NCBI GenBank assembly: GCA_021205455.1
Contig: JAJPXL010000022.1
Location: forward strand, 1-55,539
Reading direction: 5' to 3'
DNA: 55,539 nt
Source: Clostridiales bacterium
GTDB taxonomy: Bacteria; Bacillota; Clostridia; Oscillospirales; Oscillospiraceae
Shown: piece by piece, positions 1 through 55,539 of the stretch
How the letters are laid out: each line of letters starts with the position of its first letter
Numbering within the stretch: position 1 is the stretch's first letter
Notes under the pieces: generated by a model
Database searches by the model: none
Seen by the model: only the letters and a program-made list of their open reading frames with translations
Told to the model about the DNA's origin: nothing
Program-made: the position numbers and the translations under genes

Positions 1-275
1 TACGTTGCTGTCGCGGCCTGATTAGGCTCTGCGACCTCCGCCCACTGTGCGCGGACGCCGATCCCGGGAGGGCCACGAACCGGGCTGGGTGATGCCTTTT
101 TAGTGGCGAACGTGCGGGGCTTAAGCTTTGCGGCCTCCATGCATAAATGAAGCTACCAAGCCGTCTAGTGTGTCGGTTCACGATTCGGTGAGGGAATGTA
201 AATAAGCGACTGCGCCCGGAGAAGGTCCAGAGGAGGCATTTTCGGACAGGGGTTCGACTCCCCTCATCTCCACCA
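1..275 (+). ncRNA. ssrA: tmRNA, 5' end cut off by the window
   Basis: This is the 3' part of transfer-messenger RNA, which rescues ribosomes stalled on broken mRNAs and tags the unfinished protein for proteolysis. The window opens inside the tag reading frame: bases 1-18 read Y-V-A-V-A-A, followed by a TGA stop at 19-21. This hydrophobic, Ala-Ala ending matches the degradation tags known in bacteria. The tRNA-like end is clear: a T arm GGTTCGACTCC around 251-262 and a terminal encoded CCA at 273-275. The pseudoknot region lies between. The tRNA-like 5' half and the start of the tag are outside the window. Confidence 0.95.
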
Positions 276-285
276 TATGTCATTC

Positions 286-319
286 AATGACGCTCCCTTG
301 CGGGGGCGTCATTGTTATG
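286..319 (+). terminator. Terminator of ssrA
   Basis: A 12-bp inverted repeat (286-297 with 302-313, one G-U wobble, loop TTGC) starts eleven bases after the tmRNA CCA end and is followed by a T-rich stretch. Its loop and 3' arm overlap the -35 region of the next promoter. Confidence 0.8.
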
Positions 320-326
320 TTATAAT
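298..326 (+). promoter_or_regulatory. Promoter for the YjbR-like gene
   Basis: The -35 box TTGCGG (298-303) and the -10 box TATAAT (321-326) are separated by 17 bp. The -35 box lies in the hairpin of the ssrA terminator, so the two signals share sequence. Confidence 0.6.
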
Positions 327-371
327 AAGGATACGACTACAGCGCGGCGGGCCACGCCCAGGGAGGCGGCA

Positions 372-728
372 ATGGACAGACAGGACATTTTTGACTACGC
401 GAAGCGGCAGCACGACACAGCGCCGGAGTATTTATGGGCAAGGTATCCGTCCTACGCCGTTCTGCGCCATCGGGAGAGCCGGAAATGGTACGGTGTTGTG
501 ATGAACGTTCCCAGGGAGAAGCTGGGCCTGCCGGGGGTAGGGGCGGTGGACATCCTGAACGTAAAATGCGAGCCGCTGGCAGGTGATTTGCTGCGGCAGT
601 TTACCGGTTTTCTGCCCGCCTATCACATGAACCGGACGCACTGGGTCAGCATCCTGCTGGACGGCACGGTATCGGATGATACAATACGCGACCTGCTGGA
701 CGCCAGCTTTCAGGCCACCGCACACTAA
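372..728 (+). CDS. MmcQ/YjbR family protein
   Basis: 118-residue protein of the MmcQ/YjbR fold family (small proteins once described as DNA-binding, with a CyaY-like fold; no firm biochemical role is known). Family features seen are the opening MDRQDIFDYAK, a conserved 'YPSYAVLRHRESRKWYGVVM' strand region near residue 25-45, the 'VDILNVKC' strand, and the C-terminal 'MNRTHWVSILLDG' block followed by a helix. The full length agrees with the family. The ATG at 372 was chosen over an upstream in-frame start at 312 because AGGGAGG lies just before it and family similarity begins here. It has its own promoter after ssrA and is followed 20 bp later by an alpha/beta hydrolase, so the two may be co-transcribed. 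Confidence 0.8.
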   Translation: MDRQDIFDYAKRQHDTAPEYLWARYPSYAVLRHRESRKWYGVVMNVPREKLGLPGVGAVDILNVKCEPLAGDLLRQFTGFLPAYHMNRTHWVSILLDGTVSDDTIRDLLDASFQATAH

Positions 729-748
729 CGGAAAAGGAGTTGCTGCAT

Positions 749-1507
749 ATGAACACCATTCGGAAGGAAACATTTTCGTGTAAGCGGGACGGCATGACCA
801 TCCGTGGCCTCTACTTTCACCCGCAGGGGGAGAACCTCCCCATCGCCATTGTCAGCCACGGCTTTATGGCCAACTACCAGACGACAAAGGGGTACGCAAG
901 CTGGTTTGCAGAGCGCGGCTACGCGGCGTTCTGCTTTGACTTCAACGGTGGCGGACTGATGAGCAAAAGCGACGGGGACACCACAAAGATGACCATCTTT
1001 ACAGAGGAAAAAGACCTGAAAGCGGTCGTCACATACGCAAAATCCCTGCCGGAGACGGATGCAGCCTCCGTCACGCTGATGGGATGCAGCCAGGGCGGGG
1101 TGGTGTCCGGCCTGGTGGCGGCTGACTTACAGGAGCAAGTCAAGCGCCTGATTCTGTTTTATCCCGCGCTCTGCATTCCGGACGACGCCAGGGCCGGGAA
1201 AATGATGTTCGCCAAATTCGACCCGGCCAACATTCCGGAGACCTTCCGCTGCGGCCCAATGAAGCTGGGGCGCGACTACGCCGCTTCCGTCCTGAAGGTC
1301 GACCTGATTGAGGAGATCAGCGGATACGCGGGGCCTGTCCTGATCGTCCACGGTACCGACGATAAAATCGTCAATTACCACTACGCCGAGCGGGCCCAGG
1401 AGGCATACCAAAATGCCACGCTGCAGCTGATTCCCCAGGGGCAGCACGGCTTCTCCAAGGAGGATGACCGGCGTGCCCTGGAATATGTGGAACAGTTCAT
1501 AAAATGA
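749..1507 (+). CDS. Alpha/beta hydrolase
   Basis: 252-residue soluble hydrolase of the alpha/beta fold, probably an esterase or acyl peptidase-like enzyme; the substrate cannot be told from sequence. The nucleophile elbow GCSQGG puts the catalytic serine at residue 114. An 'SHGF' oxyanion-hole motif lies near residue 37, the acid is likely in 'VHGTDDKIV', and the catalytic histidine is in 'GQHGF' close to the C terminus. Start: ATG at 749 with AAAGGAG nine bases upstream; a TTG nine bases earlier is less likely. No signal peptide is seen, so it should be cytosolic. It ends before a strong hairpin at 1571-1643. Confidence 0.85.
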   Translation: MNTIRKETFSCKRDGMTIRGLYFHPQGENLPIAIVSHGFMANYQTTKGYASWFAERGYAAFCFDFNGGGLMSKSDGDTTKMTIFTEEKDLKAVVTYAKSLPETDAASVTLMGCSQGGVVSGLVAADLQEQVKRLILFYPALCIPDDARAGKMMFAKFDPANIPETFRCGPMKLGRDYAASVLKVDLIEEISGYAGPVLIVHGTDDKIVNYHYAERAQEAYQNATLQLIPQGQHGFSKEDDRRALEYVEQFIK

Positions 1508-1570
1508 CAGAGCGGGCGGCGCGAATCAGGATAATCGAAAGCGTATCGCCCACACAAAAAAGGAACTCCG

Positions 1571-1643
1571 GGGAGCCTCCGGACAGATGAGCAGGCGCGA
1601 GGGAATGACCCTCGGTCACAGCTGCATTTGTTCGGAGGCTCCC
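1571..1643. other. Long three-tier stem-loop between hydrolase and flavodoxin
   Basis: The outer arms 1571-1583 and 1631-1643 pair over 12 of 13 bases and can be extended inward by four more pairs. An inner hairpin pairs CGAGGG (1598-1603) with CCCTCG (1609-1614). There is a run of T on the minus strand side (AAAAAA at 1556-1561) but none directly after the stem on the plus strand. It may terminate hydrolase transcription or be a structured RNA of its own. The rest of 1508-1713 shows no gene. Confidence 0.5.
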
Positions 1644-1713
1644 TGATTCTGTTTCAGACCGTTTCCCCCTGATTGATGCGCTTTTTCTTACCTGCTCCGT
1701 AAAAACTGCGTAG

Positions 1714-1742
1714 TTGACGGGAGCGCAATGTGGGGCTATAAT
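1714..1742 (+). promoter_or_regulatory. Promoter of the flavodoxin-radical SAM operon
   Basis: TTGACG (1714-1719) and TATAAT (1737-1742) are 17 bp apart, a near-consensus vegetative promoter. The transcript leader to the ATG at 1834 would be about 85 nt. Confidence 0.8.
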
Positions 1743-1833
1743 TCTATTATAGCAGGTAGCAAATTAAGAGTAAAACATTTTTTCAGAGTGAGGCAGACTG
1801 TGGTTCACAGTTTGCAAGACCGGAGGAATTGTC

Positions 1834-2259
1834 ATGGAAAAACCAAACGTGGCGGTACGCTACTTTTCAAGGTCAGGAAACACGAAGAAGCTGGCGGAGG
1901 CCATCGCGGAGGCGGCAGGCTGCACAGCGGCGCAGATTCCAGCGCCAATTGACGGCACGGTGGATGTGCTGTTTCTGGGTGCCTCCGTTTACTGGGGCGG
2001 CGTCAGCGCAGAAGTCCGGGAATACATCGAGACACTGGACAAGGGCAAAATCGGCAAAGTCGTGGTGTTCTCCACATCTGCCCTTGCAGAGCGGGCGTTC
2101 CCGCAGATGCAGAAGCGGTTACAGGACAGGGGGATTCCGGTGGAGGACAGGAATTTCTACTGCCGCGGGTCGTTTGCGGCGCTCCACAGGGGACGCCCCA
2201 ATCAGGATGATTTGGCTGCCGCAAAGAAGTTCGCGGAAGCGCTGACGGGAAAGGAGTGA
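1834..2259 (+). CDS. Flavodoxin family protein
   Basis: 141-residue flavodoxin-like protein that should bind FMN and carry single electrons. The phosphate-binding loop 'SRSGNTKKLAEAI' follows the first strand at residues 12-24, and the second FMN loop is expected in 'FLGASVYWGGVS' near residue 48-60, where the aromatic Tyr/Trp fits flavin stacking. Length agrees with short flavodoxins. It has a GGAGGAATTGTC ribosome site and lies 6 bp ahead of a radical SAM gene. Radical SAM enzymes need an electron donor to reduce their cluster, so it is reasonable to infer that this flavodoxin feeds its neighbour. Confidence 0.85.
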   Translation: MEKPNVAVRYFSRSGNTKKLAEAIAEAAGCTAAQIPAPIDGTVDVLFLGASVYWGGVSAEVREYIETLDKGKIGKVVVFSTSALAERAFPQMQKRLQDRGIPVEDRNFYCRGSFAALHRGRPNQDDLAAAKKFAEALTGKE

Positions 2260-2265
2260 CATCTT

Positions 2266-3363
2266 ATGGCGGAAAAGGACTTTAATCTGGAGGAATATCT
2301 GACGAACGGTGTGGAGAACATCGTCAAAGGCGCGGTTCGGGCCACCTTGAAGGACCCCAGGGAGAGCGCCTTTATGGCGCGCTACGCGCTGGCAAGCCGC
2401 GAGTCGTCCAAGCGGCGCGCCGCGCTGGAAGCAGAGGGGGAGCATATCCCGCCGTTCCTGATTGCCAGCATCACCAGCAGCTGCAATCTTCACTGCGCGG
2501 GCTGCTACGCCAGGGAGAACCACATCTGCTCGGACGAGGCGGCCTACGCCCAGTTCACCGCTGAAGAGTGGGACGCCATCTTTCGGGAGGCAAAAGAGCT
2601 GGGGGTCGGCTTTATCCTTCTGGCCGGAGGAGAACCTATGATGCGTCGGGATATTCTGCAAAAGGCGGCGGAGATCCCGGAGATCCTGTTCCCCGTTTTC
2701 ACAAACGGCACCCTGATGACCGACCGGTACATCCAGCTGTTTGACAAGGCCAGAAATCTGATCCCAATCTTCAGCATTGAAGGCGATGAACGGAAAACTG
2801 ACGAGCGCCGCGGGACCGGCATTTACCAGGGCCTGCTTCGCGCAATGGACCGGATGGAGGAAAACCACCTGATATTCGGCGCATCCGTCACGGTCACCAC
2901 GTCCAACCTGAAGGAGGTCGTCTCCGATGCGTTCCTCTCCGTGCTGCAGGAGCGGGGCTGCAAGGTGGTGATTTATGTGGAGTTTGTGCCGGTCACGGAG
3001 GACAGCGCCGAGCTGGCCCCTCAGGACGCGGACCGGGCATTCCTGGACCGGAGCCTTGCCGAGCTGCGGGAACGCTGCCCGGAGATGCTGTTCGTTTCCT
3101 TCCCCGGGGATGAAAAGAGCTCCGGCGGCTGCCTGGCCGCAGGGCGGGGCTTCTTCCACATCAATTCCCACGGCGGGGCGGAGCCCTGTCCCTTCTCTCC
3201 CTACTCCGACATCAACGTTCGGGATACGTCGGTCCGGGAAGCGCTGCACTCCAAGCTGTTCACCGCTTTGCAGACCGGGGACGTATTGATGGAGGACCAC
3301 GCCGGCGGCTGCGTCCTGTTTGAGCGGAAGGACCGCGTGGAGGCCCTCCTGTCCGCTGAGTAA
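2266..3363 (+). CDS. Radical SAM protein with extra C-terminal cysteines
   Basis: 365-residue radical SAM enzyme. The cluster motif CxxxCxxC is C73, C77, C80 ('SSCNLHCAGC'), which binds the 4Fe-4S cluster that cleaves S-adenosylmethionine. 'LAGGEPMMR' near residue 124 is the SAM-binding GGE motif. Further cysteines at 289, 308 and 349 ('GGCLAAG', 'EPCPFSPY', 'GGCVLFE') resemble a reduced SPASM/twitch-type auxiliary cluster region. The N-terminal 65 residues form a helical extension. The substrate is unknown; no precursor peptide gene is visible nearby, so a peptide-maturase role is not supported. It is translated from ATG 2266 with GGAG ten bases upstream and shares a promoter with the flavodoxin. 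Confidence 0.85.
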   Translation: MAEKDFNLEEYLTNGVENIVKGAVRATLKDPRESAFMARYALASRESSKRRAALEAEGEHIPPFLIASITSSCNLHCAGCYARENHICSDEAAYAQFTAEEWDAIFREAKELGVGFILLAGGEPMMRRDILQKAAEIPEILFPVFTNGTLMTDRYIQLFDKARNLIPIFSIEGDERKTDERRGTGIYQGLLRAMDRMEENHLIFGASVTVTTSNLKEVVSDAFLSVLQERGCKVVIYVEFVPVTEDSAELAPQDADRAFLDRSLAELRERCPEMLFVSFPGDEKSSGGCLAAGRGFFHINSHGGAEPCPFSPYSDINVRDTSVREALHSKLFTALQTGDVLMEDHAGGCVLFERKDRVEALLSAE

Positions 3364-3399
3364 CGTCAGGAGTTCGGCGCCAGTGCATTAAGAAATAAG

Positions 3400-3440
3400 A
3401 AAAATCCGGTTTGAATCGTCCTGATTCAAACCGGATTTTT
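3400..3440. terminator. Bidirectional terminator between the radical SAM gene and tRNA-Gln
   Basis: A perfect 18-bp inverted repeat (3400-3417 with 3423-3440) is flanked by A-run and T-run, so it can stop transcription in both directions: the radical SAM operon on plus and tRNA-Gln on minus. Its last T is the first base of the tRNA's CCA complement. Confidence 0.9.
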
Positions 3441-3513
3441 GGCAGCGGGAGAAGGATTCGAACCCTCACATACAGAGTCAGAGTCTGCTGTGCTACCCTT
3501 ACACAATCCCGCT
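3440..3513 (-). tRNA. tRNA-Gln (CTG)
   Basis: The minus strand folds into a complete cloverleaf: acceptor AGCGGGA with TCCCGCT, T arm with TTCGAAT, and anticodon loop CTCTGAC giving anticodon CTG (reads CAG). CCA is encoded. It has its own promoter at 3547-3575 and terminator at 3400-3440, so it is a single-gene unit. Confidence 0.93.
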
Positions 3514-3546
3514 ATCAGCATGGGGCGCGCCCCACAAACTATGCCT

Positions 3547-3575
3547 ATTATACACACCCCATGGCGCGTTGTCAA
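3547..3575 (-). promoter_or_regulatory. Promoter of tRNA-Gln
   Basis: On the minus strand TTGACA (3575-3570) and TATAAT (3552-3547) are consensus and 17 bp apart, ending 33 bp before the mature tRNA. Confidence 0.85.
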
Positions 3576-3645
3576 GCACTTTTTTGCCTTTTTCTCAGAA
3601 ATTGGAAGCCTGCCGCCAGGCGTGCAAAGGGGCGCGCCGCCGGTA

Positions 3646-3688
3646 GGAAAAAGAACTATTCACGCCAAAACCGGTGTGAATAGTTCTT
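3646..3688 (-). terminator. Terminator after tRNA-Cys
   Basis: A perfect 13-bp inverted repeat (3651-3663 with 3676-3688) is followed on the minus strand by CTTTTTCC. It starts three bases after the tRNA-Cys CCA end and closes the Val-to-Cys tRNA operon. Confidence 0.85.
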
Positions 3689-3691
3689 GAT

Positions 3692-3765
3692 TGGAGGCAC
3701 CACCCAGAATCGAACTGGGGATAAAGGTTTTGCAGACCTCTGCCTTACCTCTTGGCTATGGTGCC
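3692..3765 (-). tRNA. tRNA-Cys (GCA)
   Basis: Acceptor GGCACCA with TGGTGCC, discriminator U as is usual for cysteine tRNAs, T arm TTCGATT, anticodon loop with GCA, and encoded CCA at 3694-3692. Between it and the next element upstream (3766-3815) the minus strand shows a short hairpin (3809-3805 with 3800-3796) followed by TTTTT and a T-arm-like GGGTTCGTCCC that does not fold into a full tRNA. Confidence 0.93.
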
Positions 3766-3815
3766 ACAGGACAGGGACGAACCCTGGATATAAAAACAGC
3801 TGACGCTGTAGTTGT

Positions 3816-3937
3816 TGGAGCGGAAGACGAGGCTCGAACTCGCTTCCCTGCCCCGGAAAAGCTGGAGCTTTTCCGGGTACCGGGCACCTCTGATTGCAAA
3901 AATCCGCGCTACACACGGATTTTGGTGGAGGTAGCGA
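3816..3937 (-). repeat. 122-bp repeat carrying the tRNA-Gly 3' end, copy 1
   Basis: The first 29 bases (3816-3844) are identical to the 3' end of the intact tRNA-Gly gene at 4256-4284 (T arm, acceptor 3' strand and CCA), but the 5' two thirds of a tRNA are missing. In their place are two hairpins: a perfect 12-bp stem (3852-3863 with 3866-3877) and an 8-bp stem (3899-3906 with 3916-3923). The last 13 bases, GGTGGAGGTAGCG, match tRNA-Gly in inverted orientation. It differs from copy 2 at only a handful of positions. Confidence 0.75.
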
Positions 3938-4087
3938 GTCCAGCGGACACCAAAACCCAAATGAGTGCTCGATACTCAACCGAAGCAAAGCCCAACGAAG
4001 CGGGTTTGCTTCGGAGAGGAGGAGTGATGGAATGAGTGAGCTTTCGGCTTTAGCCGGAAGCGAGGGATATGGAGTCCACTCCGACGA

Positions 4088-4209
4088 TGGAGCGGAAGAC
4101 GAGGCTCGAACTCGCTTCCCTGCCCCGGAAAAGCTGGGGCTTTCCCGGGTACCGGGCACCTCTGATTGCAAAAATCCGCGCTACTCGCGGATTTTGGTGG
4201 AGGTAGCGA
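4088..4209 (-). repeat. 122-bp repeat carrying the tRNA-Gly 3' end, copy 2
   Basis: Same layout as copy 1, 272 bp further on and next to the intact tRNA-Gly. The second hairpin is longer here (10 bp, AAAATCCGCG with CGCGGATTTT) because the bases that differ from copy 1 are complementary. The 150 bp between the two copies (3938-4087) hold more inverted repeats, for example CCGAAGCAAA with TTTGCTTCGG, and no gene. Confidence 0.75.
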
Positions 4210-4255
4210 TTGCTACTTCACTGCCGCGCTGTTTGCAACAGGGTATAACTCCTTT

Positions 4256-4331
4256 TGGAGCGGAAGACGAGGCTCGAACTCGCTACCTCCACCTTGGCAA
4301 GGTGGCGCTCTACCAGATGAGCTACTCCCGC
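4256..4331 (-). tRNA. tRNA-Gly (GCC)
   Basis: Complete cloverleaf on the minus strand: 5' GCGGGAGTAGCTC, anticodon arm CACCTTGCCAAGGTG with anticodon GCC, T arm GTTCGAG, and encoded CCA. It sits three bases after tRNA-Phe in the same operon. Its 3' end is duplicated twice downstream. Confidence 0.93.
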
Positions 4332-4334
4332 AAA

Positions 4335-4411
4335 TGGTGCCTCCGATCGGAATCGAACCAATGACACGGGGATTTTCAGTCCCCTGCTCTACCAACTGAG
4401 CTACAGAGGCA
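4335..4411 (-). tRNA. tRNA-Phe (GAA)
   Basis: Acceptor TGCCTCT with GGAGGCA, anticodon loop CTGAAAA (GAA), T arm GGTTCGATTCC, and encoded CCA. It is the third gene of the minus-strand tRNA operon. Confidence 0.93.
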
Positions 4412-4435
4412 TATCCATGCCGGCGGCATGGAAAA

Positions 4436-4512
4436 TGGCGACCCGGAACAGGCTCGAACTGTCGACCTCCAGCGTGACAGGCTGGCGTTCTAACCAACTG
4501 AACTACCGGGCC
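4436..4512 (-). tRNA. tRNA-Asp (GTC)
   Basis: Acceptor GGCCCGG with CCGGGTC, anticodon loop CTGTCAC (GTC), T arm AGTTCGAGCC, and encoded CCA. It is the second gene of the tRNA operon. Confidence 0.93.
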
Positions 4513-4533
4513 ATTGAAAAAAGCTGAGACAAA

Positions 4534-4610
4534 TGGTGGGAACAATAGGACTCGAACCTATGACCCCCTGCTTGTAAGGCAGGTGCTCTAACCAGCTGAG
4601 CTATGCTCCC
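4534..4610 (-). tRNA. tRNA-Val (TAC)
   Basis: Acceptor GGGAGCA with TGTTCCC, anticodon loop CTTACAA (TAC), T arm GGTTCGAGTCC, and encoded CCA. It is the first gene of the tRNA operon, 50 bp after the promoter. Confidence 0.93.
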
Positions 4611-4660
4611 TCGCCAGTTGTTGTCAGGTTCGCGTTTGCGCCCTACACTCAGCATGGATT

Positions 4661-4689
4661 ATTATACCCATTCTTCCACCGTTTGTCAA
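4661..4689 (-). promoter_or_regulatory. Promoter of the Val-Asp-Phe-Gly-Cys tRNA operon
   Basis: On minus, consensus TTGACA (4689-4684) and TATAAT (4666-4661) are separated by 17 bp. Strong promoters of this kind are typical for stable RNA. Confidence 0.88.
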
Positions 4690-4720
4690 CTGCTTTTTTT
4701 GAAACTTTCGCTGCGCCAAA

Positions 4721-5599
4721 TTAGAGCTGACCGGCCAGCTGCCGCAGCTCTGCGCCGGAAAAGGCGTACTCCTTCCCGCAGAACTGGCAGCTCAGGGTGC
4801 AGCCGCCCTGCTCCCGGACGATGTCCTCCAGCTCCTGCTTTCCCAGGCTGATGAGGGCGCGGGACACCCGCTCCCGGCTGCAATCGCAGCGGTAGGCCAC
4901 CGGAATCGTCTCCAGCACCTCCACCTCGAACTCCGACAGGATCTCCTGCACCAGCGCCAGCGGGGTGACGCCGCCCGCGAACTGCTCCGTCACATAGCCG
5001 CTTTTGCGGACGCCCCGCTCCACCTTGTCAATGACGGCGTCGTCCGCGCCGGGGAGGAGCTGAATCAGGTAGCCCCCCGCCGCCTTCACGGACAGGTCGG
5101 TGTCCACCAGCACCCCCAGGGCGCAGGCCGTGGGGAACTGCTCACTGGTGGCGAAGTAGGCCGTCAGGTCCTCGGCGATCTCCCCGCTGACCAGGGGCAC
5201 CTGGCCCACATAGGGCTCCCGCATCCCCAGGTCCTTGATGACGGTCAGGGTGCCGTCCCGGCCCACTGCGCCGCCCACGTCCAGCTTTTGCAGGTCGTTC
5301 AGGGGCAGCATCACCTTGGGATTCTGGACATAGCCCCGCACGTCGCCGCTGGCCTCCGCCACGCAGGTGATGTTCCCCAGGGGGCCGCCGCCCTTGAACT
5401 GGACGGTGACGGAGTTGTCCTCCCCCTTGAGCTGGTTGCCCATCATGGACGCGCCCATCAGCGCCCGCCCCAGGGCCGCCGTGGCCACCGGCGTGGTGTT
5501 GTGAATCTGCCGCGCCTGCTCCACCATCTCCCGCCCGGTGATGGCGGAGGCCATCACGGCCCCGTCAGAGGTGATGACCCTCACAATTTCATCTGCCAT
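4721..5599 (-). CDS. hslO: Hsp33 redox-regulated chaperone
   Basis: 292-residue cytosolic holdase chaperone that is switched on by oxidation. The N-terminal substrate-binding domain carries the family block 'ALGRALMGASMMGNQLKG' near residue 42-60. The C-terminal zinc switch has the CxC pair in 'YRCDCSRE' and the CxxC pair in 'CQFCGKEY'; these four cysteines bind zinc when reduced and form disulfides under oxidative stress. Length is typical. It is the last gene of the housekeeping operon, 12 bp after ribF, and the tRNA promoter lies immediately downstream. Confidence 0.96.
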   Translation of the reverse strand: MADEIVRVITSDGAVMASAITGREMVEQARQIHNTTPVATAALGRALMGASMMGNQLKGEDNSVTVQFKGGGPLGNITCVAEASGDVRGYVQNPKVMLPLNDLQKLDVGGAVGRDGTLTVIKDLGMREPYVGQVPLVSGEIAEDLTAYFATSEQFPTACALGVLVDTDLSVKAAGGYLIQLLPGADDAVIDKVERGVRKSGYVTEQFAGGVTPLALVQEILSEFEVEVLETIPVAYRCDCSRERVSRALISLGKQELEDIVREQGGCTLSCQFCGKEYAFSGAELRQLAGQL

Positions 5600-5611
5600 A
5601 CGTCTGTCTCC

Positions 5612-6541
5612 TTATCCCCGGCGTTCCGCCGCGAAATACTGCCGGGTCTGCTCCGCGTTGCGCAGCACCTCGGCGGTCAGCGCCTCCACGCTGTCAAAGC
5701 GCCGCTCCCCTCTCAGGTGGCTGTAAAACTCCATCCGTACCCGCTTCCCGTACAAGTCGCCGTGAAAGTCCAGGATATAGCCCTCCACCGTGACCTTGCC
5801 GGAGCGGTCCACCGTGGGCCGGACGCCCACATTGGTCACGGCGATTTGGGCGGTGGCGTCATCGTCCGCGTCCAGATAGACCTTGGTGGTGTAGACCCCG
5901 TAGGCGGGCACCGCCACCTCCGGCGGAATGGTCAGGTTCACCGTGGGGAAGCCCAGCCGGGAGCCCAGGTGCTTCCCCGGATTCACCGTCTGAATCAGGG
6001 TGTGGGGGTGGCCCAGGCAGCGGTTGGCCTCCTCCATGCGGCCCTCCGCCAGCAGCCGACGAATCACCGTGGAGTGTACCTGCACCCCGTCCACCGAGAC
6101 CATGTCCACGATTTCGCAGCCCACGCCCAGCGCTGCGCAGGTGTCCCGGAGCCGCTGGGCGTCTCCGGCTCCCCGGTCGCCGAAGCGGAAGTCTCTGCCG
6201 CAGACCACATAGGCCGCCCCCAGGGTGCCGATCAGGTAGTCCGTGATGAAGCTGCGCCAGGGCATATGCATCATGGCCTCGTCAAAGTGGGCCAAAATCA
6301 CCTCGTCGATCTGGTAGTAGTGCTGCATCAGCCACACCCGGTCCTCCGTGGTGTTGATCATGGGCACCGCCTGTCCGCTGACCAGGGCGCCCGGATGGGC
6401 GTCGAAGCTCATTACGGCGGCGGGCAGTCCCAGCTCCTCTGACTTGGCCTTCACCGCCCGCAGCAGCGCCCCGTGGCCCAGGTGTACGCCGTCAAAAAAG
6501 CCCAGGGCGATCACCCGTTGTCTCTCGTTCAAATGGTTCAC
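5612..6541 (-). CDS. ribF: Bifunctional riboflavin kinase / FAD synthetase
   Basis: 309-residue enzyme that makes FMN from riboflavin and ATP, and then FAD from FMN and ATP. The N-terminal nucleotidyltransferase domain shows 'GFFDGVHLGHGALL' (residues 14-27, the HxGH motif) and 'VCGRDFRFGDRGAGD'. The C-terminal kinase domain shows 'GSRLGFPTVNL' and 'AYGVYTTKV'. Full length. It lies 12 bp after truB, the usual Firmicutes order truB-ribF. Confidence 0.96.
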   Translation of the reverse strand: MNHLNERQRVIALGFFDGVHLGHGALLRAVKAKSEELGLPAAVMSFDAHPGALVSGQAVPMINTTEDRVWLMQHYYQIDEVILAHFDEAMMHMPWRSFITDYLIGTLGAAYVVCGRDFRFGDRGAGDAQRLRDTCAALGVGCEIVDMVSVDGVQVHSTVIRRLLAEGRMEEANRCLGHPHTLIQTVNPGKHLGSRLGFPTVNLTIPPEVAVPAYGVYTTKVYLDADDDATAQIAVTNVGVRPTVDRSGKVTVEGYILDFHGDLYGKRVRMEFYSHLRGERRFDSVEALTAEVLRNAEQTRQYFAAERRG

Positions 6542-6553
6542 CTCATCTAAAAA

Positions 6554-7429
6554 CTACACCGGAAAGAAGCTCTTGACGGTGCGCATCTCCCCGTTTTGGC
6601 ACTGGCCCAGCATCAGGAACGCGCCGTCCGAGCCGTAGACCCGGTAGCGCCCGTCCGCCGCATCAAAGGGGAAGGGGTTCCCGTTGCGGCAGAAGGCTTC
6701 CCGCCGTCCCTCCACCTGAACAGAGGGAAACTCCCGGAAAAAGTCGTCCACCGGACGGAGCAGGGCCTCGGCCCGCCCTTCCTCCGCCGCCTGGGCCACG
6801 TCATCCAGCGTCACCGCCTGGGCCAGGGTGAAGCCTGCCGCCTCGGTACGCCGGAGGGAGGCCATGACCCCGCCGCAGCCCAGGGTCTGGCCGATGTCGT
6901 GGCACAGGGTCCGGATGTAGGTGCCCTTGGAGCAGCGGACGCGGAGGGCGTACTCCGCAGGGCCGACCTGCCCCAGCACATCCAGGGCGTAAATCGTGAT
7001 GGCCCTGGGCTGCCGCTCCACCGTCCGCCCCTTTCGGGCCAGGTGATAGAGCTTCTGGCCGTTCACCTTCAGGGCGGAGTACATGGGGGGTATCTGCTGG
7101 ATTTCCCCCCGGAACTGGGGCAGCACCCCCTCCAGGTCTGCGCCGGTGCAGACTGCGGGGGCGGTGGACAGCACCGCCCCCGTGGTGTCCTGGGTGTCGG
7201 TGGTCACCCCCAGCCGCAGGGTGGCCAGGTATTCCTTCTCTCCGGACTCGGCGAACTCCACCGCACGGGTGGCCCGCCCCACAAAGACGGGCAGCACCCC
7301 GGTGGCCATGGGGTCCAGGGTACCGGCGTGGCCGATGTGCCGCTCCCCCAGCAGCCGCCGGAGCCTGGCGCACACATCCATGCTGGTCCAGTCCGCCGGT
7401 TTGTCTATCACTATGATTCCGCTTGGCAT
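6554..7429 (-). CDS. truB: tRNA pseudouridine-55 synthase
   Basis: 291-residue enzyme that converts U55 in the T loop of tRNAs to pseudouridine. 'GIIVIDKPADWTSMDV' at the N terminus and 'GHAGTLDPMATGVLPV' near residue 38-53 (catalytic Asp in TLDP) are the family signatures. The ATG at 7429 with GAGGAG upstream was chosen; an open frame extends 165 bp further 5' but overlaps nrnA and has no family similarity. Middle gene of the operon. Confidence 0.95.
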   Translation of the reverse strand: MPSGIIVIDKPADWTSMDVCARLRRLLGERHIGHAGTLDPMATGVLPVFVGRATRAVEFAESGEKEYLATLRLGVTTDTQDTTGAVLSTAPAVCTGADLEGVLPQFRGEIQQIPPMYSALKVNGQKLYHLARKGRTVERQPRAITIYALDVLGQVGPAEYALRVRCSKGTYIRTLCHDIGQTLGCGGVMASLRRTEAAGFTLAQAVTLDDVAQAAEEGRAEALLRPVDDFFREFPSVQVEGRREAFCRNGNPFPFDAADGRYRVYGSDGAFLMLGQCQNGEMRTVKSFFPV

Positions 7430-7452
7430 AACGGGGCTCCTCACTTCTCTGT

Positions 7453-8403
7453 CTATCCTCGGAGCGTTTGCTCCACAGCGCCATAGGCGGCGTCCATGGC
7501 CGCCTCCAGTGTCTCGGCCTGAATGGAGGCCCCCGCCGCCGCCGCGTGCCCGCCGCCGCCCAACCGGGCGCAGACGTCGCTGGCGTTGACCCACGTCTCA
7601 TCGGCGCGGATGCTGAGCTTGAAGTTCCCGGGGGTCAGCTCCCGGACAAAGACGGCGCACCGCACCCCCTCGATGGTGGCGCAGAAGGAGGCCAGCTCCG
7701 AGCAGTCCGCGTCCGTAGCCCCCACGCTGGCCTTGTCCGCCAGGGTCAGGCCGCAGACGGCCACCTGTCCCGCCCGGTGGAAGGCCATGGAGGACATGAG
7801 CATACCCTGTAGTTGCAGCTCCTTCCGGCCTCTGGTCTGGAAGAAGTGCTTATTCACCCGGCGGGCGAAGTCCCCCTGCTCCATCAGCTCCGCCGCGATG
7901 CGGTGGCTCTCCGGGGTGGTGCTTGAGTAGACGAAGCAGCCGTTGTCCGTGGTAATGGCCACATACAGCGCCCGGGCGATGGGCTCGCTCATCACCCCCA
8001 GCAGTCGGCAAATGCGGTAGATGATTTCCCCGCAGGCGGAGGCGGAGGCGTCCAGGCACAGGTTGGGGGCATAGCGGCGGTTGGAGCCGTGGTGGTCGAT
8101 GCAAAGCTCGCTTTTGCCCACGAACTGCTCATAGCCCGCCAGGAAGAGCTGCTCGTCCGCAATGTCCACACTGACGATATGCTCCGGCGCGTAGCCCTCC
8201 GGCGCCCACTGGAAGTCCAGATAGTCCGGATAGTCCGGCGTCACCTCCGGGTTGGGCATCGTCCAGGCCGTCTTGCCCAACGCCTGCAATGCCAGGCACA
8301 GCGCGGTGGCGCTGCCCAACGTGTCCCCGTCCGGGCGAACGTGGGTCAGCACCAAAAAGCTGTCCCGCTCCAGCAGCCAGCGGGCGGCTTCCTGTTCCGT
8401 CAT
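7453..8403 (-). CDS. nrnA: NrnA-type DHH phosphoesterase
   Basis: 316-residue DHH/DHHA1 phosphoesterase. Family members degrade nanoRNAs (2-5 nt) and dephosphorylate pAp. Metal-binding motifs are 'HVRPDGDTLGS' (residues 21-31), 'SVDIAD' and the DHH motif in 'CIDHHGSNRRY' (about 102-112); the substrate-binding DHHA1 motif 'GGGGHAAAAG' is near the C terminus. It sits between rbfA and truB, its normal position in Firmicutes, and starts 27 bp after rbfA. Confidence 0.93.
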   Translation of the reverse strand: MTEQEAARWLLERDSFLVLTHVRPDGDTLGSATALCLALQALGKTAWTMPNPEVTPDYPDYLDFQWAPEGYAPEHIVSVDIADEQLFLAGYEQFVGKSELCIDHHGSNRRYAPNLCLDASASACGEIIYRICRLLGVMSEPIARALYVAITTDNGCFVYSSTTPESHRIAAELMEQGDFARRVNKHFFQTRGRKELQLQGMLMSSMAFHRAGQVAVCGLTLADKASVGATDADCSELASFCATIEGVRCAVFVRELTPGNFKLSIRADETWVNASDVCARLGGGGHAAAAGASIQAETLEAAMDAAYGAVEQTLRG

Positions 8404-8430
8404 AGTTGGCGGCTCCTTTCTCCGGCGGGG

Positions 8431-8823
8431 TCACTCCTCCGGTACCGCCCCGGCTTCTTCCGCCTGGGCGGCCTTCTCCGCGTCCTGGGCAGAGATGTCG
8501 TTGATCATCTGGATGATGCGGCTGCCCCGCTCGATGGAGTCGTCCGCCACGAAGGTCAGCTCCGGCGTGTACCGCAGGCTCATGTTGTGCCCCAGCTCCC
8601 GCCGCAGGAAGCCGGAGGCGGATTTCAGCCCCTTGATGACCTCCTTCACATCCCGCTTGTCCAGAGGGGAGACGTAGACGGTGCAGTAGCGCAGGTCGTT
8701 GCTGGTCTCCGTCCGGGTGATGGAGATCATCCCCTGCACCCGGGGGTCCTTTAAATTGCGGATCAGCTGGGACAGCTCCTTGCGGATGTCCTCATTGATC
8801 CGGTCAATGCGATAGCTTGGCAT
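8431..8823 (-). CDS. rbfA: Ribosome-binding factor A
   Basis: 130-residue KH-fold protein needed for 16S rRNA 5' processing and 30S maturation, especially in the cold. Typical segments are 'RIDRINEDIRKELSQLI', 'ISITRTETSNDLRYCTVYVS' and 'YTPELTFVADDSIERG'. The C-terminal Ala/Glu-rich tail is also usual. RBS TAGGAG. The usual upstream nusA-infB genes are not adjacent here; instead a methyltransferase and a YerC-like regulator come first. Confidence 0.95.
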   Translation of the reverse strand: MPSYRIDRINEDIRKELSQLIRNLKDPRVQGMISITRTETSNDLRYCTVYVSPLDKRDVKEVIKGLKSASGFLRRELGHNMSLRYTPELTFVADDSIERGSRIIQMINDISAQDAEKAAQAEEAGAVPEE

Positions 8824-8862
8824 AGCGTTGTTCTCCTATTTTGAAAGTGATATTCGTGACAG

Positions 8863-9618
8863 TTATGATGGTTCCCCGTCGCCGTTGGTGCAGACGAAGA
8901 AGAGCCGCCCGTCCGACGACTCCGGCGGCCGTTCCTCCATGCCGCCGAACACCTGCACCCGGGCGAAGCCCGCCTCCCGCAGCATGGCCTCCAGAGCGGC
9001 GGGCTGCCAGGCTCGCTCCCGATGCTCCTCCTGCTCTCTGCGCCAGACGTTCCCGTCCCGCTCAAACAGGTCCATGCCGTAGGTCAACGTTTCCCCTTCA
9101 AAGGATGCCCGCCACAGGCAGAGGACATCCTCCGTCTCATCCACAAAAATCTGGCCGTCCAGCCCCTCCATCCACTGAGGGGCCAGCACGTCGAACAGAA
9201 AATAACCCTCCGGCACCAGGAAGGTGTGGAGCCGCCGGAAGGCCTCCCGCAGTTCCCCCTCGTCGGTGACATAGTTCAGGCTGTCCAGGCTGCACACGCA
9301 GGTGTCCACGGTGCCGTACAGATCCAGCTGGCTGGCGGACTGGTTCAGCAGCAGCGGCGGCTCCTCCAGCGCCAGGTCGAAGGACTTCTCCATGGCCTCG
9401 GACAGCATATCGGCGGATAAATCCGTCCCGATGGTGGAGTAGCCCTTCTGCGCCAGCATACAGGTCAGCGTCCCGGTGCCGCAGCACAGGTCCAGCACCA
9501 GATGCACCGGCACCCGGCTTTTCTCAAACCAGTGCAGGTACCAGCTCAGCCAGGCGTCATAGTCCACGTCGCCGGTCAGGGCGTCATAGTACCGGGCAAG
9601 CCCTTCATAGGCGCTCAT
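8863..9618 (-). CDS. Class I SAM-dependent methyltransferase
   Basis: 251-residue methyltransferase with the Rossmann SAM-binding motif 'LVLDLCCGTGTLTCMLA' at residues 40-56 and the acidic ribose-binding turn 'IGTDLSADML' about 20 residues later. The N-terminal 'YEGLARYYDALTGDVDYDAW' block is characteristic of a family common next to housekeeping genes in Clostridia. The substrate is not known. Its ATG overlaps the stop of the YerC-like gene by 4 bases, so the two are translationally coupled. Confidence 0.85.
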   Translation of the reverse strand: MSAYEGLARYYDALTGDVDYDAWLSWYLHWFEKSRVPVHLVLDLCCGTGTLTCMLAQKGYSTIGTDLSADMLSEAMEKSFDLALEEPPLLLNQSASQLDLYGTVDTCVCSLDSLNYVTDEGELREAFRRLHTFLVPEGYFLFDVLAPQWMEGLDGQIFVDETEDVLCLWRASFEGETLTYGMDLFERDGNVWRREQEEHRERAWQPAALEAMLREAGFARVQVFGGMEERPPESSDGRLFFVCTNGDGEPS

Positions 9619-9929
9619 GGCTTCTCCGGCTCCTCCTGTTCCTGCTCCAATATGCGGGAAAGAACATCCTGATAGCCCCCGGCCCCGTAGTTCAGCGCCC
9701 GATTCACCCGGCTGATGGTGGCGCTGCTGGCTCCGGTTTTTTCCAGGATATGGTTGTAAATCATGCCCTGCTGCAGCAGCACGGCCACGTCATACCGCTG
9801 CTCCATGGCCCGCAGCTCCGACACTGTACACAGATCCTGAAAGAAACGATGGCATTCATCCAAATCCTTCAGCTCCAAAATGGCCTTATACAGGCCCAGG
9901 CTCTCCTGCTTTCCGCTTACCTTGGACAT
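9615..9929 (-). CDS. YerC/YecD family (TrpR-like) DNA-binding protein
   Basis: 104-residue all-helical protein of the TrpR superfamily, YerC/YecD subgroup. The helix-turn-helix is in 'YNHILEKTGASSATISRVNR' (about residues 57-76). These proteins are putative transcription regulators; the ligand and target are unknown. ATG at 9929 was chosen because AAAGGAGG precedes it; the longer frame upstream would cover the tRNA-Arg gene antisense. First gene of the seven-gene operon. Confidence 0.85.
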   Translation of the reverse strand: MSKVSGKQESLGLYKAILELKDLDECHRFFQDLCTVSELRAMEQRYDVAVLLQQGMIYNHILEKTGASSATISRVNRALNYGAGGYQDVLSRILEQEQEEPEKP

Positions 9930-9985
9930 GGGGCATCCTCCTTTTCCCGATGGTTGCGGCGAAGTCCGTCGCTCTACAGCTTCAC

Positions 9986-10014
9986 ATTTTACCATCTTAA
10001 AGCGTGAAAGTAAA
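9986..10014 (-). promoter_or_regulatory. Promoter of the yerC-to-hslO operon
   Basis: On minus, TTTACT (10014-10009) and TAAAAT (9991-9986) are separated by 17 bp. It is divergent from the tRNA-Arg promoter. Confidence 0.55.
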
Positions 10015-10091
10015 GCCTTCCCACAATTTTTCCATCCGGCACTTTGGGGCCGCTCCCGGCGGCGCAGGGCGAAAAAACCTGAAAAAAACGC

Positions 10092-10120
10092 TTGCATTTT
10101 CCAGAGGAACGTGCTATGAT
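10092..10120 (+). promoter_or_regulatory. Promoter of tRNA-Arg
   Basis: TTGCAT (10092-10097) and TATGAT (10115-10120) are 17 bp apart and end 30 bp before the mature tRNA. Confidence 0.7.
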
Positions 10121-10150
10121 AAATAGCGGTCACAAGAGCGGCCGGGATGT

Positions 10151-10227
10151 GCGGGCGTAGCTCAGTTGGATAGAGTGTTTGGCTACGAACCAAAAGGTCG
10201 GGGGTTCGAATCCCTTCGCCCGTACCA
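10151..10227 (+). tRNA. tRNA-Arg (ACG)
   Basis: Acceptor GCGGGCG with CGCCCGT (one G-U pair), anticodon loop CTACGAA giving ACG (A34 is normally edited to inosine by TadA, reading CGN codons), T arm GGGTTCGAATCC, and encoded CCA at 10225-10227. Confidence 0.93.
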
Positions 10228-10232
10228 GGATT

Positions 10233-10280
10233 GGACACCTGCTTTGATACGATGTGGTATCAGAGCGGGTGTTCTTTTTT
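10233..10280 (+). terminator. Terminator after tRNA-Arg
   Basis: A long imperfect stem joins GGACACC...TGATAC with GTATCA...GGTGTTC and is followed by TTTTTT (10275-10280). Confidence 0.85.
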
Positions 10281-10326
10281 ACACCATTTTCCTTCCATAA
10301 AACGCCGGTGAAAGGGGGCGTATCAG

Positions 10327-10824
10327 TTGAAAACCATCTATTTGATCGGCGGACCGATGGGCGTGGGAAAGACGACGGTGTGCCGGAAGCTGAAAACAGC
10401 GTTGGCTGACTGCGTTTTCCTGGACGGGGACTGGTGCTGGGATGCAAGCCCCTTTCAGGTCAACGAAGAGACCAGGGCGATGGTGCTGGAGAACATCTGC
10501 TTTCTGCTAAACCAGTTTATCCATTGCTCCGCCTATCAGAACATCATTTTCTGCTGGGTGATGCACGAACAGGAAATCATCGACTCCGTTCTGAGCCGTC
10601 TTGATGCGGCCGATTGTACGGTCAAGACCATATCGCTCCTGTGCAGCGAGGAGGCGCTTCGGGGCAGACTGCTCGGCGATGTGCGAAAGGGCCTCCGTCA
10701 GGCAGACGTGGTCGAACGAAGCGTTCAGCGGCTTCCCAGCTATCAAACGCTGAACACGAGGAAAATCGACACATCGGGGAAAACCGTGGAGCAGGTCGCC
10801 AGGGAAATCATACTGGCGCAATAG
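10327..10824 (+). CDS. Small P-loop ATP-binding protein, kinase-like
   Basis: 165-residue protein with a Walker A motif 'GGPMGVGKTT' (residues 8-17) directly after the first strand, an 'LDGDWCW' segment that fits the Walker B/substrate region of small-molecule kinases, and a C-terminal helix. This layout matches the AAA_33/shikimate kinase-like fold; the substrate is unknown. Start: TTG at 10327 with AAGGGGG before it, since no in-frame ATG precedes the P-loop. Flanked by terminators, so it is monocistronic. Confidence 0.7.
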   Translation: MKTIYLIGGPMGVGKTTVCRKLKTALADCVFLDGDWCWDASPFQVNEETRAMVLENICFLLNQFIHCSAYQNIIFCWVMHEQEIIDSVLSRLDAADCTVKTISLLCSEEALRGRLLGDVRKGLRQADVVERSVQRLPSYQTLNTRKIDTSGKTVEQVAREIILAQ

Positions 10825-10839
10825 TATAATCGGTGTTTT

Positions 10840-10867
10840 AAGAGCGGCTGTGGCAGCCGCTCTTTTC
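10840..10867 (+). terminator. Terminator after the P-loop protein
   Basis: Perfect 11-bp stem AAGAGCGGCTG with CAGCCGCTCTT, 3-base loop, and TTTT. The following 10868-10980 holds a small hairpin (10941-10956, CCTGAA with TTCAGG) and no gene. Confidence 0.85.
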
Positions 10868-10980
10868 ATGCCCATACGGTGGCTATGGCGGGTCGATACA
10901 AGCGGCAGAGTAACCATGCCCTGGGCGCTCATGGGCAATACCTGAATGCGTTCAGGAAAACACTTTTTTAATATTTGCGT

Positions 10981-11009
10981 TTGACAAGTTATGACGGGCG
11001 GCGTATGAT
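10981..11009 (+). promoter_or_regulatory. cas3 promoter
   Basis: TTGACA (10981-10986) and TATGAT (11004-11009) are 17 bp apart. The leader to the cas3 ATG is about 115 nt. I looked for the crRNA-like guide target found at the cas5c promoter and did not find it here, so cas3 seems to be outside the autorepression circuit. Confidence 0.75.
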
Positions 11010-11131
11010 TGTTTTAGTTAAAATTGAAGATTTGCATTGTGCGGTTGAGCGTCAGGCCGCCTGCTCATTTCGCGGTGAAGGGGGCTGCCGCTGCGGGCTG
11101 CACATGGAATCCACCCAATCAGGAGGCAGAT

Positions 11132-13303
11132 ATGGAACAAACGGAATACATTGCCCATCGTGCGGAAGATGGCCGCACCCAAAGCGTAAAGGCCCACCTG
11201 GAGGGGACAGCCGCCCTGTCCGAAGCGTTTGCATCCGCATTCGGTGCGGCAGAGTGGGGCCGCTGGGCGGGGCTGGCCCACGACATCGGCAAATACTCAA
11301 ACGCCTTCCAGCGGCGCATCAACGACCCAGACCACGCGCCACGCACCGACCACTCCACCGCAGGCGCCCAGGAGGCGTTGCGGCGGGGGTTGGCCCCGGC
11401 AGCCTATGCCATAGCCGGACATCACGCCGGCCTGCCGGACGGCGGTACCCGGTTGGATACAGCGGACTACCCCACCATGATAGGCCGCTCTCGGAAGCAG
11501 GTGCCGGATTACAGCGCCTGGCGGCGGGAGGTGACGCTTCCCCAGGTGTCCCTGCTGCCCTACCTGGGGCGGGACGGCTTCACTGACAGCTTTTTCACCC
11601 GAATGCTCTACTCCTGTCTGGTGGATGCGGACTTTCTGGACACGGAGACCTTTATGCAGGGGCCACAGCCCCGCGGAGACTATGCCTCTCTGCCTGTGCT
11701 GCTGGACAGGCTCTCTGCCAAAACAGACCGCTGGTTAAACGGTGCGCCTGGCAGCGCCCTGAACCGCTGCCGCAACGACATCCTCCGCGCCTGTATGGAT
11801 CACGGCGCCCAGTGGCCCCGCTGCCTTTACACGTTGACCGTTCCCACCGGCGGCGGCAAGACCACTGCATCCCTGGCCTTTGCCCTCCGCCACGCCGTAG
11901 CGCATGGGATGAAGCGGATTATCTACGTCATTCCGTATACCTCCATCATCGACCAGACGGTGGATGTGTTCCGGGACATTTTGGGGGAGGAGAACGTCTT
12001 GGCCCATTACGGTGAGGCCGCCTTCCGGCAGAAGGCCCCGGAGGATCTGACCCCGGAGGAGTACCGCCAGCTGCTGGCCTCCGAGAACTGGGATGCGCCG
12101 CTGGTGGTCACCACCGCCGTCCAGTTCTTTGAATCCCTCTATGCCAACCGCAGCTCCCGTTGCCGGAAGCTCCACAATATGGCTGACAGCGTCATCATCT
12201 TTGACGAAGCGCAGACCCTCCCTCTGCCTTACCTCCGTCCCTGCTGCGCCGCCATCGCCCAGCTGGTGGAGCATTACGGCGCTACCGCCGTGCTGTGTAC
12301 CGCCACCCAGCCCGCCCTGGGGCCGCTGTTTGGGGAGCTGGCCCCGAAGCTGCAGATGCAGGAGATTTGCCCCGGCGGGGCAGCCCTCTATCAGGCCCTG
12401 CGGCGCTGTCATTTGGAAGATTTGGGCAGCCTCAGTATGGAGATGCTGGCCCAGCGCCTGCAAGAGCATCAACAGGTGCTCTGCGTGGTGAACCGCCGCA
12501 AGACTGCCCAGCAGCTCTATGCTGCCTTGCCCAAGGACGGAGGCAGCTTCTGTTTGACCACGCTGCTGTGCGCCGCAGACCGTCGGGCCAAGCTGGCTGA
12601 GATACGGCGTCGGCTCAAGGCAGGGCTTCCCTGCCGGGTGGTGTCCACTTCGCTGATCGAGGCAGGCGTGGACGTGGATTTCCCGGTTGCCTATCGGGAG
12701 GAGGCCGGGCTGGACTCCCTCTTGCAGACCGCAGGGCGGTGCAACCGAGAGGGCAGAGAACCGGACCCGACCAAGTGCCCCGTGTATCTGTTTAAGCTGG
12801 AGGACAGCCCAGCGCCCAAAATGCTGGAACCGCAGATCACCGCCCTGCGGGCGGCTCAGCGGGAACAGGGCGAGCTGGATTTGCCGGACGCCATCGCATA
12901 TTATTTCAAAACCCTGTATGGGGTTAAGGGTACCGAGGCGCTGGATCAGAAAAATATTGTAGATGCCTTTGACTATCGGAGGAGCGTACAGTTTCCCTTC
13001 GCTGCGGTGGCCAGGGAATTTGCCCTGATTGAGAATCCGACCAAAACGATTTACCTCCCCATTGACGAGGGAGAAGCGCTCTGTCAGCAGCTCCAGGATG
13101 GGCAGGCGAACCGGACATTGTACCGGAAGCTGGGCCCTTACAGCGTGGAGGTCTACCAGGAGCAGTATCAGGCCCTTTACCAGGCGGGGGCGTTGGACCC
13201 TGTTGACGAGCGCTCCGCTGTGCTGACCTCCCCCATCTGGTATGACCGGGAGACGGGGCTGAAGTCTGATGCGCAGGGAGGGCAGGGGTTGTTTATGGGA
13301 TGA
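11132..13303 (+). CDS. cas3: CRISPR-associated helicase/nuclease Cas3 (type I-C)
   Basis: 723-residue HD nuclease plus SF2 helicase that unwinds and degrades DNA marked by Cascade. The N-terminal HD nuclease has 'GLAHDIGK' (H50 D51), 'TDHST' (D73 H74) and 'GHHAG' (H97 H98). The helicase has Walker A 'VPTGGGKTT' near residue 237 and DEAQ at about 357 (family DExH/D box), then 'VCTATQP'-like motif III as 'LCTATQPAL', and 'VSTSLIEAGVDVDF' with 'QTAGRCNREG' (motifs V and VI). ATG 11132 with AGGAGG was chosen over an upstream frame start at 11024. It has its own promoter and a strong hairpin after the stop. Confidence 0.96.
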   Translation: MEQTEYIAHRAEDGRTQSVKAHLEGTAALSEAFASAFGAAEWGRWAGLAHDIGKYSNAFQRRINDPDHAPRTDHSTAGAQEALRRGLAPAAYAIAGHHAGLPDGGTRLDTADYPTMIGRSRKQVPDYSAWRREVTLPQVSLLPYLGRDGFTDSFFTRMLYSCLVDADFLDTETFMQGPQPRGDYASLPVLLDRLSAKTDRWLNGAPGSALNRCRNDILRACMDHGAQWPRCLYTLTVPTGGGKTTASLAFALRHAVAHGMKRIIYVIPYTSIIDQTVDVFRDILGEENVLAHYGEAAFRQKAPEDLTPEEYRQLLASENWDAPLVVTTAVQFFESLYANRSSRCRKLHNMADSVIIFDEAQTLPLPYLRPCCAAIAQLVEHYGATAVLCTATQPALGPLFGELAPKLQMQEICPGGAALYQALRRCHLEDLGSLSMEMLAQRLQEHQQVLCVVNRRKTAQQLYAALPKDGGSFCLTTLLCAADRRAKLAEIRRRLKAGLPCRVVSTSLIEAGVDVDFPVAYREEAGLDSLLQTAGRCNREGREPDPTKCPVYLFKLEDSPAPKMLEPQITALRAAQREQGELDLPDAIAYYFKTLYGVKGTEALDQKNIVDAFDYRRSVQFPFAAVAREFALIENPTKTIYLPIDEGEALCQQLQDGQANRTLYRKLGPYSVEVYQEQYQALYQAGALDPVDERSAVLTSPIWYDRETGLKSDAQGGQGLFMG

Positions 13304-13311
13304 TGGACAAA

Positions 13312-13339
13312 GCCCGGCGAAGAAGCACCTTCGCCGGGC
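13312..13339. terminator. Hairpin after cas3, shared with the crRNA-like RNA
   Basis: Perfect 11-bp stem GCCCGGCGAAG (13312-13322) with CTTCGCCGGGC (13329-13339). It follows the cas3 stop by eight bases. On the minus strand it is the 3' end of the crRNA-like RNA and is followed by TTTG. Without a long T run in either direction it may act mainly as a stable 3' end. Confidence 0.65.
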
Positions 13340-13391
13340 CAGACGAATATATCGTCTACCAGATATTTCAATCCACAGCTATCGCTGACAC
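13312..13391 (-). ncRNA. crRNA-like autorepressor RNA (CreR/CreA class candidate)
   Basis: Minus-strand RNA of about 80 nt. It opens with a degenerate CRISPR repeat (13391-13365): the last 12 bases, GTGGATTGAAAT, are identical to the array repeat, while the GC stem is replaced by a short rebuilt stem CAGC-GATA-GCTG. The guide begins at 13364. Guide bases 1-17 (ATCTG-g-TAGAC-g-ATATA) match minus-strand positions 13501-13485 in the cas5c promoter at all positions except 6 and 12. The match ends after position 17. A TTC PAM (13504-13502, minus strand) flanks the target. The promoter is at 13424-13396 and the 3' hairpin at 13339-13312. Known CreR/CreA RNAs of other type I and V systems have this design and guide Cascade to repress, not cut. 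Expression and function here are inferred. Confidence 0.85.
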
Positions 13392-13395
13392 AGTT

Positions 13396-13424
13396 ATTAT
13401 AGCGTATACTGAATTTAGCCGCAA
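13396..13424 (-). promoter_or_regulatory. Promoter of the crRNA-like RNA
   Basis: On minus, TTGCGG (13424-13419) and consensus TATAAT (13401-13396) are 17 bp apart. Expected initiation at about 13391-13389 places the first transcribed base at the start of the degenerate repeat. Confidence 0.78.
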
Positions 13425-13454
13425 GGGAGAATCTTAAAAATACAAAAAAAGCAC

Positions 13455-13483
13455 TTGACAAACATCACTACTCGAGTTATACT
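13455..13483 (+). promoter_or_regulatory. Promoter of the cas5c-cas8c-cas7c-cas4-cas1-cas2 operon
   Basis: Consensus TTGACA (13455-13460) and TATACT (13478-13483) are 17 bp apart. Transcription would start near 13490, inside the site matched by the crRNA-like guide. It is divergent from the crRNA-like RNA promoter, whose -35 box is 30 bp away. Confidence 0.85.
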
Positions 13484-13484
13484 T

Positions 13485-13504
13485 TATATAGTCTAACAGA
13501 TGAA
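13485..13504 (-). promoter_or_regulatory. Protospacer-like target of the crRNA-like guide, with TTC PAM
   Basis: The 17-nt site (minus strand 13501 down to 13485) pairs with the guide at positions 1-5, 7-11 and 13-17. The PAM TTC is at 13504-13502 on the same strand. It begins one base after the -10 box and covers the expected start point, so a bound Cascade would block RNA polymerase. Confidence 0.85.
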
Positions 13505-13557
13505 ACAGAGGTGATTGCATATGATTGTTATTTTACAAATGAAAGGAGTGAACGCGA

Positions 13558-14205
13558 TTGTCTATCAAAATCGAAGTCTGGGGGCCTTACGCCTGCTTTT
13601 CTCGACCGGAGATGAAGACGGAACGGGTGTCCTATGACATCATCACCCCCAGCGCAGCCAAGGGCCTGATTGAAAGCATCTTCTGGCACCCCGGCATGAC
13701 CTGGGTCATTGACCGCATTTACCTGCTTTCCCCCATTCAATTTACCAACGTCCGCCGGAACGAGGTGAAATCCGTCATTGTGGGGAGCAATGTCCTCTCC
13801 GTTATGAAGGGCGGCAAGGCGGACCTCGCCATCTACACCTCACAGGACATCCAGCAGCGGGCCGCCCTGATTTTGCAGGATGTCCACTATGTCATTGAGG
13901 CCCACTTTGACATGACGGAGAAGGCCGCCCCTGGGGACAATCCCGGAAAATTCCAGGAGATGACCCGGCGGCGGCTGGCCAAGGGGCAGAATTACAGTAC
14001 GCCCTACCTGGGCTGTCGGGAGTTTCCCGCCAACTGCCGGGAGTGGCCCGGCGGGGAAATCCCCACCCAGCCGGTCACCCAGGACCTGGGCTATATGCTC
14101 CACTCCATGGATTATTCCGACCCTCAGGACATCCGCCCACGGTTCTTCCGGGCAAAGCTGGTGAACGGGGTGCTGGACTTGCAGGATTGTGAGGTGGTCT
14201 CATGA
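13558..14205 (+). CDS. cas5c: Cas5c, Cascade subunit and pre-crRNA endonuclease
   Basis: 215-residue RAMP protein. In type I-C, which lacks Cas6, Cas5c cuts pre-crRNA in the repeat and stays bound to the 5' handle. Features: 'IEVWGPYACFSRPEMKTERVSY' start region (quoted residues 5-26 in part: IEVWGPYACF, then RPEMKTERVSY), 'PSAAKGLIESIFWHP' helix, and 'YSTPYLGCREFP' near residue 146. Start is TTG at 13558 with AAAGGAG nine bases upstream. A separate 38-codon frame with its own SD (ATG 13521) overlaps this start. It overlaps cas8c by 4 bases. Confidence 0.94.
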   Translation: MSIKIEVWGPYACFSRPEMKTERVSYDIITPSAAKGLIESIFWHPGMTWVIDRIYLLSPIQFTNVRRNEVKSVIVGSNVLSVMKGGKADLAIYTSQDIQQRAALILQDVHYVIEAHFDMTEKAAPGDNPGKFQEMTRRRLAKGQNYSTPYLGCREFPANCREWPGGEIPTQPVTQDLGYMLHSMDYSDPQDIRPRFFRAKLVNGVLDLQDCEVVS

Positions 14206-15953
14206 TTTTGCAGGCGCTGACCGAATATTATGACGCCCTGCTGGACCGGGGGGAAATCTCCCCACCCGGCTGGGACGATGCCGCCAAGGTCAGCTTTGGC
14301 CTGGAGCTGGCAGAGGACGGGACGCTGGTGCAGGTAATTCCCTACCAGCGGACGGTGCAGCAGGGCAAAAAGGAAAAGCTGCTGACCAATCGGCTGATGC
14401 GCGTCCCCGCCCATGTGAAGCGAACGGTGGGGATCGCCGCGAATTTTCTGTGTGATACCAGTTCTTATCTCCTGGGGGCGGATGCCAAGGGAAAGCCGAA
14501 ACGCTCTATAGAATGTTTCCTGGACTGTAAAGGGCTGCATCAGCGTCTGCTGACGGGTGTAGACACCCCGGCGGCCCGGGCGATCCTGGCCTTCTTTGAC
14601 CGCTGGCAGCCGGAGCAGGCCGCCGACCATCCCCTGCTGTCGCCCATCTGGAAGGACCTCACTGGCGGAGCCAACCTGATTTTCTGCTTTGGTATGGAGC
14701 CGGTAACTGCGGACACCGCCATCTGCCGAGCCTGGCAGCAGCATTATAGCGCCGGGGCGGAGGATGCCGAAACCGGCCAGTGCCTGGTTACCGGCGAAGT
14801 CAGCCCCATTGCCAAACTCCACCCGTCCATCAAAGGGGTGCGGGGTGCCAGCACGATGGGGGCCTCGCTGGTCTCCTTCAACGCTCCGGCCTTTGAATCC
14901 TACGGCCACACCCAGGGCGGCAATGCCCCCGTGGGGGAATACGCCGCCTTTGCCTACACCACCGCCCTGAACGCCCTGCTGGCGGACAACGAACACTGCC
15001 AGGTCATCGGTGATACCACCGTGGTCTGCTGGGCACAGCACGGGGAACCGGCCTATCAGTCTGTAGGCATGATGGGGCTGTTTGGCGCGGCTCCGGGCAT
15101 TGATGACCGTGACCTGTCCGCCGCGCTGCACAAGCTGGCACAGGGAGAACCCATTTCCTGGGACAATGTGACCCTTTCTCCGGAGGAGCATTTCTACTTC
15201 CTGGGCCTTGCCCCCAATGCGGCCCGGCTGTCGGTGCGGTTCTTCCTCCGGGACAGCTTCGGCAGTTTCATGGAGCATCTGGAGCAGCACTACCGCGACA
15301 TTGCCATCATTCGCCCCGCCTATGACACCCGGGAAAATATTCCGCTGTGGCAGCTGCTCAACGAGACGGTGAATCAGAACAGTCGAACCAAGTCCGCCTC
15401 CCCCCAGTTGACCGGCGATGTGCTCCGGGCGATTCTCAGCGGCGCACCCTATCCCGCCACCCTCCTCAACGGCGCGGAGCTGCGCATCCGGGCGGAGCGG
15501 GAGGTCACCCGGGGCCGCGCGGCCATCATCAAGGCGTATTACCTGCGCTTTTCCCACCCAGACTGTCCAAAGGAGATTTTACAGATGGAACTGAACGAAA
15601 CCAGCACCAACGTGGCCTATACCCTGGGTCGGATGTTCTCGGTCTATGAGCAGATCCAGCAGGCGGCCAACCCCAACATCAACGCTACCATCAAAGATAA
15701 GTATTTCAACGCCGCCTCCGCCACTCCTGCCACGGTGTTCCCCCTGCTGGGTAATCTGGCGGCCAAGCACCAACGGGTGCTGGCCCGGGACAGCAAGGGT
15801 GCGGCGGTCAACCTGGAGCGGAAGCTGCAATCCCTCTCCACTATTATCGGGGATGCATATCCTACCCGGCTGAACCTGCAGCAGCAGGGTTCCTTCCAGC
15901 TGGGCTACTACTTCGAGAATCAGGCTCGTTATCAGAAAAAGGAGGAAAAGTAA
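14202..15953 (+). CDS. cas8c: Cas8c, large subunit of type I-C Cascade
   Basis: 583-residue large subunit (Csd1 family). It reads the PAM and helps recruit Cas3. Family blocks are 'ALTEYYDALLDRGEISPPGW' at the N terminus, 'CLVTGEVSPIAKLHPSIKGV' near residue 188, and the long C-terminal helical domain with 'NVAYTLGRMFSVYEQIQQAA'. In type I-C an internal start within cas8c makes the small subunit Cas11c; I did not pin down that start here, but the C-terminal 120 residues are the expected region. ATG overlaps the cas5c stop. Confidence 0.94.
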   Translation: MILQALTEYYDALLDRGEISPPGWDDAAKVSFGLELAEDGTLVQVIPYQRTVQQGKKEKLLTNRLMRVPAHVKRTVGIAANFLCDTSSYLLGADAKGKPKRSIECFLDCKGLHQRLLTGVDTPAARAILAFFDRWQPEQAADHPLLSPIWKDLTGGANLIFCFGMEPVTADTAICRAWQQHYSAGAEDAETGQCLVTGEVSPIAKLHPSIKGVRGASTMGASLVSFNAPAFESYGHTQGGNAPVGEYAAFAYTTALNALLADNEHCQVIGDTTVVCWAQHGEPAYQSVGMMGLFGAAPGIDDRDLSAALHKLAQGEPISWDNVTLSPEEHFYFLGLAPNAARLSVRFFLRDSFGSFMEHLEQHYRDIAIIRPAYDTRENIPLWQLLNETVNQNSRTKSASPQLTGDVLRAILSGAPYPATLLNGAELRIRAEREVTRGRAAIIKAYYLRFSHPDCPKEILQMELNETSTNVAYTLGRMFSVYEQIQQAANPNINATIKDKYFNAASATPATVFPLLGNLAAKHQRVLARDSKGAAVNLERKLQSLSTIIGDAYPTRLNLQQQGSFQLGYYFENQARYQKKEEK

Positions 15954-15954
15954 A

Positions 15955-16854
15955 ATGTCTGACCCCATCAAAAATCGCTATGAATTCGTCATCCTGTTCG
16001 ACGTGGAGAACGGCAACCCCAACGGGGACCCCGATGCGGGCAATATGCCCCGGGTGGACCCGGAGACCGGCTACGGCCTGGTCACCGACGTGTGCCTGAA
16101 GCGGAAGATCCGCAACTATGTGGAGACGGCCAAGGAGAACGCCACCGGCTACCGCATCTACATCAAGGACAGCGTCCCCCTGAACCGCAGCGACGCCGAA
16201 GCGCTGGACAAACTGGGCTACAAAGGCGTGGACGAAAAGGGGCTGAAAGCCGCCAAAAAGAACGACCCCACCCTGGATGCCAAAGTGCGGGACTTTATGT
16301 GCCAGAATTTCTATGACATTCGCACCTTCGGGGCCGTGATGACCACCTTCGTCAAAGGCAATCTGAACTGCGGCCAGGTTCGGGGTCCGGTGCAGTTGTC
16401 CTTTGCCCGGTCTGTGGACCCCATCGTCCCCCAGGAGGTCACCATCACCCGTGTGGCTATCACCACCGAGGCCGACGCCGAGCGGAAGGGCACCGAGATG
16501 GGGCGGAAGTACATCGTCCCCTACGCCCTCTATCGGGCAGAGGGCTACGTCTCCGCCAACCTGGCCCGCAAGACCACCGGCTTCTCTGAGGAGGACCTGT
16601 CCCTGCTGTGGGAAGCCATCCTGAATATGTTTGAGACTGACCACTCCGCTGCCCGGGGCAAAATGGCCGTCCGCAAACTGATTATCTTCAAGCACGATAC
16701 TGAGCTGGGCTGTGCCCCTGCCTACAAACTGTTTGATACAGTCCAGGTCAGCCGCAAAAATCCCGACGCCCCCGCCCGGGCCTACGGGGACTACACCGTT
16801 ACCGTGGATGGTGCCTCCCTGCCTGCCGGGGTGACCTGTACGGAAATGGCCTGA
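15955..16854 (+). CDS. cas7c: Cas7c, crRNA-coating backbone subunit
   Basis: 299-residue Csd2-family backbone protein; about seven copies coat the spacer and kink it every sixth base. The N-terminal 'FDVENGNPNGDPDAGNMP' block and 'DVCLKRKIRNYV' are diagnostic, as is 'DIRTFGAVMT' in the middle. Two bases separate it from the cas8c stop. The every-sixth-base flip by this protein explains the mismatch pattern of the crRNA-like guide. Confidence 0.95.
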   Translation: MSDPIKNRYEFVILFDVENGNPNGDPDAGNMPRVDPETGYGLVTDVCLKRKIRNYVETAKENATGYRIYIKDSVPLNRSDAEALDKLGYKGVDEKGLKAAKKNDPTLDAKVRDFMCQNFYDIRTFGAVMTTFVKGNLNCGQVRGPVQLSFARSVDPIVPQEVTITRVAITTEADAERKGTEMGRKYIVPYALYRAEGYVSANLARKTTGFSEEDLSLLWEAILNMFETDHSAARGKMAVRKLIIFKHDTELGCAPAYKLFDTVQVSRKNPDAPARAYGDYTVTVDGASLPAGVTCTEMA

Positions 16855-16858
16855 GCCC

Positions 16859-17512
16859 ATGCAGGAAGAAGATTACCTCCCCCTCTCCGGCATCCAGCAC
16901 TTCGTCTTCTGCCGCCGCCAGTGGGCCCTCATCCACCTGGAGCAGCAGTGGGCGGAGAACCTCCGCACCACGGAGGGGGAGCTGCTCCACAAGAACGCCC
17001 ACGACGCGGAGCAGCGCACTCTCCGGGGCGACCTGTTGACGGTGCGGGCTATGCGGGTACACTCCGCCCGGCTGGGCCTCTCCGGGGAGTGCGACGTGGT
17101 GGAGTTCCGGCGTTCGGAGGAAGGGGTGCCGCTGGCGGATACCAAAGGGCTGTGGCTGCCCTACCCTGTGGAGTACAAGCGGGGCCGGGCCAAGCCCACC
17201 GCCTGCGATGAGGCCCAGCTCTGCGCCCAGGCCATATGCCTGGAGGAGATGCTGTGCTGCACCGTTCCGGAGGGGGCGCTGTTCTACGGCCAGCCCAGGC
17301 GGCGGCAGGAGGTGACCTTCACGCCGGAGCTGCGGACGCTGGTGGAGCACGCCGCGCAGGAGATGCACCAGCTGTTTCAACGGGGGTACACACCAAAGGG
17401 CAAGCCCACCAAGGGATGCAACGCCTGCTCGCTGAAAGACCTGTGCCTGCCCGGCCTGACCAAAGGCCCCAGCGTGGCGGACTACCTGAGAGGGGAGTTG
17501 AAGGAGCCGTGA
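16859..17512 (+). CDS. cas4: Cas4, adaptation nuclease
   Basis: 217-residue RecB-like nuclease with a 4Fe-4S cluster. It trims prespacers and selects for PAM together with Cas1-Cas2. Cluster cysteines are C18 ('FVFCRRQW') and C187, C190, C196 ('GCNACSLKDLCLPG'). The nuclease core shows 'GECDVVEF' and 'VEYKRG'. Stop overlaps the GTG start of cas1. Confidence 0.94.
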   Translation: MQEEDYLPLSGIQHFVFCRRQWALIHLEQQWAENLRTTEGELLHKNAHDAEQRTLRGDLLTVRAMRVHSARLGLSGECDVVEFRRSEEGVPLADTKGLWLPYPVEYKRGRAKPTACDEAQLCAQAICLEEMLCCTVPEGALFYGQPRRRQEVTFTPELRTLVEHAAQEMHQLFQRGYTPKGKPTKGCNACSLKDLCLPGLTKGPSVADYLRGELKEP

Positions 17513-18540
17513 GACACCTGCTGAACACGCTGTTCGTCACCATAGAGGACGCCTACGCCACCCTGGACGGGGAAAACGTGGTGATTCGCCGTGGGGAGGA
17601 GACCCTGGGCCGGTTCCCGCTGCACATCCTGGAAGGAATTTTCCTTTTTACCTATCCCGGAGCCTCCCCCGCCCTGATGGGCAAATGCGCCAGGGAAAAC
17701 GTGAACCTGGTCTTTCTGACCCCCAGAGGGCGGTTCCTGGCCCGCACCTGCGGCATGAGCCAGGGCAACGTGCTGCTGCGCCGCACCCAGTACCGGGCGG
17801 CGGACGACCCGCTGCAAAGCTGCCGCATTGCCCGAAATATGATCTTCGGCAAGCTGAGCAACGCCCGGCAGGTGTTGGACCGCGCCCGCCGGGACCACAG
17901 CCCCAGGCTTGACGCGCAGCGCTTTCAGGCGGTTTCCGACCAGCTCCGGGGGCTGCTGCCCCAAGTGCTGGAGGAGACCTCGCTGGACGCTTTGCGGGGC
18001 CTGGAAGGGGCCGGGGCCAACGAGTATTTTGGCCTGTTTGACGACATGATTTTGCGCAGCAAAGACGTGTTTTTCTTCCACGGACGGAGCCGCCGCCCGC
18101 CCCTGGACCCGGTCAACGCCCTGCTGTCCTTTGTCTACACCATGCTGGGCAATGAGTGCGCCTCCGCCCTGGAAACGGTGGGGCTGGACGCCTATGTGGG
18201 CTTCCTCCACCGGGACCGTCCCGGCCGCACCTCTCTGGCCCAGGACCTGCTGGAGGAGCTGCGGCCCTGTATGGCGGACCGCTTCGTGCTGACCCTCATC
18301 AACAACCAGGAAATCTCCGGGAAGGACTTTGAGGAACAGGAGAACGGCGCCGTTTTCCTGACTGACGAAGGCCGCAAAAAGGTTCAACGGGCCTGGCAGG
18401 AGCGGAAGCAGGTGGTCATCGTCCACCCATTCCTGAAGGAAAAGCTGCCCTGGGGCCTGGTGCCCTACGTGCAGGCGCTGCTGCTGGCCCGGTACCTCCG
18501 GGGCGATTTGGACGGTTACCCGCCGTTTTTATGGAAGTGA
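17509..18540 (+). CDS. cas1: Cas1, integrase
   Basis: 343-residue integrase that joins new spacers to the leader end of the array. The family start 'RHLLNTLFVTIEDAYATLDG' fits the GTG codon at 17509, which has AAGGAG before it and overlaps the cas4 stop; a longer open frame to 17236 runs over cas4 and is not real. Metal ligands are expected in 'ALETVGLDAYVGFLHRDRPG' (His) and 'SLAQDLLEELRP' (Asp/Glu) and in an upstream Glu. Full length. Confidence 0.95.
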   Translation: MRHLLNTLFVTIEDAYATLDGENVVIRRGEETLGRFPLHILEGIFLFTYPGASPALMGKCARENVNLVFLTPRGRFLARTCGMSQGNVLLRRTQYRAADDPLQSCRIARNMIFGKLSNARQVLDRARRDHSPRLDAQRFQAVSDQLRGLLPQVLEETSLDALRGLEGAGANEYFGLFDDMILRSKDVFFFHGRSRRPPLDPVNALLSFVYTMLGNECASALETVGLDAYVGFLHRDRPGRTSLAQDLLEELRPCMADRFVLTLINNQEISGKDFEEQENGAVFLTDEGRKKVQRAWQERKQVVIVHPFLKEKLPWGLVPYVQALLLARYLRGDLDGYPPFLWK

Positions 18541-18547
18541 GGCCGTT

Positions 18548-18838
18548 ATGCTTGTCGTGATTGCCTATGACGTAAACACGGAAGACTCTGCCGGGCAGCG
18601 CCGTCTGCGCAAGGTGGCAAAGCAGTGTGTCAACTATGGCCAGCGGGTGCAAAACTCCGTGTTCGAGTGCTCACTGGACGCCGCTCAGTACCGCTTGCTG
18701 AAAGCAAAGCTCTGCGACATCATAGACACAGAGCGGGACAGCCTTCGGTTTTACAATCTTGGGAACAACTACCACAATCGGATCGAGCATTTTGGGGCCA
18801 AGGGCGGCTATGACGCCTCCGGGCCGCTGATTCTCTGA
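18548..18838 (+). CDS. cas2: Cas2, adaptation protein
   Basis: 96-residue ferredoxin-fold protein that bridges two Cas1 dimers and measures prespacer length. 'MLVVIAYDVNTED' places the conserved Asp at residue 8; 'GQRVQNSVFECSLD' is the second family block. It is the last cas gene, seven bases after cas1, and the array leader follows. Confidence 0.95.
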   Translation: MLVVIAYDVNTEDSAGQRRLRKVAKQCVNYGQRVQNSVFECSLDAAQYRLLKAKLCDIIDTERDSLRFYNLGNNYHNRIEHFGAKGGYDASGPLIL

Positions 18839-19016
18839 CCCCCGGGCGCGAAGGGCAAGCGAGCATAAAATGCCCGCCCCGTTCGCGCGGACTGAACGGT
18901 TAAACTGCGCCAATTTGGGAACTTTATTGCCCGAATTTTGTCTACACTTTCCCGTTCAGTTGATTATTTGTCGCAAGAATGTACGATTTGACGAAGAAAT
19001 TTTGTGCATTTTTGCT
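18839..19016 (+). promoter_or_regulatory. CRISPR leader
   Basis: 178 bp of AT-richer DNA between cas2 and the first repeat. It contains an inverted repeat, ACTGAACGG (18891-18899) with CCGTTCAGT (18952-18960), and a possible promoter TTGATT (18960-18965), 16 bp, TACGAT (18982-18987) reading into the array. The position next to cas2 and the intact first repeat mark this as the integration end. Confidence 0.75.
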
Positions 19017-22000
19017 GTCGCTCCCCGCAAGGGGAGCGTGGATTGAAATCTTTCAAATAGTTTTGATTGGTTCCTTTCCCTGCGTCGCTCCCCGCAAGGG
19101 GAGCGTGGATTGAAATGCCCCGCCTGGAGTGGGGGAGGGGAGAGGAGGTAGTCGCTCCCCGCAAGGGGAGCGTGGATTGAAATAGACGGCGGAAAAGAAC
19201 AATTACCGCATCGTATAGTCGCTCCCCGCAAGGGGAGCGTGGATTGAAATGGATATGCAGCCGGTTTTTTGGCCGGAGAACTGGAAGTCGCTCCCCGCAA
19301 GGGGAGCGTGGATTGAAATTTCTGCAATTTCCGTTAGGAATGACGGTCATGCCGTCGCTCCCCGCAAGGGGAGCGTGGATTGAAATAAACAAAAACCTGA
19401 AATTATCATCGCTCTCAATGTCGCTCCCCGCAAGGGGAGCGTGGATTGAAATGGTTGGAAGTTCCAGCTTCGGTAAATAATGTGTAAGTCGCTCCCCGCA
19501 AGGGGAGCGTGGATTGAAATCACGCAAAGCTGCTTCCGTCCGCCCCAGTCGCGCCGTCGCTCCCCGCAAGGGGAGCGTGGATTGAAATGCCCCGCAGAGC
19601 TTAATTTGTGAGGTCGATTTTTGGGTCGCTCCCCGCAAGGGGAGCGTGGATTGAAATTGAGATTGCTTGATTTATCTACTCATAAATTTCACGTCGCTCC
19701 CCGCAAGGGGAGCGTGGATTGAAATCTAGGCACTGCAATTCACCTCGCTTTGTATGGAAAGTCGCTCCCCGCAAGGGGAGCGTGGATTGAAATCTGGCGG
19801 AGATACTCCGCCGGAAGCTGGACCGATGTCGCTCCCCGCAAGGGGAGCGTGGATTGAAATAGCCGGGGCATCTCCGTCACCGTCCGCCCGTTGACGTCGC
19901 TCCCCGCAAGGGGAGCGTGGATTGAAATATTGATTACATGGGGGCGGAGGATACGAGCTACACGTCGCTCCCCGCAAGGGGAGCGTGGATTGAAATACCG
20001 TGGGGAATCGTAGAATCGCAGATGATGACAAAGTCGCTCCCCGCAAGGGGAGCGTGGATTGAAATATGTCCGGCTATAACAAGCGCGGCAATCAGCACAC
20101 CGTCGCTCCCCGCAAGGGGAGCGTGGATTGAAATCCCGGTGTAGCCTACTACCCACACATACCAGGCATGTCGCTCCCCGCAAGGGGAGCGTGGATTGAA
20201 ATACTTGCTTCATCAAAGATACCAACGATAAAATCAGTCGCTCCCCGCAAGGGGAGCGTGGATTGAAATCCCCATGTCAGTATTGTTATGAGTGACAATG
20301 CCCCATTGTCGCTCCCCGCAAGGGGAGCGTGGATTGAAATGTCCGTCGGCGTCAGGGTCGGCACCTCCGTGCTGTCGCTCCCCGCAAGGGGAGCGTGGAT
20401 TGAAATCACAGGTACCGGTAGGTGCTTGTGACGGTTTGGACGTCGCTCCCCGCAAGGGGAGCGTGGATTGAAATCACCCGTCCATCGTCTTGGTGTTGGG
20501 CAGCAGGTTCCGTCGCTCCCCGCAAGGGGAGCGTGGATTGAAATACGTTATTTCATCCAGGGCGGGGTTTCGCCAGGGTCGCTCCCCGCAAGGAGAGCGT
20601 GGATTGAAATGTGTGTACTACTCACACAAAGGGGTACAAGCAGCTGTCGCTCCCCGCAAGGGGAGCGTGGATTGAAATGATGGAGTAGGATTCAACGCCC
20701 GGTTCTAGGCGGGTCGCTCCCCGCAAGGGGAGCGTGGATTGAAATATCGCTGCTGTCTGCCAGGCTGGCGATGGCCGCCGCGTCGCTCCCCGCAAGGGGA
20801 GCGTGGATTGAAATTGTTTGGCCTCCAGCGCCTCCACGCTGGTGGCGTTGGTCGCTCCCCGCAAGGGGAGCGTGGATTGAAATATTTAGTGGGAGGCTAC
20901 CCCTGGGCATCCTCCAGCAGTCGCTCCCCGCAAGGGGAGCGTGGATTGAAATTGATGGACAATAACATCCGGCCATTGACTGACCTGTCGCTCCCCGCAA
21001 GGGGAGCGTGGATTGAAATTGGCCTATGACGGCAAACTGAAAGATAAAATCGGAGTCGCTCCCCGCAAGGGGAGCGTGGATTGAAATAGTCATTTTTGTT
21101 TACCTCCGTCCTTCATTGTGCGTCGCTCCCCGCAAGGGGAGCGTGGATTGAAATTTCCCGGACATATCGTAGTACCACACCCTGGCGGCGTCGCTCCCCG
21201 CAAGGGGAGCGTGGATTGAAATGTGCTGGCCATGCCGCTCCCTGAAATGCGGTAAAAGTCGCTCCCCGCAAGGGGAGCGTGGATTGAAATCCGTAGCTGT
21301 TATTGCCGTAGGGCATGAAGCCGTGTCGCTCCCCGCAAGGGGAGCGTGGATTGAAATTCAGACCTCTTTGTGGCCGTGATGGTCGTGGCCTGGTCGCTCC
21401 CCGCAAGGGGAGCGTGGATTGAAATAGGTATTCGTATGCCATTGTAATGTTCCTTTCTGTGTCGCTCCCCGCAAGGGGAGCGTGGATTGAAATCAACAAG
21501 TCAGCATTGACCAAAGGGGACAAACAGTCGCTCCCCGCAAGGGGAGCGTGGATTGAAATCGGCCAAACGTACAATATGCGGAGCGAGGCCAAAGCGTCGC
21601 TCCCCGCAAGGGGAGCGTGGATTGAAATGGGGCGTAGGAAAAGATGGTCGTTCGGTTGCGCTTGTCGCTCCCCGCAAGGGGAGCGTGGATTGAAATAGGC
21701 ACATCCCGCCCAGCGCCTTAATTCTCAGCCGTCGCTCCCCGCAAGGGGAGCGTGGATTGAAATCATTATTTTACCTCCTAAATTTTCCGTTGTGGTGTCG
21801 CTCCCCGCAAGGGGAGCGTGGATTGAAATGGCCCGAAGCACCTGGAATACATGAGGAACTGTCGGTCGCTCCCCGCAAGGGGAGCGTGGATTGAAATCCC
21901 AGTACATTGACGGCTGCGGCGGTTATTATGGTCGCTCCCCGCAAGGGGAGCGTGGATTGAAATACCGAGATTGCCTGCGCTCTGGGCGGCGTGGTGCTGT

Positions 22001-24308
22001 CGCTCCCCGCAAGGGGAGCGTGGATTGAAATAAGCAGAAAGCCAACGAAATCGGCGGCACGCAGAGGTCGCTCCCCGCAAGGGGAGCGTGGATTGAAATA
22101 TCGAATTTGGTTCCGGTATCAGGTATCCCGATAGTCGCTCCCCGCAAGGGGAGCGTGGATTGAAATAAGGCCACGTTCAGCTGGGCGTTGAGGGAGTCTA
22201 CCGTCGCTCCCCGCAAGGGGAGCGTGGATTGAAATAATCACAAACTGTGATTTTTGTAACCGAAGCACAATGTCGCTCCCCGCAAGGGGAGCGTGGATTG
22301 AAATGTCTCGGTGGCTCCATACTTGGCTCCGCCAGTCAGGGTCGCTCCCCGCAAGGGGAGCGTGGATTGAAATATAAAAGCGACTGCGTCACGGCCCCAG
22401 GTGGCCGCGTCGCTCCCCGCAAGGGGAGCGTGGATTGAAATTCGAGGATGAACAGTGTTCTTCCGACGCGGGCAAGTCGCTCCCCGCAAGGGGAGCGTGG
22501 ATTGAAATCAAAATTTACCATCTCAATAAATTGCAACTTGCGTCGCTCCCCGCAAGGGGAGCGTGGATTGAAATTCCGCTATAATACGGATAATGGAAAG
22601 GGTGAGCGTCGCTCCCCGCAAGGGGAGCGTGGATTGAAATATCGTGGTGCTAATAATTCGTTTTGCCATCTTTTGTCGCTCCCCGCAAGGGGAGCGTGGA
22701 TTGAAATAGCGCTTCTTTCAAGTCTTTTATAATACTCTCGGATGGTCGCTCCCCGCAAGGGGAGCGTGGATTGAAATATGTTGAACACTCCTTAAAATCG
22801 GTGGTGGCTGGGTCGCTCCCCGCAAGGGGAGCGTGGATTGAAATTGCTGTGTCCACATAGTAGGCAAGCCGCGTCAGCGTCGCTCCCCGCAAGGGGAGCG
22901 TGGATTGAAATAGGACATAGCATTACAAAACAACTTAGCGCAGAGTCGCTCCCCGCAAGGGGAGCGTGGATTGAAATACAGCCTTTAACTGGCTTAATTT
23001 GGGCAAGAACATCGTCGCTCCCCGCAAGGGGAGCGTGGATTGAAATTTTGTTGCCATGATATTTTACCTCCTTAAATTATCGTCGCTCCCCGCAAGGGGA
23101 GCGTGGATTGAAATATGTCAAAATAGGTACCACCGCCGTACCGCTGTCCGTCGCTCCCCGCAAGGGGAGCGTGGATTGAAATATTTTGTCTTGCGCGTTT
23201 TTTTGGACCGTGATCCGTCGCTCCCCGCAAGGGGAGCGTGGATTGAAATACCTATGTGCTGGCGATGGTGGAGTTTACCCCCGGTCGCTCCCCGCAAGGG
23301 GAGCGTGGATTGAAATCTCGGTTGCGCTGTTTTCCACGGCGGAATCGTCGGGTCGCTCCCCGCAAGGGGAGCGTGGATTGAAATATCGTCCGGTATTTGC
23401 CGCCGATAATCAGCCCCGTGTCGCTCCCCGCAAGGGGAGCGTGGATTGAAATATCTCCTGGTACTTTGGGTGCAGTGAGGCAGACGCGTCGCTCCCCGCA
23501 AGGGGAGCGTGGATTGAAATCTCTGGTAATTGGCTCGCCAAACACAGCAATTCATGTCGCTCCCCGCAAGGGGAGCGTGGATTGAAATACCAACACGGTG
23601 GAGCTGCGGTCTCCGCTCGGCGTCGCTCCCCGCAAGGGGAGCGTGGATTGAAATTCATCAGAGAAGTCCATGTTCTCCGGTCTAACAGTCGCTCCCCGCA
23701 AGGGGAGCGTGGATTGAAATGTCCTCCACTTACGGTACGCTGACCGTCACCGTAGTCGCTCCCCGCAAGGGGAGCGTGGATTGAAATTGCCCATATCTGC
23801 CATGGCGACGGCGGCGTCGTCGTCGCTCCCCGCAAGGGGAGCGTGGATTGAAATATGGCGGGCGACAGGTTGCGCATGTCCTGGGGTGTCGCTCCCCGCA
23901 AGGGGAGCGTGGATTGAAATATGGGCTTGATGTTCTCGTTGCCGTCGGTGCGGCGTCGCTCCCCGCAAGGGGAGCGTGGATTGAAATCTTGGTCTTGTAG
24001 GTCTGGTCGCCGCGCTTGCACGTCGCTCCCCGCAAGGGGAGCGTGGATTGAAATCGCAGCTGTTTGGAGGGGCTGGCCGGGTAGGTGGGTCGCTCCCCGC
24101 AAGGGGAGCGTGGATTGAAATTCTATCGTGCAGTCATAGATGCCAGGCTTGCTGGTCGCTCCCCGCAAGGGGAGCGTGGATTGAAATCCCGGCTCCCATG
24201 TAATCCAGCTCTCCGAAGCGGTCGCTCCCCGCAAGGGGAGCGTGGATTGAAATGCGAAGTTAGCTGCGGACGCGACATCACGCAACGTCGCTCCCCGCAA
24301 GGGGAGCG
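19017..24308 (+). CRISPR. Type I-C CRISPR array, 78 spacers
   Basis: The 33-bp repeat begins GTCGCTCCCCGCAAGG and ends GTGGATTGAAAT, with an 8-bp stem (CGCTCCCC, loop GCAA, GGGGAGCG). I counted 78 full repeats and a 79th (24287-24308) cut after 22 bases. Repeat 24 has a G-to-A change at 20594. The unit averages 67.6 bp, so spacers are about 33-36 bp. The leader-proximal end is at cas2 and the worn repeat at the far end, so transcription runs on plus. Several spacers contain GGAGG-type ribosome sites beside start codons when read on minus (for example near 21080, 21770 and 23060), which suits phage gene starts. Confidence 0.98.
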
Positions 24309-24349
24309 ACTACCAACTCCCGACTAAACACTGCTTACAAGCGTACCTT

Positions 24350-25351
24350 CTACTTCCTCTCCGCACCAGACGCCAGATATCGGCACTCGCTCCAGCACAG
24401 CAGGCTGCCGCCCCAGCCCACGGCCCAGCAGAGCAGCGTCTCCTTGGCGGACACGTCCTTTGACAGGGGCACGACCCGGAACCAGTCCTCCAGCCGCTCC
24501 CCGGCGGCGACCCAGAGACGGTACCAGAAGCCGAAGTCGCTCCACCGGGGCGGGGTCAGCCAGCCGGGCAGCCGCCCCATGCCGATGGGCACCAGCACCG
24601 CCGCCAGCAGCACAAGGCCCCAGAACAGCCCCCGGCGCAGGGCAAGCCGCCCAATGGGGTACCGCCGTTTCAGCGCCAGCAGGCACCAAATCCCGCAGAC
24701 CGCCACCGGTACCCAGTTCAGCAGACGGAGCAGCGCCGCCATCTGAGGGCCGTACACCGTCCCAGACCAGTCATCCAGCCCGGCGAGGGCCATGAAGTCA
24801 TTGGCCGCCCCCACAGGGTCGTCCTCGATGTCCCCGGTCAGTTCCAGGCAGGTGGCCCCCGCCGCCGTCTCCGAGGGCAGGCAGAGGAGGGCTTCTTCAC
24901 TCCGGAACACACCGGAGACCATCCAGGTCTCCCCGTTCCAGAGGAATTCCTGCCCCACCACATTGGTGCTGCCCCACAGGGCCAGCGCCAGCGCCTTGGC
25001 CACCATGGCCGCCTGCCCCTCCAGCGCCCCCGGCTCCCCGCCGTCCAGAAAGGTGAACCGCTGGATGTCCCCCAGGGCGCCGCTGTACCGCAGGGCCAGG
25101 GCAGAACAGGCGGCGTACGCTGTCTCGGCGGAGCCGTCTTCCTCCCACCAGCAGGTGACGGAATACTGCGCGGCGTCCCCGTCCAGCAGGGCGTTCACCT
25201 CCTGCGCCTGGGCTGCGGTCAGCGGCGTCCCCAGCCGGAGGGAAACAGAAGGGTAGGCGTCCCCTATGGATTCGGCGCTGCGCCAGGCAAGCAGCAGGCA
25301 GGCCAGCAGCAACACGCACCACAGCAGCCGCTTTCTCGTTCCCCGCGTCAT
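24350..25351 (-). CDS. Membrane protein with MacB-like periplasmic core
   Basis: 333-residue membrane protein. One N-terminal membrane helix (residues 8-25) is followed by an extracytoplasmic domain of about 170 residues that resembles the MacB periplasmic core of FtsX-type ABC permeases ('ALALALWGSTNVVGQEFLWN', then 'WMVSGVFRSEE'). The C-terminal third has three or so membrane helices. No ATPase partner is encoded here. It starts 4 bases inside the end of the HlyD-like gene and ends 41 bp from the worn end of the CRISPR array, with no visible terminator, so read-through would produce array antisense. Confidence 0.65.
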   Translation of the reverse strand: MTRGTRKRLLWCVLLLACLLLAWRSAESIGDAYPSVSLRLGTPLTAAQAQEVNALLDGDAAQYSVTCWWEEDGSAETAYAACSALALRYSGALGDIQRFTFLDGGEPGALEGQAAMVAKALALALWGSTNVVGQEFLWNGETWMVSGVFRSEEALLCLPSETAAGATCLELTGDIEDDPVGAANDFMALAGLDDWSGTVYGPQMAALLRLLNWVPVAVCGIWCLLALKRRYPIGRLALRRGLFWGLVLLAAVLVPIGMGRLPGWLTPPRWSDFGFWYRLWVAAGERLEDWFRVVPLSKDVSAKETLLCWAVGWGGSLLCWSECRYLASGAERK

Positions 25352-27006
25352 TCGCTCACCCTCACATATTCGCCGTCCTCCACGGAGCGGCTGGCGCTGA
25401 CGACGACTGCGCTGTCATTGCTGAGGATGCCGTCCACCGCCGCCAACTCGCCGTTGCTGGCCAGCAGCGTCACCGCCTCCCGGCGGATTTGGTACCGCAG
25501 CCCCAGCACCGATTCCACCTCCTCCACCACATAGACGAAGCCGCCGCTGTTGTCCTCGTGGTAGGCCCCGATGGGGATGGTCAGGTCATACCGGTCGCTG
25601 GACAGAGTGACGGTCACATCGGCGTCGCCGTCCGTCCAGTCGCCGGTCAGGTAGGCGGTGGCGGTCAGCGTTCCGGTGCTGCCGTCCTGCACCAGGGCGG
25701 CGATGGAGGCGGACGCCTCCTTATCCCCCTGCACCACCTGGAGGGTGGCCCCGTCGGGCACCTCCGTCAGCTCACTGCCGGTCAGGGTCAGCACATAGCT
25801 GTCGCCCTCCGCCGTCAGCTGAATCTCCACCTGCCCGGAGGAACCGCCCGCCGCCCCGGAGAGGGAGACGATTTTTCCGGCAAAGGGGGCGGTCAGCACG
25901 CCGCCGCCCTCCTGGAGGGCGGTGAGAGCGGCCACCTCCGCCTCCTGCTGGGCGATGGTGACGGAGAGGATTTGCGCCTCCGCCTGATTTTGCAGGTTTT
26001 GGGTCTCCGCGTCCGCCTGGGCGTCGGCAAGACTGTCCTGGGCCTCGCTGAGGGCGGTTTCCGCGTCCTCCAGGGCGCGCTGACTGCTGCGGCTGCTGTC
26101 GGAAGCCGCTGTGTTGGCGTCCTCCAGCGCCTCCTCCGCGGCGTCCACCGTCTGCTGGGCGCTTTCCACCGCCTCCTGGGCCGCCGTGATTTGGTCGTCG
26201 TAGGAGGCAAGGGCCTCCTCGTCCGCCGTGAGTTGGGCTTCCAGCGCCTCGATTTGGGCCTGTAGCTGCTCCGCCTCGGCGCTGACAGCCTCCGCCTCCG
26301 GCGTCACGCCGGAGGCGGTTTCGTTGGTCTGGGCGGCCTGCTCTGTGTCCGCCAGCTGGCGTTCCAGGTCGGCCAGCGTCTCCTTTTCCTGGGTAATGGT
26401 GGTGTTCAGGGCGGAGCGTCGGCTCTTCAGCGTGTTCAGGGCAGATTTTGCGTCGCTCAGCGCGCTCTTCGCCTCAGACACTGCCGCCTTCGCCCGGCTG
26501 ACCTGGGTGGCCTGGGCGGAGGCCGCGCTGGCTGCGTCCTCCTTCGCCCGGTCGTAGGCGGTCTGGGCAGAGGTCAGGGCGGAGTCGTCCGCCGTCTGCT
26601 CCTCCTGATAGGCTGCCAGCTGCAGGTTCAGCTTGTCCAGCTCCCCCTGGGCCTGGGTCAGCGCCTGAGCGATGGTGTCGGCGTCCAGCCGGAGCAGGGC
26701 CTCCCCCTCCTGCACCGTCTGCCCCTCTGTCACCAGGACGGACTGGACGGTGAGGCCGTCCGGGAGGGTCAGCACCTCCATGCTCTGGCTCTCCACCGTA
26801 CCGGAAAGGACCAGCGTCTCCGTCACCGTGGCAGCCTTGGGGGTCTGGGTGGTGACGGTGGTCTGGGCAGCCCCCGCCATCCCCCGGGCGAACAGGGTCA
26901 GCGCCAGCATCAGCAGGAAGAAGGCGGCGATCCGCCAGGCCGCCTTCCCCTGGCCCTCCTCCCCCGCCTTTGCGGGGTGAGGGAGGGTGATTTTTTTCAG
27001 CGTCAT
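25348..27006 (-). CDS. HlyD-type efflux adaptor protein
   Basis: 552-residue membrane-anchored adaptor. One N-terminal membrane helix (about residues 25-47) is followed by a biotinyl-lipoyl half ('VLSGTVESQSMEVLTLPDG', 'VTEGQTVQEGEALLRLDAD'), a very long Ala/Gln/Glu-rich coiled coil of about 250 residues, the second lipoyl half ('LTAPFAGKIVSLSGAAGG') and beta-barrel domains. In Gram-positive bacteria such proteins pair with MacB-like permeases, fitting the next gene. It is 11 bp after the solute-binding protein gene. Confidence 0.85.
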   Translation of the reverse strand: MTLKKITLPHPAKAGEEGQGKAAWRIAAFFLLMLALTLFARGMAGAAQTTVTTQTPKAATVTETLVLSGTVESQSMEVLTLPDGLTVQSVLVTEGQTVQEGEALLRLDADTIAQALTQAQGELDKLNLQLAAYQEEQTADDSALTSAQTAYDRAKEDAASAASAQATQVSRAKAAVSEAKSALSDAKSALNTLKSRRSALNTTITQEKETLADLERQLADTEQAAQTNETASGVTPEAEAVSAEAEQLQAQIEALEAQLTADEEALASYDDQITAAQEAVESAQQTVDAAEEALEDANTAASDSSRSSQRALEDAETALSEAQDSLADAQADAETQNLQNQAEAQILSVTIAQQEAEVAALTALQEGGGVLTAPFAGKIVSLSGAAGGSSGQVEIQLTAEGDSYVLTLTGSELTEVPDGATLQVVQGDKEASASIAALVQDGSTGTLTATAYLTGDWTDGDADVTVTLSSDRYDLTIPIGAYHEDNSGGFVYVVEEVESVLGLRYQIRREAVTLLASNGELAAVDGILSNDSAVVVSASRSVEDGEYVRVSE

Positions 27007-27017
27007 ACCGTTCTCCT

Positions 27018-29282
27018 TTACTGCTCCGCCAGCATCAGGGCCAGGTCGTCCTCCACCTGCGCCACCATCTCCTCCAGGGTCAGCTCCCCGGAGCAGTACG
27101 GCTCCACAAGATCCAGCACGGTCTCCGCCACCAGCTCGCTGACCGCCGCCGGGGTGGTGCGGCTGTCCAGCACCGCCCGCAGCTCCTCGATGTCCCAGCC
27201 GTATTCCGCCGCCGGGTCTGCGAAGTAGTCCAGCTGCTTGTCCATGGCCTCCTGGAGGACGGGCAGGCCGTCCCCATAGGTGTACTGCTGCACCTCCATG
27301 GACAGGACGCAGCCCACGAATTCCTTCGCCGCCTCGGTGGCGGAGGAGCCTGCGCTGACCGCCAGCAGCACCTCCGGCGTATAGGCCCCGTCCACCAGGC
27401 CGGGGGCCTGGGTCACGGTGAAGTCGGAGAGGGCCTTTCCGTAGCGCTCACAGGTGGAGAGGGCCATGATGAGGTCCTCCACCGCGTCCAGGGTGGTCAG
27501 CCCCCAGGGGCTGTCCTGCTCCAGCCAGGTATAGGCGTCGTCCTCCACATAGGTGTTCAGGTTGCCGTAGGAAAAGGTGCCGGGGATGACCTCCTCAACG
27601 CCCGTGAGCGTCTCGTCTGTTTCGGCGAAGTAGCCGTAGGTGTCGCTGATGGTTTTCAGGGCGGTCAGCCAGGTGCGCAGCGCGTCCGTATCCACCCCGT
27701 CACTGTTCACCAGTCCGGCGGCGCTGGTGTACCACAGGTTCCACGTCAAATCATAGAAGGTCGTGGCCAGACAGGGGTCGTCCGCGCCCGCCTGGGCCAC
27801 GGCGTCCGCCAGGGCCTCCAGGCTGTCCGGTCCCTCCCCCTGACTGCTGAGGAGCAGGGGCACGGTGAACCGGGTGGGCAGCACATAGTAGCCGCCGTCC
27901 TCCCACTGGAAGGCGGACACCGTCTCCCCCACAAAGTCCGTCCCCTCCACCAGGTCGCGCAAATCCTCCAGCACGCCCCGGGAGATGTAATTCTCATAGT
28001 CCACCCCGTCCAGCACCAGCACGTCCGGGCCGTTCCCCGCCAGCATTTGGGTATTCAGGGTGGTGAGGACATCGTTCAGCGTCTTGCCGCTTTCGCTGTA
28101 CTCCCCGTAGTCCTGCACCTGGAAGCTGACCTCCACCTCCGGGTGGGTCTCCTGGAAGGCGTAAATGGCCTGACGGATGGTGGCGCTGTCCTCCAGGGCC
28201 CAGATGGTCAGGGTGGTGGTGCCATAGGTGGCCTCCGCATCGTAGTCGTAGCGGTAGAGGCTCAAAGGGGCGTCCTCGTTCCGGGCGTTGATGAAGATGG
28301 TATTGTCCTCCGTTACATAGATATCATCGCTGCCGGCGAGGAAGTTCAGCTCAGAGCTGTACCGGTAATCGGTGGCGTCCAGGACGATCTCCTTCAGGTT
28401 TGCCCCCAGAATGCCCATGCAGAAGTTCAAATCCTCGTCCAGGAAGTAATAGCTGCCCTGCTCCGTCATGCGGCAGCTGGAGAGGTCGCAGCCGTTCTCC
28501 GACATCCCGGAAACGTCCAGCTCCTCCAGCAGCGCCCCGTCGCTGAGGTTGTAGGAGTTGTTCAGCTCTGCGCCGTCGCTGACATAGACCGTATCCCCGG
28601 CCACGGCGAAGTCCAGGTCGTAGTAGTCCGATTCCACTGACCACAGGAACTCCCCGGTGGTGATGTCCATGGCGTAGAGGGTGTTGCCCACCTCCGTTTG
28701 CAGGCTGAACAGCAGGTAGTTGTCCTGATAGATGCCGCACTGCATCCAGCCGTTGATGGGCTTGTCCGGGTCGCAGAAGTCGTAGTCCGTGACGGTTTCC
28801 GCCCCGTCCTGCTGGCGGTAAAGACGCACCGATTTTACTGTGGAACTATCGGTATCCTCGTCGTAGTCCGTCACAAACTCCCAGCTGTAGGCAGCGCCGT
28901 CCGTCCCGAAGTACCAGTAGTAGACAAAGTCCCCGTCCCGTATGCCGGTAAGCTCCTGCTCCGTCCAGGTGTCCCCCTTGTCCTCGGAGTGGTACCAAAT
29001 CGTACGGTCGGCGTTGAGGCTCCCCTCGGATGCCCAGGTGTAGAAGCCCGCCACCAGGTCGACGGTGCCGTCGGCACCGAATTGCAGTACCTCGCAGTTG
29101 ATGTAATCCGCGTCGGCGGCGTAGGTCGCGTAGCTCTCCGGGGTGACATTGGTCTCCACATAGCGGCCTGTGCCGCCGCTCAGGTCTGTGGTGCTGCCGT
29201 CCGCTGACCCCAGGCCACAGCCGCCAAGGGTCAGCAGCAGGGCGAGAATCAAGGGCAGGGAAAGGATTTTTTTGCGTTTCAT
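27018..29282 (-). CDS. Large solute-binding lipoprotein with N-terminal propeller-like domain (copy 1)
   Basis: 754-residue surface lipoprotein. A signal peptide ends in the lipobox LGGC with Cys22 as the lipidated residue. The N-terminal ~320 residues hold an Asp-box ('HSEDKGDTWTEQE') and PQQ-like repeats such as 'LYAMDITTGEFLWS', suggesting a beta-propeller. From about residue 360 there is a MalE-type sugar-binding protein ('LTIWALEDSATIRQAIYAFQ', 'GNGPDVLVLDGVDYE'). It lies downstream of the two permease genes on the same strand, 340 bp after them. It is a paralogue of the protein at 33530-35764. Confidence 0.85.
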   Translation of the reverse strand: MKRKKILSLPLILALLLTLGGCGLGSADGSTTDLSGGTGRYVETNVTPESYATYAADADYINCEVLQFGADGTVDLVAGFYTWASEGSLNADRTIWYHSEDKGDTWTEQELTGIRDGDFVYYWYFGTDGAAYSWEFVTDYDEDTDSSTVKSVRLYRQQDGAETVTDYDFCDPDKPINGWMQCGIYQDNYLLFSLQTEVGNTLYAMDITTGEFLWSVESDYYDLDFAVAGDTVYVSDGAELNNSYNLSDGALLEELDVSGMSENGCDLSSCRMTEQGSYYFLDEDLNFCMGILGANLKEIVLDATDYRYSSELNFLAGSDDIYVTEDNTIFINARNEDAPLSLYRYDYDAEATYGTTTLTIWALEDSATIRQAIYAFQETHPEVEVSFQVQDYGEYSESGKTLNDVLTTLNTQMLAGNGPDVLVLDGVDYENYISRGVLEDLRDLVEGTDFVGETVSAFQWEDGGYYVLPTRFTVPLLLSSQGEGPDSLEALADAVAQAGADDPCLATTFYDLTWNLWYTSAAGLVNSDGVDTDALRTWLTALKTISDTYGYFAETDETLTGVEEVIPGTFSYGNLNTYVEDDAYTWLEQDSPWGLTTLDAVEDLIMALSTCERYGKALSDFTVTQAPGLVDGAYTPEVLLAVSAGSSATEAAKEFVGCVLSMEVQQYTYGDGLPVLQEAMDKQLDYFADPAAEYGWDIEELRAVLDSRTTPAAVSELVAETVLDLVEPYCSGELTLEEMVAQVEDDLALMLAEQ

Positions 29283-29445
29283 AGGTGGTTCCTCCTTTGG
29301 CTGTTGGGTGGGGTATTTTTTTTACTCAGTTTTGGTGGAAATGCCTGCACCGTCGATTGCACTTTCTGTGTGAAAAATATGCTGTGTGGAAAATATGTAA
29401 TTTGTTGAAAAATGGAGACATGGTTCCTTTTTTCACTACCGTATG

Positions 29446-29515
29446 TGTAGGGGCGGCCCCTGGCCGCCCGGGGTAAGCAGGTGGTTCCTGCGGGCGGCCA
29501 AGGGCCGCCCCTACA
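29446..29515. repeat. Palindromic GC-rich intergenic repeat
   Basis: 25-bp arms (29446-29470 with 29491-29515) pair with a single mismatch around a 20-bp loop. The arms begin TGTAGGGGCGGCCC and end GGGCCGCCCCTACA. It looks like a REP/MITE-type element. The gap 29283-29623 otherwise contains no gene; it could also attenuate transcription between the permeases and the solute-binding protein. Confidence 0.7.
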
Positions 29516-29623
29516 GGCGTGAGTGAACAGCTCCGCCCAAAGCGGTTGAAACTGATGCAAAGGTTATTTTTTGCGTTGCGTAATGGCCGGGGATTTACTA
29601 CCAACTAACAGCTAACAGCTCAT

Positions 29624-30472
29624 TCACTCCTTCACTGCCCCCTGCAAAATCCCCTGCTCCAGGTACCGCTGCCCGAACAGGAAAATCAGCAGCGCGGGCA
29701 TCAGGGCGATGAAGCTGGCCGCCATGGAGAGGCCCAGGTTGTCCAGCACCACCTGGGGCAGGTACAGGGTCAGGGGCCAGTTCTCTGCCGACTCCAGGAA
29801 GGTCATGGGCTGCTCCACCGCTCCCCAGGCCTCCAGGAAGCCCAGCACAAAGGCGGAGATGAGGCCCGACAGGTTCATGGGCAGGCCCAGCCGGAGGAAG
29901 ATGGTAAACTGCCCCGCCCCGTCCAGCTCCGCCGCCTCGATGACGCTTTTGGGGATGGCCTCAAACCCACGGGTCATAATGAACACCGGGTAGGTGGAGA
30001 AGATGCCGGGCAGAATCACCGCCCAGACTGTGTCCATCAGGTTCAGCCGGTTCAGCACCAGGTAGCTGGGCACCATCGTCACCTGGAAGGGCAGCAGCAT
30101 CAGCACCACATACACCCCGAACAGCGCCCGCCGCCCCGGGAACCGGAGCCGGGCAAAGGCCCAGGCCGCAGGCGCGCCCACGATGAGCTGCCCCAGGGCC
30201 TGGGGGAAGGCCTGCTTGCAGCTGTTCCAGAACACGGCGAAGAACTCCGGCGTATCCAGCAGTAGCTCCGCCAGGGAGGCCAGGGTGGGCCAGCTGGGCA
30301 GCAGGAACCACCGGGCATAGCCCGCTCCTTCCCCGAATACCGGCCCCAGCAGGGCGGTCAGCTCGTCGGCGGGGAGGAAGATTCCCATGACGATGAACCA
30401 CAGCGGCCACCAAATCAGCAGGGCCAGCGCCAGCAACCCGGCGTACAGCGCAGCCCGTTTCACCTGCTTCAT
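29624..30472 (-). CDS. Carbohydrate ABC transporter permease, MalG type
   Basis: 282-residue inner membrane permease with about six membrane helices. The EAA loop that contacts the ATPase is 'EAAELDGAGQFTIFLRLGLP' near residue 185. ATG 30472 overlaps the stop of the partner permease (ATGA) and is preceded by GGAGG; a TTG 18 bases earlier is possible. No sugar ATPase is in this locus, so a shared MsmK-type ATPase from elsewhere is likely. Confidence 0.9.
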   Translation of the reverse strand: MKQVKRAALYAGLLALALLIWWPLWFIVMGIFLPADELTALLGPVFGEGAGYARWFLLPSWPTLASLAELLLDTPEFFAVFWNSCKQAFPQALGQLIVGAPAAWAFARLRFPGRRALFGVYVVLMLLPFQVTMVPSYLVLNRLNLMDTVWAVILPGIFSTYPVFIMTRGFEAIPKSVIEAAELDGAGQFTIFLRLGLPMNLSGLISAFVLGFLEAWGAVEQPMTFLESAENWPLTLYLPQVVLDNLGLSMAASFIALMPALLIFLFGQRYLEQGILQGAVKE

Positions 30473-31338
30473 CCCTCGTCCAGCCTCCAATACCTCCGCC
30501 CCAGACCGATGACCGCCAGCAGCACCAGCACCATCAGGCAGGCGGCGGCGGTGAGCCGCCCCATGTCCAAATCCAGGAACCAGTTGTTAAAGAGGTGCTG
30601 GAGCAGGTACATACTCTCGTGGGGATAGTTCCCCGCCACCAGGTACGCCTCCCGGAACACCTTAAAGGTGTTGATTAAGGACAGCAGCCCCACCACCCCC
30701 ACCATGGGCCGCAGCTCCGGCAGGGTGATGTAGCGGAACTGCTGGAGGGGGCCTGCGCCGTCGGCTGCGGCGGCCTCGTACAGGTCCTTGGAGATGTTGT
30801 CCAGCCCCGCCAGCCAGAGAATCATGTCATACCCGGCGTTCTTCCACAGGTAGGTCACCACCAGCACCCAGAAGGCGGCGTTGGTGCTGAGGAAGGAGAT
30901 CGGCTCCCCGCCCAGGGCTGTAATCACGCCGTTCACCAGCCCCTGGTCGCTGAACAGCACCTTCCACAGCAGCACGATGGCGCTGACCGGCACTGCCATG
31001 GGGAGGAGGAAGGTGCCCCGGAACACGCCGCCCTTGCGGTTCTGGGCCCGCACCATCAGCGCCAGGGCCAGAGACAGCCCCAGCAGCAGCGGCAGGCAGA
31101 CGCAGAGGAATTTCGCCGTGTTCTTTGCCGCCAGCTGGAAGGCGCTGTTGGTGACCACCTGGCGGTAGTTGGTCAGCCCCACCCAGCGGTTCCCCATGGC
31201 GTTGCAGAAGGAGCGGCGCAGCGTGTCCCCGAAGGGAATCAGCACAAAGACGGACAGCCCCGCCAAACTGGGGGCCAGGAAGGGAAGGGCGGCTTTCAGC
31301 TGCCGCAGATGGGTTTTAGTGGCGCGTTTCCGGTTCAT
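30469..31338 (-). CDS. Carbohydrate ABC transporter permease, MalF type
   Basis: 289-residue permease with six or so membrane helices and the EAA loop 'EAAAADGAGPLQQFRYITLP'. 'FLAPSLAGLSVFVLIPFGDT' is a typical first helix. ATG 31338 with AAAGGAG was chosen. It is the first gene of the minus-strand operon, driven by the promoter at 31379-31422 with a response-regulator type operator. Confidence 0.9.
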   Translation of the reverse strand: MNRKRATKTHLRQLKAALPFLAPSLAGLSVFVLIPFGDTLRRSFCNAMGNRWVGLTNYRQVVTNSAFQLAAKNTAKFLCVCLPLLLGLSLALALMVRAQNRKGGVFRGTFLLPMAVPVSAIVLLWKVLFSDQGLVNGVITALGGEPISFLSTNAAFWVLVVTYLWKNAGYDMILWLAGLDNISKDLYEAAAADGAGPLQQFRYITLPELRPMVGVVGLLSLINTFKVFREAYLVAGNYPHESMYLLQHLFNNWFLDLDMGRLTAAACLMVLVLLAVIGLGRRYWRLDEG

Positions 31339-31378
31339 GGAGGGCTCCTTTCCGGCGGTGGGTGGCTGTGTTGCCCTC

Positions 31379-31422
31379 ATTGTACCGCAGATTTTCCCGC
31401 CGTACCTAAAATGAATCTAAAA
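31379..31422 (-). promoter_or_regulatory. Permease operon promoter with two 11-bp direct repeats
   Basis: On minus, TTTTAGATTCA (31422-31412) and TTTTAGGTACG (31411-31401) are adjacent direct repeats; the -10 TACAAT lies at 31384-31379, 16 bp on. There is no good -35 box, because the second repeat occupies its place, as in activator-dependent promoters of the PhoB type. Confidence 0.7.
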
Positions 31423-31434
31423 ATGGGCAGAAAT

Positions 31435-31478
31435 TTTAAGGTTTCTTTGAGGTTTCTCCCGGCGGTTTCTGGTATAAT
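31435..31478 (+). promoter_or_regulatory. Response-regulator gene promoter with two 11-bp direct repeats
   Basis: TTTAAGGTTTC (31435-31445) and TTTGAGGTTTC (31446-31456) differ at one base; the -10 TATAAT is at 31473-31478, 16 bp on. It is back to back with the permease promoter and suggests autoregulation. Confidence 0.75.
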
Positions 31479-31497
31479 GGTGTCCGGGGTGATTTCT

Positions 31498-32169
31498 ATG
31501 AATATCCTGCTCATCGAGGACGATTTGCAGCTCTCCGGCCTGGTGGCCGACCAGCTCCGGAGCCGGGGCTATCAGGTGGACGCCGCCGCCAACGGGGAGG
31601 ACGGGCTGGCCCTGCTCCGGCAGGGCCGCTATGACGGCTGCATTTTAGACCGGATGCTCCCCGGCCTGGACGGGCTGACCCTGCTGCGCCGGGTTCGGGC
31701 CGCCGGGGTGGAGACGCCGGTGCTGATGCTCACTGCCCTGAGCCGGACGGAGGACCTGGTGGACGGCTTCGAGACCGGCGCGGACGACTATCTGGCCAAG
31801 CCCTTCGCCATGCCGGAGCTGCTGGCCCGGGTGGACGCCATGCTGCGCCGCCACGGGAAGCAGGCCGCCAGACTGTCCGCGGGCGACCTGACGGTGGATC
31901 GGGCGTCTATGGTGCTGACCGGGCCAACCGGCCGCTGCACCCTGACCCGGCGGGAGCTGGACCTCCTGACCCTGCTGATGGAATCCCCCGGAGCGGTGAT
32001 TCCCAGGGAGCGGTTCTTCCAGGCGGTTTGGGGCGTGGACGCCCCGGTGGGGGACGCCTCGCTGGACACCTACATCTATTTCCTCCGGCGGCGGCTGCAA
32101 ACGGTGGGCACCCGCTGGCGGCTGTCCACCCGCAGGGGGAAGGGCTACCTGCTGGAGGAGGCGCCATGA
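31498..32169 (+). CDS. OmpR/PhoB-family response regulator
   Basis: 223-residue two-component response regulator. The receiver domain has the acidic pair in 'LLIEDD', phospho-acceptor Asp51 ('CILDRMLPG'), Thr79 and Lys101 ('YLAKPF'). The C-terminal winged helix shows 'LTRRELDLLTLLMESPGAVI' and 'TYIYFLRRRLQ', typical of DNA-binding OmpR-type regulators that bind 11-bp direct repeats. The ATG at 31498 was chosen, since the receiver starts there. The stop overlaps the start of the histidine kinase (ATGA). Confidence 0.93.
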   Translation: MNILLIEDDLQLSGLVADQLRSRGYQVDAAANGEDGLALLRQGRYDGCILDRMLPGLDGLTLLRRVRAAGVETPVLMLTALSRTEDLVDGFETGADDYLAKPFAMPELLARVDAMLRRHGKQAARLSAGDLTVDRASMVLTGPTGRCTLTRRELDLLTLLMESPGAVIPRERFFQAVWGVDAPVGDASLDTYIYFLRRRLQTVGTRWRLSTRRGKGYLLEEAP

Positions 32170-33440
32170 TTCCGGCGCTGCGGCGGCGGTTGGCGGCGCT
32201 GTTCGGCGGGCTGACCAGCCTGGTGCTGCTGGTGATGCTGGCGGTCACCTGTTACCTCAACTGCACCCAGTACCGAAGCAGCCAGGAGGTGCTGTACCAG
32301 AACCGGTTCCAGACCCTGCTCCAGCAGCTCCAGCGGGGCGGGGAGATCAGCGACAGCTACCTCTCCCAGGTGGCCGGGGATGAGACGCTGCTGTGCTATG
32401 TGGAGGTCAACGGCATCGCGCTGCACTTCTCCGCCCTCCGGTCGGACGAGCTCAATGAGGGCGGCCTACTGGCGGCGCTGCGGTCGGAGACGGCGCGTCA
32501 GCAAGCGGTGCAGGAGGACGCCAGCCTGGTGAGCTTCGCACTTTCCGCAGAGGGGGCAGACTATGAGGTCACCGTCTGCACCATGGCGGATTATCAGGTG
32601 TATTTCGCCCAGGACCTGACCAGCCGGAGCGACCATATCCGGGAGCTGGTGGGGCTGTACCTGCTGCTGGGGGCGGCGGGAGTGTCCGCCATGCTGCTGG
32701 TGAGCTGGCTCCTCTCCCGCATCGCCACCCGCCCCACGGAGCGGGCCGTGGAGGAGCAGCGGGCGTTCATTGCCGCCGCCAGCCACGAGCTGCGCAGCCC
32801 CCTGGCGGTGGTGCGGGCCAGCCTGTACGCCGCCGGGCAGCAGAGCGACCAGCCTGCTGTGCAAAATCAGCTGGCCCTGGCCGACCAGGAGGCGGAGCGG
32901 ATGAGCCGCCTGGTGGGGGATCTGCTGACCCTGACGGGCAGCGGCGTGGGCCGCTGGGCCTGCAAGAGCGCCCCGGTGGAGCTGGAGACGGTGTGCGTCC
33001 GGCTCTACGACCTGTTTGCCCCTCAGGCGGAGCAGAAGGGGCACCCCTTTCGGCTGGAGCTGCCGGAGGAGGTGCTGCCGGTGCTGCAATCAGACGAGCA
33101 GCGGCTGGTGCAGCTGCTGTCCGCCCTGCTCTCCAACGCCATGGACCACACCCCCGCCGAGACGGAGGTGGCGCTGCGGGCCAGGGTGGAGGGCGGCTGT
33201 GCGGTGCTGTCCGTCATCGACCACGGCCCCGGCATCCCAGACGGGGAGAAGGCGGCGGTGTTCCGCCGGTTTTACCGCTCGGAGCGGAGCCGCACCGACA
33301 AGGGGCACTTCGGCCTGGGGCTGTCCATCGCCCAGGAGCTGGCCCGGCAGCTGGGGGGCCAGCTGACCCTGGAGGACACCCCCGGCGGCGGGGCGGCCTT
33401 CTCGGTGCGGCTGCGGCTGCCCCACGGGCGATGGGGATAG
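32166..33440 (+). CDS. Sensor histidine kinase
   Basis: 424-residue membrane kinase. Helix 1 (about residues 8-30) and helix 2 (about 155-178) bracket an extracytoplasmic sensor of about 125 residues of unknown ligand. The H box 'AASHELRSPLAVV' places the phosphorylated His near residue 207. The ATPase domain has the N box 'LLSNAMDHTP', G1 'DHGPGIPDG' and G2 'GHFGLGLSIA'. Partner of the preceding response regulator. Confidence 0.93.
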   Translation: MIPALRRRLAALFGGLTSLVLLVMLAVTCYLNCTQYRSSQEVLYQNRFQTLLQQLQRGGEISDSYLSQVAGDETLLCYVEVNGIALHFSALRSDELNEGGLLAALRSETARQQAVQEDASLVSFALSAEGADYEVTVCTMADYQVYFAQDLTSRSDHIRELVGLYLLLGAAGVSAMLLVSWLLSRIATRPTERAVEEQRAFIAAASHELRSPLAVVRASLYAAGQQSDQPAVQNQLALADQEAERMSRLVGDLLTLTGSGVGRWACKSAPVELETVCVRLYDLFAPQAEQKGHPFRLELPEEVLPVLQSDEQRLVQLLSALLSNAMDHTPAETEVALRARVEGGCAVLSVIDHGPGIPDGEKAAVFRRFYRSERSRTDKGHFGLGLSIAQELARQLGGQLTLEDTPGGGAAFSVRLRLPHGRWG

Positions 33441-33454
33441 CAGCCCTCCCCAAA

Positions 33455-33498
33455 TTTAAGATTATTTTTAGGTAACGGCGGGAAAAGTGCGGTATGAT
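33455..33498 (+). promoter_or_regulatory. Promoter of the second solute-binding protein with two 11-bp repeats
   Basis: TTTAAGATTAT (33455-33465) and TTTTAGGTAAC (33466-33476) are adjacent; the -10 TATGAT is at 33493-33498, 16 bp on. Same architecture as the two promoters at 31379-31478. It overlaps the end of the kinase gene leader-free, 15 bp after the stop. Confidence 0.7.
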
Positions 33499-33529
33499 GG
33501 AACCATCAAACCGACAGGAGGTTCCATCT

Positions 33530-35764
33530 ATGAAGAAAGCATTATCCCTGCTGCTGAGCCTTGCCCTGCTGCTGACCCTGAGCAGCTGCGGGGGCGCACA
33601 GGAGCCGTCCGGCTCCGGCAGCGCTGACGCCGAGGCGGACAGCGGCTCCGGCACGGTCACCAGCAGCGCATCGGCCACCACCCTCCGCTATGTGGAGAAG
33701 AATATCACCCCCACCCTGGAGGACGGCTCCGCCGCCAGCATTGAGAAGATTCAGGGCTGGGAGGACGGCAGCCTGGACGCCTTTGGCTACGAGGAGTGGT
33801 ACCACTCGGAGGACGGCGGCGACAGCTGGGAGACCCGGACTGTGCCGGAGGACTTCCTCACTATCCTGTGCGTGGACAGTGAAGATACGCTGTACGGCCT
33901 GGGCTGGGACGGGGAGAACAGTCAATATGTGATCTACCGGTACACAGCCGACGGCGAGACGGCGATGATGCCCCTGGACAGCGGCATCGAATCCTTCTCC
34001 TGCTGCGCCATTTATGACAACCGCATTGCATTTGTGTCGGACGACAATGACGACTTTACCTCCACCCTCTACGCGGTGGAGCTGGCCACAGGGGCCACCC
34101 TCTGGCAGCGGGACAGCGACAGCCCCTCCCCGACGTGCTTCTGCTATGACAGGGCCCTCTACCTCTGCGAGGACGTCTGCCCCCTCCTGGCCCTGGACCC
34201 GGAGACCGGCGAAGAGTTGGGGGAGTACGGCGAGGACTTCATGTGCAACACCGATCAGCCGCTGCTGGCGGAGAACGGGTACTATTTCTTCCTGGATGGG
34301 GACAACTGCAACCTCTGCCGGGGCATCTTCGACTCCGCGATTTATGAGGTGGTGCTGGAGGCCGCCGACTACCGCTACAGCCTGGAGTGCCTGAGGGGAT
34401 ATACCCCTATCTCCGGCTTCTTTATGGATGGGGACTACACCCTCTACCTGACCACCTACGAGGGCAGCCTGTACCGCTTCTCTGTGGACCGGGAAGCGGC
34501 GGTAGCGGACGGCACCTTCACCATCTGGACGCTGAACGAAACCGACACCCTCCGGGAGGCGGTGCTGACCTTCCAGGAGGCCCACCCGGAGCTGGACGTG
34601 GAGCTGAAGGTGCAGCTGGGAGACGACGGCGCTTCGGACAGCGCCGCCACCGTCAGCGACATCCTCTCCACCCTAAACACCCAGCTTCTGGCGGGGGATG
34701 GGCCGGACGTGCTGATTCTGGATGGCGTGAGCTACGAGAGCTACATTGACAAGGGGGTGCTGGAACCCCTGAACGACCTCTATCAGGAGAATGAATTCGT
34801 GGGCGGCACCGTCTCTGGCCTGCTGACGGAGGAGGGGGACTGCTACGTCATCCCCGCCCGGTTCTCCGTGCCGGTGATTCTGAGCGACCAGGACCTGCCC
34901 GCCACCATGGAGGAGCTGACCGAGCGGGTGCTGGCCGGCGGCGGGTCGGCAGAGCAAGTGGCGGAGGACGACCTGGGCTGGGAGGACAACGCCTATCTCC
35001 ATCCATCCGGTGAGTTCTATTCTATCTGGCTGGCGGCCAGCGGCGGCTCTCTGATGACGGAGGACGGGGTGGACACTTCGGCACTGACCGTCTGGCTGGA
35101 CGATTTGAAGCAAATCAGCGACCACTACAACCTGGCGGACGGATACGCCCTGGCCGGGGAAACCTCCGGCAGCGCTTACGAGGGCTTTGGCTACGGCAAC
35201 CGGAACGAGTATTTTCCCTCTGACGGCCAGTGGGGCGATGGCTCCACAGGCGTCATGGTGATGTACGATGTGCAGTCCCTGCTGGGGGAGATGGTGGCCC
35301 GGTGCAGTGAGTATGATGAGACTGTCGGGGAGGACGTGATCTCCCCGGAGGCGGCAAACTTCCGAATTGCCCGCTTCCCCGGCCTGACGGAGGGGGCCTA
35401 CACCCCGGAGATCCTGATGGCGGTCAGCGCAGGCAGCGGCCAGACCGACCTGGCGAAGGAGTTCATTGAGACCGCCCTCTCCGACGACGTCCAGCGCTAC
35501 ACCTACGGCGACGGCCTGCCCGTCACCCAGGCGGGGATGGACGCCCAGCTGGACTACTTTGCCGACTACGCCGGGCAGTGCGGCTGGGACATCTCGGCTC
35601 TGGAGACGATTTTCAACAGCTGCGCCACCCCGGTGACGCTGGAGTTGGAGGTGCAGGATGTCCTGTATGATGCGGCGAACCGGCTCTGCCTGGGGGAACT
35701 TGATTTGGACAGCGCGGTGGCCCAGGTGGAATCCGACCTGGCGCTGAAGCTGGCGGAGCAGTAG
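33530..35764 (+). CDS. Large solute-binding lipoprotein with N-terminal propeller-like domain (copy 2)
   Basis: 744-residue surface lipoprotein; lipobox LSSC with Cys20. Layout equals copy 1: an Asp-box ('HSEDGGDSWETR'), PQQ-like 'LYAVELATGATLWQ', then a MalE-type binding protein ('FTIWTLNETDTLREAVLTFQ', 'GDGPDVLILDGVSYE'). ATG 33530 with GGAGG upstream. It is monocistronic, next to the two-component system and away from the permeases, so it could be an alternative binding protein or a co-sensor for the kinase. Confidence 0.85.
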   Translation: MKKALSLLLSLALLLTLSSCGGAQEPSGSGSADAEADSGSGTVTSSASATTLRYVEKNITPTLEDGSAASIEKIQGWEDGSLDAFGYEEWYHSEDGGDSWETRTVPEDFLTILCVDSEDTLYGLGWDGENSQYVIYRYTADGETAMMPLDSGIESFSCCAIYDNRIAFVSDDNDDFTSTLYAVELATGATLWQRDSDSPSPTCFCYDRALYLCEDVCPLLALDPETGEELGEYGEDFMCNTDQPLLAENGYYFFLDGDNCNLCRGIFDSAIYEVVLEAADYRYSLECLRGYTPISGFFMDGDYTLYLTTYEGSLYRFSVDREAAVADGTFTIWTLNETDTLREAVLTFQEAHPELDVELKVQLGDDGASDSAATVSDILSTLNTQLLAGDGPDVLILDGVSYESYIDKGVLEPLNDLYQENEFVGGTVSGLLTEEGDCYVIPARFSVPVILSDQDLPATMEELTERVLAGGGSAEQVAEDDLGWEDNAYLHPSGEFYSIWLAASGGSLMTEDGVDTSALTVWLDDLKQISDHYNLADGYALAGETSGSAYEGFGYGNRNEYFPSDGQWGDGSTGVMVMYDVQSLLGEMVARCSEYDETVGEDVISPEAANFRIARFPGLTEGAYTPEILMAVSAGSGQTDLAKEFIETALSDDVQRYTYGDGLPVTQAGMDAQLDYFADYAGQCGWDISALETIFNSCATPVTLELEVQDVLYDAANRLCLGELDLDSAVAQVESDLALKLAEQ

Positions 35765-35771
35765 ACGAAGC

Positions 35772-35821
35772 GAAGCCTCCGGCTCGCCCTGAGAAAGGCG
35801 GGCCGGAGGCTTCTGGTTTTT
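35772..35821 (+). terminator. Terminator after the second solute-binding protein
   Basis: 12-bp perfect outer arms GAAGCCTCCGGC (35772-35783) with GCCGGAGGCTTC (35802-35813), then a T-rich tail GGTTTTTC. Confidence 0.85.
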
Positions 35822-35910
35822 CTGTTGGGTGAGGTTACAGGGGTTCCATCCTTAGGCAAGGTTTGTGGAAGGAAATTGTGTTTGCCCGCCCGGCGGGGTT
35901 GCTTTCCTTC

Positions 35911-36063
35911 GATATGGTTATTTAAAGGAAATACCGCGTTTGCCCTCCCGGCGGCCCCATTTCTCGTCCCGCCCCTGAAAGGGGAGGTGCCTCCGAAGGA
36001 GGCGGAGGGGTGGGTTTCTTAGATATGGTTCTTTAAATGGAATACCATGTTTGCCCTTGCCAG
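35911..36063. repeat. Short direct repeats in the 35822-36511 gap
   Basis: Two related units start GATATGGTT at 35911 and 36022 and run about 39 bp each (…TTTAAA-GGAATACC-TTTGCCC). The interval 35822-36240 also has GC-rich hairpins, for example CTTAAGGGGGAGC with GCTCCCCCTTAAG. No coding region with family similarity or good RBS is seen. Confidence 0.5.
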
Positions 36064-36240
36064 GGCATGGCTTACTTTTCTCGCTCCGCCGAGAAAAGTA
36101 ACAAAAGAGGGCGGCTTAAGGGGGAGCTTCGGGGCCTCGCTCCCCCTTAAGAATCCCCCTCCTATCCCGCTGGGCTTCGCGCTGTCCAGTCCACAAGTGG
36201 TCTATCCCGTCAGAGACGATGTAACTTCTAACTGGTGAGA

Positions 36241-36393
36241 CTGCCGCCCATGGCGGCTGGATACGATTGCCGCCCACGTCCCTCGCCTTACGGCGGGACG
36301 GGCGGCAATTTTGTTATCGTTTGATTGTGGACCTCTGACTGTACGGCTACGTTATAGCGCCTCCCCTGAAAGGGTAGGGAGCGCAGCAGAGAG
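36241..36393 (+). repeat. Dispersed intergenic repeat, element A
   Basis: Begins TGCCGCCCATGGCGGC, continues with a long hairpin (CCGCCCACGTCCC with GGGACGGGCGG), then TTTTGTTATC and GACTGTACGGCTACG, and ends in CTCCCCTGAAAGG. Related copies are at 48354-48561 (mostly inverted) and 55330-55539 (inverted). Confidence 0.7.
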
Positions 36394-36511
36394 GTGGGTT
36401 CCCTTGCCCCCAACCGTGCCAAAGGGCAGGAAGCTGGCTGCACCAGCGTCCTGCCCTTTCCATGTTTCAGTTATCCCATTTGCCATGCAGCAGCCGGCGC
36501 AAATGCCGGAT

Positions 36512-38683
36512 TCATACTATTGCGCACTGATACAAATAGCTGCCCGCGCTCACGGTATGCCGGCTGCCGTCCGGCAAGATCACTTCCGTTTCAGCGGGAG
36601 TCGTGATTGAGATGGCGGCGCTGCCTTCCGCCGCCTGCCATGCCACGGAGATGAGCCCCTGGCGGGAGCGATAGCTGCCCTCCACTCTGCCCAGACGCCG
36701 GTCAACGAAGGGGCGAATCCGCACCTTCCGGAATCCGGGCAGGGCGGGCTGAATGCCGAGGATATACCGATAGTAGAACTCGCCCACGCTCCCAAAGGCG
36801 TAATGGTTGAATGAAACCATGTTGTCGTCAGACATCTTGCTCTCGTTGACGGTGCCGTCCGGGCGCAGGGCGTCCCAGCGCTCCCAGGTGGTCGTCGCGC
36901 CGCGTATGACTTGGTACATCCAGCCGGGGCACTCCTCCTGGAGCAGCAGGTCAAAGGCCAGCTTCGTCTCGCCGCCCTCCGCCAGCAGGGGCAGGATGTG
37001 CTGGGTAGCAAAGAATCCGGTCTGCATCCCCTCCGTGCGGACCGAGGCCACCAGGTTGGCAAAGACCCTGTCCCGCAGCGCGCCGTCCGGCAACACATGG
37101 GCCAGCGCCATGACATAGGCCCCCTGATAGTCGTCCGTCATGTGGCCGTCCTCCGTCACAAAGGTGCGCAGGTACGCCGCCCTGGTCTTCTCCAGCTGTG
37201 CGCCCCAGCGCCGGGCGTCCTCATGGCGGCCCAGCTTCTCCGCCAGGGCGGAGGCCATCTTCAGGTCATGCACCACAAAGGCGTTGGACACCGGCCCATT
37301 GTGCATTGCCATGAACCTGACATCCTTCCCCAGCGCCAGCCAGTCCCCCAGATTGGCTCCCAGCCAGAGGTTCGCCTGCTCCATGTGCCGCATCTCGCAC
37401 TCCACAAACAGCCGGATGCTCTCATACTGGTCGGTCAGGAAGTTTTCCTCCCCATACTGCCAGTAGAGCTGCTCCGGCAGCAGGGTCACGGCGTTGCCCC
37501 AGCCCAGCATATTCATAAAGCCGATTCCTGTCGGCCCCGTGGCCGGGACCACCGGAGGGACATAGCCCTCGCTGTTGTCCATCTGGGTGTAGCGGATGTC
37601 CTTCAGGAACTTGCGCCAGAAGGCGGACGTGTCGAAGTTGTAAGCGCCGGTACGGGCAAACACATGGCCGTCGCCGGGGTAGCCCATCCGCTCGTCCCGC
37701 TGGGGGCAGTCGGTGGGAACGTCGATATAGTTGGACTTCTGCCCCCAAACCTGGTTTTCATACAGCTTCTGCACCAGAGGATTTTCGCAGGAGAACGCGC
37801 CTGTGCGTTCCATATCGCTGTAAACGGCGTGGGCGGTGACCAGGCCGGGGACATAGGCCGCGCCGGTCAGCTCCACATACCGGAAGCCCATATAGGTAAA
37901 CCTCGGCGTGTAGGGCCGTGTGTCCCCGCCTTTGTAATAGACCAGCTCCTGCTTCGCCCTGCGCAGGTTGGCGGTGTACAGGCTGCCGTCCGGGTTTAAC
38001 AGCTCCCCGTGGCGCAGCCGGAGGCAGTCCCCCTCCAGCTTGCCGGGGTCGATGGTGAGCACGCCTGCGAAATTCTGGCCAAAGTCCAGGATGGTGCTGT
38101 CCCCGTTGACCATGACCTGCCGCACCGGCAGCTCCTCCCGCAGCCGCACCCCACAGGGCTGCTCCTCCAGCACCTCCGGCACCGCGCCATCAAAGGGCGC
38201 CGGCCTGCGCGCCGAGGGGGTCAGCGCCTCTGCGTGGTAGATTTCGCCGTCATAGAGTCCGGCGTATTCATAGGGGCTCTCCAGCTCCTCCACCCCCTGA
38301 CGGGAGGTGAGGCGAACCCCTGCGCCCTCCAGGGTCCAGGCCACGGCAGGCGTTTCCCCGTAAATCTGCACCTGATTCTCGTAGGTGTACCGCCCGCAGT
38401 ACCACCCCTGGCCCAGGAACACCACCAGCTCGTTCTCCCCGGCGGACAGCGCCACCTCGTAGCGCTGCACCTGGAGGTCGCGGGGATAGTAGGTGTAGCC
38501 CGGCGCGAGAAAGCGGTCCCCCACCTTTTGGCCGTTCAGGTTTGCCTCATACACGCCGAGGGCGGTGATGGTGAGGGTGGCCGTCTCCGCCTCCTGCACC
38601 GTGATTTTCTGACGGAACACGTCCACCCGCCCCTCCCGGAAGGGCTGCGGGGACGTGATAAAGCATTCTCTCAGGGATTCCAT
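36512..38683 (-). CDS. Alpha-L-rhamnosidase, GH78
   Basis: 723-residue GH78 enzyme that removes terminal alpha-L-rhamnose, for example from plant glycosides or rhamnose-containing polysaccharide. The N-terminal beta domains carry 'LGVYEANLNGQKVGDRFLAP' and the (alpha/alpha)6 catalytic domain the diagnostic 'DVPTDCPQRDERMGYPGDGH' at about residues 322-341. A C-terminal beta domain closes the protein. No signal peptide, so it acts inside the cell on imported substrate. Its 5' end overlaps the sugar isomerase-like gene by 137 bp, which is unusual. Confidence 0.93.
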   Translation of the reverse strand: MESLRECFITSPQPFREGRVDVFRQKITVQEAETATLTITALGVYEANLNGQKVGDRFLAPGYTYYPRDLQVQRYEVALSAGENELVVFLGQGWYCGRYTYENQVQIYGETPAVAWTLEGAGVRLTSRQGVEELESPYEYAGLYDGEIYHAEALTPSARRPAPFDGAVPEVLEEQPCGVRLREELPVRQVMVNGDSTILDFGQNFAGVLTIDPGKLEGDCLRLRHGELLNPDGSLYTANLRRAKQELVYYKGGDTRPYTPRFTYMGFRYVELTGAAYVPGLVTAHAVYSDMERTGAFSCENPLVQKLYENQVWGQKSNYIDVPTDCPQRDERMGYPGDGHVFARTGAYNFDTSAFWRKFLKDIRYTQMDNSEGYVPPVVPATGPTGIGFMNMLGWGNAVTLLPEQLYWQYGEENFLTDQYESIRLFVECEMRHMEQANLWLGANLGDWLALGKDVRFMAMHNGPVSNAFVVHDLKMASALAEKLGRHEDARRWGAQLEKTRAAYLRTFVTEDGHMTDDYQGAYVMALAHVLPDGALRDRVFANLVASVRTEGMQTGFFATQHILPLLAEGGETKLAFDLLLQEECPGWMYQVIRGATTTWERWDALRPDGTVNESKMSDDNMVSFNHYAFGSVGEFYYRYILGIQPALPGFRKVRIRPFVDRRLGRVEGSYRSRQGLISVAWQAAEGSAAISITTPAETEVILPDGSRHTVSAGSYLYQCAIV

Positions 38684-39518
38684 ATAGGTAACGATTCAAA
38701 AACTCCGCGCTCTGCTGGAAGCTCCTGACGGGGCTGCCGTCCACCCAGTTCCTGTGGCTCTCCAGGATGACGGCGTCCACATGGGGGAGCGCCGCCTTCA
38801 TTAGGCTGTCCAGGTCCAGCGTCCCTGCCCCCAGCTCCATGCTGTCCATTTTCAGGATGGGGGTCATGGGCGTCCCTCTGATCCGGCAGCCCCGGTCGTT
38901 GATGTGATAGAGCTTCAGCCGGTCCCCCAGCGCGCCCATCAGCGCCAGGGCGTCCACGCCGGCGTCAATGGCCCAATAGCTGTCGAACTCAAAGCCGATG
39001 TCGGTCTCCTCCACCAGAATCTGATAGGCCGTCCTGCCCGGCTCCGGCTTCGTAAACTCGATGTTGTGATTGTGGTACAGCAATTCCAAGCCGCAGGCGC
39101 GCAGCGCCTCATTTGCCCGGTTTAGCCGCCGCGCCAGCGCGTGCACCTGGGCGGCGTCGCCGTAGTCGAAGCGGTACATCCCCGTAAGGGTCACATATCT
39201 TGCCCCGTAGGAGGCCGCCTCCTCCGCCACCGCCTGGGGGTCCTCCTCAATCGCGTTCAGGTACTGGTGGAGGCTGGGCACCTGCAGGCCGGACGCCCGA
39301 ATCAGCCCGGGCCAATCCAGCCTGCCGCCGCGGCCCGTGGGCATGCCCGCCGCCCGCGTCAGTGCCCTGACCAGAAACGGCGTCGGGTGAATCATGAAGG
39401 AGCAAAGCTCGATTCCCTGATACCCGGCCGCCTTCATGGCGGTCATAGTTTCCAGCGCCTGCCTTTCGCTGCTCAGCACGGTTCCCAACTGGAACTGCTG
39501 CACCGCTTTGATGGGCAT
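38547..39518 (-). CDS. Sugar phosphate isomerase/epimerase-like TIM barrel protein
   Basis: 323 codons. Residues 1 to about 278 are a xylose isomerase-like TIM barrel ('GYQGIELCSFM', 'YHNHNIEF', 'DSYWAIDAGVDALALMGALG', 'VILESHRNW'), as in sugar isomerases and epimerases. The last 45 codons lie on top of the start of the rhamnosidase gene in another frame and are Gly/His/Pro/Arg-rich without family similarity, so the original stop was probably lost or shifted near 38683. RBS AAGGAGGG seven bases from ATG 39518. Middle gene of the GH2-isomerase-GH78 operon. Confidence 0.8.
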   Translation of the reverse strand: MPIKAVQQFQLGTVLSSERQALETMTAMKAAGYQGIELCSFMIHPTPFLVRALTRAAGMPTGRGGRLDWPGLIRASGLQVPSLHQYLNAIEEDPQAVAEEAASYGARYVTLTGMYRFDYGDAAQVHALARRLNRANEALRACGLELLYHNHNIEFTKPEPGRTAYQILVEETDIGFEFDSYWAIDAGVDALALMGALGDRLKLYHINDRGCRIRGTPMTPILKMDSMELGAGTLDLDSLMKAALPHVDAVILESHRNWVDGSPVRSFQQSAEFLNRYLYGIPERMLYHVPAALPGGAGGRVPSENHGAGGGDGHPHHHRPRRV

Positions 39519-39543
39519 TGCATTTCCCTCCTTGCTATCCTGC

Positions 39544-41763
39544 TTATTCCTCCGGCTGTTCCGGCTTTGGAATGGTTTGCAGCACCCGGTTGAGCTGCTG
39601 CACCTGCGCCTCCTCCGCGCCGCCCTGTTTGAGCAAACTGAGCAGCGTCATCCGGCCCATCATCCGCAGCAGGCCGGGGTTATCCTTCACAGCGTCCGCC
39701 ACATCGCCCCGGCTGGAAGCGCCCTGGTTCATCATCCGGTCGACAATTTCTCCGGCGCGGGAATCGGATTGCAACACAGAGAGCTTGTCCTCCACGGAGA
39801 AGCACGCAGGATTGGTTTCCCCTGCATCAAACCAGTTTGTCACGCTCTGACGGCCAGGCAGGGTGTAATCCAGGTTGGGGGCGTCCACATGGCGCACAAG
39901 GATGACGCTGGTGCAGTCCCCCGCTCTGGCCTCGATGGTGTGGCTGCCGGAGATGGGGACGGCAAATTTGAAGATGTGGCTGCCCTCCAGCGTGGCGAAC
40001 TGCTTTCCGTCCACCAGCAGCTCCACAGCGTTCTGGTTGGAATAGGCGACAACCTCGGTCACATCCTCCGTCCGGTCCACATACCGGCTGCCGCACAGGT
40101 GGACGAACGGTTCACGTTTGTTCCAATAGGCTTTGTAGAGGTAGAAGGCGTCCTTTTTGGTCTTTCGGTCAAAGGTGACCAGGCCCTTCTGATTTTCGCC
40201 ATGCTTGCCGCCTTCGTCCCGGCCATCGGCGGCGAAGTCGAACAGGTTCCACACATGGGTGGCCCACAGCCAGGGGCGTTTTTCCATCATCTGCAACAGA
40301 TGCTCGTGGTAGACGCACTGGAAACCCTCGGTGTAGTCTCCCTGCTCCGGGTGGGCGCTCTGGTAGGCCGGGTTGGCGTCCGCGCCGTACTCGGAGAGGC
40401 CGATAACACGGTCGGGATAGTTTGCGTGATACCTCAGCAAAGAACGCGTCGTTCTGCTCCAGGTCGCCCAGGTACCAGCCGAAATAGAGGTTGTAGCTGT
40501 TGATGTCGGGAATCTCCAGAATGGGAGAGTCCGTCTCCAGCATGAACACGTCGGCCATGGCGGTGGGCGGGTCTTGTCCAGGCTGTGGCACAGGTCGTTG
40601 AGCGCCCTGTGGTTCTCCAGAAACGCTTCATTGACGGCGCTGGCGGCGGTGATTTCATTGGAGAGGCCCCAGCAGACGATGGAGGGGTGGTTATAGCACT
40701 GGGTCACCAGCTCCCGCATCTGGCTGAGCGTGTTCTCCCGCCCGTTCTCCATATGCATGGTGATGAACGGAATCTCCGCCCAGGCCACGATGCCGTTTTC
40801 GTCGCACAGGTCATAGAACGCCTGGGCGTGCTGGTAGTGGGCAAGGCGCACCGTGTTGGCCCCGATCTCCTGTAGGATTTCCATGTCCTCCCGGTGCATC
40901 TCATAGGTCAGTGCATTGCCTGCGCCCCTTCGATCCTGATGGCGGCTGACGCCCCGGAGGGGATAGGGGCGCCCGTTGAGCAGGAAGCCCCGCTGCGGGT
41001 CTACTGCAAAGCGGCGGCAGCCGAAGCGGGCGGACACCGCGTCTCCGCTGTCCAGCGCCGCCGTGGCGGTATAAAGATAGGGGTCGGCTGTGCCGTCCCA
41101 CAGGCGGACGGGGCATAGCGTGAATCGGGCTGTGGCTGCGCCGCCCTGCACCACCGCAGACTGCCGCATCCCCGCCACAGTGAAGGAAACGGTGCGGCCC
41201 TCCCCGCATTCGACCTGGGCCTCCACCGTTACGGCTGCGGACTTCAAATCCGGAGCCACCTCCGGCGTGACCCGAAGGCCCGGCACGCCGCCAGTGAGGG
41301 CGAAGTGGGCGGCGGGGACGGTCAGCAGGGAGACATCCCGGTACAGCCCGCCGTAAAAGGTGAAATCCGCCTTTTGCGGGTAGACCCGGTCGTTGTCACT
41401 GTTGTCCACCGCCACCGCCAGGGTGTCCGCCCCCTGTAAGAAGGGGGTCAGCTCCACCCGAAAGGTGGAATAGCCGCCCTCGTGGTGGGCCAGATGACGG
41501 CCGTTGAGGTAGACGTCGGCGGTCATGGCCGCCCCGTCAACTTGCAGCCAGACCTGTTCCTCCCCCGCCGGGGCGGGGACGGACAGCGGCCGGACATACC
41601 AGCAGCGGCCCCGGTAGTAGTCGTTGCCGCCGTCCTGGCCGTCCTCGGCGTTCCAGGTGTGGGGCAGCGTGACAGGTGCGCCCGTCGCCTGAGCCGCCGC
41701 CTCCGGGCTGTCGGCGGACCTGACAAAGCGCCAGTTGTCGTTGAGCAGTTGGATGGTTCGCAT
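39544..41763 (-). CDS. GH2 beta-galactosidase-like enzyme with two compensating frameshifts
   Basis: 739-codon GH2 enzyme: N-terminal sugar-binding jelly roll, Ig-like domain, TIM barrel with acid/base E370 ('WGLSNEI') and nucleophile E458 ('LSEYGAD'), and C-terminal Ig-like domains. Between codons ~400 and ~444 the open frame reads nonsense (Pro/Thr/Trp-rich) while the next frame reads the proper family sequence ('AMADVFMLETDSPILEIPD', 'NSYNLYFGWYLGDLEQNDAF'). One base is missing near 40565 (a CCC run on minus) and one extra is present near 40432 (GAGG). These are either assembly errors or real mutations that would wreck the region between the two catalytic residues. RBS AAGGAGGT; first gene of its operon. 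Confidence 0.85.
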   Translation of the reverse strand: MRTIQLLNDNWRFVRSADSPEAAAQATGAPVTLPHTWNAEDGQDGGNDYYRGRCWYVRPLSVPAPAGEEQVWLQVDGAAMTADVYLNGRHLAHHEGGYSTFRVELTPFLQGADTLAVAVDNSDNDRVYPQKADFTFYGGLYRDVSLLTVPAAHFALTGGVPGLRVTPEVAPDLKSAAVTVEAQVECGEGRTVSFTVAGMRQSAVVQGGAATARFTLCPVRLWDGTADPYLYTATAALDSGDAVSARFGCRRFAVDPQRGFLLNGRPYPLRGVSRHQDRRGAGNALTYEMHREDMEILQEIGANTVRLAHYQHAQAFYDLCDENGIVAWAEIPFITMHMENGRENTLSQMRELVTQCYNHPSIVCWGLSNEITAASAVNEAFLENHRALNDLCHSLDKTRPPPWPTCSCWRRTLPFWRFPTSTATTSISAGTWATWSRTTRSLLRYHANYPDRVIGLSEYGADANPAYQSAHPEQGDYTEGFQCVYHEHLLQMMEKRPWLWATHVWNLFDFAADGRDEGGKHGENQKGLVTFDRKTKKDAFYLYKAYWNKREPFVHLCGSRYVDRTEDVTEVVAYSNQNAVELLVDGKQFATLEGSHIFKFAVPISGSHTIEARAGDCTSVILVRHVDAPNLDYTLPGRQSVTNWFDAGETNPACFSVEDKLSVLQSDSRAGEIVDRMMNQGASSRGDVADAVKDNPGLLRMMGRMTLLSLLKQGGAEEAQVQQLNRVLQTIPKPEQPEE

Positions 41764-41840
41764 AAAAGACCTCCTTCAAATGGAAAAGCGGCGGCGCTGC
41801 GGCCCGCTGCCGGGCGCGGGGCGGTGGGCAAAATCTCTGA

Positions 41841-41869
41841 TTGCAAAATCGCCGGTTTGTCGTTACAAT
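41841..41869 (+). promoter_or_regulatory. Promoter of the AraC-type regulator
   Basis: TTGCAA (41841-41846) and TACAAT (41864-41869) are 17 bp apart; the ATG follows 23 bases later. It is divergent from the GH2 operon. Confidence 0.65.
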
Positions 41870-41892
41870 AGGGTCAGAAAGGATGTGTTCTC

Positions 41893-43107
41893 ATGGAGAT
41901 AGAGCAGAATCTGATGCTCTTGCAGGAGCTGATCCGCTGCGGCAGCGACATATACGCCTGGGTCTATGACGGGGAGGGCAATCTGCTGCGCTCCAACTGC
42001 CCGGACGAGGCGCTGTTCGCCACCGCCTTCTCCGCATTGGGGGAAAAGGCGCGGATGCTGGAGCACAGCCGGGCATCGGAAACGCCCCTGATTCTGGGCA
42101 ACGCCATCGGGATGAACTGGGGCGTCGCCTATCGCTGGGAGGCGGAAACGCTGGCGGGCTGTTATGTGATTGGCCCGGTCTTTTACTACGACGTCTCCAT
42201 GCGGGAGGTGGAGCAGGGCCTCCAGAGCTTCCCCAATCTGGATGTCAGCGTCGCCTGGACCGCTCAATTCATCTCCGCCCTGGGCCGGGTTCCGCTGGCC
42301 CAAAGCACCATCCTTTCCCGCTGCACGCTGATGATGCACTACTGCCTCACCGGCCAGCGGCTGGATGCCAGCGATTTGGCCATGCAGAGCGCCGCCTCCC
42401 CTCAGACGGAGCAGCGTCGGCACCGGGACCGGCACAAAATCTGGCTGGCCGAACAGGCCATGCTGCAAATGGTGCGCAATGGCGACCTCAACTATAAGGA
42501 GGCGCTGAATGCCTCCATCCTGAGCTCCTCCGGCGTCCCCGTGCGGGGGAAGGACCCTCTGCGCCAGGCCAAGACCTCCGGCATTGTGTTTACCTCCATC
42601 GTCTGTCGGGCCGCCATCGAGGGCGGGCTCTCCCCGGAGGAGGCATACACCCTGGGGGACGCCTATATCCAGAGCATCGAGGCGGCGGAGCGGTATGATG
42701 AGCTTTCCGGCATCGTCATGACCATGTACGATGACTTTGTGCGCCGGGTTCACCGGAAACGCACCAATCCGAAATATTCCGCACAAGTGCAGCAGTGCCG
42801 TGATTATATCGAAATGCACTTGGGGGAAAAGATTCGCGCCGCAGACCTGGCGGAACTGGTGGGCTATACGGAGTACTACCTGACCCACAAGTTCAAACAG
42901 GAGACCGGCTGCTCGGTGAACCAGTACACCAAATACGCCAAAATCGAACGCGCCAAGGTGCTGCTCCGCACCTCAGAACTCAGCGTGCAGGAGATTGCCG
43001 ACCGACTGGGGCTTGGCAGCCGGAGCTATTTCAGCCGGGTGTTTGCCGAGGTGACCGGCTACACGCCGGTGGAGTTCCGCGCCGGGAAGGGGACCGGTGG
43101 GGAATGA
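41893..43107 (+). CDS. AraC-family transcription regulator
   Basis: 404-residue regulator. The C-terminal ~100 residues hold the two helix-turn-helix units: 'KIRAADLAELVGYTEYYLTH' and 'LSVQEIADRLGLGSRSYFSR', ending in the usual 'GYTPVEFRA'. The N-terminal ~280 residues are a sensor of PocR-like appearance ('GSDIYAWVYDGEGNLLRSN'), likely binding a small ligand. Placed between the GH2-GH78 operon and the GPH transporter, it is the probable local activator. RBS AAAGGATG. Confidence 0.88.
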   Translation: MEIEQNLMLLQELIRCGSDIYAWVYDGEGNLLRSNCPDEALFATAFSALGEKARMLEHSRASETPLILGNAIGMNWGVAYRWEAETLAGCYVIGPVFYYDVSMREVEQGLQSFPNLDVSVAWTAQFISALGRVPLAQSTILSRCTLMMHYCLTGQRLDASDLAMQSAASPQTEQRRHRDRHKIWLAEQAMLQMVRNGDLNYKEALNASILSSSGVPVRGKDPLRQAKTSGIVFTSIVCRAAIEGGLSPEEAYTLGDAYIQSIEAAERYDELSGIVMTMYDDFVRRVHRKRTNPKYSAQVQQCRDYIEMHLGEKIRAADLAELVGYTEYYLTHKFKQETGCSVNQYTKYAKIERAKVLLRTSELSVQEIADRLGLGSRSYFSRVFAEVTGYTPVEFRAGKGTGGE

Positions 43108-43113
43108 GGCGGC

Positions 43114-44601
43114 TCAGCCCTGCTCCGGCTCCGCGGCGGCCTTCTTGTCGGCGATGCGCTTCTGAACCTCCAGCATGGCGGCCTTGTCCAGCTTGCAGTG
43201 CTTCATGGCGCAGAGGGTGCAGACCCAGCCCACGATGGGCAGGAAATACATCAGGCCCAGCGTCATCCACTTGATTTGCCAGGTGGCCTCGTCCGTAGGC
43301 TGAGGCATGGTCGTGGTGTAGCCGATGAGGGCGACGCAGGCGGTGGCGATGGTGGAGCCCAGGGAGGAGATCAGCTTGTCCAGAAAGCTGTAGGTGGCGG
43401 TGACGGCGGCGGGGAGATACTTCCCGGAGCGGTCCAGCTCATAGTCGATGATGTCCGCCATAAACGCGGAGTTGCCCACCGTGACCCCCATCTTGGCCCC
43501 GCTGAGGCCGAAGTTCAGCACTATAAAGAGGATGGTGAAGGGCAGGAAGGTCAGCACCTTGCTCATATCCACGCAGCCGAAGAACGCAACCGTCCCCGCC
43601 GCAATGCACAGGCAGAGCCAGGTCCAGGTGACGATGGTCTCCTTATTGCCGTGCTTCCCGGCATACCGTGCGCCGATGACGGCGAACACGATGGACGGGA
43701 ACATGGAGACGGCGGAGAGAATCGTACTCATGCCCATGTTGCCCATCAGAATGCCAAAGAGCATGGTGGTGACGATGGATTGGGAGGTGGTCTGCTGGGC
43801 CAGCTTGTCGGAGGCGGCGGAGACGATGTAGTACTGGAGGGGTTTGTTGGACTTCAGGAGGTTCCACATATCCCGCAGCTTGACCTTCTCCTTGCTGGAG
43901 CCGGCGGTGATGCCCGCGTAGTACTCCGGCCTGTCCACATTGGCCACGCCTACAAAGCACAGCAGGAGCAGCACCAGCGAAACGGCCACGCAGACGACGC
44001 AGGTGGTGGCCAGCATGGACAGGTTGTATTCGTTGCCGTACATGGGCAGAATCACCGTGCTGACCACGATGCTCAGAATCATAGGGGTGACATAGTTGTA
44101 GGCGGTGCTCCACACGCTGACGGTGGGCCGCTGCTTGGGGTCGTTGGTCATGACGGAGGGGATGATTTGCCCGGTCACGTTGTTCAGGGTGTAGCCGACG
44201 ACGTACAGCATGTACAGGACGATGAACAGGAATACGCCCGCCGCGCCGTCCACGGCGCCCGCCGCCCAGATGTACAGCAGAAAGACGGCGAGGGCCTCAA
44301 TCACCCAGCCCAGCGCCATCAGCGGGCGGATTTTGCCGAAGCGGGTGTTGGTCTTGTCGATGATAACGGCGATGATGGGGTCGGTGACGCCGTCAAACAG
44401 CCTGGTACCGGTGAGGATGATGCCCACAACTGCGGTGGCGATGCCGTAGCCGGAGCTGGCGATATAGCTGGCGTAGGTCATGAGGATGTAAAAGCACATC
44501 CCTACCGCGCCGTTCATCTGCCCCAGTGCGATGCGCCAGGTGGTACTGCGGCGGTACTGGACGCCGCAGCGCTCACTTTGGCTGACCTTTTTCGTTTTCA
44601 T
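43114..44601 (-). CDS. Glycoside-pentoside-hexuronide (GPH) family symporter
   Basis: 495-residue MFS-related transporter with about 12 membrane helices. GPH signatures are 'GTRLFDGVTDPIIAVIIDKTN' in part ('RLFDGVTDPIIAVIIDKT') and 'RFGKIRPLMALG'. It should import a glycoside with a cation. ATG 44601 with GAGGAACC region upstream (AAGGAGG) was chosen; the longer frame starts in the palindrome. It faces the AraC gene convergently, and is divergent from GH1. Confidence 0.9.
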   Translation of the reverse strand: MKTKKVSQSERCGVQYRRSTTWRIALGQMNGAVGMCFYILMTYASYIASSGYGIATAVVGIILTGTRLFDGVTDPIIAVIIDKTNTRFGKIRPLMALGWVIEALAVFLLYIWAAGAVDGAAGVFLFIVLYMLYVVGYTLNNVTGQIIPSVMTNDPKQRPTVSVWSTAYNYVTPMILSIVVSTVILPMYGNEYNLSMLATTCVVCVAVSLVLLLLCFVGVANVDRPEYYAGITAGSSKEKVKLRDMWNLLKSNKPLQYYIVSAASDKLAQQTTSQSIVTTMLFGILMGNMGMSTILSAVSMFPSIVFAVIGARYAGKHGNKETIVTWTWLCLCIAAGTVAFFGCVDMSKVLTFLPFTILFIVLNFGLSGAKMGVTVGNSAFMADIIDYELDRSGKYLPAAVTATYSFLDKLISSLGSTIATACVALIGYTTTMPQPTDEATWQIKWMTLGLMYFLPIVGWVCTLCAMKHCKLDKAAMLEVQKRIADKKAAAEPEQG

Positions 44602-44720
44602 AAGAGGTTCCTCCTTTTCAGGTTCCGTATGTGCGGAGCCGTGGCTGCTGGCTCCGGCCTTGATGCACTGATTACAGAAGAAACGCCGTTTCCGGAAAAT
44701 ACAAAAAGTGAGGACGAAAT

Positions 44721-44759
44721 AAAAAAATCGTGTGTTCTTGCAAAACACACGATTTTTTT
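44721..44759. promoter_or_regulatory. Perfect 16-bp palindrome between GPH transporter and GH1 genes
   Basis: AAAAAAATCGTGTGTT (44721-44736) and AACACACGATTTTTTT (44744-44759) are exact inverted repeats with a 7-base loop. Both flanking genes are transcribed away from it, so an ordinary terminator makes little sense. It may be an operator or part of an attenuator. A weak promoter for GH1 lies after it (TTCAAC 44782-44787, 16 bp, TACAAT 44804-44809). Confidence 0.6.
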
Positions 44760-44869
44760 CTATAAACACGAATTTGTTCCTTTCAACCTGCGCTCCGCCG
44801 GATTACAATGGGGGCCAGAGGAAGCAGCATCATTCCATACGGATTTGACACGGGAAAGGAGTTTCCATT

Positions 44870-46156
44870 ATGAAGAAATTTGCGCCGGAGTTCCTGGTGG
44901 GCACCGCCACTGCCGCCCATCAGGTGGAGGGCAACAACATTCACAGCGACTGCTGGGTGCAGGAGCAGATGCCCCACTCCGTCTATGTGGAGCCGTCCCT
45001 GGATGCGGTGGATCACTACCATCGCTACGAGGAGGACATCGCCCTCCTGGCCGGGGCGGGGCTGAACGCCTACCGCTTCTCCATCGAGTGGGCCAGGATC
45101 GAGCCGGAGGAAGGGCAGTTTGTGGAGGAGGAGATCGACCATTACCGTCAGGTCATCGCCTGCTGCAAGGCCCACGGGGTGGAGCCGGTGGTGACGCTGC
45201 ACCACTTCTCCAGCCCGGCCTGGCTGATTGCCAAAGGGGGCTGGCAGGCGGAGAGTACGGTAGACTACTTTGTCCGCTATGTGCGCTATGTGGTGGAGCG
45301 GCTGGGCAGTGAGCTGCACTATGTCTGCACCATCAACGAGGCGAACATGGGGTTGCAGGTGGCGGCCATCAGTCAGCGCATGATACGTCAGATGCAGGCC
45401 ATGGCCGATCGGGGCCAGACGGACGGCGGCGATGGGCGGGCGCAAATGGGCCTGAACCTGGAAAAGATGATGGCAAACGCCCAGGCAGCGGCAGCCGAGA
45501 ATGCCGCCTTCGGCACAGCGCAGCCGCACACGTTTACCAGTGCGCTTTCCGCCGAAGGGGACGCCATCATTATGAAGGCCCATGCCGCCGCCCGGGACGC
45601 CATCAAGGAGCTCTGCCCCGACCTGAAGGTGGGGCTGACGCTGAGCCTCCACGACTTCCAGCCCGTTGCCGGAGGCGAGGAGGCCGCCGCCAAAGAGTGG
45701 GAGGACGAGCTGCTGCACTACCTCCCGGTTATCGGGGAGGACGATTTCCTGGGCGTGCAGAACTACACCCGGATGCTGATGGGGCCGGAGGGCAGTATGC
45801 CCACCCCGGAGGGTGCGGAGCTGACCCAGATGGACTATGAGTTCTATCCCGAAGCGCTGGAGCACGTCCTGCGCAAGGTGGCCCAGGTGTACCACGGCGA
45901 GCTGCTGGTCACGGAAAACGGCATTGCCACGGCCGACGACGCCCGCCGGGTGGACTTCATTCAGCGGGCCACCGACGGCGTCGCCAGATGCGTGTCCGAC
46001 GGCCTCCCGGTGAAGGGGTACTTCTACTGGACCCTGCTGGACAACTTCGAGTGGCAGAAGGGCTTCTCCATGACCTTCGGGCTGGTGGCCGTAGACCGCG
46101 CCACCCAGAAGCGTACGCCGAAGCCCAGCCTCTCCGTTTTGGGCGGCCTGCGCTGA
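44870..46156 (+). CDS. Beta-glucosidase-like enzyme, GH1
   Basis: 428-residue GH1 glycosidase, cytosolic. Start 'KFAPEFLVGTATAAHQVEG' is the GH1 N-terminal signature. Acid/base E157 is in 'TINEANMG' and nucleophile E349 in 'LVTENGIAT'. C-terminal 'GYFYWTLLDNFEWQKGF' lines the active site. It lacks the phosphate-site residues I would expect for certain in 6-phospho enzymes, but this could not be modelled. Slightly short for the family. RBS AAAGGAG. Confidence 0.92.
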   Translation: MKKFAPEFLVGTATAAHQVEGNNIHSDCWVQEQMPHSVYVEPSLDAVDHYHRYEEDIALLAGAGLNAYRFSIEWARIEPEEGQFVEEEIDHYRQVIACCKAHGVEPVVTLHHFSSPAWLIAKGGWQAESTVDYFVRYVRYVVERLGSELHYVCTINEANMGLQVAAISQRMIRQMQAMADRGQTDGGDGRAQMGLNLEKMMANAQAAAAENAAFGTAQPHTFTSALSAEGDAIIMKAHAAARDAIKELCPDLKVGLTLSLHDFQPVAGGEEAAAKEWEDELLHYLPVIGEDDFLGVQNYTRMLMGPEGSMPTPEGAELTQMDYEFYPEALEHVLRKVAQVYHGELLVTENGIATADDARRVDFIQRATDGVARCVSDGLPVKGYFYWTLLDNFEWQKGFSMTFGLVAVDRATQKRTPKPSLSVLGGLR

Positions 46157-46185
46157 GGGCGCGCCATCCAACCCCATAACCGGAT

Positions 46186-46216
46186 AAAAGGGCAGCCAGT
46201 GTCGGCTGCCCTTTTT
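46186..46216. terminator. Bidirectional terminator between GH1 and the TetR gene
   Basis: 12-bp perfect arms AAAAGGGCAGCC with GGCTGCCCTTTT, T run on both strands. It serves both convergent genes. Confidence 0.9.
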
Positions 46217-46233
46217 CAGTTTGGCCGGTCCTG

Positions 46234-46794
46234 CTATGCGGCCAGCCCATTGATCAGCTGCTCGGTGGCGCAGGCCAGGAACTCCGCCACCTGTGTCACC
46301 GGCTCCTGCATCCCGCCCCTTACCCAGTCGAGGAGGATGCCGCCGGTTCCCTGGCTGATGAAGGCGTACAGCATCCGCTGCTCCGACTCCCGCAGCTTCG
46401 ACTGCTGCCGGGCCAGCCAGGGATAGGCCCGCTCACAGCAGCAGCGGGACAGCTCCTTATAGAAGGAGGGGTCGCCGTTGCCGCTGCCCAATACCAGCCA
46501 GTCGTCGCCATGGGCCTCCAGCCAGGTGAGGATTTGAACGTACAGGTCAATCAGATTATGGCTGTGCTGGGATTCCGGCAGGGCAGCCTGCTCCTGCAAA
46601 ATCTGCTGCTCCAGCTGCTCCATCAGGTCAAAGATATCCCGGTAGTGCTTGTAGAAGGTAGCCCGATTGATGCCGCAGGCTGCGCACAGCTCCTTCACGG
46701 TGATTCTCGCCGCCGGTTTTTCCTTCAGCAGCGCCAGGAACTGCTCCCGAATCACCATCCTGGTATAGCGGGCGCGGGCGTCGTGAATGCTCAT
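46234..46794 (-). CDS. TetR-family transcription regulator
   Basis: 186-residue repressor. The N-terminal helix-turn-helix is 'ITVKELCAACGINRATFYKH' (about residues 31-50). The C-terminal ligand domain carries a striking CCC run in 'SRCCCERAYPW'. The start may be ATG 46794 or a TTG two codons earlier with AAGGGGG closer to it. Divergent from a MATE exporter, which it probably represses; CTGTC-8 bp-GACAG near 46844-46861 is a possible operator. Confidence 0.88.
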   Translation of the reverse strand: MSIHDARARYTRMVIREQFLALLKEKPAARITVKELCAACGINRATFYKHYRDIFDLMEQLEQQILQEQAALPESQHSHNLIDLYVQILTWLEAHGDDWLVLGSGNGDPSFYKELSRCCCERAYPWLARQQSKLRESEQRMLYAFISQGTGGILLDWVRGGMQEPVTQVAEFLACATEQLINGLAA

Positions 46795-46970
46795 CGTCAA
46801 TGTGACCCCCTTGTGTCAGTTTGTCAGCACTTTGCCGGAAACTGTCGCCTATCTGACAGAACGCTGAAAATTGCCGGTTGTGCGGACTCCATACTTCATA
46901 TTATAGTAGAAGCACAGGGATTCGTCAACACATGACGATTATTTTACAATATGAAGCGGGGGGACAGGCG

Positions 46971-48353
46971 ATGAACCGTCAGGAAAAGATTTTTCAGGAG
47001 TATACGATATGGCACAGCATTGCGGCCATGGCACTGCCGGCCATGGTCAGCATGGTGGTGATGATCCTCTACAACATAACGGATATGTTCTTTGTGGGCT
47101 TGCTGGGCGACACGGCGCAGATCGCCGCAGTATCGGTGGTGGGGCCGGTGTTCAGCCTCATCATGGCGGTGGGCAGTATGCTGGGCAGCGGCGGCTGCGC
47201 CCTGATTGCCCGCACCCTGGGCGCACAGAACGGGGACGGGGTGAAGCAGTACAGCAGCGTCTGCTGCTGGGGGGCGCTGGCCATCGGCCTGGTGTTTACC
47301 GCAGTGCTGCTGCTGTTCCGGGGGCCGCTGCTGCGCTTCCTTGGCGCCAACGAGGAGATGTGGCAGGACGCGCAAACCTATCTCACCATCCTTGCCATCG
47401 GCGCACCGATCATGATCTTCGCCTCCACCTACGGGATGCTGCTGCGGGCGGAGGGCGCTGTGCGGGAGGGCATGGCGGCGAACCTGCTCGCGACAGCCGG
47501 AAATATGCTGCTGGACCCGCTGTTCATCCTGGCCCTCGGCATGGGGGTGGCCGGTGCGGCGGTGGCCACCGTGCTGGGCAACTGCATCGGCAGCACCTAC
47601 CTGGTGCGGTATGTGTACAGGCGGAAAAGCAACCTCTCCCTCTCTCTGCGGATGGCGCTGGCCCGCCCCGCCACACTGGGGGAAGTGGTATTCATCGGCC
47701 TGCCGAACGCGGTGAGTACGGCCCTCTCCAGCTTTGCCAGCGCCCTGGCGAATCAGCTCCTGGTGCAGTACGGCACGAACGCCGTGGCGGCGATGGCCGC
47801 CGCCAGCAAGGCCACCATGGTCATCAGTATGATTCAGATGGGGCTGTGCATGGGCGTGCAGCCGCTGCTGGCCTACCACTACGGGGCCAAAGACCTGCCC
47901 CGGCTCCGGGAGACGCTGCGCAAGCTGGTGCTGCTGACCGTCCTGACAGGCGGCGCGTTGACCGCGGTCTGCATGGTCAACAGCGGGGGAATCGTCGGCC
48001 TGTTCCTCCAGGAGGCGGAGCCGCTGGCGTTGGGGCAGCAGATGGTGCGGCTACTGGTGATTTCCGGGCCGTTTCTGGGCCTGTTCTACATCGGCAGCAA
48101 CTTCCTCCAAGCCTCCGGCAACGCGCCCCTGGCCACGTTTGTCTCGCTGCTGCGGCAGGGCCTGTTTCTGGTCCCGCTGCTCTACCTGATGAATCACTTC
48201 TTCGGGGTGACGGGCAACATCTTGGCCCATGTGACCGCGGACATCGCCAGCGCCGCTGTATCCGTGGCGCTGACGCTGTGGCAATACCGCCGGCTGTGTA
48301 CCGCAATCGGCGGCGGGCCAGAGGCGGCGCAGCAGGACAGGGCGGCGCTATAG
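46971..48353 (+). CDS. MATE-family efflux transporter
   Basis: 460-residue MATE (multidrug and toxic compound extrusion) antiporter with 12 predicted helices. Typical blocks are 'MALPAMVSMVVMILYNITDM' in helix 1 and 'GSGGCALIARTLGAQ' after helix 2, repeated in the C-terminal half. It should export drugs or metabolites by Na+ or H+ exchange. ATG 46971 was chosen; an in-frame ATG at 46932 adds 13 residues. Paired with the divergent TetR gene. Confidence 0.92.
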   Translation: MNRQEKIFQEYTIWHSIAAMALPAMVSMVVMILYNITDMFFVGLLGDTAQIAAVSVVGPVFSLIMAVGSMLGSGGCALIARTLGAQNGDGVKQYSSVCCWGALAIGLVFTAVLLLFRGPLLRFLGANEEMWQDAQTYLTILAIGAPIMIFASTYGMLLRAEGAVREGMAANLLATAGNMLLDPLFILALGMGVAGAAVATVLGNCIGSTYLVRYVYRRKSNLSLSLRMALARPATLGEVVFIGLPNAVSTALSSFASALANQLLVQYGTNAVAAMAAASKATMVISMIQMGLCMGVQPLLAYHYGAKDLPRLRETLRKLVLLTVLTGGALTAVCMVNSGGIVGLFLQEAEPLALGQQMVRLLVISGPFLGLFYIGSNFLQASGNAPLATFVSLLRQGLFLVPLLYLMNHFFGVTGNILAHVTADIASAAVSVALTLWQYRRLCTAIGGGPEAAQQDRAAL

Positions 48354-48561
48354 CGCTGCCGTACGGTCAGGGGTCCACAACCAAAGAACCACAAAATTGC
48401 CACCCGTTCCGCCTTAGCGAAACGGGTGGCAATCGTCCCCAGCCGCCATGGGCGGCAAGGGGTGGTGAAAACTGCTATGTCATTGGCTCCCCTGGAAGGG
48501 TGGGGAGCATAGCGGAAATGCCGCTTGGCGGCGGAGCGAGAAGAGGCGCGGGGAGGGCCAC
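48354..48561 (-). repeat. Dispersed intergenic repeat, element B
   Basis: On minus it reads CCAGCC-family: GCCGCCCATGGCGGC, hairpin ATTGCCACCCGTT with AACGGGTGGCAAT, TTTTGTGGTTC and GACCGTACGGCAGCG, the same order as element A with about three quarters identity. A CTCCCCTGGAAGG end lies on the other side in plus orientation, so the copy is composite. No gene in the gap. Confidence 0.65.
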
Positions 48562-49878
48562 TCAGGCCAGCGTATCCCAGAACGGGGTGGGGATGGGCGG
48601 CTGGGCCAGCATGGCCCGCTGCTCCTCCGTCAGCAGGGATTTGCGGACGATGACCTGCATGGTGTAGGCCCGGAACCACTTCTCACTGCAAACGTAGTAG
48701 CCCTTCTGGCCGTTGGCCTCGCCCCAGCTGTTCTCGATTTTCCAGCGGTCGGGGGTGCCGTCCTCTGTCAGGTTGACGCCGCAGAGGAACATGGCGTGGT
48801 TCATGGAGGAGTCCCGGGTTTGCAGCCGCTCCGCGGCGGTCATGCCGAAGGTCAGACCGCCCAGGACCTGGCCGTACTGGAAGGAGTCCTGGTCCCAGTA
48901 GCCTGCCGCCCGCTCCCGATAGGGGTGGCAGTCGCAGGAGAAGGGGACGCCCTCGCCGCTTTTCAGCTGGGCGATGGCCAGGGCCTCCAGCTCGTCCATG
49001 GTCACGTTGAGGGCGACGATGTCATCCTCCACCACGTTGCCCATAAACGGCTGGGAGTAGGTGCGGTGATAGGGGTGGTCAGGCCCGCAGACGATGTTTG
49101 CATAGTCGTCCAAATCGTCCCCTACGAACTCCGCAAAGAAGGTTTTCGGGGTCAGATTGGGGTGGCAGTGGTACTGCTTCTCCTTGTCCGTATAGACGAA
49201 GTCGAAGGTTTTCGGCGGCTGCCCGTAGAGGATGCACAGGGCGTTGTACAGCTCCTGGAGCATCTCCTCCCGGCGGGGGATCGGGTCCGTCCCCTCCGCG
49301 TGGAGGCGGCGCAACTCCAGGGCGTCCTCCCGCAGCTTGTGGCACAGGATACTGTTCCACTCCGCCGTGCCGGTGGAGTGTACCGTCTCCGGCATGACCC
49401 AGGAGGGGACCACGCCGTACTTCTTCATCAGGCTCACCGCCATATCCCACTGGCCGCCGTCCGTCAGGCAGCGGCGCATGAGGGTGACGTTCTCCCTGGC
49501 GTCCAGGGGCAGGTCGGCGTAGTGCAGCACGCTTTCGAAGAAGTTATTGCACTTTTCCAGCTTGTCATAGAAGGCGAGATAGGTGCCGGAGATGGAGAAG
49601 TCCTCCAGGTTGCACCTCTGCACCACCCGCTCCCGCACCAGGTTCATGGCGGAGTACATCCAGCAGCGGCCGCTCTGCTTCTGGTTGGTGATGCCGGTGG
49701 TGGGCACCTCCACGGAGAAGTCCATCCGCAGCCTGGCGGCGGCGGAGGGCACAAAGGCGGCGCTGGTCAGGGTGGTGCCGGACAGGGCGTTGGAGAGGAC
49801 GTTCAGCTGGGGGTTGCCCTCATAGCCCTGCTCCAGCCGGTCCAGCAGCCCACCGGTGATGGGGGAGACATCCTTCAT
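48562..49878 (-). CDS. pepC: Aminopeptidase C / bleomycin hydrolase, family C1B
   Basis: 438-residue cytosolic cysteine aminopeptidase that forms hexamers. Catalytic Cys72 lies in 'NQKQSGRCWMYSAMN', the catalytic His in 'MNHAMFLCGV' and Asn in 'IENSWGE'. Full length; the C terminus, which plugs the active site in this family, ends 'PFWDTLA'. It lies 42 bp after a small DUF1858 gene, probably in one transcript. Confidence 0.94.
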   Translation of the reverse strand: MKDVSPITGGLLDRLEQGYEGNPQLNVLSNALSGTTLTSAAFVPSAAARLRMDFSVEVPTTGITNQKQSGRCWMYSAMNLVRERVVQRCNLEDFSISGTYLAFYDKLEKCNNFFESVLHYADLPLDARENVTLMRRCLTDGGQWDMAVSLMKKYGVVPSWVMPETVHSTGTAEWNSILCHKLREDALELRRLHAEGTDPIPRREEMLQELYNALCILYGQPPKTFDFVYTDKEKQYHCHPNLTPKTFFAEFVGDDLDDYANIVCGPDHPYHRTYSQPFMGNVVEDDIVALNVTMDELEALAIAQLKSGEGVPFSCDCHPYRERAAGYWDQDSFQYGQVLGGLTFGMTAAERLQTRDSSMNHAMFLCGVNLTEDGTPDRWKIENSWGEANGQKGYYVCSEKWFRAYTMQVIVRKSLLTEEQRAMLAQPPIPTPFWDTLA

Positions 49879-49920
49879 GTTACATCACATTCTTTCTGTT
49901 TCAGTGTTGGTTATGGTTCT

Positions 49921-50118
49921 TTAGCGGTTGATGAAGCTGTTCAGCTCCTCCACAAAGTCGTCCACGTCCAGGCCGTGGACATCGCAAGCCTGCTCCAGCG
50001 TCTCGCCGCTGGCGGCCATGCAGGACAGGCAGTGCATCCCCTGGTTCAGGAAGATCTGCTCCACCTCGGGGTCAGCGCTGAGAATATCGCGCAGCATCGT
50101 ATTGGGGGTAATCAGCAT
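49921..50118 (-). CDS. DUF1858 small protein
   Basis: 65-residue protein of the DUF1858 fold. 'ITPNTMLRDILSADPEVEQI' and 'NQGMHCLSCMAASGETLEQA' carry the CxxC pair (GMHCLSC) typical of the family, which could bind a metal or be redox active. Such proteins appear alone or fused to hybrid-cluster or hemerythrin-like proteins. Here it precedes pepC. Its role is unknown. Confidence 0.88.
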   Translation of the reverse strand: MLITPNTMLRDILSADPEVEQIFLNQGMHCLSCMAASGETLEQACDVHGLDVDDFVEELNSFINR

Positions 50119-50197
50119 CAGTTGTCAGGCTCCTTTCCGGAAAATCAAGTTACGGCTACTATTATATACAAAAATTTCCTATTCAGCAAGGGGGAAA

Positions 50198-51529
50198 TCA
50201 AAGCCGAACCGTTTTCCGGTACACCAGCGCCGCCGCAGCAGCCGCCACCAGCTCCGTGACCCAGAAGGCGTGCCACACGCCCTCCGGCCCAAAGAGGCGG
50301 CACAGGAGGAAGGCCACCGGCAGAATCACCACCACATAGCGCAGCAGGGAGATGACCAGGGACGCCGCCCCCTTGCCCAGCCCCTCCAGCGCGCCGGAGG
50401 TGGTGACGGACACGGCGGAGGCCAGGAACCCGGCGCAGATGATGTGAAGGGCCCGCGTTCCGATTTCAGCCGTCTCCGGCGTCTGGGCAAAGAGGCCGAT
50501 CAGCGGCTCCGCCGCCGTCAGGCTGATGACCGTCCCCAGGGCCATAATTACCCCGTTCATGCACAGCGTGGTGCGGTACAGCTGGCGCACCCGACCATAC
50601 TCCCCGGCCCCGTAGTTGTAACCGATGAGGGGGCGCAGCCCCTGGACGATGCCGTTGGCAGGCAGGTACAGGAAGGTTTGCAGCTTGTAGTACACCCCCA
50701 GCACCACCACATAGGCCTGGGAGTAGGCGGAGAGGATGCCGTTCAGTGCGGAAATCAGCAGGGAGGGCAGCGCCTGGTTCAGGATGGCGGGGATGCCCAC
50801 GGCGTAGAGCTTCCCCAGGGTCTTCCGGTCAAGCACCAGAAATTCCCTGCCCACCCGCACGGGGAGCTTCCGGGTGGCGTAGACCACCAGATAAAACGCC
50901 GGCGTCAGCAGCTGGCCCAGGCCGGTGGCCAGGGCGGCTCCGGCCACCCCCATTTGGGGGAGGAAGCCGACGCCCCAAATCAGCAGCGGGTCCAGGATGA
51001 TGTTGGAGACAAAGCCGCACATCAGAGCCACCATGGTGGTTTTCATCCGCCCTACGGCCTGCAGGACCTTCTCGAAATACAGGTTCAGCATGATGATAAG
51101 GCCGAAGGCGAAGGCGATGGTGGCGTACTGCACCCCGTAGCGCAGGACGGTCACATCCTCGGTGAAAAGACCCAGGAAGAAGGGCATCACCGCAATGCTC
51201 GCCGCTGTGACGATTACACCGTGGAGGGCGGAGCAGACCAGCCCCAGGGTGGCCCCCACGTTGGCGCTGCGGCTGTCCCCCGCCCCCCGGTGGAAGGCGA
51301 TCACGGCGTTGACCCCCACGCCGAAGCCGATGGCGATGGCGTTGATGAGGTTCTGCACCGGGTAGACCAGGGAGAGGGCGGTCAGGGCCTCCTCGCTGAT
51401 TTGGGCCACGAAGTAGCTGTCGATGATGTTGTACAGGGCGTTCACCGCCATGGAAATCACCATGGGCAGGGCCATGGAGGTCAGCAGCGGCAGAACAGGC
51501 CGCTCCTTCATAAACTGGTTGCTGTTCAT
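50198..51529 (-). CDS. MATE-family efflux transporter with attenuator leader
   Basis: 443-residue MATE transporter. 'MALPMVISMAVNALYNIIDS' in helix 1 and 'NAVIAFHRGAGDSRSANVGA' after helix 2 are typical; the second half repeats the fold. ATG 51529 with AAAGGAG was chosen. The 110-nt leader has a strong intrinsic terminator before the RBS, so expression is likely controlled by attenuation. No regulator gene is adjacent. Confidence 0.92.
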   Translation of the reverse strand: MNSNQFMKERPVLPLLTSMALPMVISMAVNALYNIIDSYFVAQISEEALTALSLVYPVQNLINAIAIGFGVGVNAVIAFHRGAGDSRSANVGATLGLVCSALHGVIVTAASIAVMPFFLGLFTEDVTVLRYGVQYATIAFAFGLIIMLNLYFEKVLQAVGRMKTTMVALMCGFVSNIILDPLLIWGVGFLPQMGVAGAALATGLGQLLTPAFYLVVYATRKLPVRVGREFLVLDRKTLGKLYAVGIPAILNQALPSLLISALNGILSAYSQAYVVVLGVYYKLQTFLYLPANGIVQGLRPLIGYNYGAGEYGRVRQLYRTTLCMNGVIMALGTVISLTAAEPLIGLFAQTPETAEIGTRALHIICAGFLASAVSVTTSGALEGLGKGAASLVISLLRYVVVILPVAFLLCRLFGPEGVWHAFWVTELVAAAAAALVYRKTVRL

Positions 51530-51558
51530 AGTCGTCTCCTTTTTCGTTTCGAACACGC

Positions 51559-51599
51559 AAAAAAGCCGCACAATCATCCGACTCGGATAATTGTGTGGC
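51559..51599 (-). terminator. Leader terminator (attenuator) of the MATE gene
   Basis: 16-bp stem, minus-strand 51599-51584 with 51580-51565, two wobble positions, followed by TTTTTT (51564-51559). It lies between the promoter and the start codon. Upstream GTGTGG (51629-51624) can pair with CCACAC of the 5' arm (51598-51593), an obvious antiterminator. Confidence 0.75.
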
Positions 51600-51646
51600 G
51601 AAAAGCGTGAAATCCGGAAAAATCCACACCAGGTTTTAGCAACATT

Positions 51647-51675
51647 ACAATAGCACAGGGGGAGGGGCTTGTCAA
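51647..51675 (-). promoter_or_regulatory. Promoter of the attenuated MATE gene
   Basis: On minus, consensus TTGACA (51675-51670) and TATTGT (51652-51647) are 17 bp apart, with start expected near 51640. Confidence 0.78.
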
Positions 51676-51828
51676 GGGGTGGAATTTGCTGTCTCCCTCC
51701 CGAAGAAGGAACGGGAAAATCTCCTTCCCAGCGTGGGAAAAGTGTGGTAAAATAGGAGCAGCATGAAAACCGCGCCCGGGGGAGTTGCTGTGACGGCCCG
51801 CCCCGGCGTACGGAAAGGAAGCATTACC

Positions 51829-52572
51829 ATGATCGCATTTTTGACCAGCAGCCCCGCCATCCCCAGGGATGCGGAGCATCCCTACAGCGCCCGGGAAGTC
51901 AACGGCGCCAACGGCCTGATTCAGCGCCTGGCCGCCCTGTGGCAGCCGGAGATGCACGTCCTGTTCATCAGCGCCACCCCGGCGGAGCACGAGGAGAATC
52001 TGTCCAGAGCGGCGGAGCTGGGGGCGGCCTTCGCCGTCTCCGGCCTGCCCTTCGCCGGTCTGGCGGTCTGGGACGATGCCAGCGGGGACTGCTCCGCCGA
52101 AACGCTGCGCCGGTTTGACCTGCTGATTCTGTCCGGCGGCCACGTCCCCACCCAGAACGCCTTTTTCCAGCGCATCGGCCTGCGGGAGAAGCTGGAGGGC
52201 TATCCCGGCATCGTGCTGGGCATCAGCGCAGGCACCATGAACAGCGCGGACGTGGTTTACGCCCAGCCGGAGCTGGAGGGGGAGGCCCTGGACCCCGGCT
52301 ATCGGCGGTTCCTCCCCGGCCTGGGGCTGACTAAGGCCATGGTGCTGCCCCACTATCAGGCGGTGCGGCATGCCACGCTGGACGGGATGCGCCTCTTTGA
52401 GGACATCACTTATCGGGACAGCATGGGGCGGGTGTTCTATGCCCTGGTGGACGGCAGCTACCTGCTGGTGCAGTCCGGCGTCACCACCCTCTATGGGGAG
52501 GGCTACCGCATCGCGGACGGCAGGCTGCTGAAAATCTGCGCGGCGGGGGGCTCCGTAGTGCTTCCCGTATAA
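51829..52572 (+). CDS. Peptidase S51 family (dipeptidase E-like)
   Basis: 247-residue serine peptidase-like protein of the class I glutamine amidotransferase fold. The nucleophile elbow 'GISAGTMNSAD' and 'LSGGHVPTQN' are family motifs; dipeptidase E cleaves Asp-X dipeptides, and cyanophycinase relatives also share the fold. ATG 51829 with AAAGGAAG was chosen over an in-frame ATG at 51763. Cytosolic, monocistronic. Confidence 0.88.
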   Translation: MIAFLTSSPAIPRDAEHPYSAREVNGANGLIQRLAALWQPEMHVLFISATPAEHEENLSRAAELGAAFAVSGLPFAGLAVWDDASGDCSAETLRRFDLLILSGGHVPTQNAFFQRIGLREKLEGYPGIVLGISAGTMNSADVVYAQPELEGEALDPGYRRFLPGLGLTKAMVLPHYQAVRHATLDGMRLFEDITYRDSMGRVFYALVDGSYLLVQSGVTTLYGEGYRIADGRLLKICAAGGSVVLPV

Positions 52573-52599
52573 GCCTGCACGAACTGCATAGCATAAAAG

Positions 52600-52632
52600 G
52601 AGACAGCCGGCCTGCTGGCCGGCTGCCTCTTT
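52600..52632 (+). terminator. Terminator after the S51 peptidase gene
   Basis: Stem of about 11 bp, GACAGCCGGCC with GGCCGGCTGCC, followed by TCTTTG. Confidence 0.65.
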
Positions 52633-52691
52633 GCGTGAAAAGGGTCCTGCGTTTTTTTGCGTTCCGCCCCGGCGGGGCGGAGGGGGCGAAG

Positions 52692-52892
52692 TTACTTCAG
52701 CCCCTGCTCGTAAGCCTCGATCATCTTACGAACCATCTGGCCGCCGATGGAACCGGCCTGACGGGCGGTGATGTCGCCGTTGTAGCCCTGCTGCAGGTTG
52801 ACGCCCACCTCGTTGGCGGCCTCCATCTTGAACTTGTCCATGGCCTCCCGTGCCTGGGGCACGACGATCTTATTGCTGTTGCTGTTAGCCAT
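52692..52892 (-). CDS. Alpha/beta-type small acid-soluble spore protein
   Basis: 66-residue SASP that coats and protects spore DNA. 'SIGGQMVRKMIEAYEQ' near the C terminus and 'AREAMDKFKMEAANEVGV' in the middle are the family signatures; the GPR protease site is expected in the latter ('KFKMEAANEVG', E-x rule). ATG 52892 was chosen as the fold begins there. Expression should be confined to the forespore from the sigma-G promoter at 52953-52981. It is direct evidence that the organism can form spores. Confidence 0.95.
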   Translation of the reverse strand: MANSNSNKIVVPQAREAMDKFKMEAANEVGVNLQQGYNGDITARQAGSIGGQMVRKMIEAYEQGLK

Positions 52893-52952
52893 ACTCGTTG
52901 CATCTCTCTTTCTAATCAAGATTCGACCCTTCCTGAGTGGAAGTGACGAGTG

Positions 52953-52981
52953 TAGTATGAGAAATTCAACCCGAACTATGC
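52953..52981 (-). promoter_or_regulatory. Sigma-G promoter of the spore protein gene
   Basis: On minus, GCATA (52981-52977), 17 bp, and CATACTA (52959-52953) match the forespore sigma-G/F consensus exactly. The -35 box lies within the 3' end of the extended folA frame. Confidence 0.88.
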
Positions 52982-53604
52982 GGCGCAGCGCCCCGCCAAA
53001 AGCTGGCGGCCTTTCCAGCGGGGAAACTGGCATTTTTTGACAGCAAAACAGGGGGTTTGGAACAGCCATCCGGGAAAAAGAAAGCGCCCGGCGGCATTTT
53101 ACAATGCCGCAATGCCGCAAGGCGCTTCGGGTCGCAGTTCCGATAGCGGCGGAAGGTGTAGGAGACGCCGCCCTCGCGCATCGCTTCGCTTTCGGAGACC
53201 AGCGTCCACTCCGGGAACTGCGTCAGCTCCGGGAAGAACCGGTCCGCCGGGCGGACGGCCTCCACGCAGGTGAGCTCTGCCTCGGAGCAGCAGGGCAGCA
53301 GCGCCGCATAGAGGGACGCGCCGCCGATCACCCAGGCGTCCTCCTCCACCTGGGCCAGCTTCTCCAGGCCGTGCAGGACGGTCACGCCCTCTGGGTGGAA
53401 GGCACTGCTCCGCGTCAGCACATAGTTTTTCCGCCCCGGCAGAGGGGCAGGCCCCGGCAGGGAATCCCAGGTGGCCCGGCCCATCACCACGGCGCAGCCC
53501 ATGGTCAGCGCCTTAAAGTGCTTCCTGTCGCCGGGCAAGCTATAAAGCAATTCTCCCTTCCAGCCGATGCCCCAGTCCCGGCTGACTGCCGCGATCATCC
53601 GCAT
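52966..53604 (-). CDS. folA: Dihydrofolate reductase with unusual C-terminal read-through
   Basis: 212 codons; DHFR normally ends near residue 160. Residues 1-155 are a complete DHFR: 'MIAAVSRDWGIGWKGELLYS', catalytic Asp26 in 'LPGDRKHF', 'VVMGRATWDSLP', and 'WVIGGASLYAALLP'. It reduces dihydrofolate to tetrahydrofolate with NADPH. The extra 50 codons (after 'YTFRRYRN') run through the gene's own terminator and over the sigma-G promoter, so the natural stop seems lost. It begins 3 bases after folBK. Confidence 0.9.
   Translation of the reverse strand: MRMIAAVSRDWGIGWKGELLYSLPGDRKHFKALTMGCAVVMGRATWDSLPGPAPLPGRKNYVLTRSSAFHPEGVTVLHGLEKLAQVEEDAWVIGGASLYAALLPCCSEAELTCVEAVRPADRFFPELTQFPEWTLVSESEAMREGGVSYTFRRYRNCDPKRLAALRHCKMPPGAFFFPDGCSKPPVLLSKNASFPAGKAASFWRGAAPHSSG
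53075..53125 (-). terminator. Terminator of the folate operon, inside the folA open frame
   Basis: Two-part stem (GCGCC 53125-53121 with GGCGC 53088-53084, and GCGGCATT 53118-53111 with AATGCCGC 53098-53091) followed on minus by TTTCTTTTT. It covers codons 160-177 of the folA frame. Confidence 0.75.
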
Positions 53605-53607
53605 GGG

Positions 53608-54429
53608 TCAGCCCTCCCCGGGGAGGCTGTCCAGCAGCTGGCCCATGGTCTGGCGCAGCACCGGATGGACAAGGTTGGGGGCCAGCTCCGCCATAGGCTC
53701 CAGCACGAACCGCCGGTTCTGCAAATCCGGGTGGGGGATGGTCAAATCCGCGTCGTCCTGCACCAAATCGTCATAGAACAGGATGTCCAAATCCAGCGTC
53801 CGCGGCCCCCAGTGCACCAGCCGCTCCCGCCCGGCGGTCTGCTCCAGCCGGTGCAGGGCGTCCAGCAGCTCATGGGGCGGCAGCAGCGTCTCGATTTCCG
53901 CCGCCGCGTTCAGGAAGTCCTCCTGCGCCACGCCGCCGTAGGGCTTCGTGGTCCGGTAGGCGCTGACCGCCTTCACCCGAATGTCGGGGTTCCGGCGCAG
54001 GCCATCCACCGCGCCGTCCAGATACGCCTTTTTGTCCCCCAGATTGGAGCCAAGCCCCAGAAAGGCCCGGTGCCAGCTGCGGGAGATGCAGACGGAGACG
54101 GAGTCGAAGGGCAGCGGGATGGGGGCACTGGGCTTCGCCAGCTCCAGCTCCGCCCCCCGCAGCAGGGGATAGCGCAGCAGCAGGGCCCGGCAGGTGTGCT
54201 CCGCGGCGGCCTCCAGCAGCTTCCAGGTGTGCGCCTGTAAGTAATCCGTCAGAAACTGGCAGACCTCCGCATAGCTGACGGTGTCCTCCAGATTATCTGT
54301 CAGGCCGCCCTGGCGGGTGGAGAGGAAAAGGGTGGCGTTGACCACAAAGGTCTGGCCCAGCCTGGTTTCCTCCTCATACACGCCGTGGTGGGCAAAGACC
54401 CGCAGCCCGCGAATGCGAAGCTCATCCAT
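53608..54429 (-). CDS. folBK: Bifunctional dihydroneopterin aldolase / HPPK
   Basis: 273-residue fusion for two consecutive folate steps. Residues 1-~118 are FolB ('LRVFAHHGVYEEE', 'DTVSYAEVCQ'), and ~120-273 FolK ('FLGLGSNLGDKKAYLDGAV' at the join and 'GPRTLDLDILFYDD', 'IPHPDLQNRRFVLEPMAEL'). Such fusions are known in Firmicutes. ATG overlaps the end of folP by 8 bases. Confidence 0.93.
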   Translation of the reverse strand: MDELRIRGLRVFAHHGVYEEETRLGQTFVVNATLFLSTRQGGLTDNLEDTVSYAEVCQFLTDYLQAHTWKLLEAAAEHTCRALLLRYPLLRGAELELAKPSAPIPLPFDSVSVCISRSWHRAFLGLGSNLGDKKAYLDGAVDGLRRNPDIRVKAVSAYRTTKPYGGVAQEDFLNAAAEIETLLPPHELLDALHRLEQTAGRERLVHWGPRTLDLDILFYDDLVQDDADLTIPHPDLQNRRFVLEPMAELAPNLVHPVLRQTMGQLLDSLPGEG

Positions 54430-55231
54430 AGCACACCGCCTCCGTCATGCGCACCGCCCGGACGTTGGCCTGTACATCGTGGACCCGGACGAACATACAG
54501 CCCGCCATGGCAGCCATGACCGTGGTGGCCAGGGTGCCCTCCAGGCGGTCGTCCGGGGGCAGGTCCAACGTCAGCCCGATGACGCTCTTCCGGCTGGCAC
54601 CCAGCAGCACCGGCAGGTCAAAGGCTTTCCGCAGCTCCGGCAGGCGGCGGATGCACTCCAGGTTGTGCCGGTAGCCCTTGCCGAAGCCCACGCCGGGGTC
54701 GAGGATGATTTTGCTCCGGGAAATACCGGCCTGCTCTGCCAGGCGCAGCGTCCCCTTCAAATCCTCCAGCATATCCACGAAGAACAGGCCGTAGCTTGCC
54801 TCTTTGCGGTTGTGCATCAGGCAGCAGGGCACATCGGCCCCGGCAATCACCGCCGCCATCTTCGGGTCGCACTTCAGCCCCCAGATGTCGTTGATGAGGT
54901 CGGCCCCGGCGGCAAGCCCGGCGGCGGCCACGGCGCTCTTGCAGGTATCCAGGCTGACGGGCACGTCAAAGCGGGCCTTCACCGCCTCGATGACCGGGAG
55001 GACGCGGTCCATCTCCTCCTGGTCGGAGAGGAGGGTGTAGCCGGGGCGGGTGGATTCCCCGCCGATGTCCACAACGTCCATCCCCTGGGCCAGCATCTCC
55101 TCCACATGGCGGAGGGCGGCGTCCAGCCGGTTCCACTGCCCGCCGTCGGAGAAGGAGTCCGGCGTCACGTTCAAAATGCCCATTATATAGGTTTTGCCTT
55201 CGGTCTGAAACTCTTTTGTGCCAATTCTCAT
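54422..55231 (-). CDS. folP: Dihydropteroate synthase
   Basis: 269-residue enzyme joining the pterin and p-aminobenzoate; target of sulfonamides. 'IMGILNVTPDSFSDGGQW' and 'GGESTRPGYTLLSDQEE' are the two family signatures, then 'LDPGVGFGKGYRHN' and 'VLLGASRKSVIG'. TAGGAG before the ATG. First gene of the fol operon. Confidence 0.95.
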   Translation of the reverse strand: MRIGTKEFQTEGKTYIMGILNVTPDSFSDGGQWNRLDAALRHVEEMLAQGMDVVDIGGESTRPGYTLLSDQEEMDRVLPVIEAVKARFDVPVSLDTCKSAVAAAGLAAGADLINDIWGLKCDPKMAAVIAGADVPCCLMHNRKEASYGLFFVDMLEDLKGTLRLAEQAGISRSKIILDPGVGFGKGYRHNLECIRRLPELRKAFDLPVLLGASRKSVIGLTLDLPPDDRLEGTLATTVMAAMAGCMFVRVHDVQANVRAVRMTEAVCYG

Positions 55232-55329
55232 GGTTGGATGCTCCTAGCAGAATGTGAAGTCTAAATCTTCGCTTTATTCAATATATCGCAAAATACCAAC
55301 GGAACAGACTGCGGCATCACCCCTCAGTC

Positions 55330-55539
55330 AGCTTCGCCGACAGTTCTCCTTTCAGGGGAGCCATTAACGTAGCGGTTACAGCAACCTCTTGCCTCCCCTG
55401 AAAGGCAATGTCATCAATTTAAAGATGCAATCTATCCTGGGTTGAGGAGAATTACGCAGCCGTACAGTCAGATTTCATCGACCGAGGGATAACAAAATTG
55501 ACGCCCGTCCCGCCAACGGCAGGGACGTGGGCGGCAATC
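55330..55539 (-). repeat. Dispersed intergenic repeat, element C (runs off the window)
   Basis: On minus it reads GATTGCCGCCCACGTCCC, hairpin partner GGGACGGGCG, TCAATTTTGTTATC, then GACTGTACGGCTGCG, the same order as element A. The CTCCCCTGAAAGG module appears twice at 55346-55410 around TAACGTAGCGGTTACAG. No gene is seen in 55232-55539. Confidence 0.65.

Follow-up and report, generated by a model that had tools for sequence, protein, structure and literature searches.

What is a single degenerate CRISPR repeat doing outside any array, between two genes of a cas operon? The question is raised by the 55,539-nucleotide stretch of DNA from a Clostridiales bacterium of the gut that was analysed here (contig JAJPXL010000022.1, hereafter the window). 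A complete type I-C locus lies within it, with cas3, cas5c, cas8c, cas7c, cas4, cas1 and cas2 together with an array:

10981-11009, plus strand: own predicted promoter of cas3, TTGACA-17-TATGAT
11024-13303, plus strand: cas3, without a target of the RNA described below
13455-13483, plus strand: cas5c operon promoter TTGACA-17-TATACT, from the promoter scan
13558-14205, plus strand: cas5c (TIGR01876)
14202-15953, plus strand: cas8c/csd1
15955-16854, plus strand: cas7c/csd2
16859-17512, plus strand: cas4
17236-18540, plus strand: cas1 open reading frame, with the Cas1c match beginning at residue 95 of the longest frame
18548-18838, plus strand: cas2
19017-24253, plus strand: CRISPR array, 77 exact copies of the repeat GTCGCTCCCCGCAAGGGGAGCGTGGATTGAAAT

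The promoters of cas3 and of the cas5c operon are the two 11/12 matches given by the promoter scan over 10900-13700. Between cas3 and cas5c, a solitary degenerate type I-C repeat was found on the minus strand, both by direct reading and by script. It would open a small-RNA gene read leftward, which we call creR, with the following elements and target:

13419-13424, minus strand: -35 box TTGCGG, 3/6 of the consensus
13396-13401, minus strand: -10 box TATAAT, 17 nt after TTGCGG, with a predicted start at the repeat itself
13365-13389, minus strand: degenerate type I-C repeat GTC-AGC-GATA-GCT-GTGGATTGAAAT, with a 4-bp hairpin (CAGC-GATA-GCTG) and the intact handle TGGATTGAAAT
13348-13364, minus strand: pairing segment of the guide, 17 nt, 15 matches, bases 6 and 12 free
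13341-13357, minus strand: guide self-hairpin AGACGA-(5)-TCGTCT, overlapping the pairing segment and exceeding the null rate in the focal clade only
13312-13339, minus strand: terminator-like hairpin GCCCGGCGAAG...CTTCGCCGGGC in the place of the second repeat, with a weak T tail
13485-13501, minus strand: target (protospacer strand), over the predicted cas5c transcription start
13502-13504, minus strand: PAM, TTC

The 12-nt end of the creR repeat, GTGGATTGAAAT, is the same as that of the array repeat. A preliminary description of this region had already reported a degenerate repeat with handle and hairpin and a TATAAT promoter of its own. Both are present, but the repeat starts at 13389, two nucleotides from the 13391 first given, and the box at minus 13401-13396 is accompanied by a weak -35 element; because only three of its six bases agree with the consensus, the promoter scan does not list it. 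In the focal clade, i.e. eight loci whose Cas5c proteins are 92-100% identical (over part of the gene for L053), TATAAT is found at a similar distance from the repeat. The terminator-like hairpin is followed by an imperfect T tract, and the scan lists only a weaker overlapping stem. The predicted RNA has a fold z-score of -5.0. A search of 13200-13600 against Rfam gave nothing at the gathering score, the best hit being a snoRNA with an E value of 0.4 that we judge to be chance.

The guide following this repeat reads ATCTG-G-TAGAC-G-ATATA and the target on minus 13501-13485 reads ATCTG-T-TAGAC-T-ATATA. All 15 guide positions other than the sixth bases (1-5, 7-11 and 13-17) match, the only mismatches being at 6 and 12, and pairing ends at 17. 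The target starts 2 nt past the -10 box of the cas5c promoter and spans about -6 to +10. Direct alignment thus bears out the match, the TTC flank and the end at 17 as first described. The accompanying estimate of about 1 in 10^9 per site ignored base composition; the conclusion that the match exceeds chance stands. Allowing up to two mismatches, the PAM plus 15-position pattern has a single site in the whole genome (2.67 Mb, 175 contigs), and this genome-wide scan found no creR target at cas3. The same guide, searched as one pattern, had no match in viral contigs.

Is this arrangement peculiar to one contig? We located cas5c in 146 loci and dropped 12 duplicate upstream regions, which left 134 distinct ones, 133 of them with at least 120 nt. 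These 133 are the best-scoring relatives nearest to this Cas5c and not a random sample. Candidate guides preceded by TTGAAA score at least 13/15 in 41 of 275 cases when compared with the locus that carries them, and in 4 of 2728 cross-locus controls. The fixed handle motif occurs in 51 of the 133 loci (55 matches), and in 44 of these 51 the guide matches the same locus at nine or more of the ten seed positions (1-5 and 7-11). Six of the seven remaining loci look chance-like by eye (five motifs lie on the plus strand and that of L051 lies 766 nt upstream); the seventh, L068, carries a true-looking solitary repeat that appears to have another likely target. Altogether, 50 of the 133 cas5c upstream regions hold a solitary repeat with a guide matching the same region: 43 that could be aligned, L020 with a TTA flank, L076, L078 and L080 from handle-free or relaxed scans, and L014, L072 and L085 with relaxed handles. 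In all 43 aligned cases the repeat lies on the strand opposite cas5c. Matches in L051, L110, L134, L130 and L136 were judged chance and kept out of the 50.

The presence of creR follows the room between cas3 and cas5c. It is found in 49 of 56 loci with a gap of at least 180 nt, in none of 71 with a shorter gap and in one of six without cas3 in reach. The figure of 49 includes relaxed handles scanned on ten roomy loci and becomes 46/56 without these three; one relaxed rule applied alike to all 133 gives 42/56, 0/71 and 1/6, all within the 50. In seven of the 56 roomy loci neither the fixed nor the relaxed scans found creR. These counts suggest that creR is nearly the rule in the nearest clostridial type I-C loci with room for one. 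A wider sampling added 76 loci, six from 54 plasmid records and 70 from other searches. The gap is below 150 nt in 70 of them, so that most loci farther away within the phylum lack such a gap; no cas3 was found in one, and five have a larger gap. Among these five, creR is present in L192 and L240 and was not found in L183, L228 and L247 (Treponema saccharophilum). A nine-of-ten match in L198 was judged chance, as were 9/10 matches upstream of cas3 in long loci, which have no TTC flank.

The 43 aligned loci permit the pairing to be read position by position. They were chosen by seed, which by itself makes the seed positions high; positions 6, 12 and 13-30 and the PAM played no part in the choice, and the TTA case L020 was left out. 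The numbers of matches at positions 1 to 17 are 42, 43, 43, 43, 43, (14), 43, 41, 43, 42, 42, (8), 38, 40, 39, 36 and 30. Positions 13-16 thus match in 36-40 of 43 loci and position 17 in 30, while 6, 12 and 18-30 are near background (7-13 matches at positions 18-30, with about 11 expected by chance). The 44 seed matches are flanked by TTC in 35 cases, by TTT in eight and by TTA in one. Guides and targets differ from genome to genome and remain matched: across the 43 loci, own targets agree with the guide at 14.1 of 15 positions on average and foreign ones at 5.7, and in 41 of 43 rows no foreign target scores higher than the guide's own. Guides of the focal clade vary widely, and guide and target change together there. 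Own pairing scores 117/120, the single best of 40320 permutations (mean 76.75), and over all pairs of clade members 160 differing positions are changed on both sides versus 19 on one side, these events not being independent. A chance match is rejected by the single genome site, the own- versus cross-locus guides, the per-position pattern and the pairing permutations. The preliminary description had proposed to look in relatives for covariation of guide and promoter, which is what the focal clade displays, and had stated that relatives which retain the repeat and have lost the match would speak against its reading; the 44 matches among 51 handle-motif loci are the opposite of such a loss.

What kind of RNA would be made? 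A repeat stem of at least 4 pairs is present in 46 of the 50 creR loci, compared with about 36% of shuffles. As this proportion of shuffles reaches 4 pairs, the 4-bp stem of the window is unremarkable alone, and its recognition by Cas5c is not assured. A 3' hairpin of at least 7 pairs occurs in 44 of 50, and 41 of these 44 start 22-31 nt after the guide start. In the focal-clade alignment (A1) with three stems, 96.3% of cells are paired versus 86.4% in shuffles (reached by 0/500), and double changes affect 10 of 21 pairs (reached by 1/500). The number of further pair types in A1 is not unusual (123/500 shuffles), and the repeat stem is invariant. When creR and array handles were compared in nine relatives, six agreed over the last ten bases (four of them over eleven) and three differed by one of ten. 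Five genomes have the unusual creR handle GGATAGAAA. The array was read in four of them: the same handle is also in the array of G458 and G667 and is absent from that of G446 and G031; the fifth genome, G604, is without an array read.

The guide of the focal clade has a hairpin of its own. In this hairpin the 5' arm runs from about base 8-10 to base 13-14 of the guide, and the 3' arm, bases 19-25, comes shortly after the last base that pairs with the target. In A1, 87.5% of the hairpin's cells are paired and four of its six pairs show double changes; in L010 it fits in a register shifted by one. Its 3' arm changes along with the 5' arm, which is constrained by the target. Guide base 12 is a G in 8/8 members, mismatches the target in 8/8 and is used by the hairpin. 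A guide hairpin of at least 4 pairs is present in 8/8 focal-clade loci versus 5/35 elsewhere, shuffles giving 12.6%; as a general creR feature it was rejected on account of this null rate outside the clade. As a tentative and rather doubtful idea, the hairpin could make creR a deliberately weak ligand of Cascade, an affinity setting by which ordinary crRNAs win and the repressor gauges crRNA supply. This clade-specific guide hairpin may be new.

Several features of the leader deserve mention in their own right. At 13520-13558 of the window, an upstream start codon preceded by a stretch resembling a ribosome site opens a frame that runs into cas5c in a different register; most focal-clade members have a similar start, and the peptide is not conserved by eye. 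L019, L024, L026 and L027 contain a short frame (MVEATR or MVEARR, then NRPP or NRTPP) about 105 nt before cas5c, with a GC-rich hairpin seen by eye that overlaps the cas5c start in three of the four. It is a possible leader or attenuator. L026 has about 234 nt of extra leader compared with L027, at about -402 to -130 before cas5c.

RNAs of this general kind have been described. CreR is the cas-regulating RNA of Liu et al. 2023, as cited in PMC13131331 and PMC12737573; the accessible text of the former names CreRs for types I-B, I-E and V-A, and that of the latter refers to type I and V-A in general and does not mention I-C. As far as these texts go, creR resembles them as a crRNA-like RNA beside cas genes with partial complementarity to a cas promoter and, generally, no toxin. 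Its degenerate repeat lies outside the array and within the cas locus, with the handle kept. The guide is partly complementary to the cognate cas promoter, next to a PAM. The complementarity is limited, ending at 17 in the window and at about 17 in the 43 loci, and is predicted to be too short for interference. No toxin gene was found by eye under the target promoter in the window and the clade leaders. The usual form of a CreR is a mini-CRISPR of two repeats. Here there is one repeat plus a hairpin, and we do not count two repeats as defining since one-repeat CreA forms are known. Relative to what these sources describe, creR differs by its type I-C subtype, by its one repeat and terminator-like hairpin, by having Cas5c for Cas6 (Cas5c stands in place of Cas6 in type I-C, according to the part of PMC10013973 available), by its 17-nt match in three segments and by the focal-clade guide hairpin. 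Our literature search, with the tables of Liu 2023 and Shmakov 2023 outside its scope, found no type I-C CreR in the accessible texts. This agrees with the first remark that no description was known from this lineage and subtype; the element itself is widespread and not unique. In the available portions, repeat degeneration is treated in PMC9458426, and PMC10013973 reports for Streptococcus mutans a different mode of control, a two-component system that lowers type I-C Cas levels.

Shmakov et al. 2023 reportedly predicted crRNA-like regulatory elements, mostly of type I: repeats that stand alone in the neighbourhood of cas genes and match a promoter in part. In these respects creR is like them. 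Because such elements are reportedly predicted across type I, we make no claim of first description.

The closest relative in pairing geometry is CreA of the CreTA systems (type I-B, haloarchaea). According to the accessible part of PMC8501985, its seed at 1-5 and 7-11 beside a TTC PAM was tested by mutation, and creA of H. hispanica has one repeat and ends in a terminator, as creR appears to do. It could be asked whether the RNA here is likewise an antitoxin that silences a toxin from the same promoter, the cas operon being merely downstream. The shared seed geometry and PAM are in line with this, as is L068 (Enterocloster hominis), in which a DUF3990 gene stands between the solitary repeat and cas5c. 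CreA, however, silences a toxin RNA in the available account, whereas the creR target drives cas5c and pairing reaches 13-17. The window target is only 56 nt from cas5c, its promoter leads into cas5c, and the sole frame seen is the upstream one running into cas5c, whose peptide is not conserved by eye among the eight clade members; L053 is without most of the leader. No toxin was seen in the leader of the window or of the focal clade, and the window leader has no closed frame of 15 or more residues. We consider an antitoxin role very unlikely here; L068 may be an exception elsewhere. In that locus (Enterocloster hominis BX10, 3914-4974), the DUF3990 gene and a 146-aa gene without Pfam match lie between cas3 and cas5c, and the guide of the minus-strand solitary repeat agrees by eye with a TTC-flanked site upstream of the DUF3990 promoter at nine of ten seed positions. 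The 15-position script search gave chance-level scores only. A type I-C toxin-CreA pair is possible there.

Solitary repeats also occur as Racrs, phage- or prophage-borne inhibitors that include RacrIC1, an inhibitor of type I-C, in the accessible text of PMC10651486. The likeness is that of a solitary type I-C repeat unit, and creR could accordingly be imagined as a sponge or assembly decoy that binds Cas proteins, its promoter match being secondary. Racrs are carried by viruses or mobile elements away from cas genes; creR differs from those described in that it sits between cas3 and cas5c, inside the cas locus of the host, and has its target in a promoter. A guide-target match would be superfluous in a sponge, and 50 loci keep one beside a PAM, covarying in the focal clade, which makes this explanation extremely improbable. 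A separate element of this genome looks like a candidate Racr, a phage RNA anti-CRISPR: on contig C59 (locus L001, about 1481-1512, plus strand) there is a second solitary type I-C repeat with a shortened stem and an intact GTGGATTGAAAT, after which come 20 nt and a run of T. A search for self targets of this repeat gave no good one. About 0.6 kb farther on there is a phage-type nuclease domain (PBECR3), and a frame at 2797 has an integrase-like start by eye, its sole Pfam match being a weak zinc ribbon.

A pair of similar DNA sites at a promoter could also have arisen by duplication of a promoter fragment, or could serve a protein regulator as two operators. Against this, the mismatches fall on the sixth bases, the match begins exactly at the handle and ends at about 17, TTC or TTT flanks 43 of 44 matches, and the sequences differ freely between genomes; the probability left to this account is close to negligible. 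Another question is whether creR binds as described and activates or insulates the cas5c promoter. With a simple promoter score and sorting by hand, the 43 targets fall into 22 around or shortly past the predicted start, 18 that closely precede the -35 box (eight on the plus and ten on the minus strand) and three elsewhere. For the 18 upstream targets, activation is also conceivable. The window target lies over the predicted start, so that Cascade bound there should block, and known CreRs repress in the accessible parts of the sources. We regard an activating or insulating role here as very unlikely.

Taken with the evidence of sequence and comparison, i.e. the anatomy, the guide-target match, the PAM, the freedom of the sixth bases, the 17-nt limit, the covariation and the conserved place, creR is very probably a CreR-type autorepressor RNA for type I-C. 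In type I effectors, guide bases such as 6 and 12 are flipped out, and short pairing leads to binding without Cas3 cutting. We infer the following course. The RNA would begin at the degenerate repeat, retain its hairpin and 5' handle, and end at the hairpin replacing the second repeat. After processing, creR-loaded type I-C Cascade would recognise the site that covers the cas5c transcription start beside TTC and pair over three Cas7-sized segments (1-5, 7-11 and 13-17), with bases 6 and 12 flipped out. Since pairing stops at 17, bound Cascade should stand in the way of RNA polymerase, with neither a complete R-loop nor cutting by Cas3. The cas5c promoter, and with it the cas5c-cas8c-cas7c-cas4-cas1-cas2 operon, would be repressed by the operon's own product, and ordinary crRNAs or inhibitors that draw Cascade off creR would relieve this repression. 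As cas3 has its own predicted promoter and no target, only this operon would be controlled; regulation would fall on the effector and adaptation genes and not on cas3.

The general idea of CreR is known; what is added here is the type I-C subtype, a presence that is nearly universal among the roomy loci examined, and the guide hairpin of one clade. RNA-guided self-control of CRISPR would thereby extend to type I-C. The per-position pattern over dozens of genomes may be taken as a natural footprint of DNA recognition by type I-C Cascade, with its PAM and its free sixth bases, and the 17-nt pairing limit is seemingly treated as safe by evolution. With so many guide-promoter pairs at hand, the ideas that such a circuit would sense crRNA supply and anti-CRISPR proteins become directly testable.
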